From Streptomyces sp. NBC_01445 (GTDB taxonomy: Bacteria; Actinomycetota; Actinomycetes; Streptomycetales; Streptomycetaceae), in the NCBI RefSeq assembly GCF_035918235.1, contig NZ_CP109485.1, forward strand, positions 2,976,001-3,040,000: a stretch of DNA of 64,000 nucleotides, given 5' to 3'. Within the stretch, counting starts at the first letter, position 1; every line of letters begins with the position of its first letter. Shown here in pieces: positions 1-64,000 of this stretch. The notes beneath the pieces were generated by a model that was not told the origin of the DNA, searched no databases, and worked only from the letters and a program-made list of their open reading frames with translations. The translations under genes were made by a program, and so were the position numbers.

Positions 1-453
1 GCCGTGGGTCAGCCGCAGCCGCTCGACCCGGTGCACCTCGTCGCCCTCCGCCACCCCGAGCGCGGCCGCGACCTCGGCGGACGCGGGCACGAGGGTGTTG
101 GCCAGAACGCGCGTCTCGGGCTTCTGGCCCGCCGCCTCCAGGTCGTCGTAGAGGCTGCTGAGCTCCAGGGGGCGCTTGACCTGGCTGTGGACGACCTGGG
201 TGCCGACGCCCCGGCGGCGGACGAGGAGGCCCTTGTCGACGAGGGACTGAATGGCCTGGCGCACGGTGGGCCGGGACAGGCCGAGCCGGCCCGCGAGCTC
301 GATCTCGTTGCCGAGCAGGCTGCCGGGGGTCAGGGAGCCGCGCTCGATCGCCGCCTCCAGCTGCTGGGAGAGCTGGAAATAGAGCGGGACCGGACTGCTG
401 CGGTCCACGCTGAGCTGGAGCGACACGGTCGGGTCGACTACTGGTTTGGCCAC
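1..453 (-). CDS. GntR-family (HutC-type) transcriptional regulator, 3' end cut by window edge
   Basis: Reading the minus strand from a GTG at 453 gives an open frame of 151 codons that runs off the window at base 1. Residues ~20-85 form a GntR winged helix: the stretch PVPLYFQLSQQLEAAI is followed by NEIELAGRLGLSRPTVRQAI and LVDKGLLVRRRGVGT. From ~residue 93 the sequence (LSSLYDDLEAAGQKPETRVL) begins a UTRA effector domain, so this is the HutC branch, which usually senses sugars or small acids. It is divergent from the Gfo/Idh/MocA oxidoreductase at 554 with ~100 bp between them, which suggests (inference) that it controls that gene, probably for inositol or a related polyol. A palindrome at 503-514 is a candidate operator. 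The C-terminal half lies outside the window. The start could be slightly different because no strong ribosome site is visible. Confidence 0.85.
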   Translation of the reverse strand, partial: MAKPVVDPTVSLQLSVDRSSPVPLYFQLSQQLEAAIERGSLTPGSLLGNEIELAGRLGLSRPTVRQAIQSLVDKGLLVRRRGVGTQVVHSQVKRPLELSSLYDDLEAAGQKPETRVLANTLVPASAEVAAALGVAEGDEVHRVERLRLTHG

Positions 454-502
454 GGGCCGAGCGTAGTCGCAAGGAATGTTGACGGGAAGTCGTGAAGTTC
501 GG

Positions 503-514
503 TTGTCAGGACAA
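503..514. promoter_or_regulatory. candidate GntR operator in the divergent promoter region
   Basis: TTGTC-AG-GACAA is a perfect 5-2-5 palindrome, extended to GGTTGTCAGGACAAACC (501-517). It lies between the divergent GntR gene and the oxidoreductase, about 40 bp before the latter's ATG, with a TTGACA hexamer just downstream at 519-524. The link to this GntR protein is inferred from position only. Confidence 0.4.
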
Positions 515-553
515 ACCGTTGACAGCGGGTTCCCCGGGCGGCACCTTGACTGC

Positions 554-1558
554 ATGCGCATCGGACTCATCGGGACGGGCCGTATCGGCACCTTTCACGC
601 AGCTGTTCTGGAGCGGTACCGCGAGGTCGGCTCGCTCGTCGTCACGGACGCTGACCCGGAGCGGGCCGTCGCGCTCGCGGACCGGATCGGCGCGACCGCG
701 GCGCCCACGGTGGACGAGATCTTCTCCTGGGGCGTGGACGCGGTGGTCATCACGGCGGCGACGTCCGCACACGGCGAACTGATCGGGCGGGCGGCGCGGG
801 CCGGGCTCCCGGTGTTCTGCGAGAAGCCCATCGCCCTCGACCTGCCGGGCACGCTGGCCGCGCTCGACGAGGTGGAGCGGGCCGGGACCGTGCTCCAGCT
901 GGGCTTCCAGCGCCGCTTCGACGCGGGGTACACGGCGGCGCGCGAGGCGGTGCGCTCGGGCCGCCTCGGCCGGGTGCACACCGTACGGGCCATGACGAGC
1001 GATCCGGCGCCGCCGCCGGCCGCCTATCTGCCGCTCTCCGGCGGGCTCTACCGGGACTGCCTGGTCCATGACTTCGACATCCTGCGCTGGGTGACCGGCC
1101 GCGAGGTGACGGAGGTGTACGCGACCGGGTCCGATGCCGGGCCCGCGATGTTCCGCGAGGCCGGGGATGTCGACACGGCGGCCGCGGTCCTCACGCTGGA
1201 CGACGGCGCGCTGGTCACGGCGACGGCGACGCGCTGCAACGGCGCGGGCTACGACGTACGCATGGAACTCTCCGGCGAGCGGGACACAGTCGTCGTCGGC
1301 CTCGACGACCGCACGCCCTTCGCCTCCACCGAGCCCAAGGGCCCCTCGGCCGCGACCAAGCCCTGGCCCGGCTTCCTGGAACGCTTCGCCCCCGCGTACG
1401 AGGCGGAGCTCGTCGCGTTCGTCGACGTGGTGCGCGGCGAACGCGAGAACCCGTGCGACGGCCGCGAGGCACTGCACGCGCTGCGGATCGCGGAGGCCTG
1501 CGAACTGTCGCGCCGGGAACGGCGGTTGGTCCGGATGGAGGAGATTCCGGGGGGCTGA
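554..1558 (+). CDS. Gfo/Idh/MocA oxidoreductase, inositol 2-dehydrogenase-like
   Basis: A 334-aa NAD(P)-dependent oxidoreductase. The N-terminus MRIGLIGTGRIG carries the Rossmann GxGxxG at residues 7-12, and CEKPIALDLPG supplies the EKP motif that contacts nicotinamide. GLYRDCLVHDFDILRW matches the D-x3-H catalytic motif of myo-inositol 2-dehydrogenase (IolG), and LGFQRRFDAGY is also typical of that branch. The family converts inositol or related sugars to the keto form. The length is normal for IolG. An upstream in-frame ATG at 476 would add 26 residues before the Rossmann fold, so the ATG at 554 is preferred although its ribosome site is weak. No other inositol genes are visible, so the exact substrate is unknown. 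The divergent GntR gene is its likely regulator. Confidence 0.85.
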   Translation: MRIGLIGTGRIGTFHAAVLERYREVGSLVVTDADPERAVALADRIGATAAPTVDEIFSWGVDAVVITAATSAHGELIGRAARAGLPVFCEKPIALDLPGTLAALDEVERAGTVLQLGFQRRFDAGYTAAREAVRSGRLGRVHTVRAMTSDPAPPPAAYLPLSGGLYRDCLVHDFDILRWVTGREVTEVYATGSDAGPAMFREAGDVDTAAAVLTLDDGALVTATATRCNGAGYDVRMELSGERDTVVVGLDDRTPFASTEPKGPSAATKPWPGFLERFAPAYEAELVAFVDVVRGERENPCDGREALHALRIAEACELSRRERRLVRMEEIPGG

Positions 1559-1600
1559 TTCTCCGGCCTTGTACACGCGCCGCTCAGCCTGTGCGACCGA

Positions 1601-2047
1601 TCAGCCCTGCGTGACCGACAGGATCGTGCCCTGGGCGAGGGCGCACAGTTTCTCCGTGCCCTCCTCGTCCGCCGTCGACAGGTCACAGCGGACGACGGCC
1701 TGGCGTCGGCCGCCGTGCATGACCTGGGCGCGGGCGATCAGGGTGCGGCCCGTCGCGGGGCGGACGTACTGGATGGAGAAGCCGCCGGTGAGCACCGCCG
1801 CGCCCAGGACCGCGCCGCCCGCGAACGTCAGCGCGTTGTCGGCCGCGTAGGAGAGCACCCCGCCGTGCAGGAACCCGTTCTGCTGGTGCAGCTCGGGTCT
1901 GATGTCGACCTCGATCGTGGCCGCTCCGTCGCCGAACTCGGTGAGCCGGGCGCCCACGAGACGGGTGAACGGCTGGGCGTCCAGAAGCTTCGCGGCCAGG
2001 GCGAAGTCGAGTTCGTGGGGGCTGTCGCTGTCGCGGGGTGCGGTCAT
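1601..2047 (-). CDS. PaaI-type hotdog thioesterase
   Basis: A 148-aa protein with a single hotdog fold. The motif HQQNGFLHGGVLSYAADNA holds the conserved HGG turn and the acidic/polar residues of the PaaI/4HBT thioesterases, and the C-terminal half (GFSIQYVRPATGRTLIARA) is the usual beta-strand core. The family hydrolyses acyl-CoA or aryl-CoA thioesters in the cytoplasm. The ATG at 2047 has a GGAGA site seven bases upstream. An alternative GTG that overlaps the P450 stop would add a proline-rich leader and is less likely. It sits 74 bp downstream of the P450 on the same strand, so the two are probably co-transcribed. No substrate can be read from the sequence. Confidence 0.85.
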   Translation of the reverse strand: MTAPRDSDSPHELDFALAAKLLDAQPFTRLVGARLTEFGDGAATIEVDIRPELHQQNGFLHGGVLSYAADNALTFAGGAVLGAAVLTGGFSIQYVRPATGRTLIARAQVMHGGRRQAVVRCDLSTADEEGTEKLCALAQGTILSVTQG

Positions 2048-2121
2048 GGAGATCTCCGGGCGGGTCGGCGGGCGCGTCGGGTACGGCCGACCGGTCGCGC
2101 CGGGCGGTGGCGTCATGTCAC

Positions 2122-3303
2122 TCACCACCGGACCGGCAGACTGCGGACACCCCTTATCAGCATGCCGGGCAGCCAGTCGTCGGCCGGGCCGTCGAGCGCG
2201 AGCGCGGGGGCGCGGTCCAGGAGCGAGCGCAGGGCGATCTGGCCTTCGAGGCGGGCCAGGGGTGCGCCGAGGCAGTGGTGAAGGCCGTGCCCGAAGGCGA
2301 TGTGGCCCCGGGCGTCGCGCCGGATGTCGAAGCGGCCCGGCTCGGGGAAGCGGTCCGCGTCGTGGTCGGCGGCAGCGAGGCCCACGAGGACGGGGGAGCC
2401 GGCGGGGATGACCGTGCCGCCGATCTCGGTGTCCTCGACCGTGAAGCGGTACGTCGCGTTCTCCACGGGGCCCTCGTAACGCAGCATCTCCTCGACGGCT
2501 CCGCCGAGGAGGGTCATGTCGGCGCGCAGCGCGGCGAGTTGATCGGGGTGGGTCAGCAGGGCCCGTACGCCGCCCGCGATCAGGTTCACCGTCGTCTCGT
2601 GGCCCGCGATGAGGAGGATGAAGGCCATGGCGCGCAGCTCGTCGGGCGAGAGCCGGTCGCCGTCCTCCGCGGTCGTGCGGATCAGGGCGCTGAGCAGGTC
2701 GTCGGCGGGGGCCGAAGCCTGCTTGTCCTCGATCAGGTCGCGCAGGTACGCGGCGAGTTCCGCGAACACCGCGTACTCGGCGTCGCGGTCGGTCGGCGCC
2801 ACCACCTCGTTCGACATGCGCCGGAAGTCGGCGCGGTCGATGTCGGGCACGCCGAGCAGCTCGCAGATGACCGTGAGCGGCAGTGGGAAGGCGAACGACT
2901 CGACGAGGTCGGCGCGGCCGTGCGGGAGCATCGCGTCGAGAAGGTCGTCGGTGATGCGCTGGATGCGCGGGCGCAGGGATTCGACGCGGCGCGCGGTGAA
3001 AGCGCGGGTGACGAGGGAGCGCAGCCGCGTGTGGTGCGGCGGGTCGGTGATCAGCAGATGGGCGCCGATCAGCTCCTCGTCGAGGCCGGAGAAGCCCAGC
3101 TTGGCGGGGGACTTGACCAGGCGCGGGTCGGTGAGCGCGGCGCGCGCCTCCTCGTGCCCGACGATCAGCCACGCCTCGCCGTCGTCGGCGGGCTTCGGCA
3201 GCCTCACCCGGTGCACCGGGCCCCGGGCGCGCAGCTCCTCGTAGACGGGATACGGGTCGGCCGTGAAGCCCGCGTACTCGCCCAGATCGATCGGTTCCCC
3301 CAT
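2122..3303 (-). CDS. cytochrome P450
   Basis: A 393-aa soluble bacterial P450. The I-helix oxygen-activating motif AGHETT is at residues 233-238, the K-helix ExxR (EMLR) at 272-275, and the heme loop FGHGLHHCLG at 337-346, with the axial cysteine at 344. The length and motif order are typical of Streptomyces class I P450s, which need separate ferredoxin and reductase partners. None is encoded beside it. The ATG at 3303 is chosen because GAGGGG sits seven bases upstream. A GTG at 3318 lies inside that site. It follows the ROK regulator by 43 bp and precedes the thioesterase, so the three genes probably form one transcription unit. The substrate is unknown. Confidence 0.93.
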   Translation of the reverse strand: MGEPIDLGEYAGFTADPYPVYEELRARGPVHRVRLPKPADDGEAWLIVGHEEARAALTDPRLVKSPAKLGFSGLDEELIGAHLLITDPPHHTRLRSLVTRAFTARRVESLRPRIQRITDDLLDAMLPHGRADLVESFAFPLPLTVICELLGVPDIDRADFRRMSNEVVAPTDRDAEYAVFAELAAYLRDLIEDKQASAPADDLLSALIRTTAEDGDRLSPDELRAMAFILLIAGHETTVNLIAGGVRALLTHPDQLAALRADMTLLGGAVEEMLRYEGPVENATYRFTVEDTEIGGTVIPAGSPVLVGLAAADHDADRFPEPGRFDIRRDARGHIAFGHGLHHCLGAPLARLEGQIALRSLLDRAPALALDGPADDWLPGMLIRGVRSLPVRW

Positions 3304-3346
3304 GGCACCGCCCCTCACGTCGGTCAGGCGTCAATCCCTGCTGAAT

Positions 3347-4594
3347 CTAACTCGCGCCACTGACAATCGGTTCCCGTGACGTGATCGACGCGCCGCCCTC
3401 GGCCAGGAAACGCGCGAGCGGCAGGGTCGCCGCGCCGACTGTGACCGCGTCGGGTCCGAGGCGCCCGAGTTCGATGGTGGTCTGCGCGTACGGGTGGCGC
3501 AGGGCGTACGCGGCGGCCGCCCGCCGGACCGGTTCGAGGAGGCGGGGGCCCAGGAGCAGCCCGGCCCAGCCGCCGACGACGATGCGCTCGGGGTTGAAGA
3601 GATTGACGAGGTCGGCGATGCCCGCGCCGAGGAACTCGGCCGTCTCGTCGAGGAGTTCACCGGCTTCGGGGTCGGCGAGGAGCTCGGCGAGCGCCCCCTC
3701 CTCGTCGGCCGAGGTCGGGTGGCCGCCGCTCTCCCGCCACCGTTCGAGCAGCGCCTCGGCGCCCACGTACGCCTCCAGGCAGCCGCGCGCCCCGCACCGG
3801 CAACGGCGCCCGCCGACCTGGAGCGTGGTGTGGCCCCACTCCCCCGCACTGCCGGACGAGCCCTGGTAGGGGACGCCGTCGGCGATGACGCAGGCGCCGA
3901 CGCCGGAGCCGATGAGGGTGACGACGGCGTTGCGGGCTCCACGGCCCGCGCCGAACCACATCTCGGCGAGGCCGAGCGTCTTGGCGCCGTTGTCGACGAA
4001 CAGGGGCAGTTCGGGCGGGAGTTCACCGCAGTCGCGGAGCATCGCCTCGAGGGGGACGGCGTCCCAGCCGATGGCCTGGCCGTGCACGACGGCTCCGACG
4101 GCGCCGCCCGCACCGGAGGCGTCGACGATGCCGGGCACGCCGATGCCGACGCCGATGAGGGCGTCCGGCGCGACCTTCGCCTCGGCGAGCACCTGCGCGA
4201 GGCCGGCCGCGACGATCCGTACGACGTCCCGCGCGTCATGGTGTCCGTCGGGCAACGGGGCGTCCACGCGCGCGAGTTCGTTCAGGGTGAAGTCGAAGAG
4301 CTCCACGCGTACGCGTGTCTCGCCGATGTCGACGCCGGCGAGGTGGCCGCAGTGCGGGGCGACGCGCAGGAGCGTGCGCGGCCTGCCGCCGTCGGAGTCG
4401 ACCGATCCTGCTTCCTCCAGGAGGCCGTCGGCGACGAGCTCGGAGACGACATTGCTGATCGACCCCGAGCTGAGTGCGGTGAGCGGGCCCAACTCCTGCC
4501 GGCTGAGCGGCCCGTCGAAGTAGAGCTTGCGCAGCACCGTGGCGCGGTTGTTGCGTCTGAGGTCACGCACCGTGCGCCGGCGTGGTCCGGCCAT
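3347..4594 (-). CDS. ROK-family transcriptional regulator
   Basis: A 415-aa protein with an N-terminal winged helix (RRNNRATVLRKLYFDGPLSR, then GSISNVVSELVADGLL) fused to a ROK sugar-kinase fold. The ATPase-type DIGETRVRVELFD strand, the IGVGIGVPG loop and the zinc site GHTTL...CRCGARGCLEAYVG are all present, which is the XylR/NagC-like repressor layout. Two ATG codons compete. The one at 4600 directly abuts GGGGGAGG, whereas the one at 4594 has it at a proper six-base spacing, so 4594 is used. It is the first gene of the run ROK-P450-thioesterase. Such regulators usually respond to sugars or sugar phosphates, and which one applies here is unknown. Unlike true ROK kinases, it is likely to act only as a DNA-binding sensor. 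Confidence 0.9.
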   Translation of the reverse strand: MAGPRRRTVRDLRRNNRATVLRKLYFDGPLSRQELGPLTALSSGSISNVVSELVADGLLEEAGSVDSDGGRPRTLLRVAPHCGHLAGVDIGETRVRVELFDFTLNELARVDAPLPDGHHDARDVVRIVAAGLAQVLAEAKVAPDALIGVGIGVPGIVDASGAGGAVGAVVHGQAIGWDAVPLEAMLRDCGELPPELPLFVDNGAKTLGLAEMWFGAGRGARNAVVTLIGSGVGACVIADGVPYQGSSGSAGEWGHTTLQVGGRRCRCGARGCLEAYVGAEALLERWRESGGHPTSADEEGALAELLADPEAGELLDETAEFLGAGIADLVNLFNPERIVVGGWAGLLLGPRLLEPVRRAAAAYALRHPYAQTTIELGRLGPDAVTVGAATLPLARFLAEGGASITSREPIVSGAS

Positions 4595-4677
4595 CGTCAT
4601 CCTCCCCCGTGCGGCGGACCCTGAGCGCCGTTCGCCCGCGCCCGGATCACGCTGTGAATTTACCCGTGCCGCTGGAG

Positions 4678-5352
4678 TCAGTCGTCGAGGAGTCCCGCGT
4701 CGTGGGTCAGGAGGGCGATCTGGACGCGGTTGTTCAGGCCGAGCTTCGCGAGGATGCGGGAGACGTGCGCCTTGACGGTCGCGACGCTCATGTAGAGCTC
4801 AGCGGCGATCTCCGCGTTGGACGCGCCGCGGCCCACGGCGACGGCCACCTCCCTTTCGCGGTCGGCCAGTTCGCCGAGGCGCTCACGCGCGCGTGCCCTG
4901 CGGTCCTGCTGCGGGTCGGGGCCGGTGGCCCGCGTGATGAGCTGCCGGGTCACGGTCGGCGACAGGACGGGCGCTCCGGAGGCGACCCGGCGGACCGCCT
5001 CGACGATCTCGGCGGGCGCGGTGTCCTTGAGGACGAAACCCGCGGCCCCGGCGCGCAGCGCCCGCAGTACCTGTTCGTCGGCGTGGAACGTGGTGAGGAC
5101 GATGACCTCGGGTGCGTCGGGCCGCGCCCGCAGCGCCTCGGTCGCGGCGAGACCGTCCACGTCCGGCATGCGGATGTCCATGAGGACGACGTCGGGCCGG
5201 GTCTCGGCGACAAGGGCGGGGACCTGTGAGCCGTCGCCCGCCTGGCCGACGATCTCGATGTCGGGCGCGCCCCCGAGCATGAAGGAGAGGCCCGCGCGCA
5301 CCAGCGGGTCGTCGTCGACGAGGAGCACCCTGATCGGTTCCACCGAATTCAC
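4678..5352 (-). CDS. NarL/FixJ-type response regulator
   Basis: A 224-aa response regulator. The receiver domain starts at IRVLLVDDDPLVRAGL, with the phosphorylated Asp in VVLMDIRMPDVDG (about residue 56), the conserved Thr in VIVLTTF and the Lys in GFVLKDTAP. The C-terminal LuxR helix-turn-helix follows (LADREREVAVAVGRGASNAEIAAELYMS, then VKAHVSRILAKLGLNNR). The GTG at 5352 has AAGGCGGGA upstream and places the receiver close to the N-terminus. A longer frame adds an arginine-rich leader. It is immediately downstream of the histidine kinase at 5459-6724, its cognate partner. The signal and target genes are unknown. Confidence 0.93.
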   Translation of the reverse strand: MNSVEPIRVLLVDDDPLVRAGLSFMLGGAPDIEIVGQAGDGSQVPALVAETRPDVVLMDIRMPDVDGLAATEALRARPDAPEVIVLTTFHADEQVLRALRAGAAGFVLKDTAPAEIVEAVRRVASGAPVLSPTVTRQLITRATGPDPQQDRRARARERLGELADREREVAVAVGRGASNAEIAAELYMSVATVKAHVSRILAKLGLNNRVQIALLTHDAGLLDD

Positions 5353-5458
5353 CCAGTCCCGCCTTCGCGCCGTCGTACCGCGGCCGTCACCGTCCCCGGG
5401 GGCCACCGTAGCGAGCCGGTGATCACGTGGTCCAGGCGTGCGGGCCGCGGGCTGGGGG

Positions 5459-6724
5459 TCACCCGGGCCACGGCAGCCAGGCCTCGATCGCGAAGCCCCC
5501 GTCGTCGGCGGCGCCGTGGCCGAGGCTGCCGCCGGCCAGGGTGGCGCGTTCCGTGAGGCCGATCAGGCCCTGGCCCGAGCCGGGCACGTGCGGGACCTCG
5601 CCCGGGGGCGGCGGGTTGCGGACCGAGACGGTGACCCCGTCTCCCGGAGCGCCGGACACGAGGACCTCGACCTCGGCGCCGGGGGCGTGCTTGCGGGCGT
5701 TGGTCAGGCCTTCCTGGACGATGCGGTAGGCGGTGCGGCCGACGGACGCGGGGACGGCGTCCGGGGCGGTGACCTGATGATCGAGGACGATCTTCATGCC
5801 CGCCTCGCGGGACTCGGCGACCAGGGCGTCGAGTCCGGCGAGCGTCGGCTGCGGCCGCCCCGACTCCTCGCCGTGGTCGTCGGCCCGCAGGACGCCGATG
5901 ATCTCGCGCAGGTCCTGGAGCGCCTCGTGGGCGCTCTCGCGGATGACGCCGGCCGCCCGGGCGACCTCCTGCTGGGGTGCGTCGGGCCGGAACTCCAGGG
6001 CGCCCGCGTGCACGCTGAGCAGGGTGAGCCGGTGGGCGAGCACGTCGTGCATCTCGCGGGCGATGGCCTCGCGGGCGAGGCGCTGCGCCTGCTCGGCCCG
6101 CAGTGCGGCCTCGGTCTCGGCGCGCCTCGCCCGGTCGCGCAGCGACAGCAGGAGCTGGCGCCGGGAGCGTACGAACATGCCCCAGCCGACGACGGTGACG
6201 GTGAGGACGATCGTGAAGGTGACGGAGAGGACGTACGGCGAGTCCGGGTCCGGCCTGATCCAGAAGAAGAGCGGGATCAGCGCGCACGAGGCACCGGCGA
6301 CCCAGGCGACATACCTGAAGGGGCGGTGCACGGCGAGGGTGAAGATGGCGACCATGGTGGCGCCGCCCGCGCTGTTCGACACCATGCTGACCGCCGCCAG
6401 CGCGATGGCCAGGCCCAGGGGCCACCTCCTGCGCAGCCACACGGCGGCGCAGGCGAGCGCGCCGAGCCACTGGTCGAGGGCGGCGAGGCCGTCGGAGGTG
6501 TTCGGGTCGTTCGAGACGGAGTGGGCGCCGAGCAGGCCGATGCCCACGGCGGCGAGGAAACAGGTGAAGTCGACGACCCAGTCGCGCAGGGTGCGGCGCC
6601 TGCGGCCGGGGCGGCCGTCCGGGTCCAGGTCGAGCTCGTCGGCGACGGCCGAGGGCAGCATCCTGCGCCGCCACCGGTACCGCTCCCCCGGTGGGGTCGT
6701 CCCTGTCCGCTCCTGAACCTCCAT
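5459..6724 (-). CDS. sensor histidine kinase (HisKA_3 type)
   Basis: A 421-aa membrane kinase. A short cytoplasmic leader is followed by four to five hydrophobic segments between residues ~45 and ~165 and a charged coiled coil. The dimerisation/phosphoacceptor box IAREMHDVLAHRLTLLS carries the phosphorylated His. A HATPase_c domain follows (N-box YRIVQEGLTNARKHAPG, G-box GSGQGLIGLTERA). This is the NarL-system kinase type and pairs with the regulator downstream. The ATG at 6724 lacks a clear ribosome site, but TAGATT lies about nine bases upstream, so a leaderless transcript is possible. A TTG at 6733 is the alternative start. The input signal cannot be read because there is no extracellular domain of note. 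Confidence 0.92.
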   Translation of the reverse strand: MEVQERTGTTPPGERYRWRRRMLPSAVADELDLDPDGRPGRRRRTLRDWVVDFTCFLAAVGIGLLGAHSVSNDPNTSDGLAALDQWLGALACAAVWLRRRWPLGLAIALAAVSMVSNSAGGATMVAIFTLAVHRPFRYVAWVAGASCALIPLFFWIRPDPDSPYVLSVTFTIVLTVTVVGWGMFVRSRRQLLLSLRDRARRAETEAALRAEQAQRLAREAIAREMHDVLAHRLTLLSVHAGALEFRPDAPQQEVARAAGVIRESAHEALQDLREIIGVLRADDHGEESGRPQPTLAGLDALVAESREAGMKIVLDHQVTAPDAVPASVGRTAYRIVQEGLTNARKHAPGAEVEVLVSGAPGDGVTVSVRNPPPPGEVPHVPGSGQGLIGLTERATLAGGSLGHGAADDGGFAIEAWLPWPG

Positions 6725-6904
6725 GGTCGACAAATCTACGCACCCGTGGCACCCGGGACCGCCTCGTGGAGCGGACCGTGGACGAAAGTCGCGGCGGCCG
6801 GTACTTCGGTACGCGCGTCCCGCCGTAAGTCGCGTCTTGTGGCGGGACGCGCCTCGCCCCGCGGCCGATGTGCGTGGGAGGTCCGCGGGGCGAGGTTGTC
6901 ACCT

Positions 6905-7105
6905 ATGAAGAAGGTTCTGGAGTTCATCGGCGCGATCGCGCTCATTCAGGGCGCGATCGGCCTGCTGCACGAGTTCACCGGGTGGCTGAGCTGGGGCGTC
7001 ATCCAGCATCTCGGCTTCCTCGACGGCTACGAGGTGTACGGGAGCATCACGCTGATCGTGCTCGCGTTCGCCCTGTTCGCCGCGTCGGAGAGCCTCAAGA
7101 GCTGA
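6905..7105 (+). CDS. small two-helix membrane protein of unknown function
   Basis: A 66-aa protein starting at the ATG at 6905 (GAGG ten bases upstream). It has one hydrophobic segment at about residues 6-21 and a second at about 46-61, joined by a loop rich in aromatic residues (TGWLSWGVIQHLGFLDGYEVY). The C-terminus is short and polar. Codon third positions are GC-rich as in neighbouring genes, which supports a real gene. It is transcribed away from the histidine kinase and towards the ribonuclease. I do not recognise the family. The likely location is the cytoplasmic membrane. Confidence 0.7.
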   Translation: MKKVLEFIGAIALIQGAIGLLHEFTGWLSWGVIQHLGFLDGYEVYGSITLIVLAFALFAASESLKS

Positions 7106-7127
7106 CGGCGCCGGTCACCGGGGTCGT

Positions 7128-7535
7128 TCAGCAGCTGTGGTCGACGAGGTCGAACGTCGCGTAGTGGTCGCCGGTGTAGTAGTCCTCCTGGGACTGCTCA
7201 CCGGTGACGATGCGGCGGGCGCCGCGGGTCGGGGAGCCGGGGGTGATGACCGTGTACTCGTGGTAGTAGCCGGTGGACTGCGAGGGCAGGACGCCCTCCC
7301 GGTTCTGGAAGACGGTGCCGTCCTGGTCGTACGGGTAGGGGCCGCCCTGCTCGATGAGGTCGAGCGTGTCGTGGGCCTGGGAGGGCAGCGCCGAGTAGCA
7401 GATGTCGCCGACGGCTGTCACGGAGTACGTGACGGGGGCCGGGGCCGCGGTGGCCGAGCCGGCGAGGACGGGGCCGCCGATGAGCAGGGCGGCGGCGAGG
7501 GCAGTGACGCTGGCGATTCGTGGGGGGATTCGCAT
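7128..7535 (-). CDS. secreted guanyl-specific ribonuclease, RNase Sa type
   Basis: A 135-aa preprotein. A Sec signal peptide (MRIPPRIASVTALAAALLIG, cleavage near ATA-AP) precedes a mature domain that closely resembles RNase Sa: SALPSQAHDTLDLI, GPYPYDQDGTVFQNREGVLP, STGYYHEYTVITPG and TGDHYATFDLVDHSC. The catalytic Glu lies in YYHEYTV, an Arg in TRGARRI and the catalytic His in GDHYATF. The Cys near the mature N-terminus and the terminal Cys match the single disulfide of the family. It cleaves RNA 3' of guanosine outside the cell. It is a lone gene convergent with the small membrane protein. I see no barstar-like inhibitor beside it. Confidence 0.95.
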   Translation of the reverse strand: MRIPPRIASVTALAAALLIGGPVLAGSATAAPAPVTYSVTAVGDICYSALPSQAHDTLDLIEQGGPYPYDQDGTVFQNREGVLPSQSTGYYHEYTVITPGSPTRGARRIVTGEQSQEDYYTGDHYATFDLVDHSC

Positions 7536-7666
7536 GGCCCCTAGTGTGACGCGCGTAGAGCATGACGTGTCAACGTCAAGTCGGGGGAGTTTTCCGGAAG
7601 TTAACCAATCGGAGGCGCCGCTTCAGGCGCGTCCGGGGCGCATTCGGGGCCCGTTCAAGGTGCGGC

Positions 7667-8569
7667 TCAGGCGGTGGCGCGGCGCCCCCACGCCGTCCCT
7701 GCCAGCACGAACACGGCCCCCAACAGGCCCAGCGGCCCCAGGCGTTCGCCGCCGACGGCGATGCCGGCCGCCGCGGCCCACAGCGGCTCGGTGCCAAGAA
7801 GCAGGCTCACCCGCGACGGTGACGTCCGGTGGACCGCCCACATCTGCACGAAGAAGGCGAAGAGCGTACAGAAGACGGACAGGAAGACGAGCCCCGCCCA
7901 CGCGCGCGGGCCGAAGTCCGCGGCCGCCTCCCACGGCGCGGCGCCCGTCCCCGGCACCCCGCACAGGAGCGCGAACACCGCGACGGACGCGCCCAGTTGG
8001 ACCGTCGTCAGGGGCAGCGCGTCCGCGCCCCGCACGGACTTCATCCGGGCCATGGCGAGGACGTGGACGGTGCGGGCGAGTGCCGCGAGCAGCATCAGGA
8101 GGTCGCCGCCGGACGGGGCCGTGAAGCCGCCGCTCTGGGTGAGCAGGACGACGCCGGCGACGGAGACGGCGGCCGCGGCGAGGAAGGTGCGGGACGGCCT
8201 GGTCCGCGTCAGCGCGGCCTCGGCGAGGGGCGTGAAGATCATGGTGAGGCTGATGATGAGGCCCGCGTTCGTCGCCGAGGTGTGGACGACGCCGTAGGTC
8301 TCCAGGAGGAAGATCCCGCTGAGGATCAGCCCGAGGAGTCCCGCCCCGCGCCACTGCGTGGCGCTCAGCCCGCGCAGCGCGCCCCGCCCGGCCACGGCGA
8401 GCGCCGGCAGGACGGCGCCGAACCGGAGCACGAGGACCGCGAGGACGGTGGTCTGTGTGGTGATGCCCTTGGCCGCGAGATAGCTGGCTCCCCAGACGAC
8501 GGCCACGAGGAGAACGGGCAGGTCGGTGAGCCAGGCGCGGCGGGGCGCGGTGACGGTGAGCGTGGTCAA
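7667..8569 (-). CDS. DMT-superfamily (EamA) transporter
   Basis: A ~300-aa inner-membrane protein with about ten hydrophobic segments arranged as two EamA repeats. The first begins at LPVLLVAVVWGASYLAAKG and the second around GGDLLMLLAALARTVHVLAM, with the family's VFLSVFCTLFAFFVQMWAVH and PLWAAAAGIAVGGERLG near the end. EamA proteins export metabolites or amino acids; the substrate here is unknown. The start is uncertain. A TTG at 8569 has GGAGA seven bases upstream and is chosen, whereas a GTG at 8620 would add 17 residues and has no clear ribosome site. It is divergent from the SDR gene. Confidence 0.88.
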   Translation of the reverse strand: MTTLTVTAPRRAWLTDLPVLLVAVVWGASYLAAKGITTQTTVLAVLVLRFGAVLPALAVAGRGALRGLSATQWRGAGLLGLILSGIFLLETYGVVHTSATNAGLIISLTMIFTPLAEAALTRTRPSRTFLAAAAVSVAGVVLLTQSGGFTAPSGGDLLMLLAALARTVHVLAMARMKSVRGADALPLTTVQLGASVAVFALLCGVPGTGAAPWEAAADFGPRAWAGLVFLSVFCTLFAFFVQMWAVHRTSPSRVSLLLGTEPLWAAAAGIAVGGERLGPLGLLGAVFVLAGTAWGRRATA

Positions 8570-8796
8570 GGTGCGGTCTCCGGCGGCGTACGGCGGCGTG
8601 GAGACGACGGCGACTCGCACGGGGGCGGGCTCACGGTACCGGCGGCAAGATCATCAGGGCCACCGCTTTCCGTCCACCGGACCCGCCGGGCAACTCACCA
8701 CTGCAGGCGGGGCATCGGTGTCCGTTTGCCGCCAGCATCGGCGGTCGCCCGTCCATTTACTTGAAGTCATAACAACCGATGGCTTCAGGAGGACCC

Positions 8797-9528
8797 ATGA
8801 ACGGCAAGGCAGCACTCGTCACCGGTGGCGGCCGCGGGATCGGCGCGGCGACCGCGCTGCGGCTGGCGCGTGAGGGCGCGAATGTGGCGGTCACCTACGT
8901 GAACGGCAAGGAGGCGGCCGAGGAGGTCGTGCGCCGCGTCGAGGCACTGGGCCGGCGCGGTCTCGCACTGCGCGCCGACTCGGCGGACCCGCACGAGGCG
9001 GCGGGGGCGGTGGATCAGGCGGCGGACGCGTTCGGCGGGCTCGACGTGCTGGTGAACAACGTGGGCGTGGGGGTGCTCGGGCCGCTGGAGGGCTTCTCGC
9101 TCGCCGAGATCGACCACGCGCTCGCGGTGAACGTGCGCGGTGTCCTGCTGGCGTCGCAGGCGGCCGCGGCGCGGCTGTCCGACGGCGGCAGGATCGTCAC
9201 CGTCGGCACCTGCATGGCGAAGCGCGTACCGGGCCCCGGCGGGACCGTGTACGCGACGACCAAGGCGGCCCTGATCGGCCTGACGAAGGCGCTGGCACGC
9301 GAGTTGGGCGGCCGCGGCATCACGGCGAACATCGTCCACCCGGGCCCGATCGACACGGACATGAACCCGGCGGACGGACCGTACGCCTCGGGCCAGACCG
9401 TGTCCGTCGCGCTGGGCCGGTTCGGCACGGCCGACGAGGTGGCGTCGATGGTCGCCTATCTCGCGGGCCCCGAGGCCACGTATGTCACGGGTGCGGAGTT
9501 CGCCGTGGACGGCGGGCACGCGGCGTGA
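8797..9528 (+). CDS. SDR-family NAD(P)-dependent oxidoreductase
   Basis: A 243-aa classical short-chain dehydrogenase. The cofactor motif TGGGRGIG is at residues 9-16, NNVG replaces the usual NNAG, and the YATTK pair gives the catalytic Tyr and Lys. The motif PGPIDTDM follows, and the C-terminal YVTGAEFAVDGG is standard. The ATG at 8797 has AGGAGG at ideal spacing. An ATG at 8779 lies upstream of that site and is not used. One oddity is that the catalytic Ser position before YATTK reads Thr-Cys (VGTCMAKRV), so activity may differ from the family norm. The gene stands alone, ends at a strong bidirectional hairpin, and its substrate is unknown. Confidence 0.9.
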   Translation: MNGKAALVTGGGRGIGAATALRLAREGANVAVTYVNGKEAAEEVVRRVEALGRRGLALRADSADPHEAAGAVDQAADAFGGLDVLVNNVGVGVLGPLEGFSLAEIDHALAVNVRGVLLASQAAAARLSDGGRIVTVGTCMAKRVPGPGGTVYATTKAALIGLTKALARELGGRGITANIVHPGPIDTDMNPADGPYASGQTVSVALGRFGTADEVASMVAYLAGPEATYVTGAEFAVDGGHAA

Positions 9529-9534
9529 CGTATG

Positions 9535-9580
9535 CGCGCGGGGGCGTACCGGTGCTGTCAGGCCGGTACGCCCCCGCGCG
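9535..9580. terminator. bidirectional terminator between SDR and allantoicase
   Basis: A perfect 18-bp stem (9535-9552 with 9563-9580) around a 10-base loop starts seven bases after the SDR stop and ends 15 bases before the allantoicase stop, so it can serve both convergent genes. Confidence 0.85.
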
Positions 9581-9595
9581 GGTCCGGGGCCCGGG

Positions 9596-10711
9596 TCAGC
9601 CGCCGAGCTCCTGGTGACGGGCTGTCAGGCGGGCCGTGCCCTCGTCCGTCAGCGAGCCGAACAGCCGCAGGCGGGAGATGCCGCCGTCCGGGTAGATGTC
9701 CACGCGCGCGTGGGTGCCGACCGCAGGGGCGTCGAGGACGAAGCGGTGGTTGGTGTCGGGCTGGAGGCGGGTGCGGGGCAGGACCTCCACCCACTCGCCG
9801 TCGTCGCCGTCGCGCACGGAAACCGACGCCCAGCCCGCCGAGTTGCCCTTGAGGTAGGCGGTGTCGATCTCCAGGGCGCGGATCTGCGACTGGGCGGCCA
9901 GGCCGTAGCTGATCCAGTCGTTGCCCTGGTCGCGGCGGCGGCGGGTCTCCCAGCCGTCGTCCATCTTGCGGGAGCGGCCCGGCTGGATGGTGTTGCTCGC
10001 GGGCGAGTAGAAGAGGTTGGAGGCGTCCTCGGCGCGGCCGCCGTTCTCCAGGGCGACGACGTCGAACGTGCCGAGCGTGGCGAGCCACTTGGGGTCGGGC
10101 ACGACCTCGCCGTGGACCCGCAGGCGGGCGATGCCGCCGTCGGGGTGCTGATTGACGCGCAGGTGCGTGAAGCGCTGCTCCACGTCGACGGCGAAGCCGT
10201 TGGCCGCGTGGCCGCCGACCGCCGTGCGCGGTACGAGTGTCGTCCACTTGACGTCGCCCGACAGGAGCTCCTCCGGGGTGGGCGCGCCCTCGACGGACGC
10301 GGCCTCCACGGAGACGGCCTGCGGGTAGTTGCCGCGGAAGTGGGCGGTGTCGACGATGATGCCGCGGATCACGCCGGGGGCGCCGAGCCGGACGAGCGCC
10401 CAGTCGTGGTCCTCGGCGGTCGGCCACGGGTGGTCCGCGCCGGTGCCGCGGCGACGGCGGGTCTCCCAGCCGTCCATGATCTTGCCCTTGTGGCCGAAGT
10501 GCTCGGGGTCGAACTCGGCGCGCTCGGGCACGAGGAGGTTCTCGCGCTGGGCGAAGAACTCGTCGTTGGCGGCGATGACACCGGCGCCGAGCTGCCGCGC
10601 GGCGAGGTCGGCGTACTGCGTGAACGGGAAGTCGGCGGTGCGGTAGTCGGCGTACGGGTCTCCGCCGCCGTAGGGGTTCGCGTCGCCGGTGAAGCTGGGA
10701 ATCGCCGTCAC
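9596..10711 (-). CDS. alc: allantoicase
   Basis: A 371-aa allantoicase (allantoate amidinohydrolase), which splits allantoate into ureidoglycolate and urea in the cytoplasm. The protein shows the family's internal duplication. KIMDGWETRRRR (around residue 80) recurs as KMDDGWETRRRR in the second half. The strands LRVNQHPDGGIARLRVHG and VDIYPDGGISRLRLFG end each repeat. The GTG at 10711 lies five bases after the allantoinase stop, so the two genes are translationally coupled in one operon, allB-alc. Expression should follow the allantoinase promoter at 12096-12124. The product ureidoglycolate has no obvious lyase in the window. Confidence 0.95.
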   Translation of the reverse strand: MTAIPSFTGDANPYGGGDPYADYRTADFPFTQYADLAARQLGAGVIAANDEFFAQRENLLVPERAEFDPEHFGHKGKIMDGWETRRRRGTGADHPWPTAEDHDWALVRLGAPGVIRGIIVDTAHFRGNYPQAVSVEAASVEGAPTPEELLSGDVKWTTLVPRTAVGGHAANGFAVDVEQRFTHLRVNQHPDGGIARLRVHGEVVPDPKWLATLGTFDVVALENGGRAEDASNLFYSPASNTIQPGRSRKMDDGWETRRRRDQGNDWISYGLAAQSQIRALEIDTAYLKGNSAGWASVSVRDGDDGEWVEVLPRTRLQPDTNHRFVLDAPAVGTHARVDIYPDGGISRLRLFGSLTDEGTARLTARHQELGG

Positions 10712-10716
10712 AGTGA

Positions 10717-12057
10717 TCAGTTGTTCCTTTCGAGGAGCTTGCCGGCGGGAGCGGTGAACTCGCCTTCGGCGACGATGCGCTCACCGCGCAGCCAGGTCGA
10801 CTTCACGACGCCGTGCAGCGTCTTGCCCGCGTAGGCGGTGACGCGGTTGCGGTGCTGCAGTTCGGCCGGGTCGACGGTGAAGGTCTCCTCGGGGGCGAGG
10901 ACCGCGAAGTCGGCGTCGCGGCCGGCGGCGATGGCGCCCTTACGGTCGTCGAGGCCGACCAGCTCCGAGGTGCGCGAGGACATCCAGCGCACCACGTCGT
11001 CGAGGGAGTGGCCGCGCCCACGGGCCTCGGTCCAGATGGCGGAGAGGCTCAGCTGGAGGCCGGAGATGCCGCCCCACGCGGTGGCGAAGTCGTCGGTCTT
11101 CAGGTCGGCGGTCGACGGCGAGTGATCGGTGACGATGCAGTCGATGGTGCCGTCGGCGAGCGCCTGCCACAGCAGGTCCTGGTTCGCGGCCTCGCGGATG
11201 GGCGGGCAGCACTTGAACTCGCTTGCGCCGTCCGGGACTTCCTCCGCGGTGAGCGTGAGGTAGTGCGGGCACGTCTCGACGGTGAGCTTGACGCCCTCGG
11301 CCTTGGCCTCGGCGATCAGCGGCAGCGCGTCGGAGGAGGAGAGGTGCAGGATGTGGACGCGGGCGCCGATCCGCTTGGCGGTGTCGATGAGCCCCTTGAT
11401 CGCGACGTCCTCGGAGATCCGCGGCCGGGTCGCGAGGTAGTCGTCGTACTTCGGGCCGCTGTTGTGCGGGGCGACGTCCAGCTCGTGCGGGTCCTCGGCG
11501 TGCACGATGAGCAGGCCGCCGAACCCGGCGATCTCGGCCATGGAGGCGGTGAGCTGGTCCCCGTTCAGGTGCGGGAACTCGTCCACGCCGGACGGCGAGA
11601 GGAAGCACTTGAAGCCGAAGACCCCGGCGTCGTGCAGCGGACGCAGGTCCTTGACGTTGTCCGGCAGCGCGCCACCCCAGAAGCCGACGTCGATGTGCGC
11701 CTTGGCGGCGGCGACGTCCTGCTTGGTGCGCAGGTTGGCCGCCGTCGTCGTCGGCGGCAGTGAGTTGAGCGGCATGTCGACGATCGTGGTGATGCCGCCG
11801 GCCGCCGCGGCGCGGGTGGCCGTCCAGAAGCCCTCCCACTCCGTGCGCCCCGGGTCGTTCACGTGGACATGGGTGTCCACGAGTCCGGGCATGAGGACGT
11901 CGTCACCGAAGTCCTCGAGCCGGGCGCCTGCCGGTACGTCCGCGTCGTGCGGAAGGACGGCGGCGATCTTTCCCCCGGCGACGGCGACCGACGCGGGCCG
12001 CGTGCCTTCGGGGGTGATGACGCGGGTCGAGCGCAGCACCAGTTCGACGTCGGACAC
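10717..12057 (-). CDS. allB: allantoinase
   Basis: A 446-aa amidohydrolase-superfamily enzyme that opens the allantoin ring to allantoate. Metal ligands are visible: [15 protein letters not shown] (HxH), the carbamylated Lys in [10 protein letters not shown], His in VHAEDPHE and HILHLSSS, and Asp in IVTDHSP. The length is typical. The GTG at 12057 is chosen because GAGAGGGG lies five bases upstream and the reading starts [13 protein letters not shown] at 12081 is further upstream and lies inside the operator palindrome. It leads the allB-alc operon, divergent from the IclR regulator. The promoter region carries a class II palindrome at 12077-12093, and a class I palindrome is at 12161-12175. 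Confidence 0.96.
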
Positions 12058-12076
12058 CCGAGCCCCTCTCAGTAAA

Positions 12077-12124
12077 TTCAACGTTCTGTTGAAGGAGTTT
12101 TCACTCCAGTCCAGGGTCCGTCAA
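12077..12124 (-). promoter_or_regulatory. allantoinase promoter with class II operator
   Basis: On the minus strand TTGACG (12124-12119) is followed after 17 bases by AAAACT (12101-12096), giving a predicted start of transcription near 12089. The palindrome TTCAACGTTCTGTTGAA (12077-12093) covers that point, as expected for a repressor site. The same TTCAAC/GTTGAA half-sites recur at the uricase operon and katA. Confidence 0.6.
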
Positions 12125-12153
12125 GAGCCGCCCCGTAAGGGACGACGCCATCC

Positions 12154-12182
12154 TGGACGTTTCCACAAAGTGGAATTAGAAT
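12154..12182 (+). promoter_or_regulatory. allR promoter with class I operator in the spacer
   Basis: TGGACG (12154-12159) and TAGAAT (12177-12182) are 17 bp apart, and the perfect palindrome TTCCACAAAGTGGAA (12161-12175) fills the spacer. This suggests autoregulation of the IclR gene. The same palindrome type occurs at aceB, hyi and gcl. Confidence 0.65.
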
Positions 12183-12361
12183 TCCGTAAGCCAGAACGTA
12201 GCTATCTACGACGACACCGTCAAGAGACCACAGGCATGGCCCGGCGACACCCGGACAAAGACCCCCTGACCGGCCGGAACAACCCGGGCCGTGCCACACC
12301 CCCCTCGGTGACCGCCGGGTAGGCTGCTGCCTTGCCCTTCCGCCCCGAAAGGAACGCGCCC

Positions 12362-13162
12362 GTGCCGACGTCAAGCGCCAGCACCAAGTCCTCTGGCCCT
12401 TCCGCCCCGACCGGCGGAGTCCAGTCCCTCGAGCGCGCCTTCGACCTCCTCGAGCGGATGGCCGACGCCGGGGGCGAGGTGGGTCTCAGTGAGCTCTCCG
12501 CGAGCAGCGGCCTTCCCCTGCCGACGATCCACCGCCTGATGCGCACCCTGGTCGCCTGCGGCTACGTGCGCCAGCAGACCAACAGGCGCTACTCGCTCGG
12601 CCCCCGCCTGATCCGCCTCGGCGAGTCCGCCTCCCGCCTCCTCGGCACCTGGGCCCGCCCCTATCTCGCCCGCCTCGTCGAGGTGACCGGCGAGACGGCG
12701 AACATGGCGCTGCTCGACGGGGACGAGATCGTCTACGTCGCTCAGGTGCCGTCCAAGCACTCGATGCGGATGTTCACCGAGGTGGGCCGGCGCGTCCTGC
12801 CGCACTCGACGGGCGTGGGCAAGGCCCTGCTCGCCGACACCCCGGCCGACGAGGTGCGCGCGCTGCTCGCGCGGACCGGCATGCCGGCCGCCACGGAGAA
12901 GACGATCACCACGGCCGACGGCTTCCTCGACGCGCTCGCGGAGGTGCGCCGCGCCGGGTACGCGGTCGACGACAACGAGCAGGAGATCGGCGTGCGCTGC
13001 CTCGCCGTCTCCGTGCCCAACTCCCCCACGGCCGCCGCGATCTCGATCTCGGGCCCGGCGGGACGTGTCACCGACGCCGCGACCGAGAAGATCGTGCCGG
13101 TGCTTCAGCAGGTCGCCGAGGAGCTGTCGGTGGCACTGTCGAGCTCCGGGGTCGGCGTGTAG
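12362..13162 (+). CDS. allR: IclR-family repressor of allantoin/glyoxylate genes (AllR-type)
   Basis: A 266-aa IclR protein. The winged helix spans about residues 20-85 (SLERAFDLLERMADAGGEVG, then PTIHRLMRTLVACGYVRQ). The effector domain includes HSTGVGKALLADTP and the motif DDNEQEIGVRCLAVSVPN, which line the ligand pocket in IclR proteins. The GTG at 12362 has GAAAGGAA seven bases before it. A TTG at 12332 is upstream of that site. It is divergent from allB-alc, the arrangement known for Streptomyces AllR, which represses allantoin and glyoxylate genes and is released by pathway intermediates. Its likely sites are the TTCC/GGAA palindromes in this window (inference). The last 58 bp overlap the 3' end of the convergent ABC ATPase gene. 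Confidence 0.88.
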   Translation: MPTSSASTKSSGPSAPTGGVQSLERAFDLLERMADAGGEVGLSELSASSGLPLPTIHRLMRTLVACGYVRQQTNRRYSLGPRLIRLGESASRLLGTWARPYLARLVEVTGETANMALLDGDEIVYVAQVPSKHSMRMFTEVGRRVLPHSTGVGKALLADTPADEVRALLARTGMPAATEKTITTADGFLDALAEVRRAGYAVDDNEQEIGVRCLAVSVPNSPTAAAISISGPAGRVTDAATEKIVPVLQQVAEELSVALSSSGVGV

Positions 13163-13863
13163 CGGGCACCACCCGCAGCGTCACGGGACGGGCCGGCCTT
13201 CGTGAGCCGCCCGTCCACCATTTCGCACACCTCGTCCGCCACCGCGAGATGCGCCCGGTCGTGCGTGACCAGGACGGTCGCGGTGCCGCGCTCCCTCGTG
13301 AGCCGGGCGAGCAGATCCAGTACGGCCGCCCCGCGTTCGTGGTCGAGGGCGCTCGTCGGCTCGTCCACGAGCAGGACCGCCGGCTCGTTCATCAGGGCGC
13401 GGGCGATGTTGACGCGCTGGCGCTGACCGCCGGACAGCTGGTGGGGGCGGCGGCGCGCCTGGTCCGTCAGTCCGACCGCGGCCAGCAACTCCCCTGCCCG
13501 CTCCCGCGCTTCGCGCGGCTTGCGGCCGTCCAGGTGGGCCATGACCTGGAGCTGTTCGAGGGCGGTCAGGGACGGCAGGAGGTTCGGCTGCTGGAAGACG
13601 ATGCCCAGAGAGCGGCGGCGCAGCCCGGCGCGTTCGGCGGGGCCGATCGAGTCCGTCGGCGTACCGCCCACGGTCACGGTGCCGCTGTCGGGCGTGACCA
13701 GCGTCGCCGCGACCGCGAGGAGGCTGGACTTGCCCGACCCGGACGGGCCGACGACCGCGGTGACCGTGCCGGCCGGGACGTGCAGCGTGACGCTGTCGAG
13801 CGCCGTGATGCGTCCGTCGCCGTCCGGGTAGGTGAGGGTGATCTCGTCGAGGTCGAGGCTCAT
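13105..13863 (-). CDS. ABC transporter ATP-binding protein (LolD/MacB type)
   Basis: A 252-aa ATPase. Walker A GPSGSGKSS is at about residues 39-47, the Q-loop is in IVFQQPNLLPSLT, the signature is LSGGQRQRVNIARAL, Walker B is VLLVDEPTSALD, and the switch His is in VLVTHDRAH. This is the subgroup that pairs with FtsX/MacB permeases. Its ATG overlaps the permease stop by four bases (ATGA), so the genes are coupled. The C-terminus carries a ~25-residue polar tail that overlaps the allR 3' end on the other strand. It probably moves a lipid or peptide across the membrane, or stands by as a stress-response exporter under the divergent two-component system. Confidence 0.93.
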   Translation of the reverse strand: MSLDLDEITLTYPDGDGRITALDSVTLHVPAGTVTAVVGPSGSGKSSLLAVAATLVTPDSGTVTVGGTPTDSIGPAERAGLRRRSLGIVFQQPNLLPSLTALEQLQVMAHLDGRKPREARERAGELLAAVGLTDQARRRPHQLSGGQRQRVNIARALMNEPAVLLVDEPTSALDHERGAAVLDLLARLTRERGTATVLVTHDRAHLAVADEVCEMVDGRLTKAGPSRDAAGGARYTPTPELDSATDSSSATC

Positions 13864-14936
13864 CGGGCGCTCCCGAGTGCGGTGAGGGGGTCTACGGCGG
13901 TGATGCGCCGGATGGACAGGGCGGCGCCGGCCGCGCCGAGCACGGTCATGACGGCGGCCGGGCCGAGCGTGGTGAGCGGCTCCATGACGAACGGCACGCT
14001 GTCGGGCACGAACGCCCCGATGAGCGCCGCGAGCGCCGTCCCGAGGGCCGTACCGCCGACGAGCATGACCACGGCCTGCCCGAGCGCGTCCTTCAGCAGA
14101 TAGGGCGTCGAGGAGCCGAGGGCCTTGAGGACCGCGATGTCGCCGCTGCGCTGGATCGTCCACACGGTGAAGAACGCGCCGATGACCATCGCCGAGATGA
14201 CGAAGAGGAAGCCCCGCATGAGCTGGAGCGAGCCGTTCTCGGCCTGGTAGGACCCTATGGCCTCAAGGGCCCCGGCCACGGTCCGCGTCTCGGTGCCCGC
14301 CGCACGGTCCGCGGCGCCGAGGTCGGCGCCGTCCCCGGTGCGCAGGGCGATCACGGTGGCCCGCTCCCCTGTGCGCTGTCCGCCCGGCGCCACGTTCTGC
14401 CAGTCGCCGAGGTCGATCCAGACGACGGGTGTGTGGCTGTACGAGGCGTCGCCCGCGACCGCGCTCACCGTGAGGGACGTACGGGACAGGGCGATACGGT
14501 CACCGGGCCCCGCGCCCAGATCGTCCGCCGCCTGCTGGGACAGGACGGCCGTGCCGGGTGCCGTCGTGTCGGGCGCGAGCCCCGAGCGGGGCCGCACGCC
14601 GAACGCGGACACGGCCGCCGTGTGGTGGCCCGCCTCGGCGTTGACGGTGCTGATGCCGAGCGGCTGCGCGCTCTCGATCCCCGGCCGCGCGGCCAGCGCC
14701 CGCCACTGCCCGGACCCGACCGTCGAACCGGTGAACGACACCGCCTGGCCGTCCGCGGGCCGGGCGAACGCCAGGTGGTCGGCGGGCAGCCCGGTCAGCG
14801 CCGAGGTGTTGTCCCGGGCCAGGCCCGCGGTCAGGGCGGACAGCAGGCCGACGAGCAGCGTGATCAGCACGACCACGCTTCCCATCAGCGCGAACCGGCC
14901 CTTGGCGAACCGTAGATCTCTCCATGCGACGAACAT
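13860..14936 (-). CDS. FtsX-type ABC transporter permease
   Basis: A 358-aa membrane subunit with the MacB/FtsX layout: one N-terminal helix (ALMGSVVVLITLLVGLLSAL, residues ~16-35), a ~190-residue extracytoplasmic domain, and three C-terminal helices (LFVISAMVIGAFFTVWTI, AVVMLVGGTALGTALAALIG and AAVMTVLGAAGAALSI) that flank the coupling sequence RSGDIAVLKALGSS. The ATG at 14936 has GGGG three bases upstream and starts FVAWRDLRFAKGRF, the usual cytoplasmic start. It heads an operon with the ATPase and is divergent from the sensor kinase at 15072, so regulation by that system is likely (inference). Confidence 0.92.
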   Translation of the reverse strand: MFVAWRDLRFAKGRFALMGSVVVLITLLVGLLSALTAGLARDNTSALTGLPADHLAFARPADGQAVSFTGSTVGSGQWRALAARPGIESAQPLGISTVNAEAGHHTAAVSAFGVRPRSGLAPDTTAPGTAVLSQQAADDLGAGPGDRIALSRTSLTVSAVAGDASYSHTPVVWIDLGDWQNVAPGGQRTGERATVIALRTGDGADLGAADRAAGTETRTVAGALEAIGSYQAENGSLQLMRGFLFVISAMVIGAFFTVWTIQRSGDIAVLKALGSSTPYLLKDALGQAVVMLVGGTALGTALAALIGAFVPDSVPFVMEPLTTLGPAAVMTVLGAAGAALSIRRITAVDPLTALGSAR

Positions 14937-15071
14937 GGTCCCCAGCCTGCGGCCGGGCGCCCGCCCCGGGCATCGCGCCACAGCACGCTTCACCCGAATC
15001 GAAGGAAGGAGCCGCCTTTCAAACTTTCGGTTGACCGTCTTCGACGTTCTTCTGCCTACGCTGGTGACGGT

Positions 15072-16247
15072 ATGGATCCACGTTCTCTGACCCCCGTTCT
15101 GCGCGTCCTGCGCCTGTGCCTGCACGTGCTGATGGCCGGGCTGCTCCTGCTGGTCGCCGGCCGCGCGCTGGCCGGGGACTCGACGGGGGCGGGCGCCGTG
15201 GTGGCCGCCGCGGTGGTGATGACCGTCGTGTACGGGGCGGGCCCGCTGATCCCGGCCGTACGGGACACGCGGGCCGGGGCGGCCCTCTGGCTCGGGGCGC
15301 TGTGCGCGGTGTGGCTGGTGCTGCTCGTCCTCTCCCCCGACGGGCTGTGGCTGGCGTTCCCGCTGTACTTCCTCCAGCTGCATCTGCTGCCCGCCCGCTG
15401 GGGCGTCCCCGCCGTGGCGCTCACCGCGTGCGCCGCCATCGCCTCGTACGTACGCCATGGGCAGGAGCTCAACCCGGGGGCCTTCATAGGGCCGCTCCTC
15501 GGCGCGGCCGTGGCCGTCGCGACCGTCATGGGCTACCAGGCGCTGTACCGCGAGAGCGAGCGCAGACAGCGCCTGATCGAGGAGCTGATCGCGACGCGCG
15601 CCGAACTCGCCGCCGCGGAGCGCACGGCGGGCACCCTCGCCGAGCGGGAGCGCCTGGCGCGCGAGATCCACGACACCCTCGCGCAGGGTCTGTCCTCGAT
15701 CCAGCTCCTGCTGCGCGCGGCCCAGCGCGCGCTGCCGCCGCAGTCACCGGCCGCCCCGCACATCGAAGAGGCGCGCGCGGCCGCCCAGGACAACCTGGCC
15801 GAGGCCCGCCGCTTCGTGCGGGCCCTGTCGCCGCCGGACCTGGAGAGCGGGTCGCTTGCGGGGGCCCTGGAGCGGCTGTGCGCGACGGCTCCCGGGCTCA
15901 CCGCCCGCTTCACGGAGAGCGGCACACCGTCCGGGCTGCCGACGCCGTACGAGGTCGCCCTGCTGCGGATCGCGCAGTCGGCGCTCGCGAACACGGTGCG
16001 CCACGCGGGAGCCCGCCGCGCCGAGATCACCCTCAGCTTCATGGACACGGCCGTGGCCCTCGACATCGTGGACGACGGCCGCGGCTTCGACCCCGCCTCG
16101 GCCCCGTCCGGCGACGGCGGGTTCGGCCTGCCCGCGATGCGCTCACGCGCGGAGTCCCTCGGGGGCACGTTCACGGTGGAGTCGGCGCCGGGCCAGGGCA
16201 CGGCGGTCGCGATCACTCTCCCTCTCCCCGTGGAAGGCGCGTCATGA
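15072..16247 (+). CDS. sensor histidine kinase (HisKA_3 type)
   Basis: A 391-aa kinase with about five hydrophobic segments in the first 150 residues, a charged helical linker (YRESERRQRLIEELIATRAE), the phosphoacceptor box LAREIHDTLAQGLSSIQLLL, and a HATPase_c domain (LRIAQSALANTVRHAGARRAE, then VDDGRGFDP and GGFGLPAMRSRAESLGG). It overlaps the response regulator start by four bases (ATGA), so they are co-translated. The divergent neighbour is an FtsX-type exporter operon, a pairing often seen for cell-envelope or antimicrobial stress sensing. The stimulus itself is not evident. Confidence 0.93.
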   Translation: MDPRSLTPVLRVLRLCLHVLMAGLLLLVAGRALAGDSTGAGAVVAAAVVMTVVYGAGPLIPAVRDTRAGAALWLGALCAVWLVLLVLSPDGLWLAFPLYFLQLHLLPARWGVPAVALTACAAIASYVRHGQELNPGAFIGPLLGAAVAVATVMGYQALYRESERRQRLIEELIATRAELAAAERTAGTLAERERLAREIHDTLAQGLSSIQLLLRAAQRALPPQSPAAPHIEEARAAAQDNLAEARRFVRALSPPDLESGSLAGALERLCATAPGLTARFTESGTPSGLPTPYEVALLRIAQSALANTVRHAGARRAEITLSFMDTAVALDIVDDGRGFDPASAPSGDGGFGLPAMRSRAESLGGTFTVESAPGQGTAVAITLPLPVEGAS

Positions 16248-16870
16248 CCGTCCGGCTCCTGCTCGCCGACGACCACCCCGTCGTACGCGCCGGGCTCCGC
16301 GCCGTCCTCGACGCCGAACCCGACTTCGAGATCGCCGCGGAGGCCGCCACGGCGGAGCGGGCCGTGGAGCTCGCCGCGGCCGGCGGGGTCGACGTCGTCC
16401 TCATGGACCTCCAGTTCGGCGCCGGAATGCACGGCTCGGAGGCGACGGCGGCCATCGCGGCGAGGCCCGGTGCGCCGCGCGTCCTCGTCCTGACCACGTA
16501 CGACACGGACGCGGACATCCTCGCCGCGGTGGAGGCGGGCGCGTCCGGCTATCTGCTCAAGGACGCGCCGCCGGAGGAGCTCGCGGCGGCGGTCCGCACG
16601 GCGGCCTCCGGCCAGTCCGCGCTCGCGCCCGCCATCGCGCACCGCCTGATGGACCGCATGCGGGCCCCCGCCGAGGCGCTCAGCCGCCGCGAGCTGGAGG
16701 TGCTCCAGCTCGTCAGGGACGGCCTGTCGAACCAGCGGATCAGCAAGGAACTGTTCCTCAGCCAGGCGACGGTGAAGTCCCATCTGGTGCACATCTACGC
16801 CAAGTTGGGCGTCGACTCGCGCACAGCGGCGGTCGCCGCGGCCACCGCACGCGGCCTCATGCGCCGCTGA
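16244..16870 (+). CDS. NarL/FixJ-type response regulator
   Basis: A 208-aa regulator. Receiver motifs are LLLADDHPVVRAGL, the phosphorylated Asp in VDVVLMDLQFG, Thr in VLVLTTYD and Lys in GYLLKDAPPEE. The LuxR helix-turn-helix is LSRRELEVLQLVRDGLSNQR followed by SQATVKSHLVHIYAKLGVDS. The start overlaps the kinase stop. It probably controls the divergent ABC operon. The last ~15 codons are echoed downstream at ~17011-17045 as part of a tandem duplication (see the repeat at 16821-17200). Confidence 0.93.
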   Translation: MTVRLLLADDHPVVRAGLRAVLDAEPDFEIAAEAATAERAVELAAAGGVDVVLMDLQFGAGMHGSEATAAIAARPGAPRVLVLTTYDTDADILAAVEAGASGYLLKDAPPEELAAAVRTAASGQSALAPAIAHRLMDRMRAPAEALSRRELEVLQLVRDGLSNQRISKELFLSQATVKSHLVHIYAKLGVDSRTAAVAAATARGLMRR

Positions 16871-17200
16871 CCTGCCCGTTCAGCCCACCGGACCTTTCGC
16901 CGCGAAGTCCTGCGGCCATCCGCCGCAACCCGTCCCGCGCAGGCGCCGGCGCGGCACGCTCAGGACCGGGCACCCGGCGCACACCCCACCACCGAACCGC
17001 AGATCCGCCTCACACAGCGGCAACCACCGCCTACGGCCTCATGCGCCAATGCCCCCGTTCACCCGGCCGGGCCCGCCGCCGCGAAGTCGTATGCGCTCGC
17101 TCGGCGCAGCGCGCGCAGCTCGTGCCGTGCCAGCGGCGGGGCCGGCACGGTCAGGACCGGGCAGCCGGCGTGTGCGACGACGTAGCGGTGGATCCGTCCG
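16821..17200. repeat. degenerate tandem duplication, period ~190 bp
   Basis: Two imperfect copies follow each other, at ~16821-17007 and ~17011-17200. Each starts with the 3' end of the response regulator frame (ATARGLMRR in copy 1, TTAYGLMRQ in copy 2) and runs into the 3' end of a minus-strand USP frame (AGCPVLSVP in copy 1, AGCPVLTVP in copy 2). Only the response regulator end of copy 1 and the USP end of copy 2 are functional. Confidence 0.65.
16880..17000 (-). pseudogene. decayed C-terminal fragment of a universal stress protein gene
   Basis: The minus strand ending with TGA at 16880 reads AGCPVLSVPRRRLRG and later DFAAKGPVG, against AGCPVLTVPAPPLARHE and DFAAAGPAG in the intact USP gene at 17059. 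Upstream the similarity continues through the segment matching IHRYVVAHAG but with a frame shift, and there is no start. It is a remnant left by the tandem duplication. Confidence 0.6.
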
Positions 17201-17592
17201 CGCCGCATGCGGCGTGGACGGACGCCGATGACGAGCAGGTCGTCCGGGCCCGCCACCGCGTCGCGCAGGGCCCGGCCCGGTCTGGCCCTGACCACACGGC
17301 GTACCAGGTCGACGTCCCGGGGTGGCCCGCCGAGCGCCTCGGCGAAGGCGCGGTCGAGGCGGGCGCAGGCCTCGCCGTGCCAGTGCCGGGCCCACTGCCG
17401 GTCGGGGCGGCGGGCGTACAGGCCCTCACCCTCGGGCGGCTCCCAGGCGAGGACGGCGACGAGGACCCGGCCCGAGCGGCGCGCCTGCTCGGTGGCCGCG
17501 CGCAGCGCCGCGAGCCCGCCGAGCGAGTCGCTCACCCCGACGACGACCTGACCGACCGTTCCCTCGGGCCGTCGGGCCTCGATGGCGCTCAC
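17059..17592 (-). CDS. universal stress protein (USP) domain protein
   Basis: A 177-aa single-domain USP. The core strand VGQVVVGVSDSLGGLAALRAATEQARRSG opens the fold, and DDLLVIGVRPRRMRRGRIHRYVVAHAGCPVLTVP near the end resembles the nucleotide-binding G-x2-G-x9-G region, but basic residues replace the glycines, so ATP binding is doubtful. A 37-residue tail follows. The GTG at 17592 has GGGGAGG six bases upstream and overlaps the TGA of the 47-aa gene upstream (GTGA). It is coupled to that gene and convergent with the two-component system. USP proteins act in stress survival; the specific role is unknown. Confidence 0.85.
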   Translation of the reverse strand: MSAIEARRPEGTVGQVVVGVSDSLGGLAALRAATEQARRSGRVLVAVLAWEPPEGEGLYARRPDRQWARHWHGEACARLDRAFAEALGGPPRDVDLVRRVVRARPGRALRDAVAGPDDLLVIGVRPRRMRRGRIHRYVVAHAGCPVLTVPAPPLARHELRALRRASAYDFAAAGPAG

Positions 17593-17732
17593 GGCTTCCT
17601 CCCCTTGCGCTGCTTCCCGTTCACCAGCGCGCGGACCCAGGCGCCCGCCGGCCGCGTGGTGCGCGCCTCCGCGCGGCGCTGCATCTCCCGCTCGAAACGG
17701 TCCGTGACACAGCCCGCCTCGTACCCGTCCAT
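17589..17732 (-). CDS. 47-aa conserved-looking protein coupled to the USP gene
   Basis: A short frame from the ATG at 17732, with AGGAGG at ideal spacing, to a TGA that overlaps the USP start. The protein (MDGYEAGCVTDRFEREMQRR, then a basic C-terminus ending KQRKGRKP) is highly charged, with a likely amphipathic helix in the first half and no membrane segment or signal. The excellent ribosome site and four-base overlap argue that it is translated. I do not recognise a family. It could be a partner or translational gate for the USP. Confidence 0.65.
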   Translation of the reverse strand: MDGYEAGCVTDRFEREMQRRAEARTTRPAGAWVRALVNGKQRKGRKP

Positions 17733-17795
17733 GGCATGCCTCCTCAGCCGGCTCCCCAGGCCAAAACCCCTGACCTCCCTCGAGTCTGTAGGCTG

Positions 17796-17819
17796 ATTGG
17801 CCTGGACAGCAGGGCCAAT
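17796..17819. promoter_or_regulatory. candidate MocR operator
   Basis: ATTGGCC (17796-17802) and GGCCAAT (17813-17819) form an inverted repeat with a 10-base spacer, starting 38 bases before the MocR ATG. The position suggests autoregulation. The assignment to this regulator is inference. Confidence 0.4.
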
Positions 17820-17833
17820 AGCGGGGAGTTGGT

Positions 17834-19327
17834 ATGGCAGGCAATCGAGTGGTCCACGCCTTGAACCCGCCGGGCACGGACAACATGAACGGGTCCCTGG
17901 GCAGCCGCCGCCTCGCCGGCCTCCTGGCGGTCACCGCCGGGGAGCGACCCGGCTACCGCGTCCTGGCCCAGGGCGTACGCACCCTGCTGCTCGACGGGCG
18001 CATCCCGCTGCACACCCGGCTGCCCGCCGAGCGCGAGCTGGCCACGGCGCTCGGCGTCAGCCGCGCCACGGTCACCGCCGCCTACGACCTGCTGCGCGAG
18101 GGCGGCTACGCACGCAGCAGGCGTGGCGCGGGGACGTGGACCGAGCTGCCCGAGGGACAGCGGCCCGCCAGCGTGGCCGTCTTCCCCACGGGCGACGACG
18201 TGATCGACCTCGCCATCGCGGCGCCCGGCGCGCCCGAGGCGGAGCTCGCCGACGCGCTCGCCGCCGCCGGCGCACAGCTGCCGAGGCACGCGTCGACGCC
18301 CGGCTACCACCCGTACGGGCTTCCCGAGCTACGGGCCGCGGTCGCCGAGCGGTTCACACGGCGCGGCCTGCCGACGCTCCCCGAACAGATCCTCATCACC
18401 TCGGGCGCCCAGCAGGCGGTGTCGCTCACCCTGGGGCTCCTCGCCCGGGCGGGCGACCGCGTCCTGGTCGAGAACCCGTCGTACCCGAACGCCCTGGACG
18501 CGCTGAACAGGGGCGGGATGCGGGCCACGCCGGTGCCGGTCACGGACGGCGGCTGGGACACGGACCTTTTCGAGTCGGCGCTGCGCCAGACCGCGCCGCG
18601 GCTCGCCTATCTGATCCCGGACTTCCACAACCCGACCGGGCGGCTGATGCCGCGCGAGCAGCGGGTGCGGCTCCTCGAGGCGGCGCGGGCGACCGGGACC
18701 TGGCTGGTCGTGGACGAGACGGTCGCCGACATCGCGCTGGACGTGCCGGCGCCCGCGCCGTTCGCCTCGCTCGCCTCGCACGGTGCGGGCGAACAGGTCG
18801 TCACCGTGGGCTCGTTGAGCAAGTCGCACTGGGGCGGGCTGCGCATCGGCTGGGTACGGGCCGGGTCGCGGCTCATCACGGAACTGGCCACGGCACGGGT
18901 GCCGTTCGACATGTCGGGTTCCGTGCTCGACCAGCTTGTCGCGCTGCGGCTGCTCGACCGGATGGACGAGGTCCTGAGCGAGCGCCTGCCGCGGATGCGG
19001 GCCCAGCGGGACGCGCTCGCCGAGGACCTGGCGCGCGAACTGCCTGAGTGGCGCTGGCAGTTGCCACCCGGCGGCCTGTCGCTCTGGATCGACCTGGGCC
19101 GCCCGATCGCCTCGGCGCTCGCCCGGGCCGCGCTGCGGCACGGGGTGCGCATCGAGGGCGGCTCCCGCTTCGGCGCGGACCCGGGCACGCACGAGCACCG
19201 GCTGCGCTTCCCGTACACACAGCCGCCCGAGGTCGCCAGGGAGGCGGTGCATCGCCTGGCGCAGACGCTCGCGGACGGCCTCGGCGCGACCGGTGACGAG
19301 CCGGGCCGGCCCCACTGGGTGGCGTGA
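17834..19327 (+). CDS. MocR/PdxR-type regulator (GntR HTH fused to aminotransferase fold)
   Basis: A 497-aa chimera. The GntR winged helix covers residues ~40-105 (YRVLAQGVRTLLLDGRIPLH, RLPAERELATALGVSRATVT). The rest is a fold-type I aminotransferase with NPSYPNALDAL, the PDFHNPTGRLMP loop, VDETVADIALD and the PLP-binding Lys in VGSLSKSHWGGLRIGW. MocR regulators use PLP or its aldimines as effector and usually do not catalyse. The ATG at 17834 has GGGGAG five bases upstream. It is divergent from the USP pair. No membrane partner (YczE type) or transport gene is adjacent, so the target is unclear beyond possible self-control. Confidence 0.92.
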   Translation: MAGNRVVHALNPPGTDNMNGSLGSRRLAGLLAVTAGERPGYRVLAQGVRTLLLDGRIPLHTRLPAERELATALGVSRATVTAAYDLLREGGYARSRRGAGTWTELPEGQRPASVAVFPTGDDVIDLAIAAPGAPEAELADALAAAGAQLPRHASTPGYHPYGLPELRAAVAERFTRRGLPTLPEQILITSGAQQAVSLTLGLLARAGDRVLVENPSYPNALDALNRGGMRATPVPVTDGGWDTDLFESALRQTAPRLAYLIPDFHNPTGRLMPREQRVRLLEAARATGTWLVVDETVADIALDVPAPAPFASLASHGAGEQVVTVGSLSKSHWGGLRIGWVRAGSRLITELATARVPFDMSGSVLDQLVALRLLDRMDEVLSERLPRMRAQRDALAEDLARELPEWRWQLPPGGLSLWIDLGRPIASALARAALRHGVRIEGGSRFGADPGTHEHRLRFPYTQPPEVAREAVHRLAQTLADGLGATGDEPGRPHWVA

Positions 19328-19362
19328 CGCCGGACTGATGGGCCGTCAACTCAGGCACGAGG

Positions 19363-19677
19363 TCAGTGCAGTGACGGCCCGCCGAACAGCTCCACCGCGT
19401 TCCGCACGTCCCCGAGGCCCTTCGCCAGGGCGCTGACCGAGCCGATCGCGCCCGCGATGAGCAGCAGGGAGCGGCGCAGGCGCGGGATCTCGGGGAGGCC
19501 GCCGGCGGCCATCGCGTCCAGGGCGGCCAGTTCGTCCTCGGCGACCGCCCGGTCGGGGAACTCGGCCGGATGGGCGGCCAGTTCACGGCGCAGCCTGGAC
19601 ACCGCGGCGCGCAACTCCGTCACCCGCGGATCCTCTTCGCTGACCGCCACCAGCTTCTGCCCCACGCTCCGCAACAC
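19363..19677 (-). CDS. small conserved actinobacterial protein, DUF5955-like
   Basis: A 104-aa protein from a GTG at 19677 with GGGGAG just upstream. It is largely helical (ELRAAVSRLRRELAAH, then RAVAEDELAALDAM) and ends with a moderately hydrophobic helix around LLLIAGAIGSVSALAKGL. The pattern resembles the DUF5955 family of Streptomyces as I remember it; that assignment is tentative. No catalytic motif or signal peptide is visible. It is convergent with the MocR gene and divergent from the MobA-like gene. Function unknown. Confidence 0.7.
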   Translation of the reverse strand: MLRSVGQKLVAVSEEDPRVTELRAAVSRLRRELAAHPAEFPDRAVAEDELAALDAMAAGGLPEIPRLRRSLLLIAGAIGSVSALAKGLGDVRNAVELFGGPSLH

Positions 19678-19902
19678 AGCTCTCCCCCCTCGCACGCCTT
19701 TGTGCGACCGCGGACGTGCGCGTTCCGCACGCCGTACGCCTTCCGCGGCCCCGGCGGGGCGTTGGCCGGACTCGCCGCATCGGGGTCGTCGGCCAGTAAA
19801 CGCCACCTTCTGCCGCGCCCGCCACCGTGCCGACCGAATTCCGGCCTCACGAGTGTCCCCGGGGGTCGGCGCGCGGGCGGCCCGGTGAGGTATCCAGGCT
19901 TC

Positions 19903-20508
19903 ATGACACACGCAACGGATGAGGCTCCGGTGACGGGACTGCTGCTCGCGGCGGGCGGTGGGCGCAGGCTCGGCGGGCGGCCGAAGGCGCTCCTGACGCA
20001 CCGCGGGCGCCCCCTGGTGGAGCACGCGGTGGCGGTGCTGCGCGCGGGCGGCTGCGAGCGCGTCCACGTCGTACTGGGCGCGGCAGCGGACGACGTGCGG
20101 GCGCGGGCGGACCTGGCGGGGTGCGTGCTCGTGGAGAACCCGGCGTGGGAGGAGGGCATGGGGTCGTCGCTGCGGGCGGGGCTCGGCTCGCTCACCGGGA
20201 CGGGGGCGTCGGCCGCGCTCGTACTCCTTGTGGACCAACCGGGGATCGGGGCTCCGGCGGTGGCGCGCGTGCGCGCCGCGTACCGGTCGGCGGGGTCGCT
20301 GGCGGCGGCCGCGTACGACGGGGAGCGCGGGCATCCGGTCCTGTTCGGGGCGGAGCACTGGCCGGGGATCGTGGCGAGCGCGGCCGGGGACCGCGGGGCG
20401 CGCGCGTACCTGAAGGAGCACGCGTCGGAGCTCACGCTCGTGGAGTGCGGCGATGTGGCCGATGACTACGACATCGACACCGAGGCCGACCTGAAGCACC
20501 TTGAGTGA
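19903..20508 (+). CDS. MobA-like NTP transferase (molybdopterin cytidylyltransferase type)
   Basis: A 201-aa nucleotidyltransferase. The nucleotide-binding loop LLLAAGGGRRLGGRPKALL is at residues ~14-32, and the metal-site Asp lies in LVLLVDQPGI. VENPAWEEGMGSSLRAGL and GHPVLFGAEHW are family motifs of MocA/MobA proteins, which activate molybdopterin for xanthine dehydrogenase-type enzymes. The ATG at 19903 follows a weak ribosome site. Its place between the allantoin block and malate synthase suggests a role in maturing a xanthine dehydrogenase, but no such enzyme is in this window. A sugar-phosphate role cannot be excluded. Confidence 0.8.
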   Translation: MTHATDEAPVTGLLLAAGGGRRLGGRPKALLTHRGRPLVEHAVAVLRAGGCERVHVVLGAAADDVRARADLAGCVLVENPAWEEGMGSSLRAGLGSLTGTGASAALVLLVDQPGIGAPAVARVRAAYRSAGSLAAAAYDGERGHPVLFGAEHWPGIVASAAGDRGARAYLKEHASELTLVECGDVADDYDIDTEADLKHLE

Positions 20509-20588
20509 GGGGCATGAACGGGGCGTGAGGAGCCTGGCACCGAGCGCCACGTTATGTCGACCCGGAGAATCTCGACATCAACAAACCA

Positions 20589-20617
20589 TTGAACTTCCAC
20601 AATGAGGAAACTAGTAT
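20589..20617 (+). promoter_or_regulatory. aceB promoter with class I operator in the spacer
   Basis: TTGAAC (20589-20594) and TAGTAT (20612-20617) are exactly 17 bp apart. The spacer holds TTCCACAATGAGGAA (20595-20609), the same palindrome as at allR, hyi and gcl. A bound repressor would block RNA polymerase directly. Confidence 0.75.
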
Positions 20618-20724
20618 CCACTGCTCAGAAGGGCCGGTCCCCCCGCGCGGGGTCCGTAGTCGTATTCCGGCGCCCACGGCACTCGGTGCCGCCCGCGCCC
20701 GTTCGCTGAAGGAAGTGACAGCTC

Positions 20725-22362
20725 ATGTCCGCACCAGCGCCGTCCCCGCTGGCCATCGTCGACGCAGAGCCCCTGCCCAGGCAGGAAGAGGTGCTCACGG
20801 ACGCGGCCCTCGCCTTCGTGGCCGAGCTGCACCGGCTGTTCACGCCCCGGCGTGACGAGCTCCTCACCCGCCGCGCGGAGCGTCGCGCCGAGATCGCCCG
20901 CACCTCCACGCTCGACTTCCTCCCGGAGACCGCTCACATCCGCGAGGACACCACCTGGCGCGTCGCGCCCGCCCCGGCCGCGCTGAACGACCGCCGCGTC
21001 GAGATCACCGGTCCCACCGACCGCAAGATGACCATCAACGCCCTGAACTCGGGCGCCAAGGTCTGGCTCGCGGACTTCGAGGACGCCTCGGCCCCCACCT
21101 GGGAGAACGTCGTCCTGGGCCAGGTCAACCTGATGGACGCCTACACGCGCAACATCGACTTCACGGACGAGCGCACCGGCAAGTCGTACGCCCTCAAGGG
21201 CAACGAAGAGCTCGCGACCGTCGTGATGCGCCCGCGCGGCTGGCACCTGGACGAGCGCCACCTGAAGGACGAGGCCGGCCGGCCCGTCCCCGGCGCGCTC
21301 GTCGACTTCGGCCTGTATTTCTTCCACAACGCCAAGCGCCTGATCGAGCTCGGCAAGGGCCCGTACTTCTACCTCCCGAAGACGGAGTCGCACCTGGAGG
21401 CCCGCCTCTGGAACGAGATCTTCGTCTTCGCGCAGGACTACGCCGGGATCCCCCAGGGCACCGTCCGCGCGACCGTCCTGATCGAGACGATCACGGCCGC
21501 GTACGAGATGGACGAGATCCTCTACGAGCTCCGCGACCACGCCGCCGGCCTGAACGCGGGCCGCTGGGACTACCTGTTCTCCATCGTCAAGAACTTCCGT
21601 GACGGCGGCTCCAAGTTCGTCCTGCCGGACCGCAACCTGGTCACGATGACGGCCCCGTTCATGCGCGCCTACACCGAACTCCTCGTCCGCACCTGCCACA
21701 AGCGGGGCGCGCACGCGATCGGCGGCATGGCGGCGTTCATCCCGTCACGGCGCGACGCCGAGGTCAACAAGGTCGCGTTCGAGAAGGTCAAGAACGACAA
21801 GGACCGCGAGGCCGGCGACGGCTTCGACGGCTCGTGGGTCGCCCACCCCGACCTGGTCCCGATCGCGATGGCGTCCTTCGACGCGGTCCTCGGTGACAAG
21901 CCGAACCAGAAGGAGCGCCTGCGCGAGGACGTGTCCGTCGCGCCCGGCGACCTGATCGCGATCGACTCCCTCGACGCCCGGCCCACCTACGACGGCCTGG
22001 TCAACGCCGTCCAGGTCGGCATCCGCTACATCGAGGCGTGGCTGCGCGGCCTCGGCGCCGTCGCCATCTTCAACCTGATGGAGGATGCGGCCACCGCCGA
22101 GATCTCCCGCTCGCAGATCTGGCAGTGGATCAACGCCGGCGTCGTCTTCGAGGGCGGCGAGCACTCCGGCACGACGGTCACGGCCGACCTGGCCCGCGAG
22201 GTCGCGGCCCAGGAGCTCGCGAACATCAAGGCCGAGATCGGCGAGGAGGCCTTCGCGGCCGGCAAGTGGCAGCAGGCCCACGACCTCCTCCTCCAGGTCT
22301 CCCTGGACGCGGACTACGCGGACTTCCTGACGCTGCCCGCGTACGAGCAGCTCGCCGGCTGA
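20725..22362 (+). CDS. aceB: malate synthase A
   Basis: A 545-aa malate synthase, which condenses glyoxylate with acetyl-CoA to malate. Family signatures are visible: KVWLADFEDASAPTW, VMRPRGWHLDERH, GPYFYLPKTESHLEARLWNE (catalytic Arg/Glu region), ATVLIETITAAYEMDEIL, the metal-site Asp region KNFRDGGSKF, and the catalytic Asp in FNLMEDAATAEISRSQIWQW. The length is that of isoform A. The ATG at 20725 has AAGGAAG a little far upstream. A 5' leader of ~100 bases separates it from its promoter. The class I operator links it to allantoin use, where it drains the glyoxylate formed. It ends at a strong hairpin. Confidence 0.97.
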   Translation: MSAPAPSPLAIVDAEPLPRQEEVLTDAALAFVAELHRLFTPRRDELLTRRAERRAEIARTSTLDFLPETAHIREDTTWRVAPAPAALNDRRVEITGPTDRKMTINALNSGAKVWLADFEDASAPTWENVVLGQVNLMDAYTRNIDFTDERTGKSYALKGNEELATVVMRPRGWHLDERHLKDEAGRPVPGALVDFGLYFFHNAKRLIELGKGPYFYLPKTESHLEARLWNEIFVFAQDYAGIPQGTVRATVLIETITAAYEMDEILYELRDHAAGLNAGRWDYLFSIVKNFRDGGSKFVLPDRNLVTMTAPFMRAYTELLVRTCHKRGAHAIGGMAAFIPSRRDAEVNKVAFEKVKNDKDREAGDGFDGSWVAHPDLVPIAMASFDAVLGDKPNQKERLREDVSVAPGDLIAIDSLDARPTYDGLVNAVQVGIRYIEAWLRGLGAVAIFNLMEDAATAEISRSQIWQWINAGVVFEGGEHSGTTVTADLAREVAAQELANIKAEIGEEAFAAGKWQQAHDLLLQVSLDADYADFLTLPAYEQLAG

Positions 22363-22379
22363 GTCCGGCCCCGCACCAC

Positions 22380-22415
22380 CCGAGCCCTCGGCACCGCACA
22401 GCGCCGGGGGTTCGG
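22380..22415. terminator. terminator between aceB and the HipA-like gene
   Basis: A 13-bp stem with two G-U type wobbles (22380-22392 with 22403-22415) lies 18 bases after the aceB stop and 12 bases past the stop of the convergent gene. Confidence 0.7.
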
Positions 22416-22427
22416 TCGTGTCCGGGG

Positions 22428-23351
22428 TCAGCCCTTGTCACCGAGGTGGACGGACCAGTCCTGTTCGGCGGCCGGTTTGCCGTGCAGGTCGGGGACGCGC
22501 TTGAGCCAGTCGGGGCGGCCCTTCTCCGTGTCGGCCGCGCGGCGCGCGTCGGCGGCCGCCAGCTGATCGCGCGACGGAAAGTCCGTGGGCAGCCAGGCGG
22601 GGGACGTACGGGCGCGGGCCGCGAGATAGGAGACGTACGCCTCGCGGACCGCGTCCGGCGAATGGAAGCCCGGCTCGTCGGTCAGCCACGCGTCGGGGAC
22701 GAGCGCGGTGATCTCGCGGAGCATCTCCTCGGTGACGAGGGGCGCCAGCTCCGCGTCGGCGGCCGCCGTGTCGGGCCCGTAGGCGCCGAGGGCGTGATGG
22801 CGGAAGTCGTACGCCTTGTCGGGCGCGGACGCGTCCCAGCGGTGGTGGAAGATCAGGGCGGCGCCGTGGTCGATCAGCCACAGCTTCGGCTCCTGGATGC
22901 CGAAGGTGGGCCAGATCATCAGGTTCGAGCTGTGGATCGTGCGGTCCACGTTGACCGTGAGGGCGTCGAGCCACACGATCTTCCCGGCCTCCAGCGGGTC
23001 CACCGTGAAGGCGGCAGCGACCTCGGGCGTGAAGTCCTTCGCGCCCGGCAGGAAGTCCATCCCGAGGTTGAGCCCGTCGCTCGCGCGCAGCAGGTCCTGG
23101 ACCTCCTGGTGCGGCTCGTGTGCGGCCACCTCGGGGTCGAAGTGGACGCGGACCAGCTCGGGAAAGCGCAGGCCGAGGCGGCGCGCCAGCTCACCGACGA
23201 CGATCTCCGCGACGAGCGCCTTGCGGCCCTGCGCGGAGCCGGTGAACTTCACGACGTAGGTCCCCAGGTCGTCGGCCTCGACGACCCCGGGCACGGAGCC
23301 GCCGGTTCGCAGGGGGTTCAGATACCGGACGGCCGTCACTTCTCGCAGCAC
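22428..23351 (-). CDS. HipA-like kinase-fold protein
   Basis: A ~307-aa protein with the actinobacterial stand-alone HipA-like domain. GTYVVKFTGSAQGRKALVAE supplies the nucleotide Lys region, LDALTVNVDRTIHSSNLMIW the catalytic-loop Asp with Asn five residues on, and KLWLIDHGAALIFHH the DFG-like metal Asp. The N-terminal HipB-interacting and DNA-binding parts are absent, and no HipB-type HTH gene lies next to it, so it is not an obvious toxin-antitoxin pair. The start is uncertain: GTG at 23351 is used, and GTG at 23339 is possible. Target and role are unknown. Confidence 0.78.
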   Translation of the reverse strand: MLREVTAVRYLNPLRTGGSVPGVVEADDLGTYVVKFTGSAQGRKALVAEIVVGELARRLGLRFPELVRVHFDPEVAAHEPHQEVQDLLRASDGLNLGMDFLPGAKDFTPEVAAAFTVDPLEAGKIVWLDALTVNVDRTIHSSNLMIWPTFGIQEPKLWLIDHGAALIFHHRWDASAPDKAYDFRHHALGAYGPDTAAADAELAPLVTEEMLREITALVPDAWLTDEPGFHSPDAVREAYVSYLAARARTSPAWLPTDFPSRDQLAAADARRAADTEKGRPDWLKRVPDLHGKPAAEQDWSVHLGDKG

Positions 23352-23520
23352 ACCCGCCAGCCTAACGGTCGGCGCCCGCGGCCGAGGGGTGGCCGGGATC
23401 GCACCCTGCGGCGCTCCGGGTCCACCCGACGCCCGGCGACTGCCGGTACCGTCGTCCCGGCTGCGGAGATCTTCTTGCGCTATCTCCCTTGCGCGGGACC
23501 GATGATGAGGGACGGGACGC

Positions 23521-24762
23521 ATGGTGAACGGTGGCCGGGTCGCGGTCGTGGGCGGGAGCATCGCCGGGTGCGCCGCGGCTCTCGCGGCCCATCGCGGGGG
23601 CGCGGACGAGATCGTCGTGTACGAGCGGGCCGCGAGCTCCCTCGCGGAACGCGGCGTGGGCCTCGCGGTGCACGACGCGCGGTACGCCGAGCTGGAGTCG
23701 GCCGGGTACATGGACGCGGGCATGCCGTGGGTGGGCCTGGTGCGCCGTCGCTGGTACGTGCGCGCCGGGGGCAAGGAGCTCGGGCGCGAGATCGCCGTCA
23801 TGCCGTTCCCGTTCCGTACGTACAACTGGGGGCCGCTCTGGCGCGATCTGCGCCGGGCGGTGCCCGAGGGCGTCGAGTTCCGTACGGGTGCGGCGGTGGC
23901 GCGGGTCGAGGCGACGGCGGGCGGGGCCCGCGTACACACGGCAGCCGGTGGCGCCGAGGAGTTCGGCCTCGTCATCGGCGCGGACGGCTACCGCTCGGCG
24001 GTGAGGGCCTGCGCGTTCCCCGACGTACAGCCGCGGTACGCGGGATATCTGGCGTGGCGGGGCGCGTTCCCCGCACAGCGGATCTCCGAGCCCGGCCTGT
24101 GGGCCGAGGAGGACTGCGCGTACGTCGTGTTCCCCGGCGGGCACCTCATCGTCTACCGGATCCCGGACGGCGGCCCGTCCGGCGGCCATCGCGTGAACTG
24201 GGTTCTCTACACGGCTCCCCCGCCGGGCGTCGACGCGGCGCTGCGCGTCGACCTGCCGACGAGCCTGCCGCCCGGCACCCTCACCGACGCGCTGCGCTCC
24301 CATCTCGCCTACGTGGCCGACGAGTTGCTGCCGCCGTACTGGGGCGACCTGGTCCGCCTCACCGCCCCGGACGAGCTCGCGCTCCAGCCCATGTACGACT
24401 TCACGGCCCCGCGGTACGCGACGGGCCGGTTCATGCTGGCCGGGGACGCGGCGACGGTCGCGCGCCCGCACACCGGGGCGGGGGCGGTGAAGGCCCTCCA
24501 GGACGGCGTGGCCATCGAATCCGCGTTCCGCGCCGCGCCGGCCCTGGACGGGGCGCTCGCCGCGTACGACGACTCCCGCACGGCGGCCGGCGGCGCACTG
24601 GTCGGGCTCGGACGGAGCCTCGGCCGGGCGCTCGTGCAGGAGACCCCGGACTGGCGGGAGTTGGACCAGGCCGGGCTTGAGGCGTGGTGGGCACAGGCGG
24701 ACGGAACCGGGGTGTTCGGCGGGAAACAGCTGGATTCCGGCACCGGCCCGCATCCCCGCTGA
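23521..24762 (+). CDS. FAD-dependent monooxygenase (2,6-dihydroxypyridine hydroxylase-like)
   Basis: A 413-aa class A flavoprotein. The Rossmann motif VAVVGGSIAGC is at residues ~7-17, the GD-type motif IGADGYRSAVR near 155, and the FAD ribityl motif MLAGDAATVARPHTGAGAVKALQDG near 305-330. The GGSIAG variant and TGAGAVKAL resemble dihydroxypyridine and related aromatic hydroxylases. HpxO-type urate hydroxylases are related, but the uricase found later makes that role unnecessary. The ATG at 23521 has GAGGGACGGG upstream. It stands alone next to the VWA gene. Substrate unknown. Confidence 0.85.
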   Translation: MVNGGRVAVVGGSIAGCAAALAAHRGGADEIVVYERAASSLAERGVGLAVHDARYAELESAGYMDAGMPWVGLVRRRWYVRAGGKELGREIAVMPFPFRTYNWGPLWRDLRRAVPEGVEFRTGAAVARVEATAGGARVHTAAGGAEEFGLVIGADGYRSAVRACAFPDVQPRYAGYLAWRGAFPAQRISEPGLWAEEDCAYVVFPGGHLIVYRIPDGGPSGGHRVNWVLYTAPPPGVDAALRVDLPTSLPPGTLTDALRSHLAYVADELLPPYWGDLVRLTAPDELALQPMYDFTAPRYATGRFMLAGDAATVARPHTGAGAVKALQDGVAIESAFRAAPALDGALAAYDDSRTAAGGALVGLGRSLGRALVQETPDWRELDQAGLEAWWAQADGTGVFGGKQLDSGTGPHPR

Positions 24763-24807
24763 GCAGTCGTTTTGTTGTGCGCGTACGTTGATCCATAAGA
24801 TCCGGCG

Positions 24808-26076
24808 ATGATCATAAGAAAACGGCTGGCGGCGGGAACGTGTGTCCTGTTCGCCGCCCTGACCATGGGGCTGACGCCCGTCGGCGCCTTCGCCGCGGAC
24901 AGCCCCGACGAGCAGCCCACGGCCGCCCCGAAGGTCGAGCTCGTGCTCGACGTGAGCGGTTCCATGCGGGCGCGCGACATCGACGGCGGGACCCGGATGG
25001 CCGCCGCGAAGCAGGCGTTCAACGAGGTGCTCGACGCGACGCCGAAGGAGGTGGAGCTCGGCATCCGCACGCTGGGCGCCAACTACCGCGGCGAGGACCG
25101 GAAGGTGGGCTGCAAGGACACCGCGCAGCTCTACCCGGTCGGGCCGCTCGACCGCACCGAGGCGAAGACCGCGGTCGCCACCCTCTCGCCGACCGGCTGG
25201 ACGCCGATCGGCCCCGCGCTCCTGAAGGCGGCCGACGACCTCGACGGCGGCGACGGATCGCGCCGCATCGTCCTCATCAGCGACGGCGAGGACACCTGCC
25301 AGCCGCTCGACCCGTGCGAGGTCGCCCGCGACATCGCCGCCAAGGGCATCAACCTCACCATCGACACGCTCGGCCTGGTCCCTGACGCCAAGACGCGTGA
25401 CCAGCTCAGCTGCATCGCCGAGGCCACCGGCGGGACGTACACCTCCGTGCGGCACACCGATGAACTCACCGACCGCGTCGGCCAGTTGGTCGACCGGGCC
25501 GCCGACCCCGTGGTCAACCCCGTGGCCGTCGAGGGCGCCGAGGAATGCACCGGCGCGCCGGAGATCAAGCCGGGTCTGTACACGGACCGCGAGACGTTCG
25601 GCGAGCACCGCTTCTACCGCGTGGCCGTCGCCCCCGGGCAAGAACTGCGTGCCTCGGTGAGCGTCGCCGCGGACCGCGCGGTCAACAAGGACTACGGCGT
25701 GCTGCTGCGCGCGGTCACCGAGCACGGCCGTGAGATCGTCCGGGGCTCGGAGGCGGGCGACGGTCGTACGGACGTGATCTCGACCGGTCTGCGCTACCCG
25801 AAGCCCGAGCAGGACGACGAGGCGGCGGCCGAGACCGTCTGCCTCCAGGTGTCGAACTCCTACTCGGCCCCCGCGTCGGTCAAGACGACGCCGGGCCTCC
25901 CGGTCGAGCTGACCGTCGACGTCGTGGACGCGCCGAGCGCCGCGTCCGACGTGGCCGCGTTCGGCCTCGGCCGCGGCTGGTGGCTGCTCGGCGCCCTGGT
26001 GCTCACCGGCTTCGTGGCGGGTGTGCTGTGGGGCTGGATCTCGCGCTGGCGGGTCGCGGTCTGGAGGACCAACTGA
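24808..26076 (+). CDS. secreted/membrane-anchored VWA-domain protein
   Basis: A 422-aa protein with a Sec signal peptide (cleavage near AFA-AD, residue ~31) and a VWA domain with a complete MIDAS (VLDVSGSM, the Thr in GWTPIGPAL, LISDGEDTC). Four cysteines in the domain (GCKD, DTCQ, DPCE, LSCIA) probably pair outside the cell. After a beta-sandwich resembling pre-peptidase C-terminal domains comes one membrane helix (WWLLGALVLTGFVAGVLWGW) and a short cytoplasmic tail. Its TGA shares one base with the ATG of the next gene, so the two form a pair. MIDAS-containing domains bind metal-dependent protein partners; the partner here is unknown. Confidence 0.88.
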   Translation: MIIRKRLAAGTCVLFAALTMGLTPVGAFAADSPDEQPTAAPKVELVLDVSGSMRARDIDGGTRMAAAKQAFNEVLDATPKEVELGIRTLGANYRGEDRKVGCKDTAQLYPVGPLDRTEAKTAVATLSPTGWTPIGPALLKAADDLDGGDGSRRIVLISDGEDTCQPLDPCEVARDIAAKGINLTIDTLGLVPDAKTRDQLSCIAEATGGTYTSVRHTDELTDRVGQLVDRAADPVVNPVAVEGAEECTGAPEIKPGLYTDRETFGEHRFYRVAVAPGQELRASVSVAADRAVNKDYGVLLRAVTEHGREIVRGSEAGDGRTDVISTGLRYPKPEQDDEAAAETVCLQVSNSYSAPASVKTTPGLPVELTVDVVDAPSAASDVAAFGLGRGWWLLGALVLTGFVAGVLWGWISRWRVAVWRTN

Positions 26077-26927
26077 TGCGTAAGACCAGGTTGTTGGTGA
26101 CGGCGGGGCTCCTCGGCGCGAGCGCGCTGACCGCACTGCTCGGGGCCGGCGCGGCGTTCGCCGGCTCCAGTGACTCCGGCTCCTCCGGTGACGACAAGGC
26201 CCCCACCGAGGCGGGCACGTCGTTCCGTACCGCGCAGGAGGTGGAGCAGGGCCGGCGGGCCACCGCGGGCGCCTCCACGGGTGACTACCTGTACTGGTCG
26301 TTCCCGGCGGACGCCGGGCAGCGACCCACGGTCAAGGCGACGGTGAAGCTGCCGGACTCGGCGGCGCGGCCCTCGGGCGCGACATGGCGGATCGACGTGT
26401 ACGACGGGCTGAGGCGCCGTCAGTCCTGCATGTACGGGACTCAGTCGAGGGCGGCGGCGCAGGATGCGTCGTCGGTCGACCTGTCCTGCACGCTGCGCAC
26501 GGTGCGGGCCTGGTCGGACCAGTGGGCGAACGACCCGCTGCCCGGCACCTACTACGTCCGGCTCACGGCGGCCGCGCTGACGCCCTCGGACCAGGGTCTG
26601 CCCGTCTCGGCCGAGGTCGAGGTGACCTCCAAGAAGGTCGGCGGCTCCGCGGCGGTGGACGGCTCGCTCGCGGCCCCGCTCGTGCCGGGCTCGACGACGG
26701 AAGAGGCCGCTGCGGCCACCGACGACGCCTCCGACGAGGAGAACGGCTCGTCGGCGAGCCAGGCGCTCGCGACGGGTGAGCCCGAGGACGGCTGGTCCTC
26801 CGGCTGGTGGTCGGACCGCTGGGTCTGGACGGCGGCGGGCGGCATCCTGGCCGCGCTCGCCGGTATCGGCGGCTACGCCCTGACGCGCGGCACGGGCCGC
26901 CCGTCCCGGGTACCGCCGGGCAGGTAA
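26076..26927 (+). CDS. secreted membrane-anchored partner of the VWA protein
   Basis: A 283-aa protein with a signal peptide (LLVTAGLLGASALTALLGAG, cleavage near AFA-GS), one extracellular beta-rich domain (TGDYLYWSFPADAGQRPTVK) similar in pattern to the second half of the VWA protein, a Thr/Ser/Glu-rich stalk (TTEEAAAATDDASDEENGSS), one membrane helix (WVWTAAGGILAALAGIGGYAL) and a short basic tail. GGAGG precedes the ATG. The co-translation and similar topology suggest that both act in one cell-surface complex. No enzyme motif is seen. Confidence 0.82.
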   Translation: MRKTRLLVTAGLLGASALTALLGAGAAFAGSSDSGSSGDDKAPTEAGTSFRTAQEVEQGRRATAGASTGDYLYWSFPADAGQRPTVKATVKLPDSAARPSGATWRIDVYDGLRRRQSCMYGTQSRAAAQDASSVDLSCTLRTVRAWSDQWANDPLPGTYYVRLTAAALTPSDQGLPVSAEVEVTSKKVGGSAAVDGSLAAPLVPGSTTEEAAAATDDASDEENGSSASQALATGEPEDGWSSGWWSDRWVWTAAGGILAALAGIGGYALTRGTGRPSRVPPGR

Positions 26928-26934
26928 CCCGCCC

Positions 26935-26976
26935 GTCCATGGCGCCCGCGCACCTCACGTGCCGGGCGCCATGGAC
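26935..26976. terminator. bidirectional terminator between the VWA pair and HxlR gene
   Basis: A perfect 14-bp stem, GTCCATGGCGCCCG (26935-26948) with its complement at 26963-26976, starts eight bases after the upstream stop and ends 15 bases before the convergent stop. Confidence 0.85.
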
Positions 26977-26991
26977 GAGTTGGCCCCTGCT

Positions 26992-27630
26992 TCACACCTC
27001 TCGCAGCGCCTTCGCCAGGGCGCCGTCCCCGGACACGGCGACACGGCCCGCGCGCGCCGCCTCCTCCAGCGTCAGCTCGCCCCGCACCACGGCGACACAG
27101 GTTTCCGTGCCGAGGACGAGCCGCGCGTCGGGCTCGCCGCCCACCGGCCCCTCGGCATAGACAGGCCCGCCCGCACCCGAGCCGCCGACCCGCACATGGA
27201 ACTCCCCCTCGTCGAGGCGGACTTCGACCACACCCTCGCCGCCGAGCCGCTCCAGATGGCTCAGGAGCGGCAGGGCGAACCAGTGCGCGCGTACCGCGTC
27301 CGTGGGCCCGCGCTCCTCAAGCGCAGGTGCGCCCCACTCACCCAGCGCCTGGAGCACCGGCAGCAACTGCCGTCCCCGCGAGGTCAGTTCATACACGTAC
27401 GCCGAGACGGGCGCCGGCAGCCTGCGGCGCTCGGCGACGCCCTCGCGCTCCATGTCCTTCAGGCGCGAGGCGAGCACGTCCGTGCTGACACCGGGCAGGT
27501 CGGCGTGCAGATCGGTGTAGCGGCGCGGCCCGGCGAGGAGCTCACGGACGATCAGGAGCGTCCAACGGTCCCCGACGGCGTCGAGGGCGCGGGCGGCGGC
27601 GCAGTACTGGTCGTAGCTTCGGCGTGGCAT
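26992..27630 (-). CDS. HxlR-family regulator with C-terminal SCP2-like domain
   Basis: A 212-aa protein. The HxlR winged helix (residues ~1-100) has the family marks YDQYCAAARALDAVGDRWTL, VRELLAGPRRYTDL, VLASRLKDMEREGV and YELTSRGRQLLPVLQALGEW. From ~130 it continues with a beta-rich domain (GEFHVRVGGSGAGGPVYAEG, CVAVVRGELTLEEA) like the sterol-carrier fold found in some regulators, which could bind a lipid-like ligand. The ATG at 27630 is preferred over an upstream start. It is divergent from the aminotransferase gene, and two palindromes lie between them, so it probably controls that gene and itself. Confidence 0.88.
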   Translation of the reverse strand: MPRRSYDQYCAAARALDAVGDRWTLLIVRELLAGPRRYTDLHADLPGVSTDVLASRLKDMEREGVAERRRLPAPVSAYVYELTSRGRQLLPVLQALGEWGAPALEERGPTDAVRAHWFALPLLSHLERLGGEGVVEVRLDEGEFHVRVGGSGAGGPVYAEGPVGGEPDARLVLGTETCVAVVRGELTLEEAARAGRVAVSGDGALAKALREV

Positions 27631-27652
27631 GGCTCGCAGTCTATGCAACTTG

Positions 27653-27688
27653 TTGGACTTTCCAAGCGGTCACTTGGTAAAACCAAGT
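27653..27688. promoter_or_regulatory. two palindromes between HxlR gene and aminotransferase
   Basis: TTGGA-CTT-TCCAA (27653-27665) and the longer ACTTGGT-AAA-ACCAAGT (27672-27688) lie in the 92-bp divergent region. The second is a perfect 7-3-7 palindrome. HxlR proteins bind as dimers to such repeats, so these are candidate operators. Confidence 0.55.
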
Positions 27689-27722
27689 CACACACGTCAC
27701 GGGCAGTCCGGGAGGGCACCAC

Positions 27723-28931
27723 ATGGAGTTCCGGCAGTCGAGCAAGCTCAGCGAGGTCTGCTACGAGATCCGCGGCCCGGTGATCGAGCACGCCAACGCC
27801 CTTGAGGAGGCGGGCCACAGCGTCCTGCGCCTCAACACCGGCAACCCCGCGCTCTTCGGCTTCGAGGCACCCGAGGAGATCGTCCAGGACATGATCCGGA
27901 TGCTCCCCCAGGCCCATGGCTACACCGACTCGCGGGGCGTCCTGTCCGCCCGCCGCGCCGTCGCCCAGCGCTACCAGGCGCTCGGCCTCGAGGTCGGCGT
28001 CGACGACGTGTTCCTCGGCAACGGTGTGTCCGAGCTGGTTTCCATGGCCGTACAGGCACTCCTGGAGGACGGCGACGAAGTCCTCATCCCTGCCCCGGAC
28101 TTCCCGCTGTGGACGGCCGTCACGACGCTCTCCGGCGGCAAGGCCGTGCACTACATCTGCGACGAGTCGGCCGACTGGTACCCCGACCTCGACGACATGG
28201 CCGCGAAGATCACCGACCGCACCAAGGCGGTCGTCATCATCAACCCCAACAACCCCACGGGCGCCGTCTACCCCAAGGAGATCATCGAGGGCATCCTCGA
28301 CCTCGCCCGCCGGCACGGCCTGATGGTGCTCGCGGACGAGATCTACGACCAGATCCTGTACGACGACGCGGTACACCACAGCGCCGCCGCCCTCGCCCCC
28401 GACCTGGTCGTCCTCACGTTCTGCGGCCTCTCCAAGACCTACCGCGTCGCGGGCTTCCGCTCCGGCTGGCTGGTCGTCACGGGACCGCAGCAGCACGCCC
28501 GCAACTATCTGGAGGGCCTGACGATGCTCGCCTCCATGCGGCTGTGCGCCAACGCCCCCGCCCAGTACGCCATCCAGGCCGCGCTCGGCGGCCGCCAGTC
28601 GATCCGCGAACTGACCGCGCCGGGCGGACGCCTCCTCGAACAGCGCGACAAGGCCTGGGAGAAGCTCAACGAGATCCCGGGCGTCTCCTGCGTGAAACCG
28701 AAGGGCGCCCTGTACGCGTTCCCGCGCATCGACCCCAAGGTCCACCCCATCGTCGACGACGAGAAGTTCGTCCTAGACCTGCTGCTGCGCGAGAAGATCC
28801 AGGTCGTCCAGGGCACCGGCTTCAACTGGCCGCGCCCGGACCACTTCCGCATCCTCACCCTCCCCTACGCCGACGATCTCGACGCCGCGATCAGCCGGAT
28901 CGGCCGCTTCCTGAGTGGGTACCGCCAGTGA
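27723..28931 (+). CDS. alaA: class I aminotransferase, AlaA-type alanine transaminase
   Basis: A 402-aa PLP enzyme. FRQSSKLSEVCYEIRGPV is the AlaA N-terminal signature. The fold motifs IINPNNPTGAVYP, VLADEIYDQILYD and the PLP-Lys site TFCGLSKTYRVAGFRSGW follow, then the C-terminal Arg region FRILTLPYADDL. The enzyme exchanges amino groups between alanine/glutamate and pyruvate/2-oxoglutarate. The ATG at 27723 has GGGAGG upstream. It is divergent from the HxlR regulator and ends at a hairpin (28959-28989). In a purine-catabolising cell it could handle released nitrogen, but it is not linked to the class I/II operators. Confidence 0.92.
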   Translation: MEFRQSSKLSEVCYEIRGPVIEHANALEEAGHSVLRLNTGNPALFGFEAPEEIVQDMIRMLPQAHGYTDSRGVLSARRAVAQRYQALGLEVGVDDVFLGNGVSELVSMAVQALLEDGDEVLIPAPDFPLWTAVTTLSGGKAVHYICDESADWYPDLDDMAAKITDRTKAVVIINPNNPTGAVYPKEIIEGILDLARRHGLMVLADEIYDQILYDDAVHHSAAALAPDLVVLTFCGLSKTYRVAGFRSGWLVVTGPQQHARNYLEGLTMLASMRLCANAPAQYAIQAALGGRQSIRELTAPGGRLLEQRDKAWEKLNEIPGVSCVKPKGALYAFPRIDPKVHPIVDDEKFVLDLLLREKIQVVQGTGFNWPRPDHFRILTLPYADDLDAAISRIGRFLSGYRQ

Positions 28932-28958
28932 CGAGCAGATCGTCCGACGACATGGAGC

Positions 28959-28989
28959 GGGTCCGAGGGCGTAGCCGGCCCCCGGACCC
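28959..28989 (+). terminator. terminator after alaA
   Basis: GGGTCCG (28959-28965) pairs with CGGACCC (28983-28989), with further GGGC/GCC pairing inside. It starts 28 bases after the alaA stop. Confidence 0.65.
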
Positions 28990-29070
28990 CATGAATGCCA
29001 CTCACATCACACGCCGACACGCTTGAGGACCCGGGTCAGTGTCAATGCCCTGCGTCCTGCCTTTGGACTA

Positions 29071-29165
29071 CCGCCCATCGAGCTGGGCGGGCCGGATTCG
29101 AACCGGCAATTCGGGGCCTGGGGCCCGGGTCCGATCGATTCGGCGATGAGCGGCGAATACTGAGT
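29071..29165 (-). other. tRNA T-arm-like sequence in a gene-free stretch
   Basis: The ~380 bp between alaA and the gene at 29313 holds no convincing protein gene. On the minus strand GCCGG-TTCGAAT-CCGGC (29107-29091) is a perfect T-arm with the conserved TTCGA loop, followed by CCGCCCA (29090-29084), a possible acceptor strand. The matching 5' acceptor strand, D-arm and U33 are missing; instead CCGCCCA pairs with TGGGCGG at 29077-29071. It may be a tRNA 3' remnant, for example an old attachment site, or a chance hairpin. Confidence 0.25.
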
Positions 29166-29190
29166 CTGGAGCAAGAGTCTGAGATTGATG

Positions 29191-29217
29191 GCGGTCCGCG
29201 TGTGCTGTGCGGACCGC
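29191..29217. other. hairpin of unknown role
   Basis: GCGGTCCGC (29191-29199) and GCGGACCGC (29209-29217) form a perfect 9-bp stem in the gene-free stretch. It lies downstream of both flanking convergent genes and has no T-tract, so it may be a backup terminator. Confidence 0.4.
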
Positions 29218-29261
29218 ACCGTCACGACAAGCTTCAGCTTCAGCTTTGCGCTCCTCGCGCA

Positions 29262-29291
29262 CCCCGGCCGCCGGCTGAGCGGCGCCCGGGG
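29262..29291 (-). terminator. terminator after the 29313-30047 gene
   Basis: CCCCGGCCGCCG and CGGCGCCCGGGG make a 12-arm GC-rich hairpin with a small bulge, 21 bases beyond the stop of the minus-strand gene. Confidence 0.65.
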
Positions 29292-29312
29292 AGTCTTGTG
29301 CGGGGCCCTGGA

Positions 29313-30047
29313 TCAGCCGAACAGATAGCTGAACACGGGGTCACCCGCCCGCTGGTCGGTCACCTCCGCCGCGTTCGCCTCCTCGCGGGCGAACTTGACG
29401 GCCTGCTGGAGCCTCTCGATCCGCTCCAGCAGCTCGTTCACCCTGCGCGCGGGCAGCGCGCCGGAGAACTTCACCGTCGTCCAGTACCCGACGGGCACGT
29501 CCTCGTAGTACACCTCGACCTGCGCCGGGTGCTTCTCGGTCGCCTCGGCCTTCACGTGGTTGCGCGGCACCTTCTTGGTGCGCAGCGTCCGCACCGGCTC
29601 CGTCTTCCAGTCGTCGGTCGACGGGTCCTGCGTCCACGACTCGGAGGCGTCGAGCAGGGGCAGCTTGCGCACGAAGGTGTTGAGGTCGACGAGCTGCTTC
29701 TCCAGGAAGAGCAGGTAGGCGACCGGCACCTGGCTCAGGACGGCCCGTCCGTCGACGGTGACATCGGCGCGCGCCTCGCAGTTCGCCCAGTCCTTGGTGG
29801 CGGTCACATCGAACAGCCGGGTCAGCGTCTTCGCGGTGTCCCGCAGCACGTGCTCGGCCTTCACCTGGACCCGCGTCGACTCGGGCGGCAGCTGCTCGCC
29901 CTCCTCGTCCTTGGGCTGGTAGGTACGCGAGATCCCGGCCAGGAGCGCCGGCTTCTGAAGCCCGTGATGGGCCGCCGTCAGGTCCTGGTGTGCCTTGGAC
30001 TTGACGCCTTTCTCGACTGCGATGATCTGATTGAGTTTCGTTGCCAC
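29313..30047 (-). CDS. conserved Streptomyces protein of unknown function
   Basis: A 244-aa soluble protein beginning ATKLNQIIAVEKGVKSKAHQ. It has no signal peptide, membrane segment or familiar catalytic motif. Notable segments are PALLAGISRTYQPKDEEGEQ, the run TRLFDVTATKDWANCEARAD, and VEVYYEDVPVGYWTTVKFSG, then a C-terminal amphipathic helix (RRVNELLERIERLQQAVKFA). The composition and codon use are those of a well-expressed core protein, and I recall close relatives in many streptomycetes without assigned function. The GTG at 30047 lacks a ribosome site, but TACCGT about six bases before it fits a leaderless start. It is divergent from the gene at 30119. Confidence 0.82.
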   Translation of the reverse strand: MATKLNQIIAVEKGVKSKAHQDLTAAHHGLQKPALLAGISRTYQPKDEEGEQLPPESTRVQVKAEHVLRDTAKTLTRLFDVTATKDWANCEARADVTVDGRAVLSQVPVAYLLFLEKQLVDLNTFVRKLPLLDASESWTQDPSTDDWKTEPVRTLRTKKVPRNHVKAEATEKHPAQVEVYYEDVPVGYWTTVKFSGALPARRVNELLERIERLQQAVKFAREEANAAEVTDQRAGDPVFSYLFG

Positions 30048-30118
30048 GCGAGAACGGTAGTCAGGCACCGCACTCCGAATCGAATGGTTTTTCCCCGGCC
30101 CACGAGGAGCAACTCACC

Positions 30119-30577
30119 ATGGATGCGGCGCTGATAGCCGTGCTCGGCACCCTGCTCGGTTCCGTCGTCACCCACTTCTTCCAGGCGCGGTCCACTGAAC
30201 GGGTCGCCGGACTCGCCCGCGCCGAGCAGCTGCGTCAGGAACGGATCTCCAGCTACAGCGCGTTCGCCGGGGCCCTGTTCGACTACCGGCGCAGTCAGAA
30301 CGACCGCTGGTTCCGGGCCCATGAGGTGCCGGGTTCCACGCAGGCGGAGGAGGCCCGCTTCGCCTCGTACGAGGCGCGGATCAGCGCGCGGCAGGCGCTG
30401 GCGCGGCTCCAGTTGGTGTGCGACCGCGCGGACACGCGCCAACTGGCGGAGAGTTCCTTCGAGTTGGCGAACTGTCTGCACGAGGCGGTGGACGAGGAGG
30501 ACCGGGACCGGCGGTCACAGCGGTGCAAGGAAGCCCTGACGAGGTTCATCGACTCGGCGGCCCCGAGCGTGCGCTGA
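30119..30577 (+). CDS. single-pass membrane protein with cytoplasmic helical domain
   Basis: A 152-aa protein from the ATG at 30119 (GAGGAG nine bases upstream). One N-terminal hydrophobic helix (AALIAVLGTLLGSVVTHFF) is followed by a long, charged, predicted coiled-coil region (STERVAGLARAEQLRQERIS, RISARQALARLQLVCDRADT). There is no enzyme motif. I do not recognise a named family, though proteins of this layout are common in actinobacteria. It is transcribed in the same direction as the HAD-like gene, 56 bp upstream of it. Confidence 0.75.
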   Translation: MDAALIAVLGTLLGSVVTHFFQARSTERVAGLARAEQLRQERISSYSAFAGALFDYRRSQNDRWFRAHEVPGSTQAEEARFASYEARISARQALARLQLVCDRADTRQLAESSFELANCLHEAVDEEDRDRRSQRCKEALTRFIDSAAPSVR

Positions 30578-30633
30578 CCGTGTGTCCGACGTCGCCATGA
30601 GCGATCACCGGCCTCGGTGGGCAGTACCTCTGC

Positions 30634-31167
30634 ATGACACACAGGCCGCTGCTCCTCCTGGACGTCGACGGGCCCCTCAACCCGTACGCCGCCCGCCTCC
30701 CCCGTCTGCGCGGTTACGCCGCTCACCGCGTCCACCCGGCGAACTGGCTCTCGCGCCAGGTCCCCGGCTCGCGCCGTCACCGCCGCGGGTTACGGGTCGT
30801 GCTCAACCCGTCCCACGGCCGGCGCCTGGCCGGCCTGCCCTTCGAACTGGCCTGGGCGACCACGTGGATGCACGAGGCGAACGAGATGATCGGCCCGGCG
30901 ATCGGACTGCCCGCCGCGCTCCCGGTGATCGAGTGGCCCGAGCTGTTCGCCAGGGATCCCGACGGCCTCTACTGGAAGACGCGCCCGCTGCTCGACTGGG
31001 CGGCCGGCCGGCCCTTCGCGTGGGTCGACGACATGATCACGGATCTGGACTCCCGCCATGTGACCGCGCACCACGACGCTCCGGCCCTGCTCCTGCGCAT
31101 CCATCCGCGCCACGGGCTGCGCGAGACGGACTTCACGACGCTGTCCCGGTGGGCGGAGGCGTTGTGA
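30634..31167 (+). CDS. HAD-like domain protein
   Basis: A 177-aa protein with the HAD motif I as LLLLDVDGPLNPY (nucleophile Asp at residue ~10, second Asp two on). ATTWMHEANEMIG follows, and FAWVDDMITDLDSRH near residue 130 resembles motif IV (DD). The middle has PLLDWAAGRPFAWVDD, seen in streptomycete HAD-like proteins annotated as hydrolases or as unknown. A phosphatase role is possible, but the substrate is unknown. The ATG at 30634 gives MTHRPLLLLDVDG, close to the usual N-terminus. It is convergent with the SWIM gene. Confidence 0.8.
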   Translation: MTHRPLLLLDVDGPLNPYAARLPRLRGYAAHRVHPANWLSRQVPGSRRHRRGLRVVLNPSHGRRLAGLPFELAWATTWMHEANEMIGPAIGLPAALPVIEWPELFARDPDGLYWKTRPLLDWAAGRPFAWVDDMITDLDSRHVTAHHDAPALLLRIHPRHGLRETDFTTLSRWAEAL

Positions 31168-31176
31168 CGCGACGCG

Positions 31177-32454
31177 TCACCGGCCGAGCAGTGCCGTGAG
31201 GGCTCCGACGGGGTCCGTGTCGGGGGTGCCTCTCGGCCACCAGTCCTCGCGGCCCGGGTCCGACTCGTAGCCGTACCAGAGCCCTTCGCGGCCGAGGCGG
31301 AGCTGGAGGTTGTCCGTGGACAGCCTGTTGCGGTGGGGACGGAAGTGGGGGAAGTCCGCGGCGATGAGGGCCGGGCGGGCACGGTCGAAGGGGCCGGCCG
31401 GCGGGTCCCACTCCTCTTCGAGGACGCCCAGGCCCGCGAGTCCGCCCTGGCGCCAGGCGGCGACGGCGCGGGCCAGGTCGGTGGCCGTGCGTCCGGTGCC
31501 CTGGGCGAGGGACTTGTAGAGCGCGCGCGTGGACGCCGCAAGGCCGGAGCCGGGGTGGGCGGCGGCGAGCCGGACCGCGTCCTGCCAGGGGGTGAGACCG
31601 GCGATCGGGTCGATGCCCCGGGTGAGGAAGGTGTGGGCGCGGGCCGCGGCCTCCGTGGCGAGGAGGTCGAGGGCGAGCGGGTCGGGGGCGCCGGACGCGT
31701 GCGGGTAGACGGGCGGGCGGCCCGGGTGCGCGGGGGCCGGGAAGGGCGGGGGCAGGAGCGGCAGGGTGCGGGGCGCGAAGGCTTCGCGGGCCTCGACCGA
31801 GGGCAGCGCGGGGGCCGTGGCGGAGCGCTCGCCGGCGGCCCGCGCCGCGTTGCGCCGGGTGAGGTCGGCGAGGAGCTCCTGTTCGCCACGGCCGCGCAGC
31901 AGGAAGAGGACGAACGGGTCCTCGTCGAGCAGTCGTGCCGTCTGATAGCAGAGCGCGGCCGCGTGCTTGCAGGGGTAACCGTCGTCCGGGCAGGAGCAGT
32001 CGGGGATCAGGTCGCCGACGGCGGGCAGGAGGTCGGCGACAGCGGCCAGCGCGTGCGGCACGTCCTTGTCGAGGAGGGCGGCCATGTGGTCGGGGCGGGC
32101 TGCCGCCGTGTCCAGGATGCGTTCCCAGTCCTCGTCGTGGAGGGTGCGCAGGCGGATCTCCGTGCGGTACGGGCGGGGGCGTGAGCCGTGGACGTAGGCC
32201 ATGACGCGGCCGGGGGTCACGGTGATGGCGTCGACGTGTCCCCGGTCGGCGTAGGAGCGGCCACGGGTGAGGCGGGCCGTGTCGAGCGCCGTGTCCACGA
32301 GGGCGTCCACCCACGCGTTCCCCCACCAGGTCAGGGCGAAGTCGTCGGCCGTGCGGGTGCGGGGCGGCAGGGGCGGGAAGGTGCGGCGGCGGTCGTCGAC
32401 GCGGGCGCGGGCCTGGGCGTGCGCGCCGGCGCGGCCCGGCGTGTGGGGTGTCAT
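31177..32454 (-). CDS. SWIM zinc-finger protein, partner of the SNF2 helicase
   Basis: A 425-aa protein. The zinc ligands CSCPDDGYPCKHAAALCY (CxCx6CxH) at about residues 152-169 define a SWIM finger. The N-terminus WWGNAWVDAL and the linker TPGRVMAYVHGSRPRPYRTE are typical of bacterial SWIM proteins encoded with SNF2 ATPases. The rest is rich in Ala, Pro and Arg and lacks a catalytic motif. It starts 13 bases after the helicase stop within a 17-bp tandem duplication that supplies its ribosome site and ATG (32448-32481). SWIM domains bind DNA or proteins, so it probably targets the helicase. Confidence 0.9.
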   Translation of the reverse strand: MTPHTPGRAGAHAQARARVDDRRRTFPPLPPRTRTADDFALTWWGNAWVDALVDTALDTARLTRGRSYADRGHVDAITVTPGRVMAYVHGSRPRPYRTEIRLRTLHDEDWERILDTAAARPDHMAALLDKDVPHALAAVADLLPAVGDLIPDCSCPDDGYPCKHAAALCYQTARLLDEDPFVLFLLRGRGEQELLADLTRRNAARAAGERSATAPALPSVEAREAFAPRTLPLLPPPFPAPAHPGRPPVYPHASGAPDPLALDLLATEAAARAHTFLTRGIDPIAGLTPWQDAVRLAAAHPGSGLAASTRALYKSLAQGTGRTATDLARAVAAWRQGGLAGLGVLEEEWDPPAGPFDRARPALIAADFPHFRPHRNRLSTDNLQLRLGREGLWYGYESDPGREDWWPRGTPDTDPVGALTALLGR

Positions 32455-32481
32455 GCCGTCCTCCGTGTCATGCCGTCCTCC
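32448..32481. repeat. perfect 17-bp tandem repeat spanning a ribosome site and start codon
   Basis: GTGTCATGCCGTCCTCC occurs twice in a row (32448-32464, 32465-32481). On the minus strand each copy reads GGAGGACGGCATGACAC, that is a ribosome site and an ATG. The first copy carries the helicase stop overlapping an ATG that opens a six-codon frame; the second starts the SWIM gene. Confidence 0.95.
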
Positions 32482-35332
32482 TGAGGGAGACGAGGTCGGC
32501 GAGCTCCCGGTCGGTCAGCTCGGTCAGGGCGGCTTCGCCGGAGCCGAGCACGGCGTCCGCGAGGGCCTTCTTGGCGGCGAGCATCTCGGCGATGCGGTCC
32601 TCGACGGTGCCCTCGGTGATGAGGCGGTGGACCTGGACCGGCTGGGTCTGGCCGATGCGGTAGGCGCGGTCGGTGGCCTGCTCCTCGACGGCCGGGTTCC
32701 ACCAGCGGTCGAAGTGGACGACGTGGCCCGCGCGGGTGAGGTTCAGGCCGGTGCCGGCGGCCTTCAGTGAGAGCAGGAAGACGGGGACCTCGCCGGACTG
32801 GAAGCGGTCGACCATGCGCTCGCGTTCGGCCACGGGGGTACCGCCGTGCAGGAGTTGGGACGGGATCGCGCGGGCGGCGAGGTGGGTCGCGAGGAGGCGG
32901 GCCATGGACACGTACTGCGTGAAGACGAGGACGGAGCCGTCCTCCGCGAGGATCGTGTCGAGGAGTTCGTCGAGCAGGGCGAGCTTGCCGGAGCGGCCGG
33001 TGAGGCGGGCCCGCGGGCCTTCCGCCTCCTTGAGGAACTGCGCCGGGTGGTTGCAGATCTGCTTGAGCGACGTCAGGAGCTTCATGATCAGGCCGCGGCG
33101 TGCGATGCCTTCGGCGGCCTCGATCTCCGCCATCGTCTCGCGGACGACCGCCTCGTAGAGCGAGGCCTGTTCGCGGGTGAGGGGTGCCGGGTGGTCCGAC
33201 TCGGTCTTCGGCGGCAGCTCGGGGACGATCCCGGGGTCGGACTTCTTGCGGCGGAGCAGGAACGGCCGCACGAGGCGGGCCAGTCGCTCGACGGCCTCGG
33301 CGTCCTCACCGGTCTCGACGGCGCGCGCGTGCCGTGCGCGGAAGGACTTGAGCGGGCCGAGCAGTCCAGGGGTCGTCCAGTCGAGCAGGGCCCACAGCTC
33401 GGAGAGGTTGTTCTCCACGGGGGTGCCGGTGAGCGCGATGCGGGCGGGCGACGGGATCGTGCGCAGCGCCTTGGCGGTGGCGGAGAAGGGGTTCTTGATG
33501 TGCTGCGCCTCGTCGGCGACGACCATGCCCCAGGTGTGCCCGGCCAGTTCGGCGGCGCGGGTGCGCAGGGTGCCGTACGTGGTGAGGACGAAGCCGCCTG
33601 CGAGGCCGTCGAGGGTGCGGTCCGTGCCGTGGAAGCGGCGGACGGGGACGCCGGGGGCGAAGCGGGTGATCTCCCGCTGCCAGTTCCCGAGGAGGGACGC
33701 CGGGCAGACGACGAGGGTGGGCGCCGCCTTGTTCCTGCGCAGGTGGAGCGCGATGAGGGTGACCGTCTTGCCGAGGCCCATGTCGTCGGCGAGGCAGCCG
33801 CCGAGGCCGAGCGAGGTCATGAGGTCGAGCCAGGCCAGGCCCCGCAGCTGGTAGTCGCGGAGCGTGGCGTGCAGGCCCGCGGGCTGGGTGACGGCGGCGG
33901 GGCCTTCGACGAGGCGGTCGCGGAGGTGGGCGAGGACGCCGGTGGGGACGGCCTCGACGCGCTCGCCGTCGATGTCGGCCTCGCCGGTGAGGGCCACGGC
34001 GAGGGCGTCGACGGGTTGGAGCAGTCCCAGCTCGCGTTTGCGGGCCTTGCGTACGAGGTCGGGGTCGACGACGACCCACTGGTCGCGCAGCCGGACGACG
34101 GGCCGGTGGGACTCGGCGAGTTCGTCCATCTCGCGCTCGGAGAGGGGGTCGCCGTCGAGCGCCAACTGCCAGTTGAACTTGAGGAGTTCCTCGCCGTCGA
34201 AGAACGGGGTGCCGTCGGTGGCGGAGCCGGGCGCGGCGGCGCGCACCACGGCGGTGGCGGTGAGGGCACGGGCCAGGTCCCTGGGCCAGTGGACCTCGAC
34301 GCCCGCGTCCGCGAGGCGGGCCGCGGCCGGGCCGAGCAGGTCGAGCAGCTCGCCCTCGGAGAGTGCGAGGACGTCGGGCACGTCGCGCTCCAGGACGCGG
34401 CCGAGCGGGGGCCAGACACGGGCGGCGCGGCGCAGGGCGAGGACGGCGTCGATCCTGGCGCGCGGGCCGAAGTGCGCGTCGCCGTCACCGGCCCAGAGCC
34501 GGGCCGCGTCGACGACCTGGGTGGGGTCGGCGAGGCTGTGCACCTGGACGAGGGCGGCCCCGGCCCGCCGCCGCTCCTCGGCGCCTGGGCCTCCCGGGCA
34601 GTCCTCACCGGCGGAGGCGGGGTCGGTGGCATCGCCAGCGTCGTCCGTGTCGAAGAGCGTGAAGTTCGAGAGGTCGAGGCGCAGGGACACCCGTACGCCC
34701 GCGTCCATACCGGCGGCCGCCTCGACCGCCCAGGCACGCGCGCGGGGCAGGTGCTGCGGCGCGAAGGAGGCGAAGGGTGCCCCGGCCGCGAAGGGTGCGG
34801 CGGGGCTGCGCGGGAGGGAGTCGGCGACGGCGTCGAGGAACGCGCGCACAAGGGCCTCGGGCTCGGGCAGCCGCAGCGGCTTGGAGCCCTCGACGGGCGC
34901 GGCATGGGCCTCGTACGGCATGGCTGCGGCGATGGCGCGCAGCTGTGCGATGTCGTCCGCGTCGAGGGGTCCTGCGCGCCACGCGTCGTGGTCGGAGGGG
35001 GTGAGGCCGGGCAGGAGGCGGCCGCGGCCCACGAGGTGCAGGGCGTGCAGGGCGGCGGCGCCCCAGCAGGCCGCGGCGGGGTGGGCGCCAGGGGTGTGGC
35101 GGGCCCGGACGAGCAGGGGCAGGGCGTCGGTGACGGGCAGCCGGACTGCGGGCACGGTCCGGGCGCGGGCGCCCGCGCCGTGCGGCCGGACGACGGTGAG
35201 CGGAGTGGCGCCCGGCAGGTCCGTGCCGTCCGGGTGCCAGAACGCGACGCTGCTCTCGCGCGGCAGGGGCGCGGGAAGGAACACGGCGGCCGCGGCGACG
35301 GTGATGCCCCTGTGGTCGATCTGCTCCGTCAT
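32468..35332 (-). CDS. SNF2-family DNA-dependent ATPase
   Basis: A 954-aa Swi2/Snf2 protein. The N-terminal ~430 residues are a variable bacterial SNF2-associated region. Motif I is LADDMGLGKTVTLIALH, motif II VVADEAQHIKNP, motif III LTGTPVENNLSELW and motif V/VI GLNLTRAGHVVHFDRWWNPA with QATDRAYRIGQTQPV, so both RecA lobes are complete. It translocates on DNA and remodels DNA-protein complexes, with a likely repair role. The ATG at 35332 has AAAGGAG eight bases upstream. It is followed by the SWIM gene in one operon, a pairing widespread in actinobacteria, and is divergent from the histidine phosphatase gene. Confidence 0.95.
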   Translation of the reverse strand: MTEQIDHRGITVAAAAVFLPAPLPRESSVAFWHPDGTDLPGATPLTVVRPHGAGARARTVPAVRLPVTDALPLLVRARHTPGAHPAAACWGAAALHALHLVGRGRLLPGLTPSDHDAWRAGPLDADDIAQLRAIAAAMPYEAHAAPVEGSKPLRLPEPEALVRAFLDAVADSLPRSPAAPFAAGAPFASFAPQHLPRARAWAVEAAAGMDAGVRVSLRLDLSNFTLFDTDDAGDATDPASAGEDCPGGPGAEERRRAGAALVQVHSLADPTQVVDAARLWAGDGDAHFGPRARIDAVLALRRAARVWPPLGRVLERDVPDVLALSEGELLDLLGPAAARLADAGVEVHWPRDLARALTATAVVRAAAPGSATDGTPFFDGEELLKFNWQLALDGDPLSEREMDELAESHRPVVRLRDQWVVVDPDLVRKARKRELGLLQPVDALAVALTGEADIDGERVEAVPTGVLAHLRDRLVEGPAAVTQPAGLHATLRDYQLRGLAWLDLMTSLGLGGCLADDMGLGKTVTLIALHLRRNKAAPTLVVCPASLLGNWQREITRFAPGVPVRRFHGTDRTLDGLAGGFVLTTYGTLRTRAAELAGHTWGMVVADEAQHIKNPFSATAKALRTIPSPARIALTGTPVENNLSELWALLDWTTPGLLGPLKSFRARHARAVETGEDAEAVERLARLVRPFLLRRKKSDPGIVPELPPKTESDHPAPLTREQASLYEAVVRETMAEIEAAEGIARRGLIMKLLTSLKQICNHPAQFLKEAEGPRARLTGRSGKLALLDELLDTILAEDGSVLVFTQYVSMARLLATHLAARAIPSQLLHGGTPVAERERMVDRFQSGEVPVFLLSLKAAGTGLNLTRAGHVVHFDRWWNPAVEEQATDRAYRIGQTQPVQVHRLITEGTVEDRIAEMLAAKKALADAVLGSGEAALTELTDRELADLVSLRRTA

Positions 35333-35554
35333 GGCCGGGCTCCTTTCCCTGGTCGGCCGGCATGGGTACGCCCTGGTCGGTGCGGCGTGCGTCGCCCTCG
35401 TCCGGCGGGACCGGCGACGTCTACGACCTTACGGGCGGGGTCTGACAATCAAGGCCGGGCGTCCCTCCCGCACCGCGTGTACGGTTCGAACGACGGCCCG
35501 TGCAAGATCGCCGGGCCCGACCGACGGCAGCCTCGGAGAGAACAGGACAGTCGC

Positions 35555-36148
35555 ATGGGTGACCTGCTGCTGGTCCGGCACGGCGAGACCGAGTGGGCCC
35601 TGTCCGGGCGACACACGAGCTGGACCGACGTCCCGCTGACGGAGAACGGCCGCGAGCAGGCGCGCAAGCTCGCCCCGCTCGTCCGCAGCTATCACATCGG
35701 AGCCGTCTTCTCGAGCCCGATGGTGCGGGCCCACGAGACCGCGAAGCTCGCGGGTCTCGGGAACGTGCGGGTCGACGCCGACCTGTGCGAGTGGGACTAC
35801 GGCGCCTACGAGGGCGTCACCACGCTCGAGATCCAGCGCACCCGGCCCAACTGGTTCCTCTTCACGGACGGGGTCGCGCCCGGCCCCCCGGAGCACCCCG
35901 GCGAGAGCCCGGAAGAGGTGGGGGCGCGGGCCGACCGCATGCTCGCGAAGGTGGACGCCGCGCTCGCGGAGAACGAGGGCAGCGTCGTCCTCTTCGGCCA
36001 CGGCCACTTTTCGCGGGTCCTCACCGCACGCAGGCTCGGCCTGCCCCCGGCGGACGGGGCGCACTTCCTGCTGGCGACAGGCACGGTCAGCAGGCTGAGC
36101 ACAGAGCACGGCCGGCCGGTCATCGCAGGGTGGAACCTGCGGCCCTGA
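35555..36148 (+). CDS. histidine phosphatase (phosphoglycerate mutase-like)
   Basis: A 197-aa protein with the phosphohistidine motif LLLVRHGETEWA at residues ~4-15, the acid/base region LCEWDYGAYEG, and the second His in VVLFGHGHFSRVL. Family members remove phosphate from sugars, acids or proteins; the short form seen here is usually a phosphatase rather than a mutase. The ATG at 35555 gives the standard N-terminus MGDLLLVRHG. It is divergent from the SNF2 gene and lies 93 bp before the next gene on the same strand. Substrate unknown. Confidence 0.92.
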   Translation: MGDLLLVRHGETEWALSGRHTSWTDVPLTENGREQARKLAPLVRSYHIGAVFSSPMVRAHETAKLAGLGNVRVDADLCEWDYGAYEGVTTLEIQRTRPNWFLFTDGVAPGPPEHPGESPEEVGARADRMLAKVDAALAENEGSVVLFGHGHFSRVLTARRLGLPPADGAHFLLATGTVSRLSTEHGRPVIAGWNLRP

Positions 36149-36241
36149 TACGCCGTCGGACCCGGCCGTTGTCAGACCCGTGCTGCACCATCGGAACGTA
36201 CGGAGCACGTACCGGCCGAGGGACGGAATCAGGGGGGCGCC

Positions 36242-36880
36242 ATGGCCAGGCCGCTGTCCGCCGCGCAGCGGCGCATCGTCGACGAGGCCGACCCGGTCAC
36301 CGGGCGGCTGAAGGGCGGTGACGCCCAGCTCGCGCGCCTCGTCCTGATGAAGCTCGCGTTCCGGCACCCGCGACCGCCCCACGACCACTTCCTGACGCCG
36401 GCCGGACACCGGATACGGGAGGCGGGGGACGAACCGGAGCGCGCCGAGCAGCCCCCGCCGCCGGAGCCTTCGGGCGGCGGCCCCTTCGCGGCGCGGGTGG
36501 GCGGAGAGGCGCCGGTGCCGGGCGGTCCGGCGCGGGCGCGCGAGGTGTGCAGTGCCTGGCAGGGGCTCGTGGAGATGCGCCGGATGACCAATCCGGGCGG
36601 CGTCACCGACCGCCCGTGCGCCTGGGAGCGCGCGCATCTGGTGCAGGCCGCCGCCCTCGCCCTGGAGGCGGCGGGCTGCCGTCCGGCGGAGGGTGACACC
36701 GGGGACGGCTACCGTGTCGGCGGCACACCACAGCCGGAGGCGGTGGCCGTACGGGGGCGGGGGCCGGACGGAATCGCGGGCTGCGCCGCCGCGTTGGAGC
36801 GGGCAGGGTGGCAGGTCAGCGAGCACGCGGAACCCCGCACCGGGGGACGGTACTTGCTGGCGTCACCGCGAAGATCATGA
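36242..36880 (+). CDS. conserved hypothetical protein
   Basis: A 212-aa soluble protein with GGGGGG at good spacing before its ATG. The first ~60 residues are charged (PLSAAQRRIVDEADPVTGRL, KLAFRHPRPPHDHFLTPAGH). A Pro/Gly-rich linker (PPPPEPSGGGPF) follows, then a C-terminal region with helices and RGRGPDGIAGCAAALERAGW. It has no signal peptide, membrane segment or catalytic motif. Codon use matches the neighbours. It lies between a phosphatase and a thioesterase on the same strand without tight coupling. I do not recognise it. Confidence 0.65.
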   Translation: MARPLSAAQRRIVDEADPVTGRLKGGDAQLARLVLMKLAFRHPRPPHDHFLTPAGHRIREAGDEPERAEQPPPPEPSGGGPFAARVGGEAPVPGGPARAREVCSAWQGLVEMRRMTNPGGVTDRPCAWERAHLVQAAALALEAAGCRPAEGDTGDGYRVGGTPQPEAVAVRGRGPDGIAGCAAALERAGWQVSEHAEPRTGGRYLLASPRRS

Positions 36881-36968
36881 CGATCGAGAAGCAGACGTAG
36901 CACCCGAAGCAGAAGCCGTAGTAGCTGTACCAGCCTGATCAGCCGTAGTAGTCGTCGAAGGGGAAATC

Positions 36969-37391
36969 GTGGCCGAGCCGTTCACCGTGCGCATTCAAGT
37001 GCGCGGGTACGAGACCGACTCGCAGGGGCACCTCAATCAGAGCGTGTACCTGCAGTACGCGGAGCACGCGCGATGGGTGCTGCTCCAGCACGGCGGGATC
37101 CGGCAGGCCGACCTGCTGGCGAAGGGGGTCGGCCCGGTCGCCCTGGAGACGACCATCCGCTACCGCCGAGAGCTGCGCGCGGGCGACGAGGTGGACGTGA
37201 GCTGCGCGTTCGTGTGGACGGAGGGCAAGACGTTCCGGATCGAGCAGTCGATACGCAAGACCGACGGCACGCTCGCGGCTGAACTGACGAGTGCGGGCGG
37301 CCTGATGGACCTCAAGGAGCGCAAGCTCGTGGCGGATCCGCGCGAGTACTTCCGGGCACTCGCGTCGGATCCACGCGCCTTCGGCCTCTGA
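36969..37391 (+). CDS. acyl-CoA thioesterase, 4HBT hotdog family
   Basis: A 140-aa hotdog protein. RGYETDSQGHLNQSVYLQYAEHAR carries the 4HBT motif with Asp and the following His-Leu-Asn; ALETTIRYRRELRAGDEVDV and FRIEQSIRKTDGTLAAELTS form the later strands. It hydrolyses acyl-CoA or acyl-carrier thioesters. The GTG at 36969 follows AAGGGGAAA. The 88 bp upstream contain two copies of AGCCGTAGTAG but no gene. It is convergent with the NmrA-like gene. The preferred acyl chain is unknown. Confidence 0.87.
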   Translation: MAEPFTVRIQVRGYETDSQGHLNQSVYLQYAEHARWVLLQHGGIRQADLLAKGVGPVALETTIRYRRELRAGDEVDVSCAFVWTEGKTFRIEQSIRKTDGTLAAELTSAGGLMDLKERKLVADPREYFRALASDPRAFGL

Positions 37392-37419
37392 TTCCCGACG
37401 GCCCTGGACGAACGCCGCC

Positions 37420-38274
37420 CTAGACGAACGCCCCCTTGTGCTCTTCGGCCCACATGGCGAAGGTACGGGGCGGGCGTCCGAGGATCCGTTCGACGTCGTC
37501 CGTGACGATCGCGTTGTGGCCGGCGCGGACGTACGCGAACCCTTCGAGGACACTGGCCACGGACTCCTCGGCGATGCCCGCGGCAAGCACGTACTCGCGG
37601 GCGGACTCCAAGGGCACCTCGACGGTCTCGACGGAGCGCCCGACCGCCGCGGCGATGGCGGCCGCCTGGTCGGGCACGGTGAGGAGTTCGGGTCCGGTGA
37701 GGGTGTAGACGCGGCCGGTGTGCCCGTCGGCGAGGAGGGTCTCCACGGCGGCCTCGGCGATGTCGCGCGGGTCGATCACGCCCTGGGCGCCGTCCGCGAA
37801 CTGGTTGGGGACGGGCCGCCCGGCCCGGATCTCCGGTGCCGACCACAGGAAGTTCGACGCGAACGTCGTGGGGCGCAGTACGGTCCACTCCAAGTCGCCC
37901 GCCCGGAGCGCCTCTTCGCCCGGTACGTGCCACATGCCGAAACGTCCGGCGCCCGGCTCGCCCGTGCCGATCGCCGAGAGCTTCACGACCCTGCGCACGC
38001 CGGCCGCCCGCGCCGCGTCCAGCAGGTCCTTGTCCTGCGCGCCGGGCCCGGATCCCGAGCCGGGCAGGGTCACCATGAAGACGGCCGTCGCGCCGGACAC
38101 CGCCGCGCCGAGGGTCTCCGGGTCGTCGAGGTCCCCTCGGACGACCTCGGTGGCGGGGCCGAACGCGGCGCGGGCCGGATCACGGGTCAGGGCGCGGTGC
38201 GGGACGCCACGCGCGGCCAGGAGGCGGGTCACTTCACTGCCGATGGTGCCGGTGGCACCGGTGATGAGGATCAT
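37420..38274 (-). CDS. NmrA-like NAD(P)H-binding protein
   Basis: A 284-aa extended/atypical SDR. The N-terminus MILITGATGTIGSEVTRLLA gives the GxxGxxG nucleotide loop. VVRGDLDDPETLGAAVSGAT, WTVLRPTTFASNF and GVIDPRDIAEAAVETLLADG are NmrA/quinone-oxidoreductase-2 features. The usual YxxxK catalytic pair is absent, so it may sense the NAD(P) state or act on quinones. The ATG at 38274 is the natural start. It is divergent from the AraC-type regulator at 38377, a common arrangement in which the regulator controls the reductase. Confidence 0.88.
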   Translation of the reverse strand: MILITGATGTIGSEVTRLLAARGVPHRALTRDPARAAFGPATEVVRGDLDDPETLGAAVSGATAVFMVTLPGSGSGPGAQDKDLLDAARAAGVRRVVKLSAIGTGEPGAGRFGMWHVPGEEALRAGDLEWTVLRPTTFASNFLWSAPEIRAGRPVPNQFADGAQGVIDPRDIAEAAVETLLADGHTGRVYTLTGPELLTVPDQAAAIAAAVGRSVETVEVPLESAREYVLAAGIAEESVASVLEGFAYVRAGHNAIVTDDVERILGRPPRTFAMWAEEHKGAFV

Positions 38275-38376
38275 GGCTGCAACGCTGCCGGTCAACGGGC
38301 CCCCGCAGCTAGGAAATTCCGGCACAGCCGGCGGCGCCCGGACGGCACAGCCCCCGGTTAACGTGGAGAGGTGACC

Positions 38377-39264
38377 ATGCTGCGGGACAGGACGGCGGAA
38401 CAGGCGGGGGCGCCGCACCACACCGGCACCCCCGGTCGGTACGGCACCCCTCTCGCGCCGCCCGAGGCACTGCGGCCCTGGATCACCGAGATCGACTCGA
38501 TCAACTCCGTCGGCTCTTCGGACTTCGGTCAGGGGGACACAAGGCCGATCACCCACGTCCCGGACGCGGCGACGCGTCTGGTGTTCCGTGTGCTGCCGGA
38601 CGGCGGCACCGACGTGGTCGCCATCGGCCCGCGCACCAAGGCCTCGTACTACGAGGAGAAGCGGCTCCCGATGTGTCTGCAGCTGCGGTTCCGGCCCGGG
38701 GCCGCGCGACCGCTGCTCGGGGTGTCCACACGCGAACTCGTGGGCCGCGCCGAGCCGTTGGAGTCGCTGCCGGGCGAGGCGGGCCGACGGCTCGCGCGCG
38801 GGCTCGCGGCCCTCGGGCCCGCCCCGGACCCGGACGCCGTACTCGCGCGCATGACGGAGCTGCTGCCGGACGGTCTCACGCCGCGCGACCGTGGCGAGCG
38901 CGCCCGCGACGGCCTGGTGCGGGCGGCGGTGGAGGCGCTGTCGACGGCCCCGGGGCGCGACCGGCCGGGGACGGTCACCGAGGTGGCCCGGCAACTCGCC
39001 GTGAGCGAGCGCCAGTTGCGCAATCTCTTCGCGGACGGCGTCGGTCTGTCCCCCAAGCACTTCGCGCGGATCGACCGGGTGCGCCAGGTGCTCGCCGGCG
39101 CGGGCGCCGAGGAGCACCCGCGGTGGGCCGGACTCGCGCACGCCACCGGTTACTACGACCAGTCGCACATGACGGCGGAGTTCCGCGCACTGCTCGGCGT
39201 ACCGCCGACGGCGTTCGTCACGGGACGCCTCCCGGCCGCGCGCCCCTGCGGCCCGGGCCACTGA
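38377..39264 (+). CDS. AraC-family transcriptional regulator
   Basis: A 295-aa regulator. The N-terminal sensor region contains ITHVPDAATRLVFRVLPDGG and the LQLRFRPGAARPLLGVSTRE segment found in a streptomycete AraC subgroup. The C-terminal domain has both HTH units: VTEVARQLAVSERQLRNLFA and ATGYYDQSHMTAEFRALLGV. The ATG at 38377 has AGAGG six bases upstream; a GTG at 38371 is too close to that site. It is divergent from the NmrA-like gene with ~100 bp between, so it probably regulates it. Effector unknown. Confidence 0.9.
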   Translation: MLRDRTAEQAGAPHHTGTPGRYGTPLAPPEALRPWITEIDSINSVGSSDFGQGDTRPITHVPDAATRLVFRVLPDGGTDVVAIGPRTKASYYEEKRLPMCLQLRFRPGAARPLLGVSTRELVGRAEPLESLPGEAGRRLARGLAALGPAPDPDAVLARMTELLPDGLTPRDRGERARDGLVRAAVEALSTAPGRDRPGTVTEVARQLAVSERQLRNLFADGVGLSPKHFARIDRVRQVLAGAGAEEHPRWAGLAHATGYYDQSHMTAEFRALLGVPPTAFVTGRLPAARPCGPGH

Positions 39265-39407
39265 TCCCACCGGCGCCCCGCCCACCCCCTCCCCACATAC
39301 AAAACCGCCGTTCACGTGCGGGAACGGCCTGCGGGAGCACATCGACCCCCGCCCCACACCCCCAACTCCCTTCCGCTTGACGGGTATACGTCACCCGCAA
39401 TCTCTGG

Positions 39408-39422
39408 TAGGAAACCTTCCTA
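39408..39422. promoter_or_regulatory. chitosanase operator, CsnR-type palindrome
   Basis: TAGGAA-ACC-TTCCTA is a perfect 6-3-6 palindrome 38 bases before the chitosanase GTG. Streptomyces chitosanase genes are known to be repressed by the ROK protein CsnR at a palindrome of this kind in the promoter; the match to that consensus is from memory. Confidence 0.6.
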
Positions 39423-39460
39423 ACAGTTCGCGGAAGAACGAGCTCCCCCATGGAGGTCCC

Positions 39461-40285
39461 GTGCACACCCCCCACATACGCACGTCGCGTCGCACCCTGC
39501 TCGCCCTGATCGGCGCCTCGGTCGTCGCGGCCCCGCTCCTCACGACCCAGCTCGCGACGGCCACACCCGTCTCCGCGAGCGGGCTCGACGACCCGGCGAA
39601 GAAGGAGATCGCCATGAAGCTGGTGTCGAGCGCGGAGAACTCCTCGCTCGACTGGAAGGCCCAGTACGGCTACATCGAGGACATCGGTGACGGCCGCGGC
39701 TACACCGCCGGGATCATCGGCTTCTGTTCCGGCACCGGCGACATGCTCGACCTCGTGGAGCTGTACACGCAGCGCAAGCCCGGCAACGTCCTCGCGAAGT
39801 ACCTGCCCGCCCTGCGCGAGGTGGACGGCACCGACTCGCACGACGGCCTCGACCCGAACTACCCGCGCGACTGGGAGAAGGCGGCCGAGGACTCCGCGTT
39901 CCAGCAGGCCCAGAACGACGAGCGCGACCGCGTGTACTTCAACCCGGCGGTCTCACAGGGCAAGGCGGACGGCATCGGCACGCTCGGCCAGTTCGCGTAC
40001 TACGACGCCATCGTGATGCACGGCGACGGCGATGACGCGACGAGCTTCCGCAACATCCGCAAGCGCGCCCTCGCCCAGGCCCAGCCGCCGGCGCAGGGCG
40101 GCGACGAGGTCGCGTACCTGAACGCGTTCCTCGACGCTCGGGTGTGGGCCATGAAGCAGGAGGAGGCCCACAGCGACACGAGCCGCGTCGACACCGCGCA
40201 GCGCGTCTTCCTCAAGAACGGCAATCTCAACCTGGACCCGCCGCTCGACTGGAAGGTGTACGGGGACAGCTACCACATCGGCTGA
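39461..40285 (+). CDS. csn: secreted GH46 chitosanase
   Basis: A 274-aa preprotein. The signal TSRRTLLALIGASVVAAPLL has a twin-arginine motif, with cleavage probably near VSA-SG, which points to Tat export. The mature enzyme begins LDDPAKKEIAMKLVSSAENS, with the catalytic Glu in SSAENSS and the catalytic Asp in IEDIGDGRGYTAGIIGF, as in the N174 chitosanase. It cleaves chitosan internally outside the cell. The GTG at 39461 has GGAGG six bases upstream. It is a single-gene unit with its own operator and terminator. The regulator is not adjacent. Confidence 0.95.
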   Translation: MHTPHIRTSRRTLLALIGASVVAAPLLTTQLATATPVSASGLDDPAKKEIAMKLVSSAENSSLDWKAQYGYIEDIGDGRGYTAGIIGFCSGTGDMLDLVELYTQRKPGNVLAKYLPALREVDGTDSHDGLDPNYPRDWEKAAEDSAFQQAQNDERDRVYFNPAVSQGKADGIGTLGQFAYYDAIVMHGDGDDATSFRNIRKRALAQAQPPAQGGDEVAYLNAFLDARVWAMKQEEAHSDTSRVDTAQRVFLKNGNLNLDPPLDWKVYGDSYHIG

Positions 40286-40298
40286 CAACTCCCTTCCC

Positions 40299-40341
40299 AA
40301 GGCGGCGCGTTCGGCTTTCACGTGAGCCGGGCGCGCCGCTT
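40299..40341 (+). terminator. terminator after chitosanase
   Basis: AAGGCGGCGCG...CGGCT pairs with AGCCG...CGCGCCGCTT around a short loop, beginning 14 bases after the stop. The stem is near perfect. Confidence 0.8.
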
Positions 40342-40445
40342 GCGCGTACGCCGAACAGCCCATGCACCCCGTCCGTCTACGCACGTCACCCCGATGCGTT
40401 GCCCCCAGCGTCACCCCCGAAGCGAGAGGCCCGTACCCGACGGGT

Positions 40446-40608
40446 GACGTCCGGCACGTGTCCGACATCTCGGTGACCGGTGACGGGCGGATGCTCGTCA
40501 GCTCGGCGTCGGACGCGGGGGGACGACGGGCCGTTCGACTCGGCGGTGAGTACGGCGGGGCGCGTGCGCGGCCCGGACGGCCAAGGGACACGTAAGGAGA
40601 AGCCCTAG
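40446..40608 (+). pseudogene. frameshifted C-terminal gene fragment
   Basis: The frame reads DVRHVSDISVTGDGRMLVSS then ASDAG. After the run of six G near 40517 a shift of one frame continues sensibly as DDGPFDSAVSTAGRVRGPDG and a TAG at 40606-40608. The pattern resembles a strand unit of secreted beta-propeller or phytase-like proteins. There is no start codon context and no upstream part, so it is a remnant. The TAG overlaps the stop of the convergent AraC gene. Confidence 0.45.
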
Positions 40609-41351
40609 GGCCTCCGGCTGTGCTCCCCCGGCGTGGTGCCGAACGCGCGGCGGAACACGTCGATGAACGCGCTGGTGGACGACCAGCCGCAGCGGTGCGC
40701 GACCGCTGTGACCGGCTCGCCCTCCGCCAGCATCCGCAGTGCGTGGTAGAGGCGGAGCTGGGTGCGCCATTGAGGGAAGGTCATCCCCAGTTCGCGGCGG
40801 AAGAGGCGGCTCAGCGTGCGTTCACCGGCGCCGGACGCCCTCCCGAGCGCGGCCAGGGGGCGGGCGTCGGCCGGGTCGTCGGACAGGAGGTCGCAGACCG
40901 CCTTGAGGCGCGGGTCGGTGGGGGTGGGGAGTTGGAGGGGCTGCTGCGGGGATGCGCGCAGCTGGTCGAGGAGGACGGCGCGCAGGCGCCTGCTCTCGGG
41001 GCTGTCGTCGTCGGGGTCGCGGGTGGCGGCGAGGAGCAGTTCGCGCAGCAGCGGGCTGACGGTCAGGACGGTGGGCGCGTCCAGGCCGAGCGGGTTGACC
41101 CGGGCGGGCAGGCCGAGCGTGTGCAGGGCGAGGTGCCCGTGGGCGCGGTGGGCGTGGACGCAGCCGGCAGGTACCCAGATGGCGCGGGTGCCGGGCGCGA
41201 ACCAGGTGCCGGCGTCGGTGGTGACGGCGAGGACTCCCGAGCCCGCGTAGACGATCTGGTGCTCGTCGTGCCGGTGCGGGTCGATCCGCCCGCCCGCCGC
41301 CAGCGTCTGGGTGCGGGTGGGTGCCTGTGGAGTGTGGCGGATATCCGGCAT
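40605..41351 (-). CDS. AraC-family regulator with cupin sensor
   Basis: A 248-aa protein. The cupin part has GGRIDPHRHDEHQIVYAGSG and VPAGCVHAHRAHG, giving His ligands for a metal or ligand site. The C-terminal AraC domain has LAALGRASGAGERTLSRLFR and VAHRCGWSSTSAFIDVFRRA, then the end PGEHSRRP. This subgroup often lies beside, and controls, MFS exporters, and here a divergent MFS gene starts at 41406. The ATG at 41349-41351 is the only good start. Effector unknown. Confidence 0.9.
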   Translation of the reverse strand: MPDIRHTPQAPTRTQTLAAGGRIDPHRHDEHQIVYAGSGVLAVTTDAGTWFAPGTRAIWVPAGCVHAHRAHGHLALHTLGLPARVNPLGLDAPTVLTVSPLLRELLLAATRDPDDDSPESRRLRAVLLDQLRASPQQPLQLPTPTDPRLKAVCDLLSDDPADARPLAALGRASGAGERTLSRLFRRELGMTFPQWRTQLRLYHALRMLAEGEPVTAVAHRCGWSSTSAFIDVFRRAFGTTPGEHSRRP

Positions 41352-41405
41352 ATGTTGGCACTTTATCGGAAGCGCGCCACGGCGGCCCGTACGGACGATG
41401 GACGG

Positions 41406-42635
41406 GTGTCAGACAACCGGACCTCCGTCTCCCCCGCGCCCACGACCGAGCCAACAGCCGCCCCCGGACCACCGGCCCGCCGGCGCGGGCCCATCACCCT
41501 GCTCGCTCTCGGGCACGCGTGCGTGGACGTCTACCAGGGCGCGGTGGCCGCCCTGGTGCCGTTCTTCGTCTCCGAGCGGGCCTACACGTATGCCGCCGCC
41601 TCCGGGATCGTCCTGGCCGCGTCGCTGCTGTCGTCGGTGGTGCAGCCGCTGTTCGGCGCGCTCACGGACCGGTGGGCGATGCCCTGGCTGCTGCCGGTGA
41701 GCTGCGTGGTGGGCGGGGCCGGTGTGGCGCTGGCCGGCGTCGGGGACTCGTACGCCCTCACGCTGGTGGTGGTCGCGGTGTCCGGGATCGGGGTCGCCGC
41801 CTACCACCCTGAGGCCGCGCGCGTGGCCCGCGTCGCGAGCCGTGGCAGCCATACGGCGATGGGCTGGTTCTCGCTGGGCGGCAACCTCGGATTCGCGACC
41901 GCGCCCCTGCTGGTCTCGGCCGTCGTCGCCACCGGCGGGCTGCACGCGTCGCCGCTCCTTGTCGTCCCGGGCCTGGCCGGAGCGGCCCTGTGCGTGGCCG
42001 CGCTGCGCTCGGGCCGCAGAGCCGTCCCGGCGGCGGGCGGAGCCGCGCTCGAAGTGGACGGCAGGGACGACTGGCCGTCGTTCCTCAGGCTGACCGGCGC
42101 CATTGTGTGCCGCTCGATCGTCTTCGTCGGCCTGAGCGCGTTCATCTCCCTGTACGCGCGCCAGCGGGCGGGCGGCGGTGAAGTAGCGGGCACAGCCGCG
42201 CTGTTCGTGCTCTACATCGGCGGCGCGGTGGGCACCGTGGCGGGCGGCAGGCTCGCCACCCGCTTCGGCCGCGTGCCGGTGCTGCGCTGGTCGTACGCCC
42301 TGACGGTCCTCGCCGTCGCCGGGGTCGTCTCCGTCCCCGGTCCCGCGCTCTACCTGTGCGTGGCGCTGACGTCGGCCGGCCTGTACGTACCGTTCTCGCT
42401 TCACATCACGCTCGGCCAGGACTATCTGCCCCGGCGCGTGGGCACCGCGAGCGGCGTCACGCTGGGGCTTGCGGTCAGCGTCGGCGGCATCGCGAGCCCG
42501 GCGATCGGCGCCCTCGCGGACGCCACGTCCCTGCGCACCGCGCTCGCGCCGCTGACCGTCCTGCCGGCGCTCGGCTGGCTGCTCGTACGGTCGCTGCGCG
42601 AGCCCGGCGGACGGCCCGTGAAACAGGCGGAGTGA
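41406..42635 (+). CDS. MFS transporter, fosmidomycin-resistance (FSR)-like
   Basis: A 409-aa membrane protein with about twelve hydrophobic segments. ALGHACVDVYQGAVAALVPF opens helix 1; GALTDRWAMPWLLPVS is the loop 2-3 signature (DRW) of the superfamily, and GIGVAAYHPEAARVA with GWFSLGGNLGFATAPLLV marks the FSR branch. The GTG at 41406 places a short polar Pro/Ala-rich leader before helix 1. A likely drug or metabolite exporter, controlled by the divergent AraC protein. It ends at a perfect hairpin at 42647. Confidence 0.9.
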   Translation: MSDNRTSVSPAPTTEPTAAPGPPARRRGPITLLALGHACVDVYQGAVAALVPFFVSERAYTYAAASGIVLAASLLSSVVQPLFGALTDRWAMPWLLPVSCVVGGAGVALAGVGDSYALTLVVVAVSGIGVAAYHPEAARVARVASRGSHTAMGWFSLGGNLGFATAPLLVSAVVATGGLHASPLLVVPGLAGAALCVAALRSGRRAVPAAGGAALEVDGRDDWPSFLRLTGAIVCRSIVFVGLSAFISLYARQRAGGGEVAGTAALFVLYIGGAVGTVAGGRLATRFGRVPVLRWSYALTVLAVAGVVSVPGPALYLCVALTSAGLYVPFSLHITLGQDYLPRRVGTASGVTLGLAVSVGGIASPAIGALADATSLRTALAPLTVLPALGWLLVRSLREPGGRPVKQAE

Positions 42636-42646
42636 CGGGCAGTACG

Positions 42647-42685
42647 GGAGGGCCGGTTCGGTCACCTTGGCCGAACCGGCCCTCC
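42647..42685. terminator. terminator after the MFS gene
   Basis: A perfect 15-bp stem, GGAGGGCCGGTTCGG (42647-42661) with its complement (42671-42685) around nine bases. It lies directly before the permease remnant and can also stop minus-strand transcripts from that side. Confidence 0.88.
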
Positions 42686-42689
42686 GGCC

Positions 42690-42762
42690 CGGGTGGTTGA
42701 AGAGAAGGTTCGGGCCGACTGCCAGGATGCAGTCCGTCGAGATGCCCGAACCGAGGACGACG
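42690..42762 (-). pseudogene. C-terminal remnant of a third NCS2 purine permease
   Basis: The minus strand encodes VVLGSGISTDCILAVGPNLL then FNHPG. This aligns with the C-termini of both intact permeases nearby (IILDSGISTGCVAAVILNLL-FNHLG at 42860-44353 and TVLGSGISAGALVAVSLNLF-FHHLG at 46019-47431). No other permease sequence precedes it. It is a leftover of a lost or rearranged copy, not a gene. Confidence 0.7.
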
Positions 42763-42859
42763 GCCGGTCCCGTCGCGCTGCGGCTCACGCGGGACCGGCA
42801 ATCCGGTTTGATTACAAAGCACCTTCCGCCATGCGGTCGGCGGCGTCACGCTCGGTGCG

Positions 42860-44353
42860 TCAGTGCACCCCTGCCGCGGAAGACCCTGCCGACGCCGAGG
42901 ACCCGGCGACCGTACGCGTCGACGCGATCTCACCGCCCGGTTCCATGGGGGCCGTCACGTCGTCCGCGTCGCCGCTGCGGCCGAGGTGGTTGAAGAGCAG
43001 GTTGAGGATCACCGCGGCCACGCAGCCCGTGGAAATACCCGAATCCAGGATGATCTTCGCGGTCTCCGGGAACGCGTGGTAGAACTCCGGCGCCGCGATC
43101 GGGATGAGCCCGACGGCCAGCGAGACGGCCACGATCAGAACGTTGTTGTCCCGCTCCAGGTTCGCCTTGACCAGGGTCTGGATGCCGCTCGCCGCGACCG
43201 AGCCGAAGAGCACGACGCCCGCGCCGCCGAGAACGGGCCGGGGCACGACCGCGATCAGCGAGGCCGCCATCGGGCACAGGCCCATCAGGACGAGGAAGCC
43301 GCCGCCCGTGGCGACCACGTACCGACTGCGGATCTTCGTCATCGCGACGAGGCCGATGTTCTGGGCGAACGCGCTGCACATGAAGCCGTTGAAGAACGGG
43401 CTGAGCGCCGAGCCGAGGGTGTCGGCCCGCAGGCCGGCCGCGATGGTCTTCTCGTCGGCGGGACGCTCCACGATCTCACCGAGCGCCAGCATGTCGGCCG
43501 TGGACTCCGTCATCGAGACGACCATGACGACACACAGGGAGACGATCGCGGCGGCGGCGAACTGCGGGGCGCCGAAGTGGAACGGCGTCGGGAAGCCGAT
43601 GACGTCCGCGTCGCCGATCGGGCTGAAGTCCGTGACGCCGAAGGGGATCGCGACGAGGGTGCCGATGATCAGGCCGAGGAGTACGGCGATCTGCTTGACG
43701 AAGCCCGTGGTGAACCGGCGCAGCAGCAGCACGATGACGAGAGTGATGCCCGCCAGCGTGAGATAGGTCGTCGAACCGTAGTCCTTGGCCGCGGGGTTGG
43801 GGCCCTGGGCCCAGCCGAACGCGACCGGCATCAGCGAGACGCCGATGAGGGTGATGACCGTACCGGTCACGACCGGCGGGAAGAAGCGCACGAGCTTGCT
43901 GAAGAAGGGGGCGGCGATGAAGCCGAGAACGCCGGCGACGATGACCGCGCCGAAGATGACGGGCAGCGCGTCCTTCTTGTCGTCGGTCGAGTTGACGACG
44001 GCGATCATGGGCGCGACACCGGCGAAGGTGACGCCGTTGACGAACGGCAGACGGGCGCCGATCTTCCAGATGCCGAGGGTCTGGAGGAACGTGGCGAGTC
44101 CCGCGGTGAACAGGCAGGCGCCGGTCAGGAAGGTGAGTTCCTTGGGCGACAGGCCCACGGCGGCGCCCACGATGAGCGGCGGCGCGACGACGCCCGCGTA
44201 CATGGCGGCGACGTGCTGGAGGCCGGTCGTCGCCATCTTCAGCGGCGGCAGCTTCTCGTCCACCGGGTGCTTGCCCGCAGGATGTTCGGTGTGCCCCTCG
44301 GATATCTCGTCGGGGGTGGTGCCTTGCTTGGTGAACCTGGGCTTGATGGCCAC
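42860..44353 (-). CDS. NCS2 uracil/xanthine-type permease
   Basis: A 497-aa membrane transporter with about 14 hydrophobic segments. The NCS2 hallmarks are GLQHVAAMYAGVVAPPLIVG near the start, MTESTADMLALGEIV with the substrate-binding Glu, the Asn-containing FNGFMCSAFAQNIGLVAMTK, and RYVVATGGGFLVLMGL. This is the branch that imports xanthine, urate or uracil with protons. A polar ~35-residue C-terminal tail is present. The GTG at 44353 has GGAGGAG six bases upstream. It lies 228 bp after the deaminase gene behind a region of three hairpins, so it may have its own leader control. Confidence 0.93.
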   Translation of the reverse strand: MAIKPRFTKQGTTPDEISEGHTEHPAGKHPVDEKLPPLKMATTGLQHVAAMYAGVVAPPLIVGAAVGLSPKELTFLTGACLFTAGLATFLQTLGIWKIGARLPFVNGVTFAGVAPMIAVVNSTDDKKDALPVIFGAVIVAGVLGFIAAPFFSKLVRFFPPVVTGTVITLIGVSLMPVAFGWAQGPNPAAKDYGSTTYLTLAGITLVIVLLLRRFTTGFVKQIAVLLGLIIGTLVAIPFGVTDFSPIGDADVIGFPTPFHFGAPQFAAAAIVSLCVVMVVSMTESTADMLALGEIVERPADEKTIAAGLRADTLGSALSPFFNGFMCSAFAQNIGLVAMTKIRSRYVVATGGGFLVLMGLCPMAASLIAVVPRPVLGGAGVVLFGSVAASGIQTLVKANLERDNNVLIVAVSLAVGLIPIAAPEFYHAFPETAKIILDSGISTGCVAAVILNLLFNHLGRSGDADDVTAPMEPGGEIASTRTVAGSSASAGSSAAGVH

Positions 44354-44470
44354 AGCGGCTCCTCCGGTTGTTTTCCAGTGCCTGGGCGGCACTCGCTTCT
44401 GGGAGGTGGTACGTCGTGCAAGGACTTGCCGGTATTCGGTTGTGGGTACTGCGCCCAGGTAGTGCTGACC

Positions 44471-44568
44471 GCCCCGGGATCGTGAAGTGTTGGGCCACGA
44501 TCCGGGGCGGCACTTGAGCAGCCCGCTCGGCAGCTCAAGCCCGGTCGGGGGCCGTCCCCCCCGACCGG
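44471..44568 (-). other. three consecutive hairpins between deaminase and permease genes
   Basis: Stems lie at 44471-44508 (GGATCGTG/CACGATCC flanked by GCCCC/GGGGC), 44513-44540 (CTTGAGC/GCTCAAG) and 44541-44568 (CCGGTCGGGGG/CCCCCCGACCGG). The last is the likely deaminase terminator, 13 bases past its stop. The other two form a structured leader for the permease. I see no known purine riboswitch consensus. Confidence 0.55.
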
Positions 44569-44581
44569 AGTTCTTGGGTTG

Positions 44582-45970
44582 TCAGGACTCGGCGGTGATC
44601 CGCGCGAGACGCTGGGCCTCCTGACGCGCATCGCGGGCGATGGCGTCCTCGTCGGCGTGCAGCAGGCGTCCGTCCTCGACGACCGGCTTTCCGTTGACGA
44701 GGGAGAGGGTGACCGGGGCCGCCGCGCCGAAGACGATGGCGGTGACCGGGTCGGCGATCGAGGAGTGCCCGATGCCGTCGATCTTCCACAGGACCAGGTC
44801 GGCGAGCTTGCCCGCCTCCAGGGAGCCGATCTCGGCGGCGCGGCCCAGGACCCGGGCACCGCCGGCGGTGCCCAGCCTGAGCGCCTGACGGGCGTTCAGG
44901 GCGGCCTCGCGGTGGGCGCCGAGACGGTTGATGAGGAGGGCGTTGCGCAGCTCGGTGTGCAGCTCGCCGGACTCGTTGGACGCCGTGCCGTCGACGCCGA
45001 GGCCGACCGGGACGCCGGCCTTGAGCATGTCAGGGACGCGGGCGATGCCGGCCGCCAGACGGGCGTTGGACGACGGGCAGTGCGCGACACCCGTGCCCGT
45101 ACGGGCGAAGGCGGCGATGTCCGAGTCGTTCATGTGGACGCAGTGCGCCATCCACACGTCCTCACCGAGCCAGCCCGTCGACTCGAAGTAGTCGGTCGGG
45201 CCCATGCCGAAGAGCTCGTGGCAGAACTTCTCCTCCTCGACCGTCTCGCTGCCGTGAGTGTGCAGCCTCACCCCGAGCCGGCGCGCCAGCTCGGCGCCCT
45301 GCTTCATGAGTTCGGTGGACACGGAGAACGGCGAGCAGGGGGCGACGGCCACCTGGGTCATGGCGCCGAAGGAGGCGTCGTGGTGCTTCCTGACGGTCTC
45401 CTCGGTGGCCGCGAGCGCGCCCTCGAGGGTCTCGACCGCGAAGTCCGGCGGCAGGCCGCCGTCCTTCTCGCTGCGGTCCATGGAGCCGCGGGCGAGCGTG
45501 AAGCGGACACCCATGTCGGAGGCGGCGCCGATGATGGCGCCGGACAGGTCGCCGGAGCCCTGCGGGTACACGTAGTGGTGGTCCATCGCGGTGGTGACAC
45601 CGCCGCGGGCCATCATCGCGAGGGAGCCCTGCGCGGCGACGCGGGCCATCTGCTCGTCGATGCGCGCCCACGTCGGGTACAGCGCGACCAGCCAGTTGAA
45701 CAGGTTGTGGTCCGTGGCGAGGCCCCGGGTGATCCACTGGTAGAAGTGGTGGTGGGTGTTGATCAGGCCGGGCGTGACGAGGTGACCGGTGCCGTCGACC
45801 CGGCGTACGACGTTCTCCAGGCCCGCGGGGGCCTGGCCTGCGCCGATGGACTCGATCTTGTTGTCGGCGACGACCACGTACCCCGAGGCGTACTCGGTGT
45901 CGTTGGCGTCGACGGTCGCGATGGCCGCGTTCTCGATGACGATGCGGGAAGGGGCTGCCGAAGGTGCCAT
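44582..45970 (-). CDS. 8-oxoguanine deaminase-like amidohydrolase
   Basis: A 462-aa amidohydrolase-superfamily deaminase. Metal ligands are PGLINTHHHFYQWITRGLA (HxH), His in GVRLHTHGSETVEEE, His in VWMAHCVHMNDSD and Asp in GLGVDGTASNESGEL. This set, with the long YPTWARIDEQMARVAAQGSL segment, matches proteins annotated as 8-oxoguanine deaminase, which yield urate from 8-oxoguanine. Guanine deaminase or another aminopurine hydrolase is possible. The ATG at 45970 has AAGGAAG upstream. It follows a permease by 48 bp in the same operon, consistent with purine salvage into urate. Confidence 0.88.
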   Translation of the reverse strand: MAPSAAPSRIVIENAAIATVDANDTEYASGYVVVADNKIESIGAGQAPAGLENVVRRVDGTGHLVTPGLINTHHHFYQWITRGLATDHNLFNWLVALYPTWARIDEQMARVAAQGSLAMMARGGVTTAMDHHYVYPQGSGDLSGAIIGAASDMGVRFTLARGSMDRSEKDGGLPPDFAVETLEGALAATEETVRKHHDASFGAMTQVAVAPCSPFSVSTELMKQGAELARRLGVRLHTHGSETVEEEKFCHELFGMGPTDYFESTGWLGEDVWMAHCVHMNDSDIAAFARTGTGVAHCPSSNARLAAGIARVPDMLKAGVPVGLGVDGTASNESGELHTELRNALLINRLGAHREAALNARQALRLGTAGGARVLGRAAEIGSLEAGKLADLVLWKIDGIGHSSIADPVTAIVFGAAAPVTLSLVNGKPVVEDGRLLHADEDAIARDARQEAQRLARITAES

Positions 45971-46018
45971 GGTGCTTCCTTCATGATGAGTGGCGAGGCG
46001 TGTGGGCACGGCAGGACC

Positions 46019-47431
46019 CTAGGAGGATTTGAGTGCCGCGGCGGCGGTGGCGCGGCCGCGGGTGCCGAGATGGTGAAAGAACAGGTTCAGCGATACGGCC
46101 ACCAGGGCGCCCGCGCTGATGCCGGAGCCGAGCACGGTCTGCGCCCAGGCCGGGAATTCGGCGTAGAAGGTGGGCGCGGCGAGCGGGACGATCCCCGCGC
46201 CGAGCGAGACGGCGACCAGGATGATGTTCGAGCTGTCGTCGAGGCCGGCCTCCGACAGCGTACGGATGCCGCTGACGGCGATGGAACCGAAGAGGACGAT
46301 GCCCGCGCCGCCGAGGACCGGCATCGGCACCGTGGAGACCACCGCGCCGAGCACCGGGAAGGCGCCGAGGACCAGGAGCGCGCCTCCCGCGGCGGCGACG
46401 ACGTAGCGGCTGCGCACCTTGGTCAGCGACACGACGCCGACGTTCTGGGCGAAGGCCGAGGTGGGGAAGCCGCCGAAGACGGGGCCGAGAAGGGTGGCGA
46501 GGCCGTCGGTGCGCAGGCCGCGGGTGATGGTCCTGCCGCTGGTCTCGCGGTCGCAGATCTCGCCGATGGCGAGCATTCCGGCGCTGGACTCCGTCATCAG
46601 GACGAGCATCACCAGGCAGAGCGAGAGGATCGCGGCGGGCTGGAACTCGGGCGTGCCGAACGCGAAGGGCGTGGGCAGCGCGGCGACCGGGGCCGACCTG
46701 AGGGCGCCGAAGTCGGCCATGCCGAACGGGATCGCGGCCAGCGTGCCGATCAACAGGCCCAGAAGCAGGGCGACTTGCTTGACGAAGCCGCGGCCGAAGC
46801 GCTGGATCACCAGGATGACGACGAGCGTGAACGCGGCGAGTCCCAGGTACTTCATGTCGCCGAAGTCGGCGGCGGTCTTGTCACCGCCCTGCGCCCAGGC
46901 GACCGGGACGGGCATCAGGGTCACCCCGATGAGGGTGATGACGACGCCCGTGACGAGCGGTGGGAAGAAGCGCAGGAGCCTGCCGAAGAACGGGCCGATC
47001 GCGAGACAGAAGACGCCGGCGACCATCACCGCACCGTAGATGGCGGGGAGTTGGTCGCCCCGGGCGTTGGTCTCGGCGATGGCGAGCATCGGCGCGATGC
47101 CGGCCGAGGAGGCGGCGTTGACGAAGGGCAGCCGGTTGCCGACGAGTCCCTTGACGCCGAGGGTCTGCAGGAGGGTGGCCACGCCCGCGATGAGCAGGCT
47201 GGCGGCGATGAGCCGGGTCTGGCCCGCCGTGTCGAGACGGACGGCCTGGCCGATGATGAGCGGGGGCGTGACCACGCCCGCGTACATCGCGGCGATGTGC
47301 TGGAGTGCCGCGGGGACGAGCCGCGAGGGGTGGAGCTTTTCGTCCACCGGGTGCACCACGTTATGGCTTGTGGTGTTCTCCGATGGGGTGGAACACGGGC
47401 CTTCTGCCGGCCCTTTTGCAGGCGTTGCCAT
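46019..47431 (-). CDS. NCS2 uracil/xanthine-type permease
   Basis: A 470-aa paralog of the permease at 42860, with the same motifs: LQHIAAMYAGVVTPPLIIGQ, LMTESSAGMLAIGEI, FGGFPTSAFAQNVGVVSLTK and VRSRYVVAAAGGALLVLG. About 14 membrane helices; a proton-coupled purine (xanthine or urate) importer is likely. The ATG at 47431 has GGAGGG at good spacing. It lies only 70 bp after the uricase stop, with a strong hairpin between them, so its expression probably depends on partial read-through or a promoter inside that gap. It leads into the deaminase gene. Confidence 0.93.
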   Translation of the reverse strand: MATPAKGPAEGPCSTPSENTTSHNVVHPVDEKLHPSRLVPAALQHIAAMYAGVVTPPLIIGQAVRLDTAGQTRLIAASLLIAGVATLLQTLGVKGLVGNRLPFVNAASSAGIAPMLAIAETNARGDQLPAIYGAVMVAGVFCLAIGPFFGRLLRFFPPLVTGVVITLIGVTLMPVPVAWAQGGDKTAADFGDMKYLGLAAFTLVVILVIQRFGRGFVKQVALLLGLLIGTLAAIPFGMADFGALRSAPVAALPTPFAFGTPEFQPAAILSLCLVMLVLMTESSAGMLAIGEICDRETSGRTITRGLRTDGLATLLGPVFGGFPTSAFAQNVGVVSLTKVRSRYVVAAAGGALLVLGAFPVLGAVVSTVPMPVLGGAGIVLFGSIAVSGIRTLSEAGLDDSSNIILVAVSLGAGIVPLAAPTFYAEFPAWAQTVLGSGISAGALVAVSLNLFFHHLGTRGRATAAAALKSS

Positions 47432-47449
47432 TGCTGTCCCTCCGGTGTG

Positions 47450-47493
47450 GCGCACCCCCCGCCCGGCTACGGGCGGGCGGGCGGGGGGTGCGC
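47450..47493 (-). terminator. terminator after uricase
   Basis: GCGCACCCCCCGCCCG pairs with CGGGCGGGGGGTGCGC in an almost perfect ~15-bp GC stem beginning nine bases after the uricase stop and ending 18 bases before the permease ATG. Confidence 0.75.
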
Positions 47494-47501
47494 GCCCCGC
47501 G

Positions 47502-48434
47502 TCAGAGGTTGGTCATGTCGACCGGGATGTGCGGCTCGCAGCCGTCGCGCAGGATGGTGGCCTCGATCAGGCCGTAGGGGCGGTCGGCCGCGTAGTACAC
47601 GGCGCCGTCCTTGGCTTCGTTCTCCAGACCGAAGGCGGAGAGGTCCTGCCGGAAGTGGTGCTTGTTGGGCGCGGAGAAGCGGATCTCGTCGATCTCGCTG
47701 CGGTTGTTGATGACCCGCGAACCCATTTGGTACAGCGTCTGCTGGAGCGAGAGCGAGTACGTCTCCACGAACGCCTGGAGGATGTGCTTCTTGGACTGCT
47801 CGTAGGACTTCTCCCACTGCGGCATGCGCTGGTCGTCGGAGGTCCAGTTGTGCCGCCACCACGTCGACAGGGACGTGGCGAGGATGCGGTCGTAGTCCTC
47901 CTGGAGCGTCGTGTACTTGTCCTTGATGTAGCCCCAGAACTCGGAGTTCGTGGAGTTCATCACGGTCAGGTCCTTGAGCCCGGACAGGACTTCGAACTTC
48001 TCGCCGTCGTACGTGATCTGCGCGAGGCGGGTCTCCTGGCCCTTGCGGACGAAGGAGTGCTTGACCTCGTCGGCGCCGATGAACTTGGAGTTGCCGTCGG
48101 AGCCGGCGATGCGCTCCCAGGAGTACTCCTCGATGCGGATGCGCGCGCGGTGGATGGACGGCTGGCTGTCCACGAAGTGCCGGGCGAGGTGGATGCCGTA
48201 CTGCTCGGCCGACTCGATGCCGTATTCCTTGGCGAACGCGAAGCAGGTGTTCTTCGTCGTGTCCGTCGGAAGGCAGTTGGCGTTCGAGCCGTTGTAGTGG
48301 ACGTCGTCGAGGTCGCCGGAGAGGGCGACGGAGACGTTCAGGTCCTTGATGTGGTGGGTGTCGCCGTCCCGCGTGATCTTGACGACGCGGTTCTCTGCTT
48401 TGCCGTACTGGTTCTGGCCGAGAATCGTGGGCAT
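47502..48434 (-). CDS. uaZ: urate oxidase (uricase)
   Basis: A 310-aa cofactor-free uricase, which oxidises urate to 5-hydroxyisourate and makes hydrogen peroxide. The LPTDTTKNTCFAFAKEYGIE motif holds the catalytic Thr, NQYGKAENRVVKI the catalytic Lys region, and APNKHHFRQDLSAFG the His. Two tunnel-fold repeats are present, and the C-terminus is complete. The ATG at 48434 follows GAGGGAG and lies five bases after the HIU hydrolase stop. It is the third gene of the operon uraD-uraH-uricase behind the class II operator at 49439-49453. Confidence 0.97.
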   Translation of the reverse strand: MPTILGQNQYGKAENRVVKITRDGDTHHIKDLNVSVALSGDLDDVHYNGSNANCLPTDTTKNTCFAFAKEYGIESAEQYGIHLARHFVDSQPSIHRARIRIEEYSWERIAGSDGNSKFIGADEVKHSFVRKGQETRLAQITYDGEKFEVLSGLKDLTVMNSTNSEFWGYIKDKYTTLQEDYDRILATSLSTWWRHNWTSDDQRMPQWEKSYEQSKKHILQAFVETYSLSLQQTLYQMGSRVINNRSEIDEIRFSAPNKHHFRQDLSAFGLENEAKDGAVYYAADRPYGLIEATILRDGCEPHIPVDMTNL

Positions 48435-48439
48435 GTCTG

Positions 48440-48844
48440 CTAGCTCCCTCGGTAAACGGAGTAGCCGAACGGGTTGAGCAGCAGCGGTACGTGATAGTGC
48501 TCGCCCGGCTTGACGGCGAACGTGATCGCCACCTCCGGGAAGAACGCACCGCTGTCCCTTACGCGGGGGGCGTCCTGCTGCGCCTCGGCTTGCTTCACTG
48601 TCTTGATAGAACGCGTGAAGTACGTCTCGACGGCGAAGTCGAGCCGTACGTGGGTGGTGCCCTCCGGCAGCGCCGGCAGGTCCTTGCAGCGCCCGTCCGC
48701 GTCGGTCGCGGAGCCGCCGAGCGCCACCCACTCGGCGTCGCTGCCCTGACGGGCGGCGAGCGAGATGGCGACGCCCTCGGCGGGGCGTCCGATGCTGGTG
48801 TCGAGAATGTGCGTCGACACCGACGCGGTGGTCGCGGTGCTCAT
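48440..48844 (-). CDS. uraH: 5-hydroxyisourate hydrolase
   Basis: A 134-aa transthyretin-like hydrolase that opens 5-hydroxyisourate to OHCU. VSTHILDTSIGRPAEGVAIS holds the active-site His and the N-terminal signature, and the C-terminus ends in the diagnostic YRGS. The family acts as a tetramer. Its ATG overlaps the last base of the uraD stop (TGATGA), and the uricase gene follows after five bases, so the three steps are made together. This order lets the unstable urate products be processed enzymatically. Confidence 0.97.
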   Translation of the reverse strand: MSTATTASVSTHILDTSIGRPAEGVAISLAARQGSDAEWVALGGSATDADGRCKDLPALPEGTTHVRLDFAVETYFTRSIKTVKQAEAQQDAPRVRDSGAFFPEVAITFAVKPGEHYHVPLLLNPFGYSVYRGS

Positions 48845-49374
48845 CAGTCCTTGTCCTCTTCCACTTCTACGTCTTCTTCGGCGAGGCGGGTCAGGCGGAT
48901 ACGGTTGATCTTCCCCAGTTCGGTGCGCACGATCTCGCGCTCCGTGCGGGTGTCGTTACCGATCCTGGCCTTCATCGCGTCGCGCATCTGCTCGCCGGTC
49001 GCCCCGGTGGCGCAGATCAGGAAGACATGACCGAACCGGTCCTGGTACGCCAGGTTCAGTTCGAGCATCTCGGCCTTGAGCTCCTCGGAGGCGCCGGCCA
49101 TGCCCCGCTGCTCGCGGGACGAGGTCGGGTCGCCCGGCTTCGGGCGGCCGATCGGGGGGTGCCCCGCCATCGCCTCGGCGAGATCCTCGGCGCTGAGCTC
49201 GGCCATGGCGGCGTCGCTCGCGGCGAAGAGTTCCTCCGCGGTTTTGAAGGGGCGCTGGGCGAGGAGCTTGCTCCCCCACGCCGAGCTTGCACACACCTCG
49301 TGGAGCGCGGCACCGGCCGCGTTCTCCTGAAGGGTGTTGAACCGGGAAAGCCCCGGCATCGGACGTGAAGTCAC
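48844..49374 (-). CDS. uraD: OHCU decarboxylase
   Basis: A 176-aa enzyme that decarboxylates OHCU to S-allantoin. The catalytic His is in MAGHPPIGRPKPG, and the conserved TSSREQRGMAGA and FGHVFLICATGATGEQM segments are present. The GTG at 49374 has GGAGG seven bases upstream; an ATG at 49359 has no such site. It is the first gene of the operon with uraH and uricase. The promoter at 49414-49442 and a class II operator lie just upstream. The C-terminus is acidic (EEDVEVEEDKD). Confidence 0.96.
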   Translation of the reverse strand: MTSRPMPGLSRFNTLQENAAGAALHEVCASSAWGSKLLAQRPFKTAEELFAASDAAMAELSAEDLAEAMAGHPPIGRPKPGDPTSSREQRGMAGASEELKAEMLELNLAYQDRFGHVFLICATGATGEQMRDAMKARIGNDTRTEREIVRTELGKINRIRLTRLAEEDVEVEEDKD

Positions 49375-49413
49375 GGGAAGCCTCCGTGGCCTTGAGCTGG
49401 ACGGGCTGCGGAT

Positions 49414-49453
49414 AGCTAACGCCCTCCGAAACACCACGTCAACACTTTGTTGA
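49414..49453 (-). promoter_or_regulatory. uricase-operon promoter with class II operator
   Basis: On the minus strand TTGACG (49442-49437) and TTAGCT (49419-49414) are 17 bases apart. The palindrome TCAACA-CTT-TGTTGA (49439-49453) overlaps the -35 hexamer, exactly as at katA. Confidence 0.7.
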
Positions 49454-49472
49454 AAACTCGGAGTTACAAAAA

Positions 49473-49497
49473 CCGCCGCCCGGTATCCGGACGGCGG
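49473..49497 (-). terminator. terminator after the YheO-type HTH gene
   Basis: CCGCCG-C-CCGG-TAT-CCGG-A-CGGCGG forms a stem that on the minus strand is followed by five T. It lies 33 bases beyond the HTH stop and insulates the uraD promoter. Confidence 0.85.
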
Positions 49498-49530
49498 CTG
49501 GTTCGACACCTTGGCGTGATACTGGGGAGG

Positions 49531-49908
49531 CTACTCCCCCTTGGCCGCGTTTTCCCTGTTCAGGTAGTTGTAGACGGTAAAACGACTCACCCCGAGCGCA
49601 CCGGCCACGGTCTCCACTCCGTGCCGCACGGAGAAGGCACCGCGTGCCTCCAGTATCCGTACGACCTCCTGCTTGGCCTTGCGGTCGAGGGCCGACAGGG
49701 GCATGCCCCGCCCGCGCTCCATGGCCACCAGGATGTGATCCAGGGAGTCGGCCAGCTGGGGCAGCCGTACCGCGATGACCTCGCGACCCTCCCAGTGCAG
49801 GACGACATCGTCCTTGCCCGCCTCCTGCGGCGGCAGCATCTCGCCCCCCATGGCGTCCACCAGCGGCTTCACCGCGCTGACGAAGGGGACGTCTCCTGTA
49901 GCGCTCAC
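49531..49908 (-). CDS. stand-alone YheO/DauR-type HTH regulator
   Basis: A 125-aa protein. The C-terminal half (KQEVVRILEARGAFSVRHGV, then ETVAGALGVSRFTVYNYLNR) matches the HTH that ends YheO/DauR regulators. The usual ~100-residue PAS-like YheO sensor is missing and is replaced by a short N-terminal region (VVLHWEGREVIAVRLPQLAD, then SLDHILVAMERGRGMPLS). The ATG overlaps the stop of the small upstream gene by four bases, so the two are made together. Its place between the uricase operon and hyi suggests control of purine genes; the class II palindrome is a candidate site (inference). Confidence 0.78.
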   Translation of the reverse strand: MSATGDVPFVSAVKPLVDAMGGEMLPPQEAGKDDVVLHWEGREVIAVRLPQLADSLDHILVAMERGRGMPLSALDRKAKQEVVRILEARGAFSVRHGVETVAGALGVSRFTVYNYLNRENAAKGE

Positions 49909-50156
49909 TTATCGCCCTCCCCCATCACATTGACCTGGAGCGAGACGCGGGTGGCGCCGGCCGCCAGGGCCTGGCGCAGCAGCGCGTCCACCGCACCGAG
50001 CACGGCGTCCGCCTCCCCTTCGGCGGTGTTGCCGAAGGGTCCGACATCCACCGCGTCCAGTTCGGCCTTCTGGATGACGTCGCGGGCGACGACCGCATGG
50101 GGCGGCGCCTCGTCCAGGTCGAAGGGCTCGGTCGTGAACTCCACTCTCAATCGCAC
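49905..50156 (-). CDS. MTH1187/YkoF-like (thiamine-binding-like) small protein
   Basis: An 83-aa single-domain protein. RLRVEFTTEPFDLDEAPP forms the first strand. VDVGPFGNTAEGEADAVLGA and the end GATRVSLQVNVMGEGDK match the ferredoxin-like MTH1187 family (DUF77), some of which bind thiamine or its pyrimidine. The GTG at 50156 lacks a ribosome site, but TAGGTT lies six bases before it, a good leaderless promoter. It overlaps the HTH gene downstream. It could supply the missing sensor domain for that protein. The divergent hyi-glxR operon begins at 50317. Confidence 0.7.
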   Translation of the reverse strand: MRLRVEFTTEPFDLDEAPPHAVVARDVIQKAELDAVDVGPFGNTAEGEADAVLGAVDALLRQALAAGATRVSLQVNVMGEGDK

Positions 50157-50199
50157 GGGGTCAACCTACTGCCGCGACCGGTTTTTCCGGCAGCCCCTC

Positions 50200-50264
50200 T
50201 TGACAAGAGCGAAGCATCCCCGGCAGTCTTCCATCAAGCAGAAACGAACTTCCGCTATACGGAA
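50200..50264 (+). promoter_or_regulatory. hyi-glxR promoter with class I operator
   Basis: TTGACA (50200-50205) and CAGTCT (50224-50229) are 18 bases apart, with a predicted start near 50236. TTCCGC-TAT-ACGGAA (50250-50264) lies just downstream of that start, where a bound repressor would block elongation. Confidence 0.65.
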
Positions 50265-50316
50265 CTCGACACCGAGTGCCGTACGGATCTCGATACGGAA
50301 GGGAGCGCCGACCCCG

Positions 50317-51156
50317 ATGGGATTCGCAGACCAGCGCTTCAACGTCAACCTGTCGATCCTCTTCACGGAACTCCCGCTCCTGGAGCGCCCCGCGGCCGCC
50401 GCCGCGGCGGGCTTCACCGCGGTCGAGCTGTGGTGGCCCTGGGTCGACGCCCCCACCCCCGAGCAGTCCGAGCTCGACGCCCTCAAGAAGGCGATCGAGG
50501 ACGCGGGCGTACAGCTCACCGGACTCAACTTCTACGCCGGACAGCTGCCGGGCCCCGACCGCGGCGCCCTGTCCATCCCCGGCGAGGAGAGCGACAGGTT
50601 CCGCGCGAACATCGACATCGCGGCGGACTTCGCCCTCTCCCTCGGCTGCAAGGCGCTCAACGCGCTGTACGGCAACCGCGTCGACGGCGTGGACCCGGCG
50701 GTCCAGGACGAGCTCGCCCTGGAGAACCTGGTGCTCGCGGCCCGCGCCGCCGACCGCGTCGGCGCGATCCTCCTGATCGAGGCGCTGAACAAGCCCGAGT
50801 CGCCGCTGTGCCCGATCGTGAGCGCCCCCAAGGCGATCGAGATCGTGGACAAGGTGAACGCGGCCACGGGCCTCGGCAACGCCAAGTTCCTGATGGACCT
50901 GTACCACCTGTCCATGAACGGCGAGGACCTGCCCGCGGTGATCGAGCAGTACGCCGCGAAGACCGGCCACGTGCAGATCGCCGACAACCCGGGCCGCGGC
51001 GCCCCCGGCACCGGTTCGCTGCCGCTCGAGGAGCTGCTCGACCAGCTGGCGAAGACGGGCTACGAGGGCTATGTCGGCCTGGAGTACAAGCCCGGCGACA
51101 AGCCGAGCGCCGAGGCCTTCGACTGGCTGCCCGCCGGGGCCCGCGCCACGCGCTGA
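50317..51156 (+). CDS. hyi: hydroxypyruvate isomerase
   Basis: A 279-aa TIM-barrel isomerase that interconverts hydroxypyruvate and tartronate semialdehyde. It begins RFNVNLSILFTELPLLERPA. Active-site Glu residues are in LLIEALNKPESP and GYVGLEYKP, and metal ligands in KFLMDLYHLSMNGED and GHVQIADNPGRGAPGTGSL. The length and motifs fit the family. The ATG at 50317 has AAGGGAG somewhat far upstream. It heads a two-gene operon with glxR and carries a class I operator in its leader, so it belongs to the allantoin/glyoxylate regulon. Confidence 0.95.
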   Translation: MGFADQRFNVNLSILFTELPLLERPAAAAAAGFTAVELWWPWVDAPTPEQSELDALKKAIEDAGVQLTGLNFYAGQLPGPDRGALSIPGEESDRFRANIDIAADFALSLGCKALNALYGNRVDGVDPAVQDELALENLVLAARAADRVGAILLIEALNKPESPLCPIVSAPKAIEIVDKVNAATGLGNAKFLMDLYHLSMNGEDLPAVIEQYAAKTGHVQIADNPGRGAPGTGSLPLEELLDQLAKTGYEGYVGLEYKPGDKPSAEAFDWLPAGARATR

Positions 51157-51212
51157 GCGTCCCGACGCACGCCAACTCACCTACGTACGACCGCAGTTAG
51201 AGAGGCACCCTC

Positions 51213-52103
51213 ATGAGCAACCTCCCCAAGATCGCGTGGATCGGACTCGGCATCATGGGCTCCCCCATGTCCGAGAACCTGATCAAGGCTGGTTACTCGG
51301 TGACCGGCTTCACCCTCGAGCAGGACAAGCTGGAGCGGCTCGCGGCCGCCGGCGGCACCGCGGCCGGCTCGATCGCCGAGGCCGTCAAGGACGCCGACGT
51401 CATCGTCACGATGGTGCCCGCCTCTCCGCAGGTCGAGGCCATCGCCTACGGCGAGAACGGCATCCTCGAGAACGCGAAGTCCGGCGCCCTGATCGTCGAC
51501 ATGTCGTCGATCACCCCGCAGACCTCCGTGGACCTCGCGAAGGCCGCCAAGGACAAGGGCATCCGCGTCATCGACGCCCCCGTCTCCGGTGGCGAGGCCG
51601 GCGCGATCGAGGCCGTTCTGTCGATCATGGTCGGCGGTGAGCAGGCCGACTTCGACGAGGCCAAGCCGCTCCTCGACGCCCTCGGCAAGACCATCGTGCT
51701 GTGCGGTCCGCACGGCTCGGGCCAGACCGTGAAGGCCGCCAACCAGCTGATCGTCGCCGTGAACATCCAGGCGTGCGCCGAGGCCGTGGTCTTCCTGGAG
51801 AAGTCCGGCGTGGACCTGACGGCCGCGCTCGACGTCCTCAACGGCGGCCTGGCCGGCTCGACCGTCCTGACCCGCAAGAAGGACAACTTCCTGAACCGGG
51901 ACTTCAAGCCCGGCTTCCGGATCGACCTGCACCACAAGGACATGGGCATCGTCACCGACGCCGCCCGCAACGTGGGCGCCGCCCTGCCCGTCGGCGGTGT
52001 GGTCGCCCAGCTCGTCGCCTCCCTGCGCGCCCAGGGCGACGGCGGCCTCGACCACTCCGCGCTGCTGCGCGGCGTCGAGCGCCTCTCCGGTCAGCAGGTC
52101 TGA
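51213..52103 (+). CDS. glxR: tartronate semialdehyde reductase
   Basis: A 296-aa beta-hydroxyacid dehydrogenase that reduces tartronate semialdehyde to glycerate. The NAD loop IAWIGLGIMGSPMSENLIKAG is near the N-terminus. The substrate motif DAPVSGGEAGA is around residue 120, the catalytic Lys is in SGQTVKAANQLIV, and the C-terminal KDMGIVTDAARN is conserved. GAGAGG precedes the ATG. It follows hyi by 56 bp and ends before a large hairpin. With Gcl it closes the glycerate branch of glyoxylate use. Confidence 0.95.
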   Translation: MSNLPKIAWIGLGIMGSPMSENLIKAGYSVTGFTLEQDKLERLAAAGGTAAGSIAEAVKDADVIVTMVPASPQVEAIAYGENGILENAKSGALIVDMSSITPQTSVDLAKAAKDKGIRVIDAPVSGGEAGAIEAVLSIMVGGEQADFDEAKPLLDALGKTIVLCGPHGSGQTVKAANQLIVAVNIQACAEAVVFLEKSGVDLTAALDVLNGGLAGSTVLTRKKDNFLNRDFKPGFRIDLHHKDMGIVTDAARNVGAALPVGGVVAQLVASLRAQGDGGLDHSALLRGVERLSGQQV

Positions 52104-52113
52104 CCCCCCGGAC

Positions 52114-52175
52114 TTCCGGGCCGTGGCGGCGCTGACACCTGTCCTGTCGCGCCCAGGCGTCGCCACGGCCCGGAA
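52114..52175 (+). terminator. terminator after glxR
   Basis: A perfect 15-bp stem (52114-52128 with 52161-52175) around a 32-base loop begins 10 bases after the glxR stop and ends just before the katA operators. Confidence 0.7.
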
Positions 52176-52189
52176 CCATGCCTTTCAAT

Positions 52190-52253
52190 TCAACAAACTG
52201 TTGACCATGACTTCAACAAACTGTTGACGTAGCTGTTCAGAGCCTCTTACGCT
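52190..52253 (+). promoter_or_regulatory. katA promoter with duplicated class II operator
   Basis: TTCAACAAACTGTTGAC occurs twice (cores 52190-52204 and 52213-52227), 23 bp apart. The second overlaps the -35 TTGACG (52224-52229), followed after 18 bp by the -10 TACGCT (52248-52253). Confidence 0.75.
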
Positions 52254-52308
52254 CCGGTTCACCGTCAGCAGTCCCAGCAGTTCCGTACGGAAGGTCACCC
52301 TCGCCACC

Positions 52309-53766
52309 ATGTCGAAGCGTGTGCTCACGACCGAGTCCGGCGCTCCTGTCGCCGACAACCAGAATTCCGCCACCGCCGGCGTCGGTGGCCCGCTTCTCCT
52401 CCAGGACCAGCACCTCCTCGAGAAGCTCGCTCGCTTCAACCGCGAGCGCATCCCGGAGCGTGTCGTCCACGCGCGCGGTTCCGGCGCGTACGGCTACTTC
52501 GAGGTGACGGACGACGTCACCGGCTTCACCCACGCCGACTTCCTCAGCACGGTCGGCAAGCGCACCGAGACGTTCATCCGCTTCTCCACCGTCGCGGACA
52601 ACCTCGGCGGCGCGGACGCGGTCCGCGACCCGCGCGGCTTCGCGCTGAAGTTCTACACCGAAGAGGGCAACTACGACCTCGTCGGCAACAACACCCCGGT
52701 GTTCTTCATCAAGGACCCGATCAAGTTCCCCGACTTCATCCACTCCCAGAAGCGCGACCCCTTCACGGGCAAGCAGGAGGCGGACAACGTCTGGGACTTC
52801 TGGGCGCACGCCCCCGAGGCGACGCACCAGATCACCTGGCTGATGGGCGACCGCGGCATCCCTGCCTCGTACCGCCACATGAACGGCTACGGCTCGCACA
52901 CCTACCAGTGGACGAACGCCGAGGGCGAGGCCTTCTTCGTCAAGTACCACTTCAAGACGAACCAGGGCATCCGCTGCCTCTCCTCCGAGCAGGGCGCCGA
53001 GATCGCGGGCAAGGACGCCAACTCGCACCAGACGGACCTGCTCCAGGCCATCGAGCGCGGCGTCAACCCGTCCTGGACCCTGTACGTGCAGCTCATGCCC
53101 GTCGCCGAGGCGGACGACTACCGCTTCAACCCGTTCGACCTCACCAAGGTGTGGCCGCACAAGGACTATCCGCTGCAGCGCGTGGGCCGCCTGGTCCTCG
53201 ACCGCAACCCGGACAACGTCTTCGCCGAGGTCGAGCAGGCCGCGTTCTCCCCGAACAACTTCGTGCCCGGCATCGGCCCCTCCCCGGACAAGATGCTCCA
53301 GGGCCGCCTGTTCGCCTACGCGGACGCGCACCGCTACCGCCTGGGCGTCAACCACACCCAGCTCGCGGTGAACGCGCCCAAGGCGACCGACGCCGACAAC
53401 TACGGCCGCGACGGCCTGATGGCGTCCAACGCCTACGGCCGCGACCGCAAGAACTACGAGCCCAACTCGTACGACGGGCCCGCCGAGACCGGCCGCCCGC
53501 TGTCGGCCCCGCTCGCCGTCGCCGGCTACACCGGCACGCACGAGGCGCCCGCCCACACCAAGGACGACGACTTCTTCCAGGCGGGCGAGCTGTTCCGCCT
53601 GATGTCGGACGACGAGAAGTCCCGTCTGATCGCCAACATCGCCGGCGGCCTCTCGCAGGTTTCCCGCGACGACGTGATCGAGAAGAACCTGGCTCACTTC
53701 CACGCCGCCGACGCCGAGTACGGCAAGCGCGTGGAGGAAGCGGTCCGCGCCCTGCGCGAGGACTGA
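52309..53766 (+). CDS. katA: monofunctional heme catalase (clade 3, small subunit)
   Basis: A 485-aa catalase. The distal His is in [15 protein letters not shown], the distal Asn in [16 protein letters not shown], and the proximal heme Tyr in [19 protein letters not shown]. There is no C-terminal flavodoxin-like domain, so it is the small-subunit type. It removes hydrogen peroxide in the cytoplasm. Its position beside uricase-pathway genes and its class II operators, shared with the uricase operon, indicate that it disposes of the peroxide made by uricase. A catalase terminator follows at 53776. Confidence 0.96.
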
Positions 53767-53775
53767 CACCCGAGC

Positions 53776-53814
53776 TGCGTCCGGGGTCTGACGGGAGGTC
53801 AGGCCCTGGACGCA
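53776..53814 (+). terminator. terminator after katA
   Basis: TGCGTCC (53776-53782) pairs with GGACGCA (53808-53814) and an inner GTCTGAC/GTCAG stem continues it, starting nine bases after the stop. Confidence 0.7.
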
Positions 53815-54140
53815 ATGCCCGCGTCACTGTGCAGACCCGGATGAGGGGTGGTCACACGGCGACGCGGGTGGTCCGCCCCAGGCGGACAGGCACGGTCCGC
53901 GGCGGCTCTGCGAGCCAGTGCGGTGGTCAAGATCCTGGCGGCCCCTTCTCGACCTGAGGGGAGGGCAGTCGCCGGGGTTCATCCCAGGCCGCCGCGGTAC
54001 CGGCCACACCACGGAATCCGCCCGGCGGCACGCATGCATGTTTCGCCAGTCGCATGCCGTCGGACGGCACCAACTCCCTTCGGGGAAAGCCCTCTTCGGG
54101 GAATGCTCATTTCAGGAGAGGTCAGCTTCGGGGGAAGCAC
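53815..54140. other. gene-free stretch between katA and the 54212 gene
   Basis: About 325 bp with no frame I can support. The open frames present have no ribosome site and show Arg/Pro-rich, frame-neutral composition. The only structure I see is the short direct repeat at 54078-54136 next to the terminator of the minus-strand gene. Confidence 0.5.
54078..54136. repeat. three direct copies of CTTCGGGGAA
   Basis: CTTCGGGGAA occurs at 54078-54087 and 54094-54103, and CTTCGGGGGAA at 54126-54136. The first two are 16 bp apart. Role unknown; they precede a strong hairpin. Confidence 0.6.
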
Positions 54141-54178
54141 AGAACGCCGAGTACGGACGGTCCCGTACTCGGCGTTCT
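54141..54178. terminator. terminator after the 54212-54982 gene
   Basis: AGAACGCCGAGTACGG (54141-54156) and its complement (54163-54178) form a perfect 16-bp stem, 33 bases beyond the stop of the minus-strand gene. Confidence 0.85.
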
Positions 54179-54211
54179 TGCGTTGTCCCCGCGTCGCCCG
54201 GCCGACGGTGC

Positions 54212-54982
54212 TCAGGAGTTGCCGCTGCCCGCCTGCGCGATCAGCTTCTCGCGCAGCACGGTCCACTGCGCCGTCATGTCGTGCACCAGATACAGGTCGC
54301 GCCGCCGCGTCCAGGCCTGGCCCGACTCGGGGTCGTACGTGCCGGGCATCTCGAAGCCGGCGGGCGCGTACGCCTTCATGCCGCGGTCGTTCGTGGTCTG
54401 CACACAGCGCTTGACGTGGTCGCGGAAACCGATGACGCCCGCCGTGCCGATGCCCTGCGGCAGCTTCTTGCGGGCCTCCACGACCTGGGCGGCGACGCCG
54501 TCCGTGCTCAGGTACGTGATGGTGCCGTCCGGCGCGATGACCGGCTCGATCGATGTCACGTCGGTCATGCGGTACTTGGACTTCAGGAAGCGCGCGATCT
54601 CCCACTGCGCGTACACGGGCACGTCCCTGCGGGCGCGCACTCGGGCCACGGTGTCCGCCAGCTCCTCGTTGACCGGTCCCGGCTCGTACATGACCTTCGT
54701 GGGGTCGCCGCCACCGGCCGGCGGCCGGTTCCCGAAGCCGTACGCGACGAGGAAGTCGATCCGGCCCAGGGGCACCGTCGGCGGGTGCCAGTCGAAGCCG
54801 ATGCCGTGGATGTGGGGCTCGACGGCGCGGGCGGCGGCCCGGTCGTCGAGTTCGGCGCCGAGCGCGGCCCGCATGGCCTTCCTCAGCCGGTCGTCGCCGT
54901 GCGAGGGGGCGGGGGCCGCGCCGAGCAGGGCGGGGGCGGCGGCCGCTGCCGCGATGCCCGCGGCGAATGTGCGTCGTTCCAT
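54212..54982 (-). CDS. exported protein of unknown function
   Basis: A 256-aa protein with a short N-terminal signal starting MERRTFAAGIAAAAAAPALL, which resembles a Tat signal (RR-x-F). The mature part has RIDFLVAYGFGNRPPAGGGD, VMYEPGPVNEELADTVARVR, VPVYAQWEIARFL and GIGTAGVIGFRDHVKRCVQT. I do not assign a family, although the layout recalls YdcF-like proteins. There is no membrane helix apart from the signal. It stands alone between katA and gcl with its own terminator. Function unknown. Confidence 0.75.
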   Translation of the reverse strand: MERRTFAAGIAAAAAAPALLGAAPAPSHGDDRLRKAMRAALGAELDDRAAARAVEPHIHGIGFDWHPPTVPLGRIDFLVAYGFGNRPPAGGGDPTKVMYEPGPVNEELADTVARVRARRDVPVYAQWEIARFLKSKYRMTDVTSIEPVIAPDGTITYLSTDGVAAQVVEARKKLPQGIGTAGVIGFRDHVKRCVQTTNDRGMKAYAPAGFEMPGTYDPESGQAWTRRRDLYLVHDMTAQWTVLREKLIAQAGSGNS

Positions 54983-55097
54983 GACCGGATCGTCGCCTTC
55001 CGGGACGGCCCGCCGGTCAACACGGGGCAGCGGCCGGGTGTCGGCGCGGTGTCATACGTATCGCGCGATGTCACACGTGACGCGCGCTGTCATGCCG

Positions 55098-55135
55098 AAG
55101 GGGCGGCCCACCCCCCATCGGGTGAACCGCCCCTT
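55098..55135 (-). terminator. terminator after gcl
   Basis: AAGGGGCGG (55098-55106) pairs with CCGCCCCTT (55127-55135) around a 20-base loop that has its own CCC/GGG pairing. It lies 21 bases past the gcl stop. Confidence 0.8.
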
Positions 55136-55156
55136 GTCGGACCGGCAGGCGCCTGA

Positions 55157-56944
<1,788 letters not shown>

Positions 56945-57042
56945 TGAGTTCTCCTGCTTCGGCTGTCGGATTCGCGCTCCCGTCGCGCCCCCGCGGCGAG
57001 CTGTGAGTCCGTGTTGTCTTCGTACTGTCTTCAGCTTCTAAT

Positions 57043-57109
57043 TTCCACATTGCGGAAACTAGGTTCTGCTATATGGAAGCAATGTAGGCGGCGACCTCCC
57101 GAGCGTCAA
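57043..57109 (-). promoter_or_regulatory. gcl promoter with two class I operators
   Basis: On the minus strand TTGACG (57109-57104) and TACATT (57086-57081) are exactly 17 bases apart, with a start near 57074. Operators TTCTGC-TAT-ATGGAA (57064-57078) and TTCCAC-ATT-GCGGAA (57043-57057) cover the start and the region after it. They are 21 bp apart, two helical turns, on the same face of the DNA. Confidence 0.8.
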
Positions 57110-57196
57110 GGGACGGCCTCTCGTCGACGGATCCGGAGCGATCTCGCCCGACTGCCTGCCGCGGCCGGGGAGTTTGGAGGACGATGGCCCCCGAGG

Positions 57197-57235
57197 GGCT
57201 TTCGTTCGGATCCGGCCTGATCCGAACGAAAGGCC
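57197..57235. other. long palindrome in a divergent intergenic region
   Basis: CTTTCGTTCGGATC (57199-57212) and its exact complement (57219-57232) are separated by six bases, and flanking G/C bases extend the stem with one mismatch. It sits between the divergent gcl and the zinc-ribbon gene, where neither gene needs a terminator. Confidence 0.6.
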
Positions 57236-57297
57236 CAAGGGCGGGAAGCCATCACGAGCCCGGGTGCGGAGCCCCGGGCGGATGCCGGGAGTGGGTC

Positions 57298-58098
57298 ATG
57301 GCTCAGAACGTGCCGGTGCGGTGCCCCGCCTGCCGGCGTGAACAGCTGTATGCGCCACCGGTCTACCCCTGCTCGTGCGGCGCGCCCGTCGTGCCGCCGC
57401 TGCGGCGCGGGGCGCCCGCGGAGCCGGTCACGCACCGCACCTGGCTCGACGACTGGGTGACCGTGCGGTGCGCGGCCTGCGGGCGCCGGGACCGGTGGCC
57501 GCGCCCGGAGGTCGGCTGCGCGTGCGGCACGGTGCTGCGGATCCCGGTCGAGGGCGACCCGGCGCCGAGCCATGACGCGTCGCCGGACTCCGACGTGGCG
57601 GGCGGCGCGACATGGCCGGGGCCCGCGGACCCGCCCACGACGGACGATCCGGATCAGGCCGGTCCTACGCGGCCGGGCCCCGCCCACATTCCGCTGCCGC
57701 CCACGGCTCCGGTCCCGCGCCCCGCGTTCCGGCCGGTGGCCATCCGCACGGCGCGCGACGCAGTGACCGCCGTCGCCCTCTATCTGCGCTGGCTCGGCTA
57801 CCGGGACATCCGCCGCGCCGACCAGCGCCCCTCGTCCGGCATCGGCCTCGCGGCGCGCGGCGTCGTCGCCCAGGTCGAGCCGTCGGTACGGCCCGCCACC
57901 CTGCGGGACGTGGAGTGCCTGTGGCTGACCGGCATGACGGAGTCGGCGGTCTGCGTCTACTTCTCACTCGCGGGCTACGACGAGGACGCGCGCACCCGCG
58001 CCGACGAACTCGGCATCCCGCTCTTCGTCCTCGACCTGGCGGGCATGCCCCAGCCGGTCAACAATCCGGCGGACGAACTGATAGCGGCCGGGGCGTAG
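57298..58098 (+). CDS. zinc-ribbon protein with a C-terminal Mrr-like endonuclease fold
   Basis: A 266-aa protein. Two zinc ribbons open it: CPACRREQ with CSCGAPV (residues ~9-30), and CAACGRRD with CACGTVL (~60-80). A Pro/Asp-rich linker follows. From ~150 comes AVALYLRWLGYRDIRRADQR then GIGLAARGVVAQVEPS, and FSLAGYDEDARTRADELGIP then LFVLDLAG, an order of elements like Mrr-type nucleases, but the catalytic Asp and Lys are not clear (Gln-Val-Glu remains). It may bind nucleic acid without cutting. The ATG at 57298 has GGGAG upstream. It is divergent from gcl. Function unknown. Confidence 0.68.
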   Translation: MAQNVPVRCPACRREQLYAPPVYPCSCGAPVVPPLRRGAPAEPVTHRTWLDDWVTVRCAACGRRDRWPRPEVGCACGTVLRIPVEGDPAPSHDASPDSDVAGGATWPGPADPPTTDDPDQAGPTRPGPAHIPLPPTAPVPRPAFRPVAIRTARDAVTAVALYLRWLGYRDIRRADQRPSSGIGLAARGVVAQVEPSVRPATLRDVECLWLTGMTESAVCVYFSLAGYDEDARTRADELGIPLFVLDLAGMPQPVNNPADELIAAGA

Positions 58099-58186
58099 AC
58101 CCTGCCGGGTTCGGTCGGAGGCATGGGGCGGGCCCCACCCGGGCCGATCGGGCCCGGATGAGGCCCCGCAGAAAGAGTCGTACGCC

Positions 58187-59833
58187 TCAGCCGGCGTCGG
58201 CCCCGTACCCCTCCCGCAGCTCGATCTTGCGGACCTTGCCGCTCACCGTCATCGGGAACGCGTCGAGGATGCGCAGCCGGGCCGGCGTCTTGTAGTGGGC
58301 CAGCCGGTCGCGGCAGTACGCGCGGAGTTCCTCCAGGGTGAGCGTGTCCTCCGGGTGACGGAGGATCACGCAGGCCAGGACCTCCTCCCCGTACCGCTCG
58401 TCGGGCACGCCCACGACCTGGACGTCCGCGATCTTCGGGTGGGCGTAGAGGAACTCCTCGATCTCGCGCGGGTAGACGTTCTCGCCGCCCCTGATGATCA
58501 TGTCCTTGATGCGGCCGACGATCTGGACGTAGCCGTCCTCGCGCAGGACCGCGAGGTCGCCGGTGTGCATCCACCGTCCCGGGTCGATGACCTCGGCCGT
58601 CTTCTCCGGCTCGTCCCAGTAGCCGAGCATCACGCTGTAGCCGCGCGTGCACAGCTCCCCCGGCTCGCCGCGCGGCAGCGTCACGCCGCTGACCGGGTCG
58701 ACGACCTTGACCTCGATGTGCGGCAGGACGCGGCCGACCGTGCCGGTGCGGCGCTCCAGGTCGTCGTCGCGGCGGGTCTGCGTGGAGACGGGCGAGGTCT
58801 CGGTCATGCCGTAGCAGATGGAGACCTCCGCCATGTGCATCTCGGCGACGACCCGCTTCATGACCTCTACGGGACACGGCGAGCCCGCCATGATGCCGGT
58901 CCGCAGCGACGACAGGTCGTACGTCGCGAAGTCGGCGAGGTTCAGCTCGGCGATGAACATGGTCGGGACGCCGTACAGCGACGTGCACCGCTCGCGCTCG
59001 ACCGCGTGGAGCGTGGCGACGGGGTCGAAGGAAGGGGCGGGGATGACGATGCAGGCGCCGTGTGACGTTGCGCCCAAATTGCCCATCACCATCCCAAAAC
59101 AATGGTAGAAGGGCACGGGCAGGCAGACCCGGTCCTGCTCGGTGTAGCCGACCGTCTCACCCACCCAGAAGCCGTTGTTGAGGATGTTGTGGTGGGAGAG
59201 CGTGGCGCCCTTCGGGAAGCCGGTCGTGCCCGAGGTGTACTGGATGTTGACCGGGTCGTCACAACTCAATTCCGCCTGTCTGGCATCGAGTTGCTCAACC
59301 GTCACCGCGGCCGCACCCGCCGCCAGGGCGTCCCATCCGGGGTCACCGATGAAGACCGTCTCGCGCAGCTCGGGGCACCGCTCCCGCACCTGCCGGACGA
59401 GCGCCCGGTAGTCGCTGCCCTTGTGCTCGGTCGAGGCGACGAGGATGCAGACGCCCGCCTGCTTGAGCACGAACTCCAACTCGTGGGCTCGGTATGCGGG
59501 GTTGATGTTCACCATGACCGCGCCGATGCGCGCGGTCGCGTACTGCACGAGGACCCACTCGGGGCAGTTGACCGCCCAGACCCCGACGCGGTCACCCTTG
59601 AGCACACCTGCGGCGAGCAGCCCTCGCGCCAACTGGTCCACGTCCGCGCCGAATTGGGCGTAGGTCCAGCGGCGCCCGGACGGCACGTCGACCAGTGCGT
59701 CACGGTCGGGGTACGCGGCCACGGCCCGGTCGAGGTTGCGGCCGATGGTGTCGCCGAGGAGCGGCGCGGGGTCCGTCCCGTGCGCGTACGACAGGGCCTG
59801 GGGCCGGGCCGTCGTGCGGGGTTCGCTCGTCAC
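58187..59833 (-). CDS. AMP-binding acyl-CoA ligase (fatty-acyl-CoA synthetase type)
   Basis: A 548-aa adenylate-forming enzyme. The P-loop is [20 protein letters not shown], the A5 motif [10 protein letters not shown], the A7 region [20 protein letters not shown], the A8 hinge [20 protein letters not shown] and the A10 Lys is in [14 protein letters not shown]. All catalytic parts are present. It activates a fatty or aryl acid to the CoA ester. The GTG at 59833 overlaps the stop of the upstream ligase (GTGA) and has GAGGAGG, so the two are coupled. It is the second gene of the pair. The divergent LuxR-type gene may regulate both. Confidence 0.94.
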
Positions 59834-61533
59834 CGGAAGTCCTCCTCGCGGTACTCGGCCGTGGAACCCTGCGCCGTGCGCTCGCGCAGCTCGATCCGGC
59901 GGATCTTGCCGGAGACCGTCTTGGGCAGCTCGGCGAACTCCAGACGCCGGACGCGCTTGTACGGCGCGAGCACGTCCCGCGAGTGCGCGAACAGCAGCTT
60001 CGCGGTGCCGGGCCCGGGTTCGTACCCCTCGGCGAGGACGACGTACGCCTTGGGGACGGCGAGCCGCAGCTCGTCGGGGGCGGGCACGACGGCCGCCTCG
60101 GCGACCGCCTCGTGCTCCAGGAGCGCGCTCTCCAGCTCGAACGGGCTGATCTTGTAGTCGGAGGCCTTGAAGACGTCGTCCGAGCGGCCGACGTACGTGA
60201 GATAGCCGTCGGTGTCACGCGAGCCGATGTCGCCGGTGCGGTAGTAACCGCCCGCCATCGCCTCGGCCGTGCGCTCGGGGTCTCCGTGGTAGCCGACCAT
60301 GAGGCCGACGGGCCGCTCGGACAGATCGAGGCTGATCTCGCCCTCCTGCGCGCCGGGTCGGCCGGTGACCGGGTCGAGCAGTTCGACCTTGTAGCCGGGG
60401 CTGGGGCGACCCATGGAGCCGGTCTTCAGCTCCTGACCGGGGCTGTTGGAAACCTGCACGGCGGTCTCCGTCTGGCCGAACCCGTCCCGGATGGTGACGC
60501 CCCAGGCGCGCCGCACCTGCTCGATGACCTCGGGGTTCAGCGGCTCGCCCGCGGCGACGACCGCGCGCGGCGGCGTCGCCAGCTGCGTCAGGTCGGCCTG
60601 GATGAGCATGCGCCACACGGTCGGCGGGGCACAGAAGGACGTGACGCCCGCGCGCTCCATGACCTCCAGGAGCCGGCCCGCGTCGAAGCGCGTGTAGTTG
60701 TAGAGAAACACGGTCGCCTCCGCGTTCCACGGCGCGAAGAAGTTCGACCAGGCGTGCTTGGCCCAGCCGGGCGACGAGATGTTCAGATGGACGTCTGCGG
60801 GACGCAGCCCGATCCAGAACATGGTCGCCAAGTGCCCTACGGGATACGACACATGGGTGTGCTCGACGAGCTTGGGCCGGGCAGTCGTGCCGGAGGTGAA
60901 GTACAGGAGGAGTGGGTCCTCGGCCGACGTGACGCCGTCGGGCTCGAAGATCTCGGAGGCGTCGTCGGCGTCCTCGTACGAGAGCCAGCCGCTTTCCGCG
61001 GTGCCGCTCGCACCGACGACGGTTCGGGTGAAGTCGCCGGGGACCTCGGTGAACTTCTCGACGTCCTCGGGGCGCACGATGACGTGCCGGGCCCGGCCGC
61101 GGTCCACGCGGTCGCGCAGGTCGGCGGGTCCGAGCAGCGGTGTCGCGGGGATGACCACGGCCCGCAGCTTCATCGCGGCGAGCATGATCTCCCACAGCTC
61201 CACCTGATTGCCGAGCATCAGGAGAACCCGGTCGCCCGCGTGGACGCCCTGGCCGCGCAGCCAGTTGGCGACTCGGTTCGAGCGGCGGCGCAGCTCGTCG
61301 AAGGTGAAGCGGCCCTCGCGGCCGTCCTCCTCGACGATGTGCAGGGCCGTCTTCCCGTTGCCGTCGGCGATGGCGTCGAACCAGTCGAGGGCCCAGTTGA
61401 ACCGCTCGGGGCGCGGCCAGGCGAAGCCCTCGTACGCGGCGGTGTAGTCGTCCGCGTTCCGCAGCAGGAAGTCCCTCGCCGTGCGGAACTGCTCGGTCGG
61501 GCTCGGATCCGTGCCGCTGGTGGCGGTCGTCAT
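59830..61533 (-). CDS. medium-chain acyl-CoA synthetase (MACS-type AMP-binding)
   Basis: A 567-aa adenylate-forming enzyme. Motifs are [20 protein letters not shown] (P-loop), [52 protein letters not shown] and [20 protein letters not shown], with the A10 Lys in [15 protein letters not shown]. The W-A-K-H and [10 protein letters not shown] features are typical of the MACS/acetyl-CoA synthetase-like branch that uses medium-chain or aromatic acids. GAGGAGG precedes the ATG. It is the first gene of the two-ligase operon. The exact acid is unknown. Confidence 0.93.
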
Positions 61534-61589
61534 GTGTCCTCCTCATTGCGGACCGTGCATGCCATCGTGTAATCCGTGACGCAGATCTC

Positions 61590-61611
61590 ACCACCCCCGG
61601 ACGGGGGTGGT
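61590..61611. promoter_or_regulatory. palindrome between the acyl-CoA ligase operon and LuxR gene
   Basis: ACCACCCCC and GGGGGTGGT face each other around GGAC in the ~110-bp divergent promoter region. It could be an operator for the LuxR-type protein; no other evidence. Confidence 0.4.
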
Positions 61612-61642
61612 GTACGAACCGCTCTCTGGAGGGACACGGCGA

Positions 61643-62560
61643 GTGAGCGCAGACGGGGCCGACGCGATGGAGATGCGTGCCGCTCTGGTGCGGCTGCGGC
61701 GGGGCACAGGACTGCCCGTCGCATTCGGCGGGCTCATGACGGGCGGCACCGTGACGGGCGGCACGGGTTCGGTGCGCATCGGTGAATTGAGCGGCGCGGT
61801 GACGGGCGCGCTCCGCGGCCTCGCCATCGCGACGGGCAACGGCCTGGGCGGCAAGGCACTCGCTCTGTCCCGGCCGTGCGCCGTCACGGACTACCCGGTC
61901 TCGCGGCACATCAGCCACGAGTACGACGCGGCGGTCGCGGCCGAGGGCCTGCTCTCGGTCCTCGCGGTCCCCGTCGTCGTACGCCGCAGGGTGCGGGGCG
62001 TGCTCTACGGGGCCCTGCGCACCGCCCAGCCACTGGGCGACCGCACGCTGGGCGAGGCGGTCGCGGCGGCGCGCGACGTGGAACAGGCCTTGGTGATACG
62101 GGACGAGGCGCGGGCGCTGCTGGCGGCGGTGGGCGGAGCGGGGGCCTCCGGGTCGGGGGCTGGTGGGGCAGCCGGTTCGGTGACTGGCGCGTCGGCCGGC
62201 TCGGCGGCTGCGGCGGCCGGCGCGGCGGCGTGGGAGGAGGTGCGGGAGGCGCACGGAGCACTGCGGGCGCTCGCGCCTCGCGTCGTGGATCCGGCACTGC
62301 GCGAGGAACTCCTCGCGGTGTGCGGGCGGCTCGCCTCGGCGACGGCTCCGCCGCGCGTTCGGGACGTGGGGCTCGCGCCGCGCGAGGTGGATGTCCTCGC
62401 GTGCGTGGCCACCGGCGCGACGAACGCGGCCACGGCCGAACGCCTCGGCCTGCGGCCCGAGACCGTGAAGGGCTATCTGCGGTCGGCCATGCGGAAGTTG
62501 GGCGCGCACACGCGCCTGGAGGCGGTGGTGGCGGCACGGAGGGCGGGGCTGCTGCCGTAG
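61643..62560 (+). CDS. GAF-LuxR type transcriptional regulator
   Basis: A 305-aa regulator. The N-terminal ~150 residues have a GAF-like layout: IATGNGLGGKALALSRPCAV, VSRHISHEYDAAVAAEGLLS then VLAVPVVVRRRVRGVLYGAL. A low-complexity Gly/Ala/Ser linker (residues ~170-205) follows. The C-terminal LuxR HTH is LAPREVDVLACVATGATNAA then TVKGYLRSAMRKLGAHTRLE. The GTG at 61643 has GGAGGG about nine bases before it. It is divergent from the acyl-CoA ligase operon and probably regulates it, perhaps by sensing an aromatic or acyl compound. Confidence 0.88.
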   Translation: MSADGADAMEMRAALVRLRRGTGLPVAFGGLMTGGTVTGGTGSVRIGELSGAVTGALRGLAIATGNGLGGKALALSRPCAVTDYPVSRHISHEYDAAVAAEGLLSVLAVPVVVRRRVRGVLYGALRTAQPLGDRTLGEAVAAARDVEQALVIRDEARALLAAVGGAGASGSGAGGAAGSVTGASAGSAAAAAGAAAWEEVREAHGALRALAPRVVDPALREELLAVCGRLASATAPPRVRDVGLAPREVDVLACVATGATNAATAERLGLRPETVKGYLRSAMRKLGAHTRLEAVVAARRAGLLP

Positions 62561-62639
62561 CTGCTGCCTTGGACGGGCCGCGCCTCGGGCAGGAGCAATT
62601 CCTCATGTGGTCCGTGGACGACGAAGGGGGTTGGGGGAC

Positions 62640-63296
62640 ATGCTGGGGAACATGGTGTCCACCGACCGGTATCTGGCGTTCGCGGCGATGTCGCTCCTTG
62701 TGATCGTGATCCCTGGGCCGAGCGTGCTGTTCGTGATCGGGCGCGCGCTCGCGCACGGCCGGCGGACGGCGGTCGCGACGGCGCTCGGCAATGTCATCGG
62801 CTCGTACGTGCTCGTGGTGGGCGTGGCGCTCGGGATCGGTTCCCTGGTGGAGCGCTCGGCAGCGGTGTTCATGGCGGTGAAGCTGGCGGGAGCCGCGTAT
62901 CTGGTCTTCCTCGGCGTGCAGGCGTTCCGGCATCGCAGAGAGATGCGGGCCGAGGACATCCGGGCGCCGCACGGCCCCCCGCGCGGGGATCTGCGGACGG
63001 TCGCGGACGGCGCGCTCGTCGGGGTGACCAACCCCAAGGGCATCGTCTTCTTCGCGGCGGTCCTGCCCCAGTTCGTGGACCACTCGGGCGGTCAAGTGCC
63101 CGCGCAGATGCTTCTGTTGGGGCTGATCCCGATCTCGATCGGCCTGGTCACGGACACGCTGTGGGGCCTGACGGCGTCCGCCGCGCGTACGTGGTTCGCC
63201 CGGTCCGACCGCCGTCTGTCACTGATCGGCGGCACGGGAGGCTTCGCGATGATCGGCCTGGGAGTGACGGTCGCGGCGACGGGTCGCGCGGACTGA
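62640..63296 (+). CDS. LysE/RhtB-family exporter
   Basis: A 218-aa membrane protein with about six hydrophobic segments. The first is AAMSLLVIVIPGPSVLFVIG, with the conserved PGP. GRRTAVATALGNVIGSYVLV and GVTNPKGIVFFAAVLPQFVD (NPK motif) are family marks. It exports amino acids or homoserine-lactone-like compounds. Two ATG codons compete: 62640 with AAGGGGG nine bases away is used, and 62652 with GGGG three bases away is possible. It follows the LuxR-type gene on the same strand after 79 bp and may be controlled with it. Confidence 0.9.
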   Translation: MLGNMVSTDRYLAFAAMSLLVIVIPGPSVLFVIGRALAHGRRTAVATALGNVIGSYVLVVGVALGIGSLVERSAAVFMAVKLAGAAYLVFLGVQAFRHRREMRAEDIRAPHGPPRGDLRTVADGALVGVTNPKGIVFFAAVLPQFVDHSGGQVPAQMLLLGLIPISIGLVTDTLWGLTASAARTWFARSDRRLSLIGGTGGFAMIGLGVTVAATGRAD

Positions 63297-63318
63297 TCCC
63301 GGCGCGCTCCGACCGCCA

Positions 63319-64000
63319 CTACTCCGGCCGTACGGTCCCGAAGCGGATGTCGCACGGGCCCTTGACCCCCAGCGTGCGCGCGGTGGTCTCCGCCTCGTCC
63401 GTGAGGGCGTCGCGCTGCTGCGCGGTGAGCTTCCCGAAGGGCTGGAGGGTGAGCGTGGCGGAGTCGTCGTTGGCCTCGTCGAGCTTCCAGAGCCCGGCGA
63501 GCATGCCGTCGACGAGGAAGGCGGGAAAGGACATGTTCGCCTTCCAGGTGCGGTCCTTGTACGCGAGCGGCACGAGGCGGGTGCGGTCGGCGTGCGAGAG
63601 CAGCAGGTTGTCGAACTCGGGGAGGAGGCGCGGCGGGGCGGGGGTGTCCTCGTCGGGGCGGGGGGCGTCGGGCAGGTCGAAGAGCTCGACGCCGTGCGGG
63701 TCGCGGAAGGTGACGAGCTGCGGCCGCAGCCGCTCGAAGACCTCCCTCATACGGGTCAGGCCCGCCCACTGCTGCATGTCCTTGACCGAGGCGGGCCCGA
63801 ACGCGGCCAGATAGCGCAGGACGGTGCCGTCCGGGGCGGGCGCCGGGTCGGCAGCCCGGTCGAGCCAGTGCTCGGCGGTGGTCAGGGCGACCTGGCCGCT
63901 GCGCTTCCACAGGCCGCGCGGCGTGGTCTGCACGAGCGGCAGCCGGCAGCGCGCGGCGATCGTGAGGGCGAGGGGGTCCGCGTCGGGCCACTCGGCGAGG
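63319..64000 (-). CDS. winged-helix DNA-binding protein (HTH_42 type), 5' end cut by window edge
   Basis: About 227 codons are visible and the frame enters from beyond base 64000. The family pattern of the HTH_42/AlkZ-like proteins is clear: PLVQTTPRGLWKRSGQVALT, VLRYLAAFGPASVKDMQQWA then GLTRMREVF, LPEFDNLLLSHADRT and SFPAFLVDGMLAGLWKL, ending GPCDIRFGTVRPE. Relatives are DNA glycosylases or proteins of unknown role; the catalytic QxQ/QxD motif would lie in the missing N-terminal part, so activity cannot be judged. It is convergent with the LysE gene, 22 bases apart. Confidence 0.8.
   Translation of the reverse strand, partial: LAEWPDADPLALTIAARCRLPLVQTTPRGLWKRSGQVALTTAEHWLDRAADPAPAPDGTVLRYLAAFGPASVKDMQQWAGLTRMREVFERLRPQLVTFRDPHGVELFDLPDAPRPDEDTPAPPRLLPEFDNLLLSHADRTRLVPLAYKDRTWKANMSFPAFLVDGMLAGLWKLDEANDDSATLTLQPFGKLTAQQRDALTDEAETTARTLGVKGPCDIRFGTVRPE

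Follow-up and report, generated by a model that had tools for sequence, protein, structure and literature searches.

The window analyzed here, a stretch of 64,000 nucleotides from Streptomyces sp. NBC_01445, contains on its minus strand two small genes that share 4 bases at their junction, located between the genes of urate degradation on one side and a divergent group ending in a catalase gene on the other. The features concerned are as follows.

49905-50156, minus strand: small DUF77/MTH1187-like (PF01910-type) protein of 83 aa, upstream gene of the pair and proposed sensor subunit
49531-49908, minus strand: HTH_22 (YheO-type; PF13309) protein of 125 aa, downstream gene of the pair and proposed DNA-binding subunit
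48844-49359, minus strand: OHCU decarboxylase, putative target gene (PF09349, 143 bits for 48847-49371)
48440-48844, minus strand: 5-hydroxyisourate hydrolase (HIUase), putative target gene (PF00576, 109.7 bits)
47505-48437, minus strand: urate oxidase (uricase), putative target gene (PF01014, 200.7 bits; TIGR03383, 341.4 bits)
46019-47455, minus strand: xanthine/uracil-type permease, possibly in the same operon (PF00860, 313.7 bits)
44582-46009, minus strand: 8-oxoguanine deaminase-type amidohydrolase (NF006055, 641.6 bits, above the cut-off of 532)
50317-51156, plus strand: hydroxypyruvate isomerase-like protein, divergent from the pair (TIGR03234, 315.1 bits, below the cut-off of 353.45)
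51213-52103, plus strand: tartronate semialdehyde (2-hydroxy-3-oxopropionate) reductase (TIGR01505, 494.8 bits, above the cut-off of 340.75)
52309-53766, plus strand: catalase, putative target gene (PF00199, 621.8 bits)
49439-49453: putative operator 1, TCAACACTTTGTTGA, a perfect site before the OHCU decarboxylase gene
52190-52204: putative operator 2, the upstream one of two copies before the catalase gene, a perfect site
52213-52227: putative operator 3, a perfect site before the catalase gene

The start of the OHCU decarboxylase gene at 49359 was chosen by us; the longest open reading frame, 48844-49509, would cross operator 1.

An earlier note on this DNA had described an overlapping gene pair, and both open reading frames are indeed present on the minus strand with the 4-base overlap, the gene of the 83-aa protein being the upstream one. 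The note had also regarded the downstream product as a YheO-type HTH without its sensor. The 125-aa protein matches PF13309 (HTH_22) with 70.8 bits, against a curated cut-off of 29.6, over residues 56-117, the match being preceded by only 55 residues, and no match to PAS_6 was found in this protein at E ≤ 1. The family and the missing PAS_6 domain therefore stand, but the protein is not a bare HTH, as about 50 N-terminal residues form a conserved α-β-β module. For the 83-aa protein, the sole profile near its cut-off is PF01910 (Thiamine_BP), with 24.7 bits just below the curated 24.9, whereas TIGR00106 is matched at 17.5 bits, far below its cut-off of 54.7. The PF01910 cut-off is passed by six of eight homologues (L072 with 24.1 and L064 with 19.8 bits fall below), the PF01910 flag in the protein database is present on some close homologues and absent from others, and the family profile of the small protein matches 1YQH, MTH1187, TM0486, and MJ1052 in the PDB, in agreement with the family assignments made earlier for both proteins. 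In the window, the putative sensor and the HTH are encoded by two genes, differing from the one-component layout with both in a single polypeptide.

In a sample of 61 genomes, the 83-aa protein was found in 37 of 37 same-genus genomes, the window's own included, and a single query gave no match in the remaining 24. Adjacency of the two genes, a point raised in the earlier note, was seen from either query: among the matches listed, the window's own locus included, the HTH gene lies directly downstream of the small gene in 30 of 30 cases, and a query with the HTH gene likewise found the small gene adjoining in 30 of 30, again with the window's own locus among them. A clear ortholog of the HTH gene is present in 42 of 394 genomes of the class, that is, in 37 of 40 same-genus genomes at E ≤ 1e-48 and in G098, G363, G364, G407, and G418 at E ≤ 1.1e-14, with seven genomes matching only at E 3e-11 to 9e-7 counted as lacking it; a single open reading frame with both domains occurs in G098, G363, G407, and G418. 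A scan of species genomes with a profile of the fused form gave at least 593 stretches with 551 confirmed relatives, and the best 80 of the 551 were combined with five earlier loci into a set of 85. The genes stand in tandem in 83 of these; in the other two, the HTH gene comes first (L111) or the genes are convergent (L143). These latter two loci come from MAGs labelled Actinomycetota and Microthrixaceae, and a match to the uricase set is absent from either. Genes for uricase, HIUase, or OHCU decarboxylase are present in all 83 tandem loci; in L117 and L132, the best urate-gene hits are 5-7 kb off, with second copies directly downstream of the pair. Five Nocardia loci (L112, L117, L120, L127, and L132) have two urate-gene sets, the first lying 5-7 kb upstream of the pair and the second immediately downstream of it.

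The palindromic sites that the earlier note had named at 49439-49453 and within 52190-52227 proved to be perfect copies of TCAACANNNTGTTGA, and the 11.47-Mb genome contains exactly three such copies, all in the window, whereas a reversed control pattern has zero copies in the same 11.47 Mb. The right half of operator 1 runs, on the minus strand, into TTGACG, 18 bases, and TAGCTA (an imperfect −10 box) before the OHCU decarboxylase gene, and the right half of operator 3 runs into TTGACG-N18-TACGCT before the catalase gene, where the two operators are arranged in tandem, 23 bp apart. No perfect operator was found in the gap upstream of the pair (50157-50316), and autoregulation through this gap was not seen. 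Uricase produces H2O2, so that induction of a catalase alongside uricase makes sense, and, judging from these sites, uricase and the H2O2-removing catalase appear to be co-regulated.

Among the 85 loci, a perfect TCAACANNNTGTTGA lies within −50 to 600 bases of the stop codon of the HTH gene in 78, and the palindrome is present at the target operon in 82 of the 83 tandem loci; the single exception, L117, lacks a perfect site even though the pair is present and is followed by an OHCU-HIUase-uricase set. Of 89 perfect copies in the 1.33 Mb of these loci, 11 are outside the usual position. Four of the 11 accompany an OHCU gene that lies apart from the pair (L126, L130, L133, and L141; the OHCU match in L126 and L130 starts about 14-21 bases before the site, the query carrying non-coding residues at its start), and the remaining seven are far sites in Saccharopolyspora/Actinopolyspora. 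Such a far site lies at the start of an allantoinase-like open reading frame in five loci (L107, L114, L121, L136, and L139), confirmed as allantoinase by TIGR03178 for three of the five, with L122, which is cut off at the end of its locus, and L134 left out; the regulon may thereby extend one step further in these two genera. The consensus of the 82 sites is TTCAACAAAnTGTTGACG, with TTGAC at 78 of them. A TAnnnT box follows the TTGAC hexamer at a spacer of 17-19 at 49 of the 82 sites, compared with 0-4 in the other seventeen 3-base windows, and is absent at the expected spacing at 33. As the site extends into TTGAC and a −10-like box often stands at the distance expected of a promoter, its right half looks like a −35 box, which is the geometry of a repressor, and repression rather than activation is the likely mode of action on these grounds. 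The pair might instead act as an activator or a dual regulator, since the tandem sites before the catalase gene could permit activation from the upstream one; this promoter geometry makes it unlikely, as does the description of the YheO-like Cj1387c of Campylobacter jejuni as a repressor of its adjacent gene (PMC4519771).

The two proteins also occur naturally as fusions. Of the 83 tandem loci (drawn from the best 80 of 551 plus the five), 44 have the two domains fused and 39 have them split, the junctions of the split pairs showing an 8-base overlap in 25, a 4-base overlap in 4, an 11-base overlap in 1, and gaps of 3-58 in 9, with some bias in these figures because start codons were picked for lying close to the stop codon before them. 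On a two-domain tree (a quick tree, built without bootstrap), parsimony requires six changes between the fused and the split state, and branches with SH-aLRT ≥ 95 force at least four switches. The fused groups are L064, Amycolatopsis/Prauserella/Kutzneria (33), Phycicoccus/Pedococcus and kin (4), Nocardioides (4), one Kribbella, and one Actinopolyspora. In L106, a fused regulator of Amycolatopsis, sensor and HTH are joined by a long repetitive linker with repeats of about EPGHVAAA. Repeated fusion is a classical sign of two proteins acting as one; as the same halves have been fused repeatedly beside the same genes and the same site, the two genes appear to act as one regulator, and it is quite likely that their products form a physical complex where they are split.

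How the split proteins might be held together is suggested by the N-terminal part of the HTH protein. In the AlphaFold2 model of the 125-aa protein (pLDDT 84.8), a module of about 45 residues before the HTH (residues ~8-50; pLDDT 86-91 in the block 11-50) is predicted as helix-strand-strand (H8-19, E23-25, E35-39, and E42-48), and its residues D34, W39, and R48 are invariant in 49 of 49 aligned rows, comprising the window, nine database homologues, and the 39 split loci. By a motif check, the module is present in all 39 split HTH proteins, and it is found also in L111 and L143. Conversely, the module tryptophan was detected in the middle segment of only one of the 44 fused proteins (L107), the other 43 being without the module, which is missing from five of the six fused groups. 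The exceptional L107 shows almost no difference from the split pair of its sister L134, which makes it look like a recent fusion. The simplest account of the shedding of the module in fusions is that it holds the small protein and is dispensable once the two are linked covalently; on this basis we are inclined to regard the module as the docking site. The model of the window HTH protein gave no PDB hit at E ≤ 1e-3, and a looser comparison gave generic HTH/homeodomain matches, mostly to residues 73-125; no relative of the α-β-β module was identified in the PDB comparison, which falls short of proving a new fold. The fused form modeled as a single chain has a pTM of 0.50 with a low-confidence linker, so that the placement of the domains is not fixed by the model.

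These observations also bear on the possibility that the HTH protein regulates alone, sensing through its own module, while the DUF77 protein is a separate binder or carrier of an intermediate that merely shares the operon. The high conservation of the module would fit such a scheme, as would the existence of partnerless members of the small-protein family: of the 394 genomes sampled from the class, 224 contain PF01910 matches and only 42 the HTH ortholog. However, it is exactly these two domains that fuse repeatedly, with the module gone in most of the fused groups, and the genes remain neighbors even when reversed (L111) or convergent (L143). Furthermore, the same-genus genome G203 has kept OHCU-HIUase-uricase, but its genome gave no HTH match, the operator is missing at these genes, and the small gene is a remnant beside them (L260, minus strand, around 3397-3495); the HTH gene, the small gene, and the operator seem to have gone together. 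We thus regard independent action of the HTH protein as quite unlikely, and a regulator made of both proteins remains the preferred reading.

The fold of the putative sensor was assessed on the fused homologue L072 as a stand-in for the window protein. Its model (mean pLDDT 88.6) has a ferredoxin-like fold in the DUF77-type domain, and 14 of 14 Foldseek hits in the PDB at E ≤ 1e-3 are DUF77/MJ1052/MTH1187/TM0486/SP2199/YBL001c chains. In a looser search, microcompartment shell proteins rank level with the DUF77 chains, a likeness at the level of the fold, and PII chains are among the fold-level neighbors of the small domain. The predicted fold is therefore that of the DUF77/MTH1187/YqgV family (PF01910; MTH1187, TM0486, and MJ1052), with weak but significant sequence similarity, whereas the small protein differs from that family in being the proposed subunit or domain of a DNA-binding regulator and in having an invariant residue set of its own. 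When 15 purine-type domains chosen from the loci were aligned with nine ordinary PF01910 paralogs, E6, E10, F12, P18, H20, P40, and G42 were present in all of the former and in none of the latter, and G39 in all 15 and in one of the nine; the MFT...W.E and KADIR stretches of the ordinary paralogs are absent from the purine-type domains. In the predicted fold, the invariant residues lie where strand 1 ends, where helix 1 begins, and in the hairpin of strands 2-3, and the sheet edge that carries them is, from the secondary structure, a plausible ligand pocket. A cysteine is absent from the small protein of the window and present at least once in 31 of 83 homologues, and these cysteine-bearing homologues may have a redox role.

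As to the effector, the sites are read at genes of urate oxidation, allantoinase, and catalase, and a purine catabolite is for this reason our best guess; the chance that the ligand is urate or another compound of this kind is not far short of even, and a purine catabolite is likelier than thiamine. The earlier note had pointed to thiamine-binding members of the small-protein family and to a carboligase in the purine/glyoxylate regulon that uses thiamine diphosphate; read in this way, the small protein would sense thiamine and so tie the carboligase step to the purine regulon. This version derives its appeal from TM0486, a PF01910 member that is a thiamin-binding protein by a title cited in PMC6393860. 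It was not supported here: the operators that were read stand at OHCU decarboxylase-HIUase-uricase, at catalase, and in some genera at allantoinase, and the stretches conserved in the ordinary paralogs are lost from the purine-type domains and replaced by the residue set described above. Sensing of thiamine or a thiamine precursor is accordingly a distinctly improbable function of this protein, and the carboligase link was set aside.

The assignment of the palindrome to the pair was examined in genomes with and without it. Of 394 genomes, 40 contain the extended site TTCAACAAANTGTTGAM: 38 belong to the 42 that have the HTH ortholog, and the other 2 to the 352 that do not (G055 and G082, both sites being inside coding open reading frames). 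The four remaining ortholog genomes (G173, G284, G363, and G407) have the 12-base core. In the extended-site loci that were read (30 of 64 sites listed), 24 sites are at OHCU/uricase and 6 at catalase; in L224, the regulator is 13 kb off and the site remains with OHCU. As a control, a uricase search of 35 chosen genomes gave 29 matches in 26 of them. Two of these are accompanied by the pair and served as positive controls, with perfect sites in both, whereas none of the 27 matches without the pair (in 24 genomes, with the two in G373 being pieces of one gene) has the site, reaching only 8-9 of 12. Weaker HTH_22 relatives are present in three of the 24 pair-less uricase genomes (G105, G357, and G410), and G203 is another of the 24.

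Twenty-three HTH_22 relatives with other N-terminal parts were also scored against the 12-base palindrome. The recognition helix [ST]R[FY]T[VI]YNYL is found in three of them, two of which have sites scoring 11/12 and 12/12; the remaining 20 relatives reach 10/12 at most. The 12/12 site of L069 (helix TRYTVYNYL; 6770-6784) and the 11/12 site of L066 (helix SRYTIYNYL; 7269-7303) are both upstream of a PAS_6 domain and near the probable gene start, and the two relatives match PAS_6 at 82 and 97.5 bits and are thus PAS_6-HTH_22 proteins. Their loci are longer (12-13 kb) than most, but when each was shuffled 50 times, the observed score was never reached. The third relative with this kind of helix, L207, has only a 10/12 site, which is not upstream of the gene. 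L066 sits on a second contig of the window's own genome. As PAS_6-HTH_22 relatives with this kind of helix carry the same kind of palindrome, the comparison, on small numbers, points to the HTH domain itself as its reader, and the HTH subunit is very probably the protein that binds it; the helix [ST]RYT[VI]YNYL together with the palindrome is a possible recognition code for YheO-type regulators. In Streptomyces, allantoin genes have a regulator of the AllR type. That the palindrome is owned by such a regulator (AllR/IclR type) or by SenR, and merely travels with the operon, is very improbable, even though the operon is reported to be affected by HbpS-SenS-SenR in S. coelicolor (PMC4991794), because the site is absent from uricase loci lacking the pair, the extended form follows the HTH ortholog, two PAS_6-HTH_22 relatives have the same kind of palindrome, and both the E. 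coli AllR motif KTTGGAAWAWTWTTCCAAC (PMC8222616) and the predicted SenR sites (PMC4991794) differ from it by eye; AllR ownership was set aside.

We therefore favor the pair as a two-subunit repressor of urate degradation and catalase with the DUF77-type subunit as its sensor, a reading to which, from the sequence comparisons and models described, we would assign a probability of roughly 0.8. In the predicted mechanism, the HTH subunit would bind the palindrome TTCAACAAAnTGTTGAC over the −35 boxes that serve the OHCU decarboxylase-HIUase-uricase operon and the catalase gene, thereby blocking RNA polymerase; the DUF77/MTH1187-like subunit, carrying the ligand pocket, would dock on the HTH subunit via the α-β-β module, and effector binding would release or loosen the complex. 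The split sensor-regulator that the earlier note had suggested is in this respect strongly supported by the natural fusions, the kept adjacency, the joint loss in one genome, and the common operator. We further speculate, as a tentative scenario with somewhat less than even odds, that an ancestral two-protein repressor, composed of a DUF77 purine sensor and a YheO-type protein with the docking module, has undergone repeated independent fusions, the established ones shedding the module. On this scenario, a DUF77 protein of a vitamin-binding type would have been recruited as the sensor of a new family of regulators, and nature would have repeated several times the experiment of turning a complex into one chain.

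The proposed regulator is worth comparing with known systems, against which its novelty lies in how sensor and output are combined and not in the type of system. It has the HTH_22 DNA-binding domain in common with the YheO/DauR regulators (PAS_6-HTH_22, e.g., C. jejuni Cj1387c/CfiR); unlike these, it is without PAS_6 and has instead the α-β-β module and a separate or fused DUF77-type domain. HucR and PecS are urate-responsive repressors of the MarR family. They would share with the pair the job of holding uricase off until purine catabolites appear, but differ from it in both DNA-binding and sensor domains, the proposed sensor of the pair being a separate protein. In GlnK-AmtR and GlnK-TnrA, a PII-type small ligand binder with a ferredoxin fold controls a separate DNA-binding protein, as is proposed for the pair. 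In contrast to these PII-type systems, to which the likeness is at the level of the fold, the genes of the pair adjoin and overlap and have fused repeatedly.

In S. coelicolor, SCO6209-6211 are given as OHCU decarboxylase, HIU hydrolase, and urate oxidase in PMC4991794, which reports an effect of HbpS-SenS-SenR on them and a SenR site predicted ahead of SCO6209, so that this other system may act on the same operon too. From its number next to SCO6209, SCO6208 is likely to be the S. coelicolor ortholog of a gene of the pair; a table in PMC3897704 lists it as "Putative Transposase". In the open-licence papers searched, no description was found of the pair, of its operator, or of SCO6208 as a regulator. 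If the proposal is correct, many Actinomycetes including Streptomyces have a dedicated regulator of urate breakdown with its own operator and regulon, transcription factors have a new type of sensor, and a function is suggested for the gene whose likely S. coelicolor ortholog is SCO6208. The pair would also be a small two-part candidate for purine biosensing, and comparison of its split and fused versions could reveal how subunit interfaces vanish upon fusion.

A second recurrent palindrome, TCAACAGCCTGTTGA, considered as a further target, was rejected, as it is inside a coding frame (GC3 0.91-0.95) in the three of six loci that were read. It is found about 3 kb from an ordinary Thiamine_BP paralog in six Streptomyces-type genomes (G203, G241, G249, G351, G398, and G183), and its recurrence is most likely a coding coincidence.
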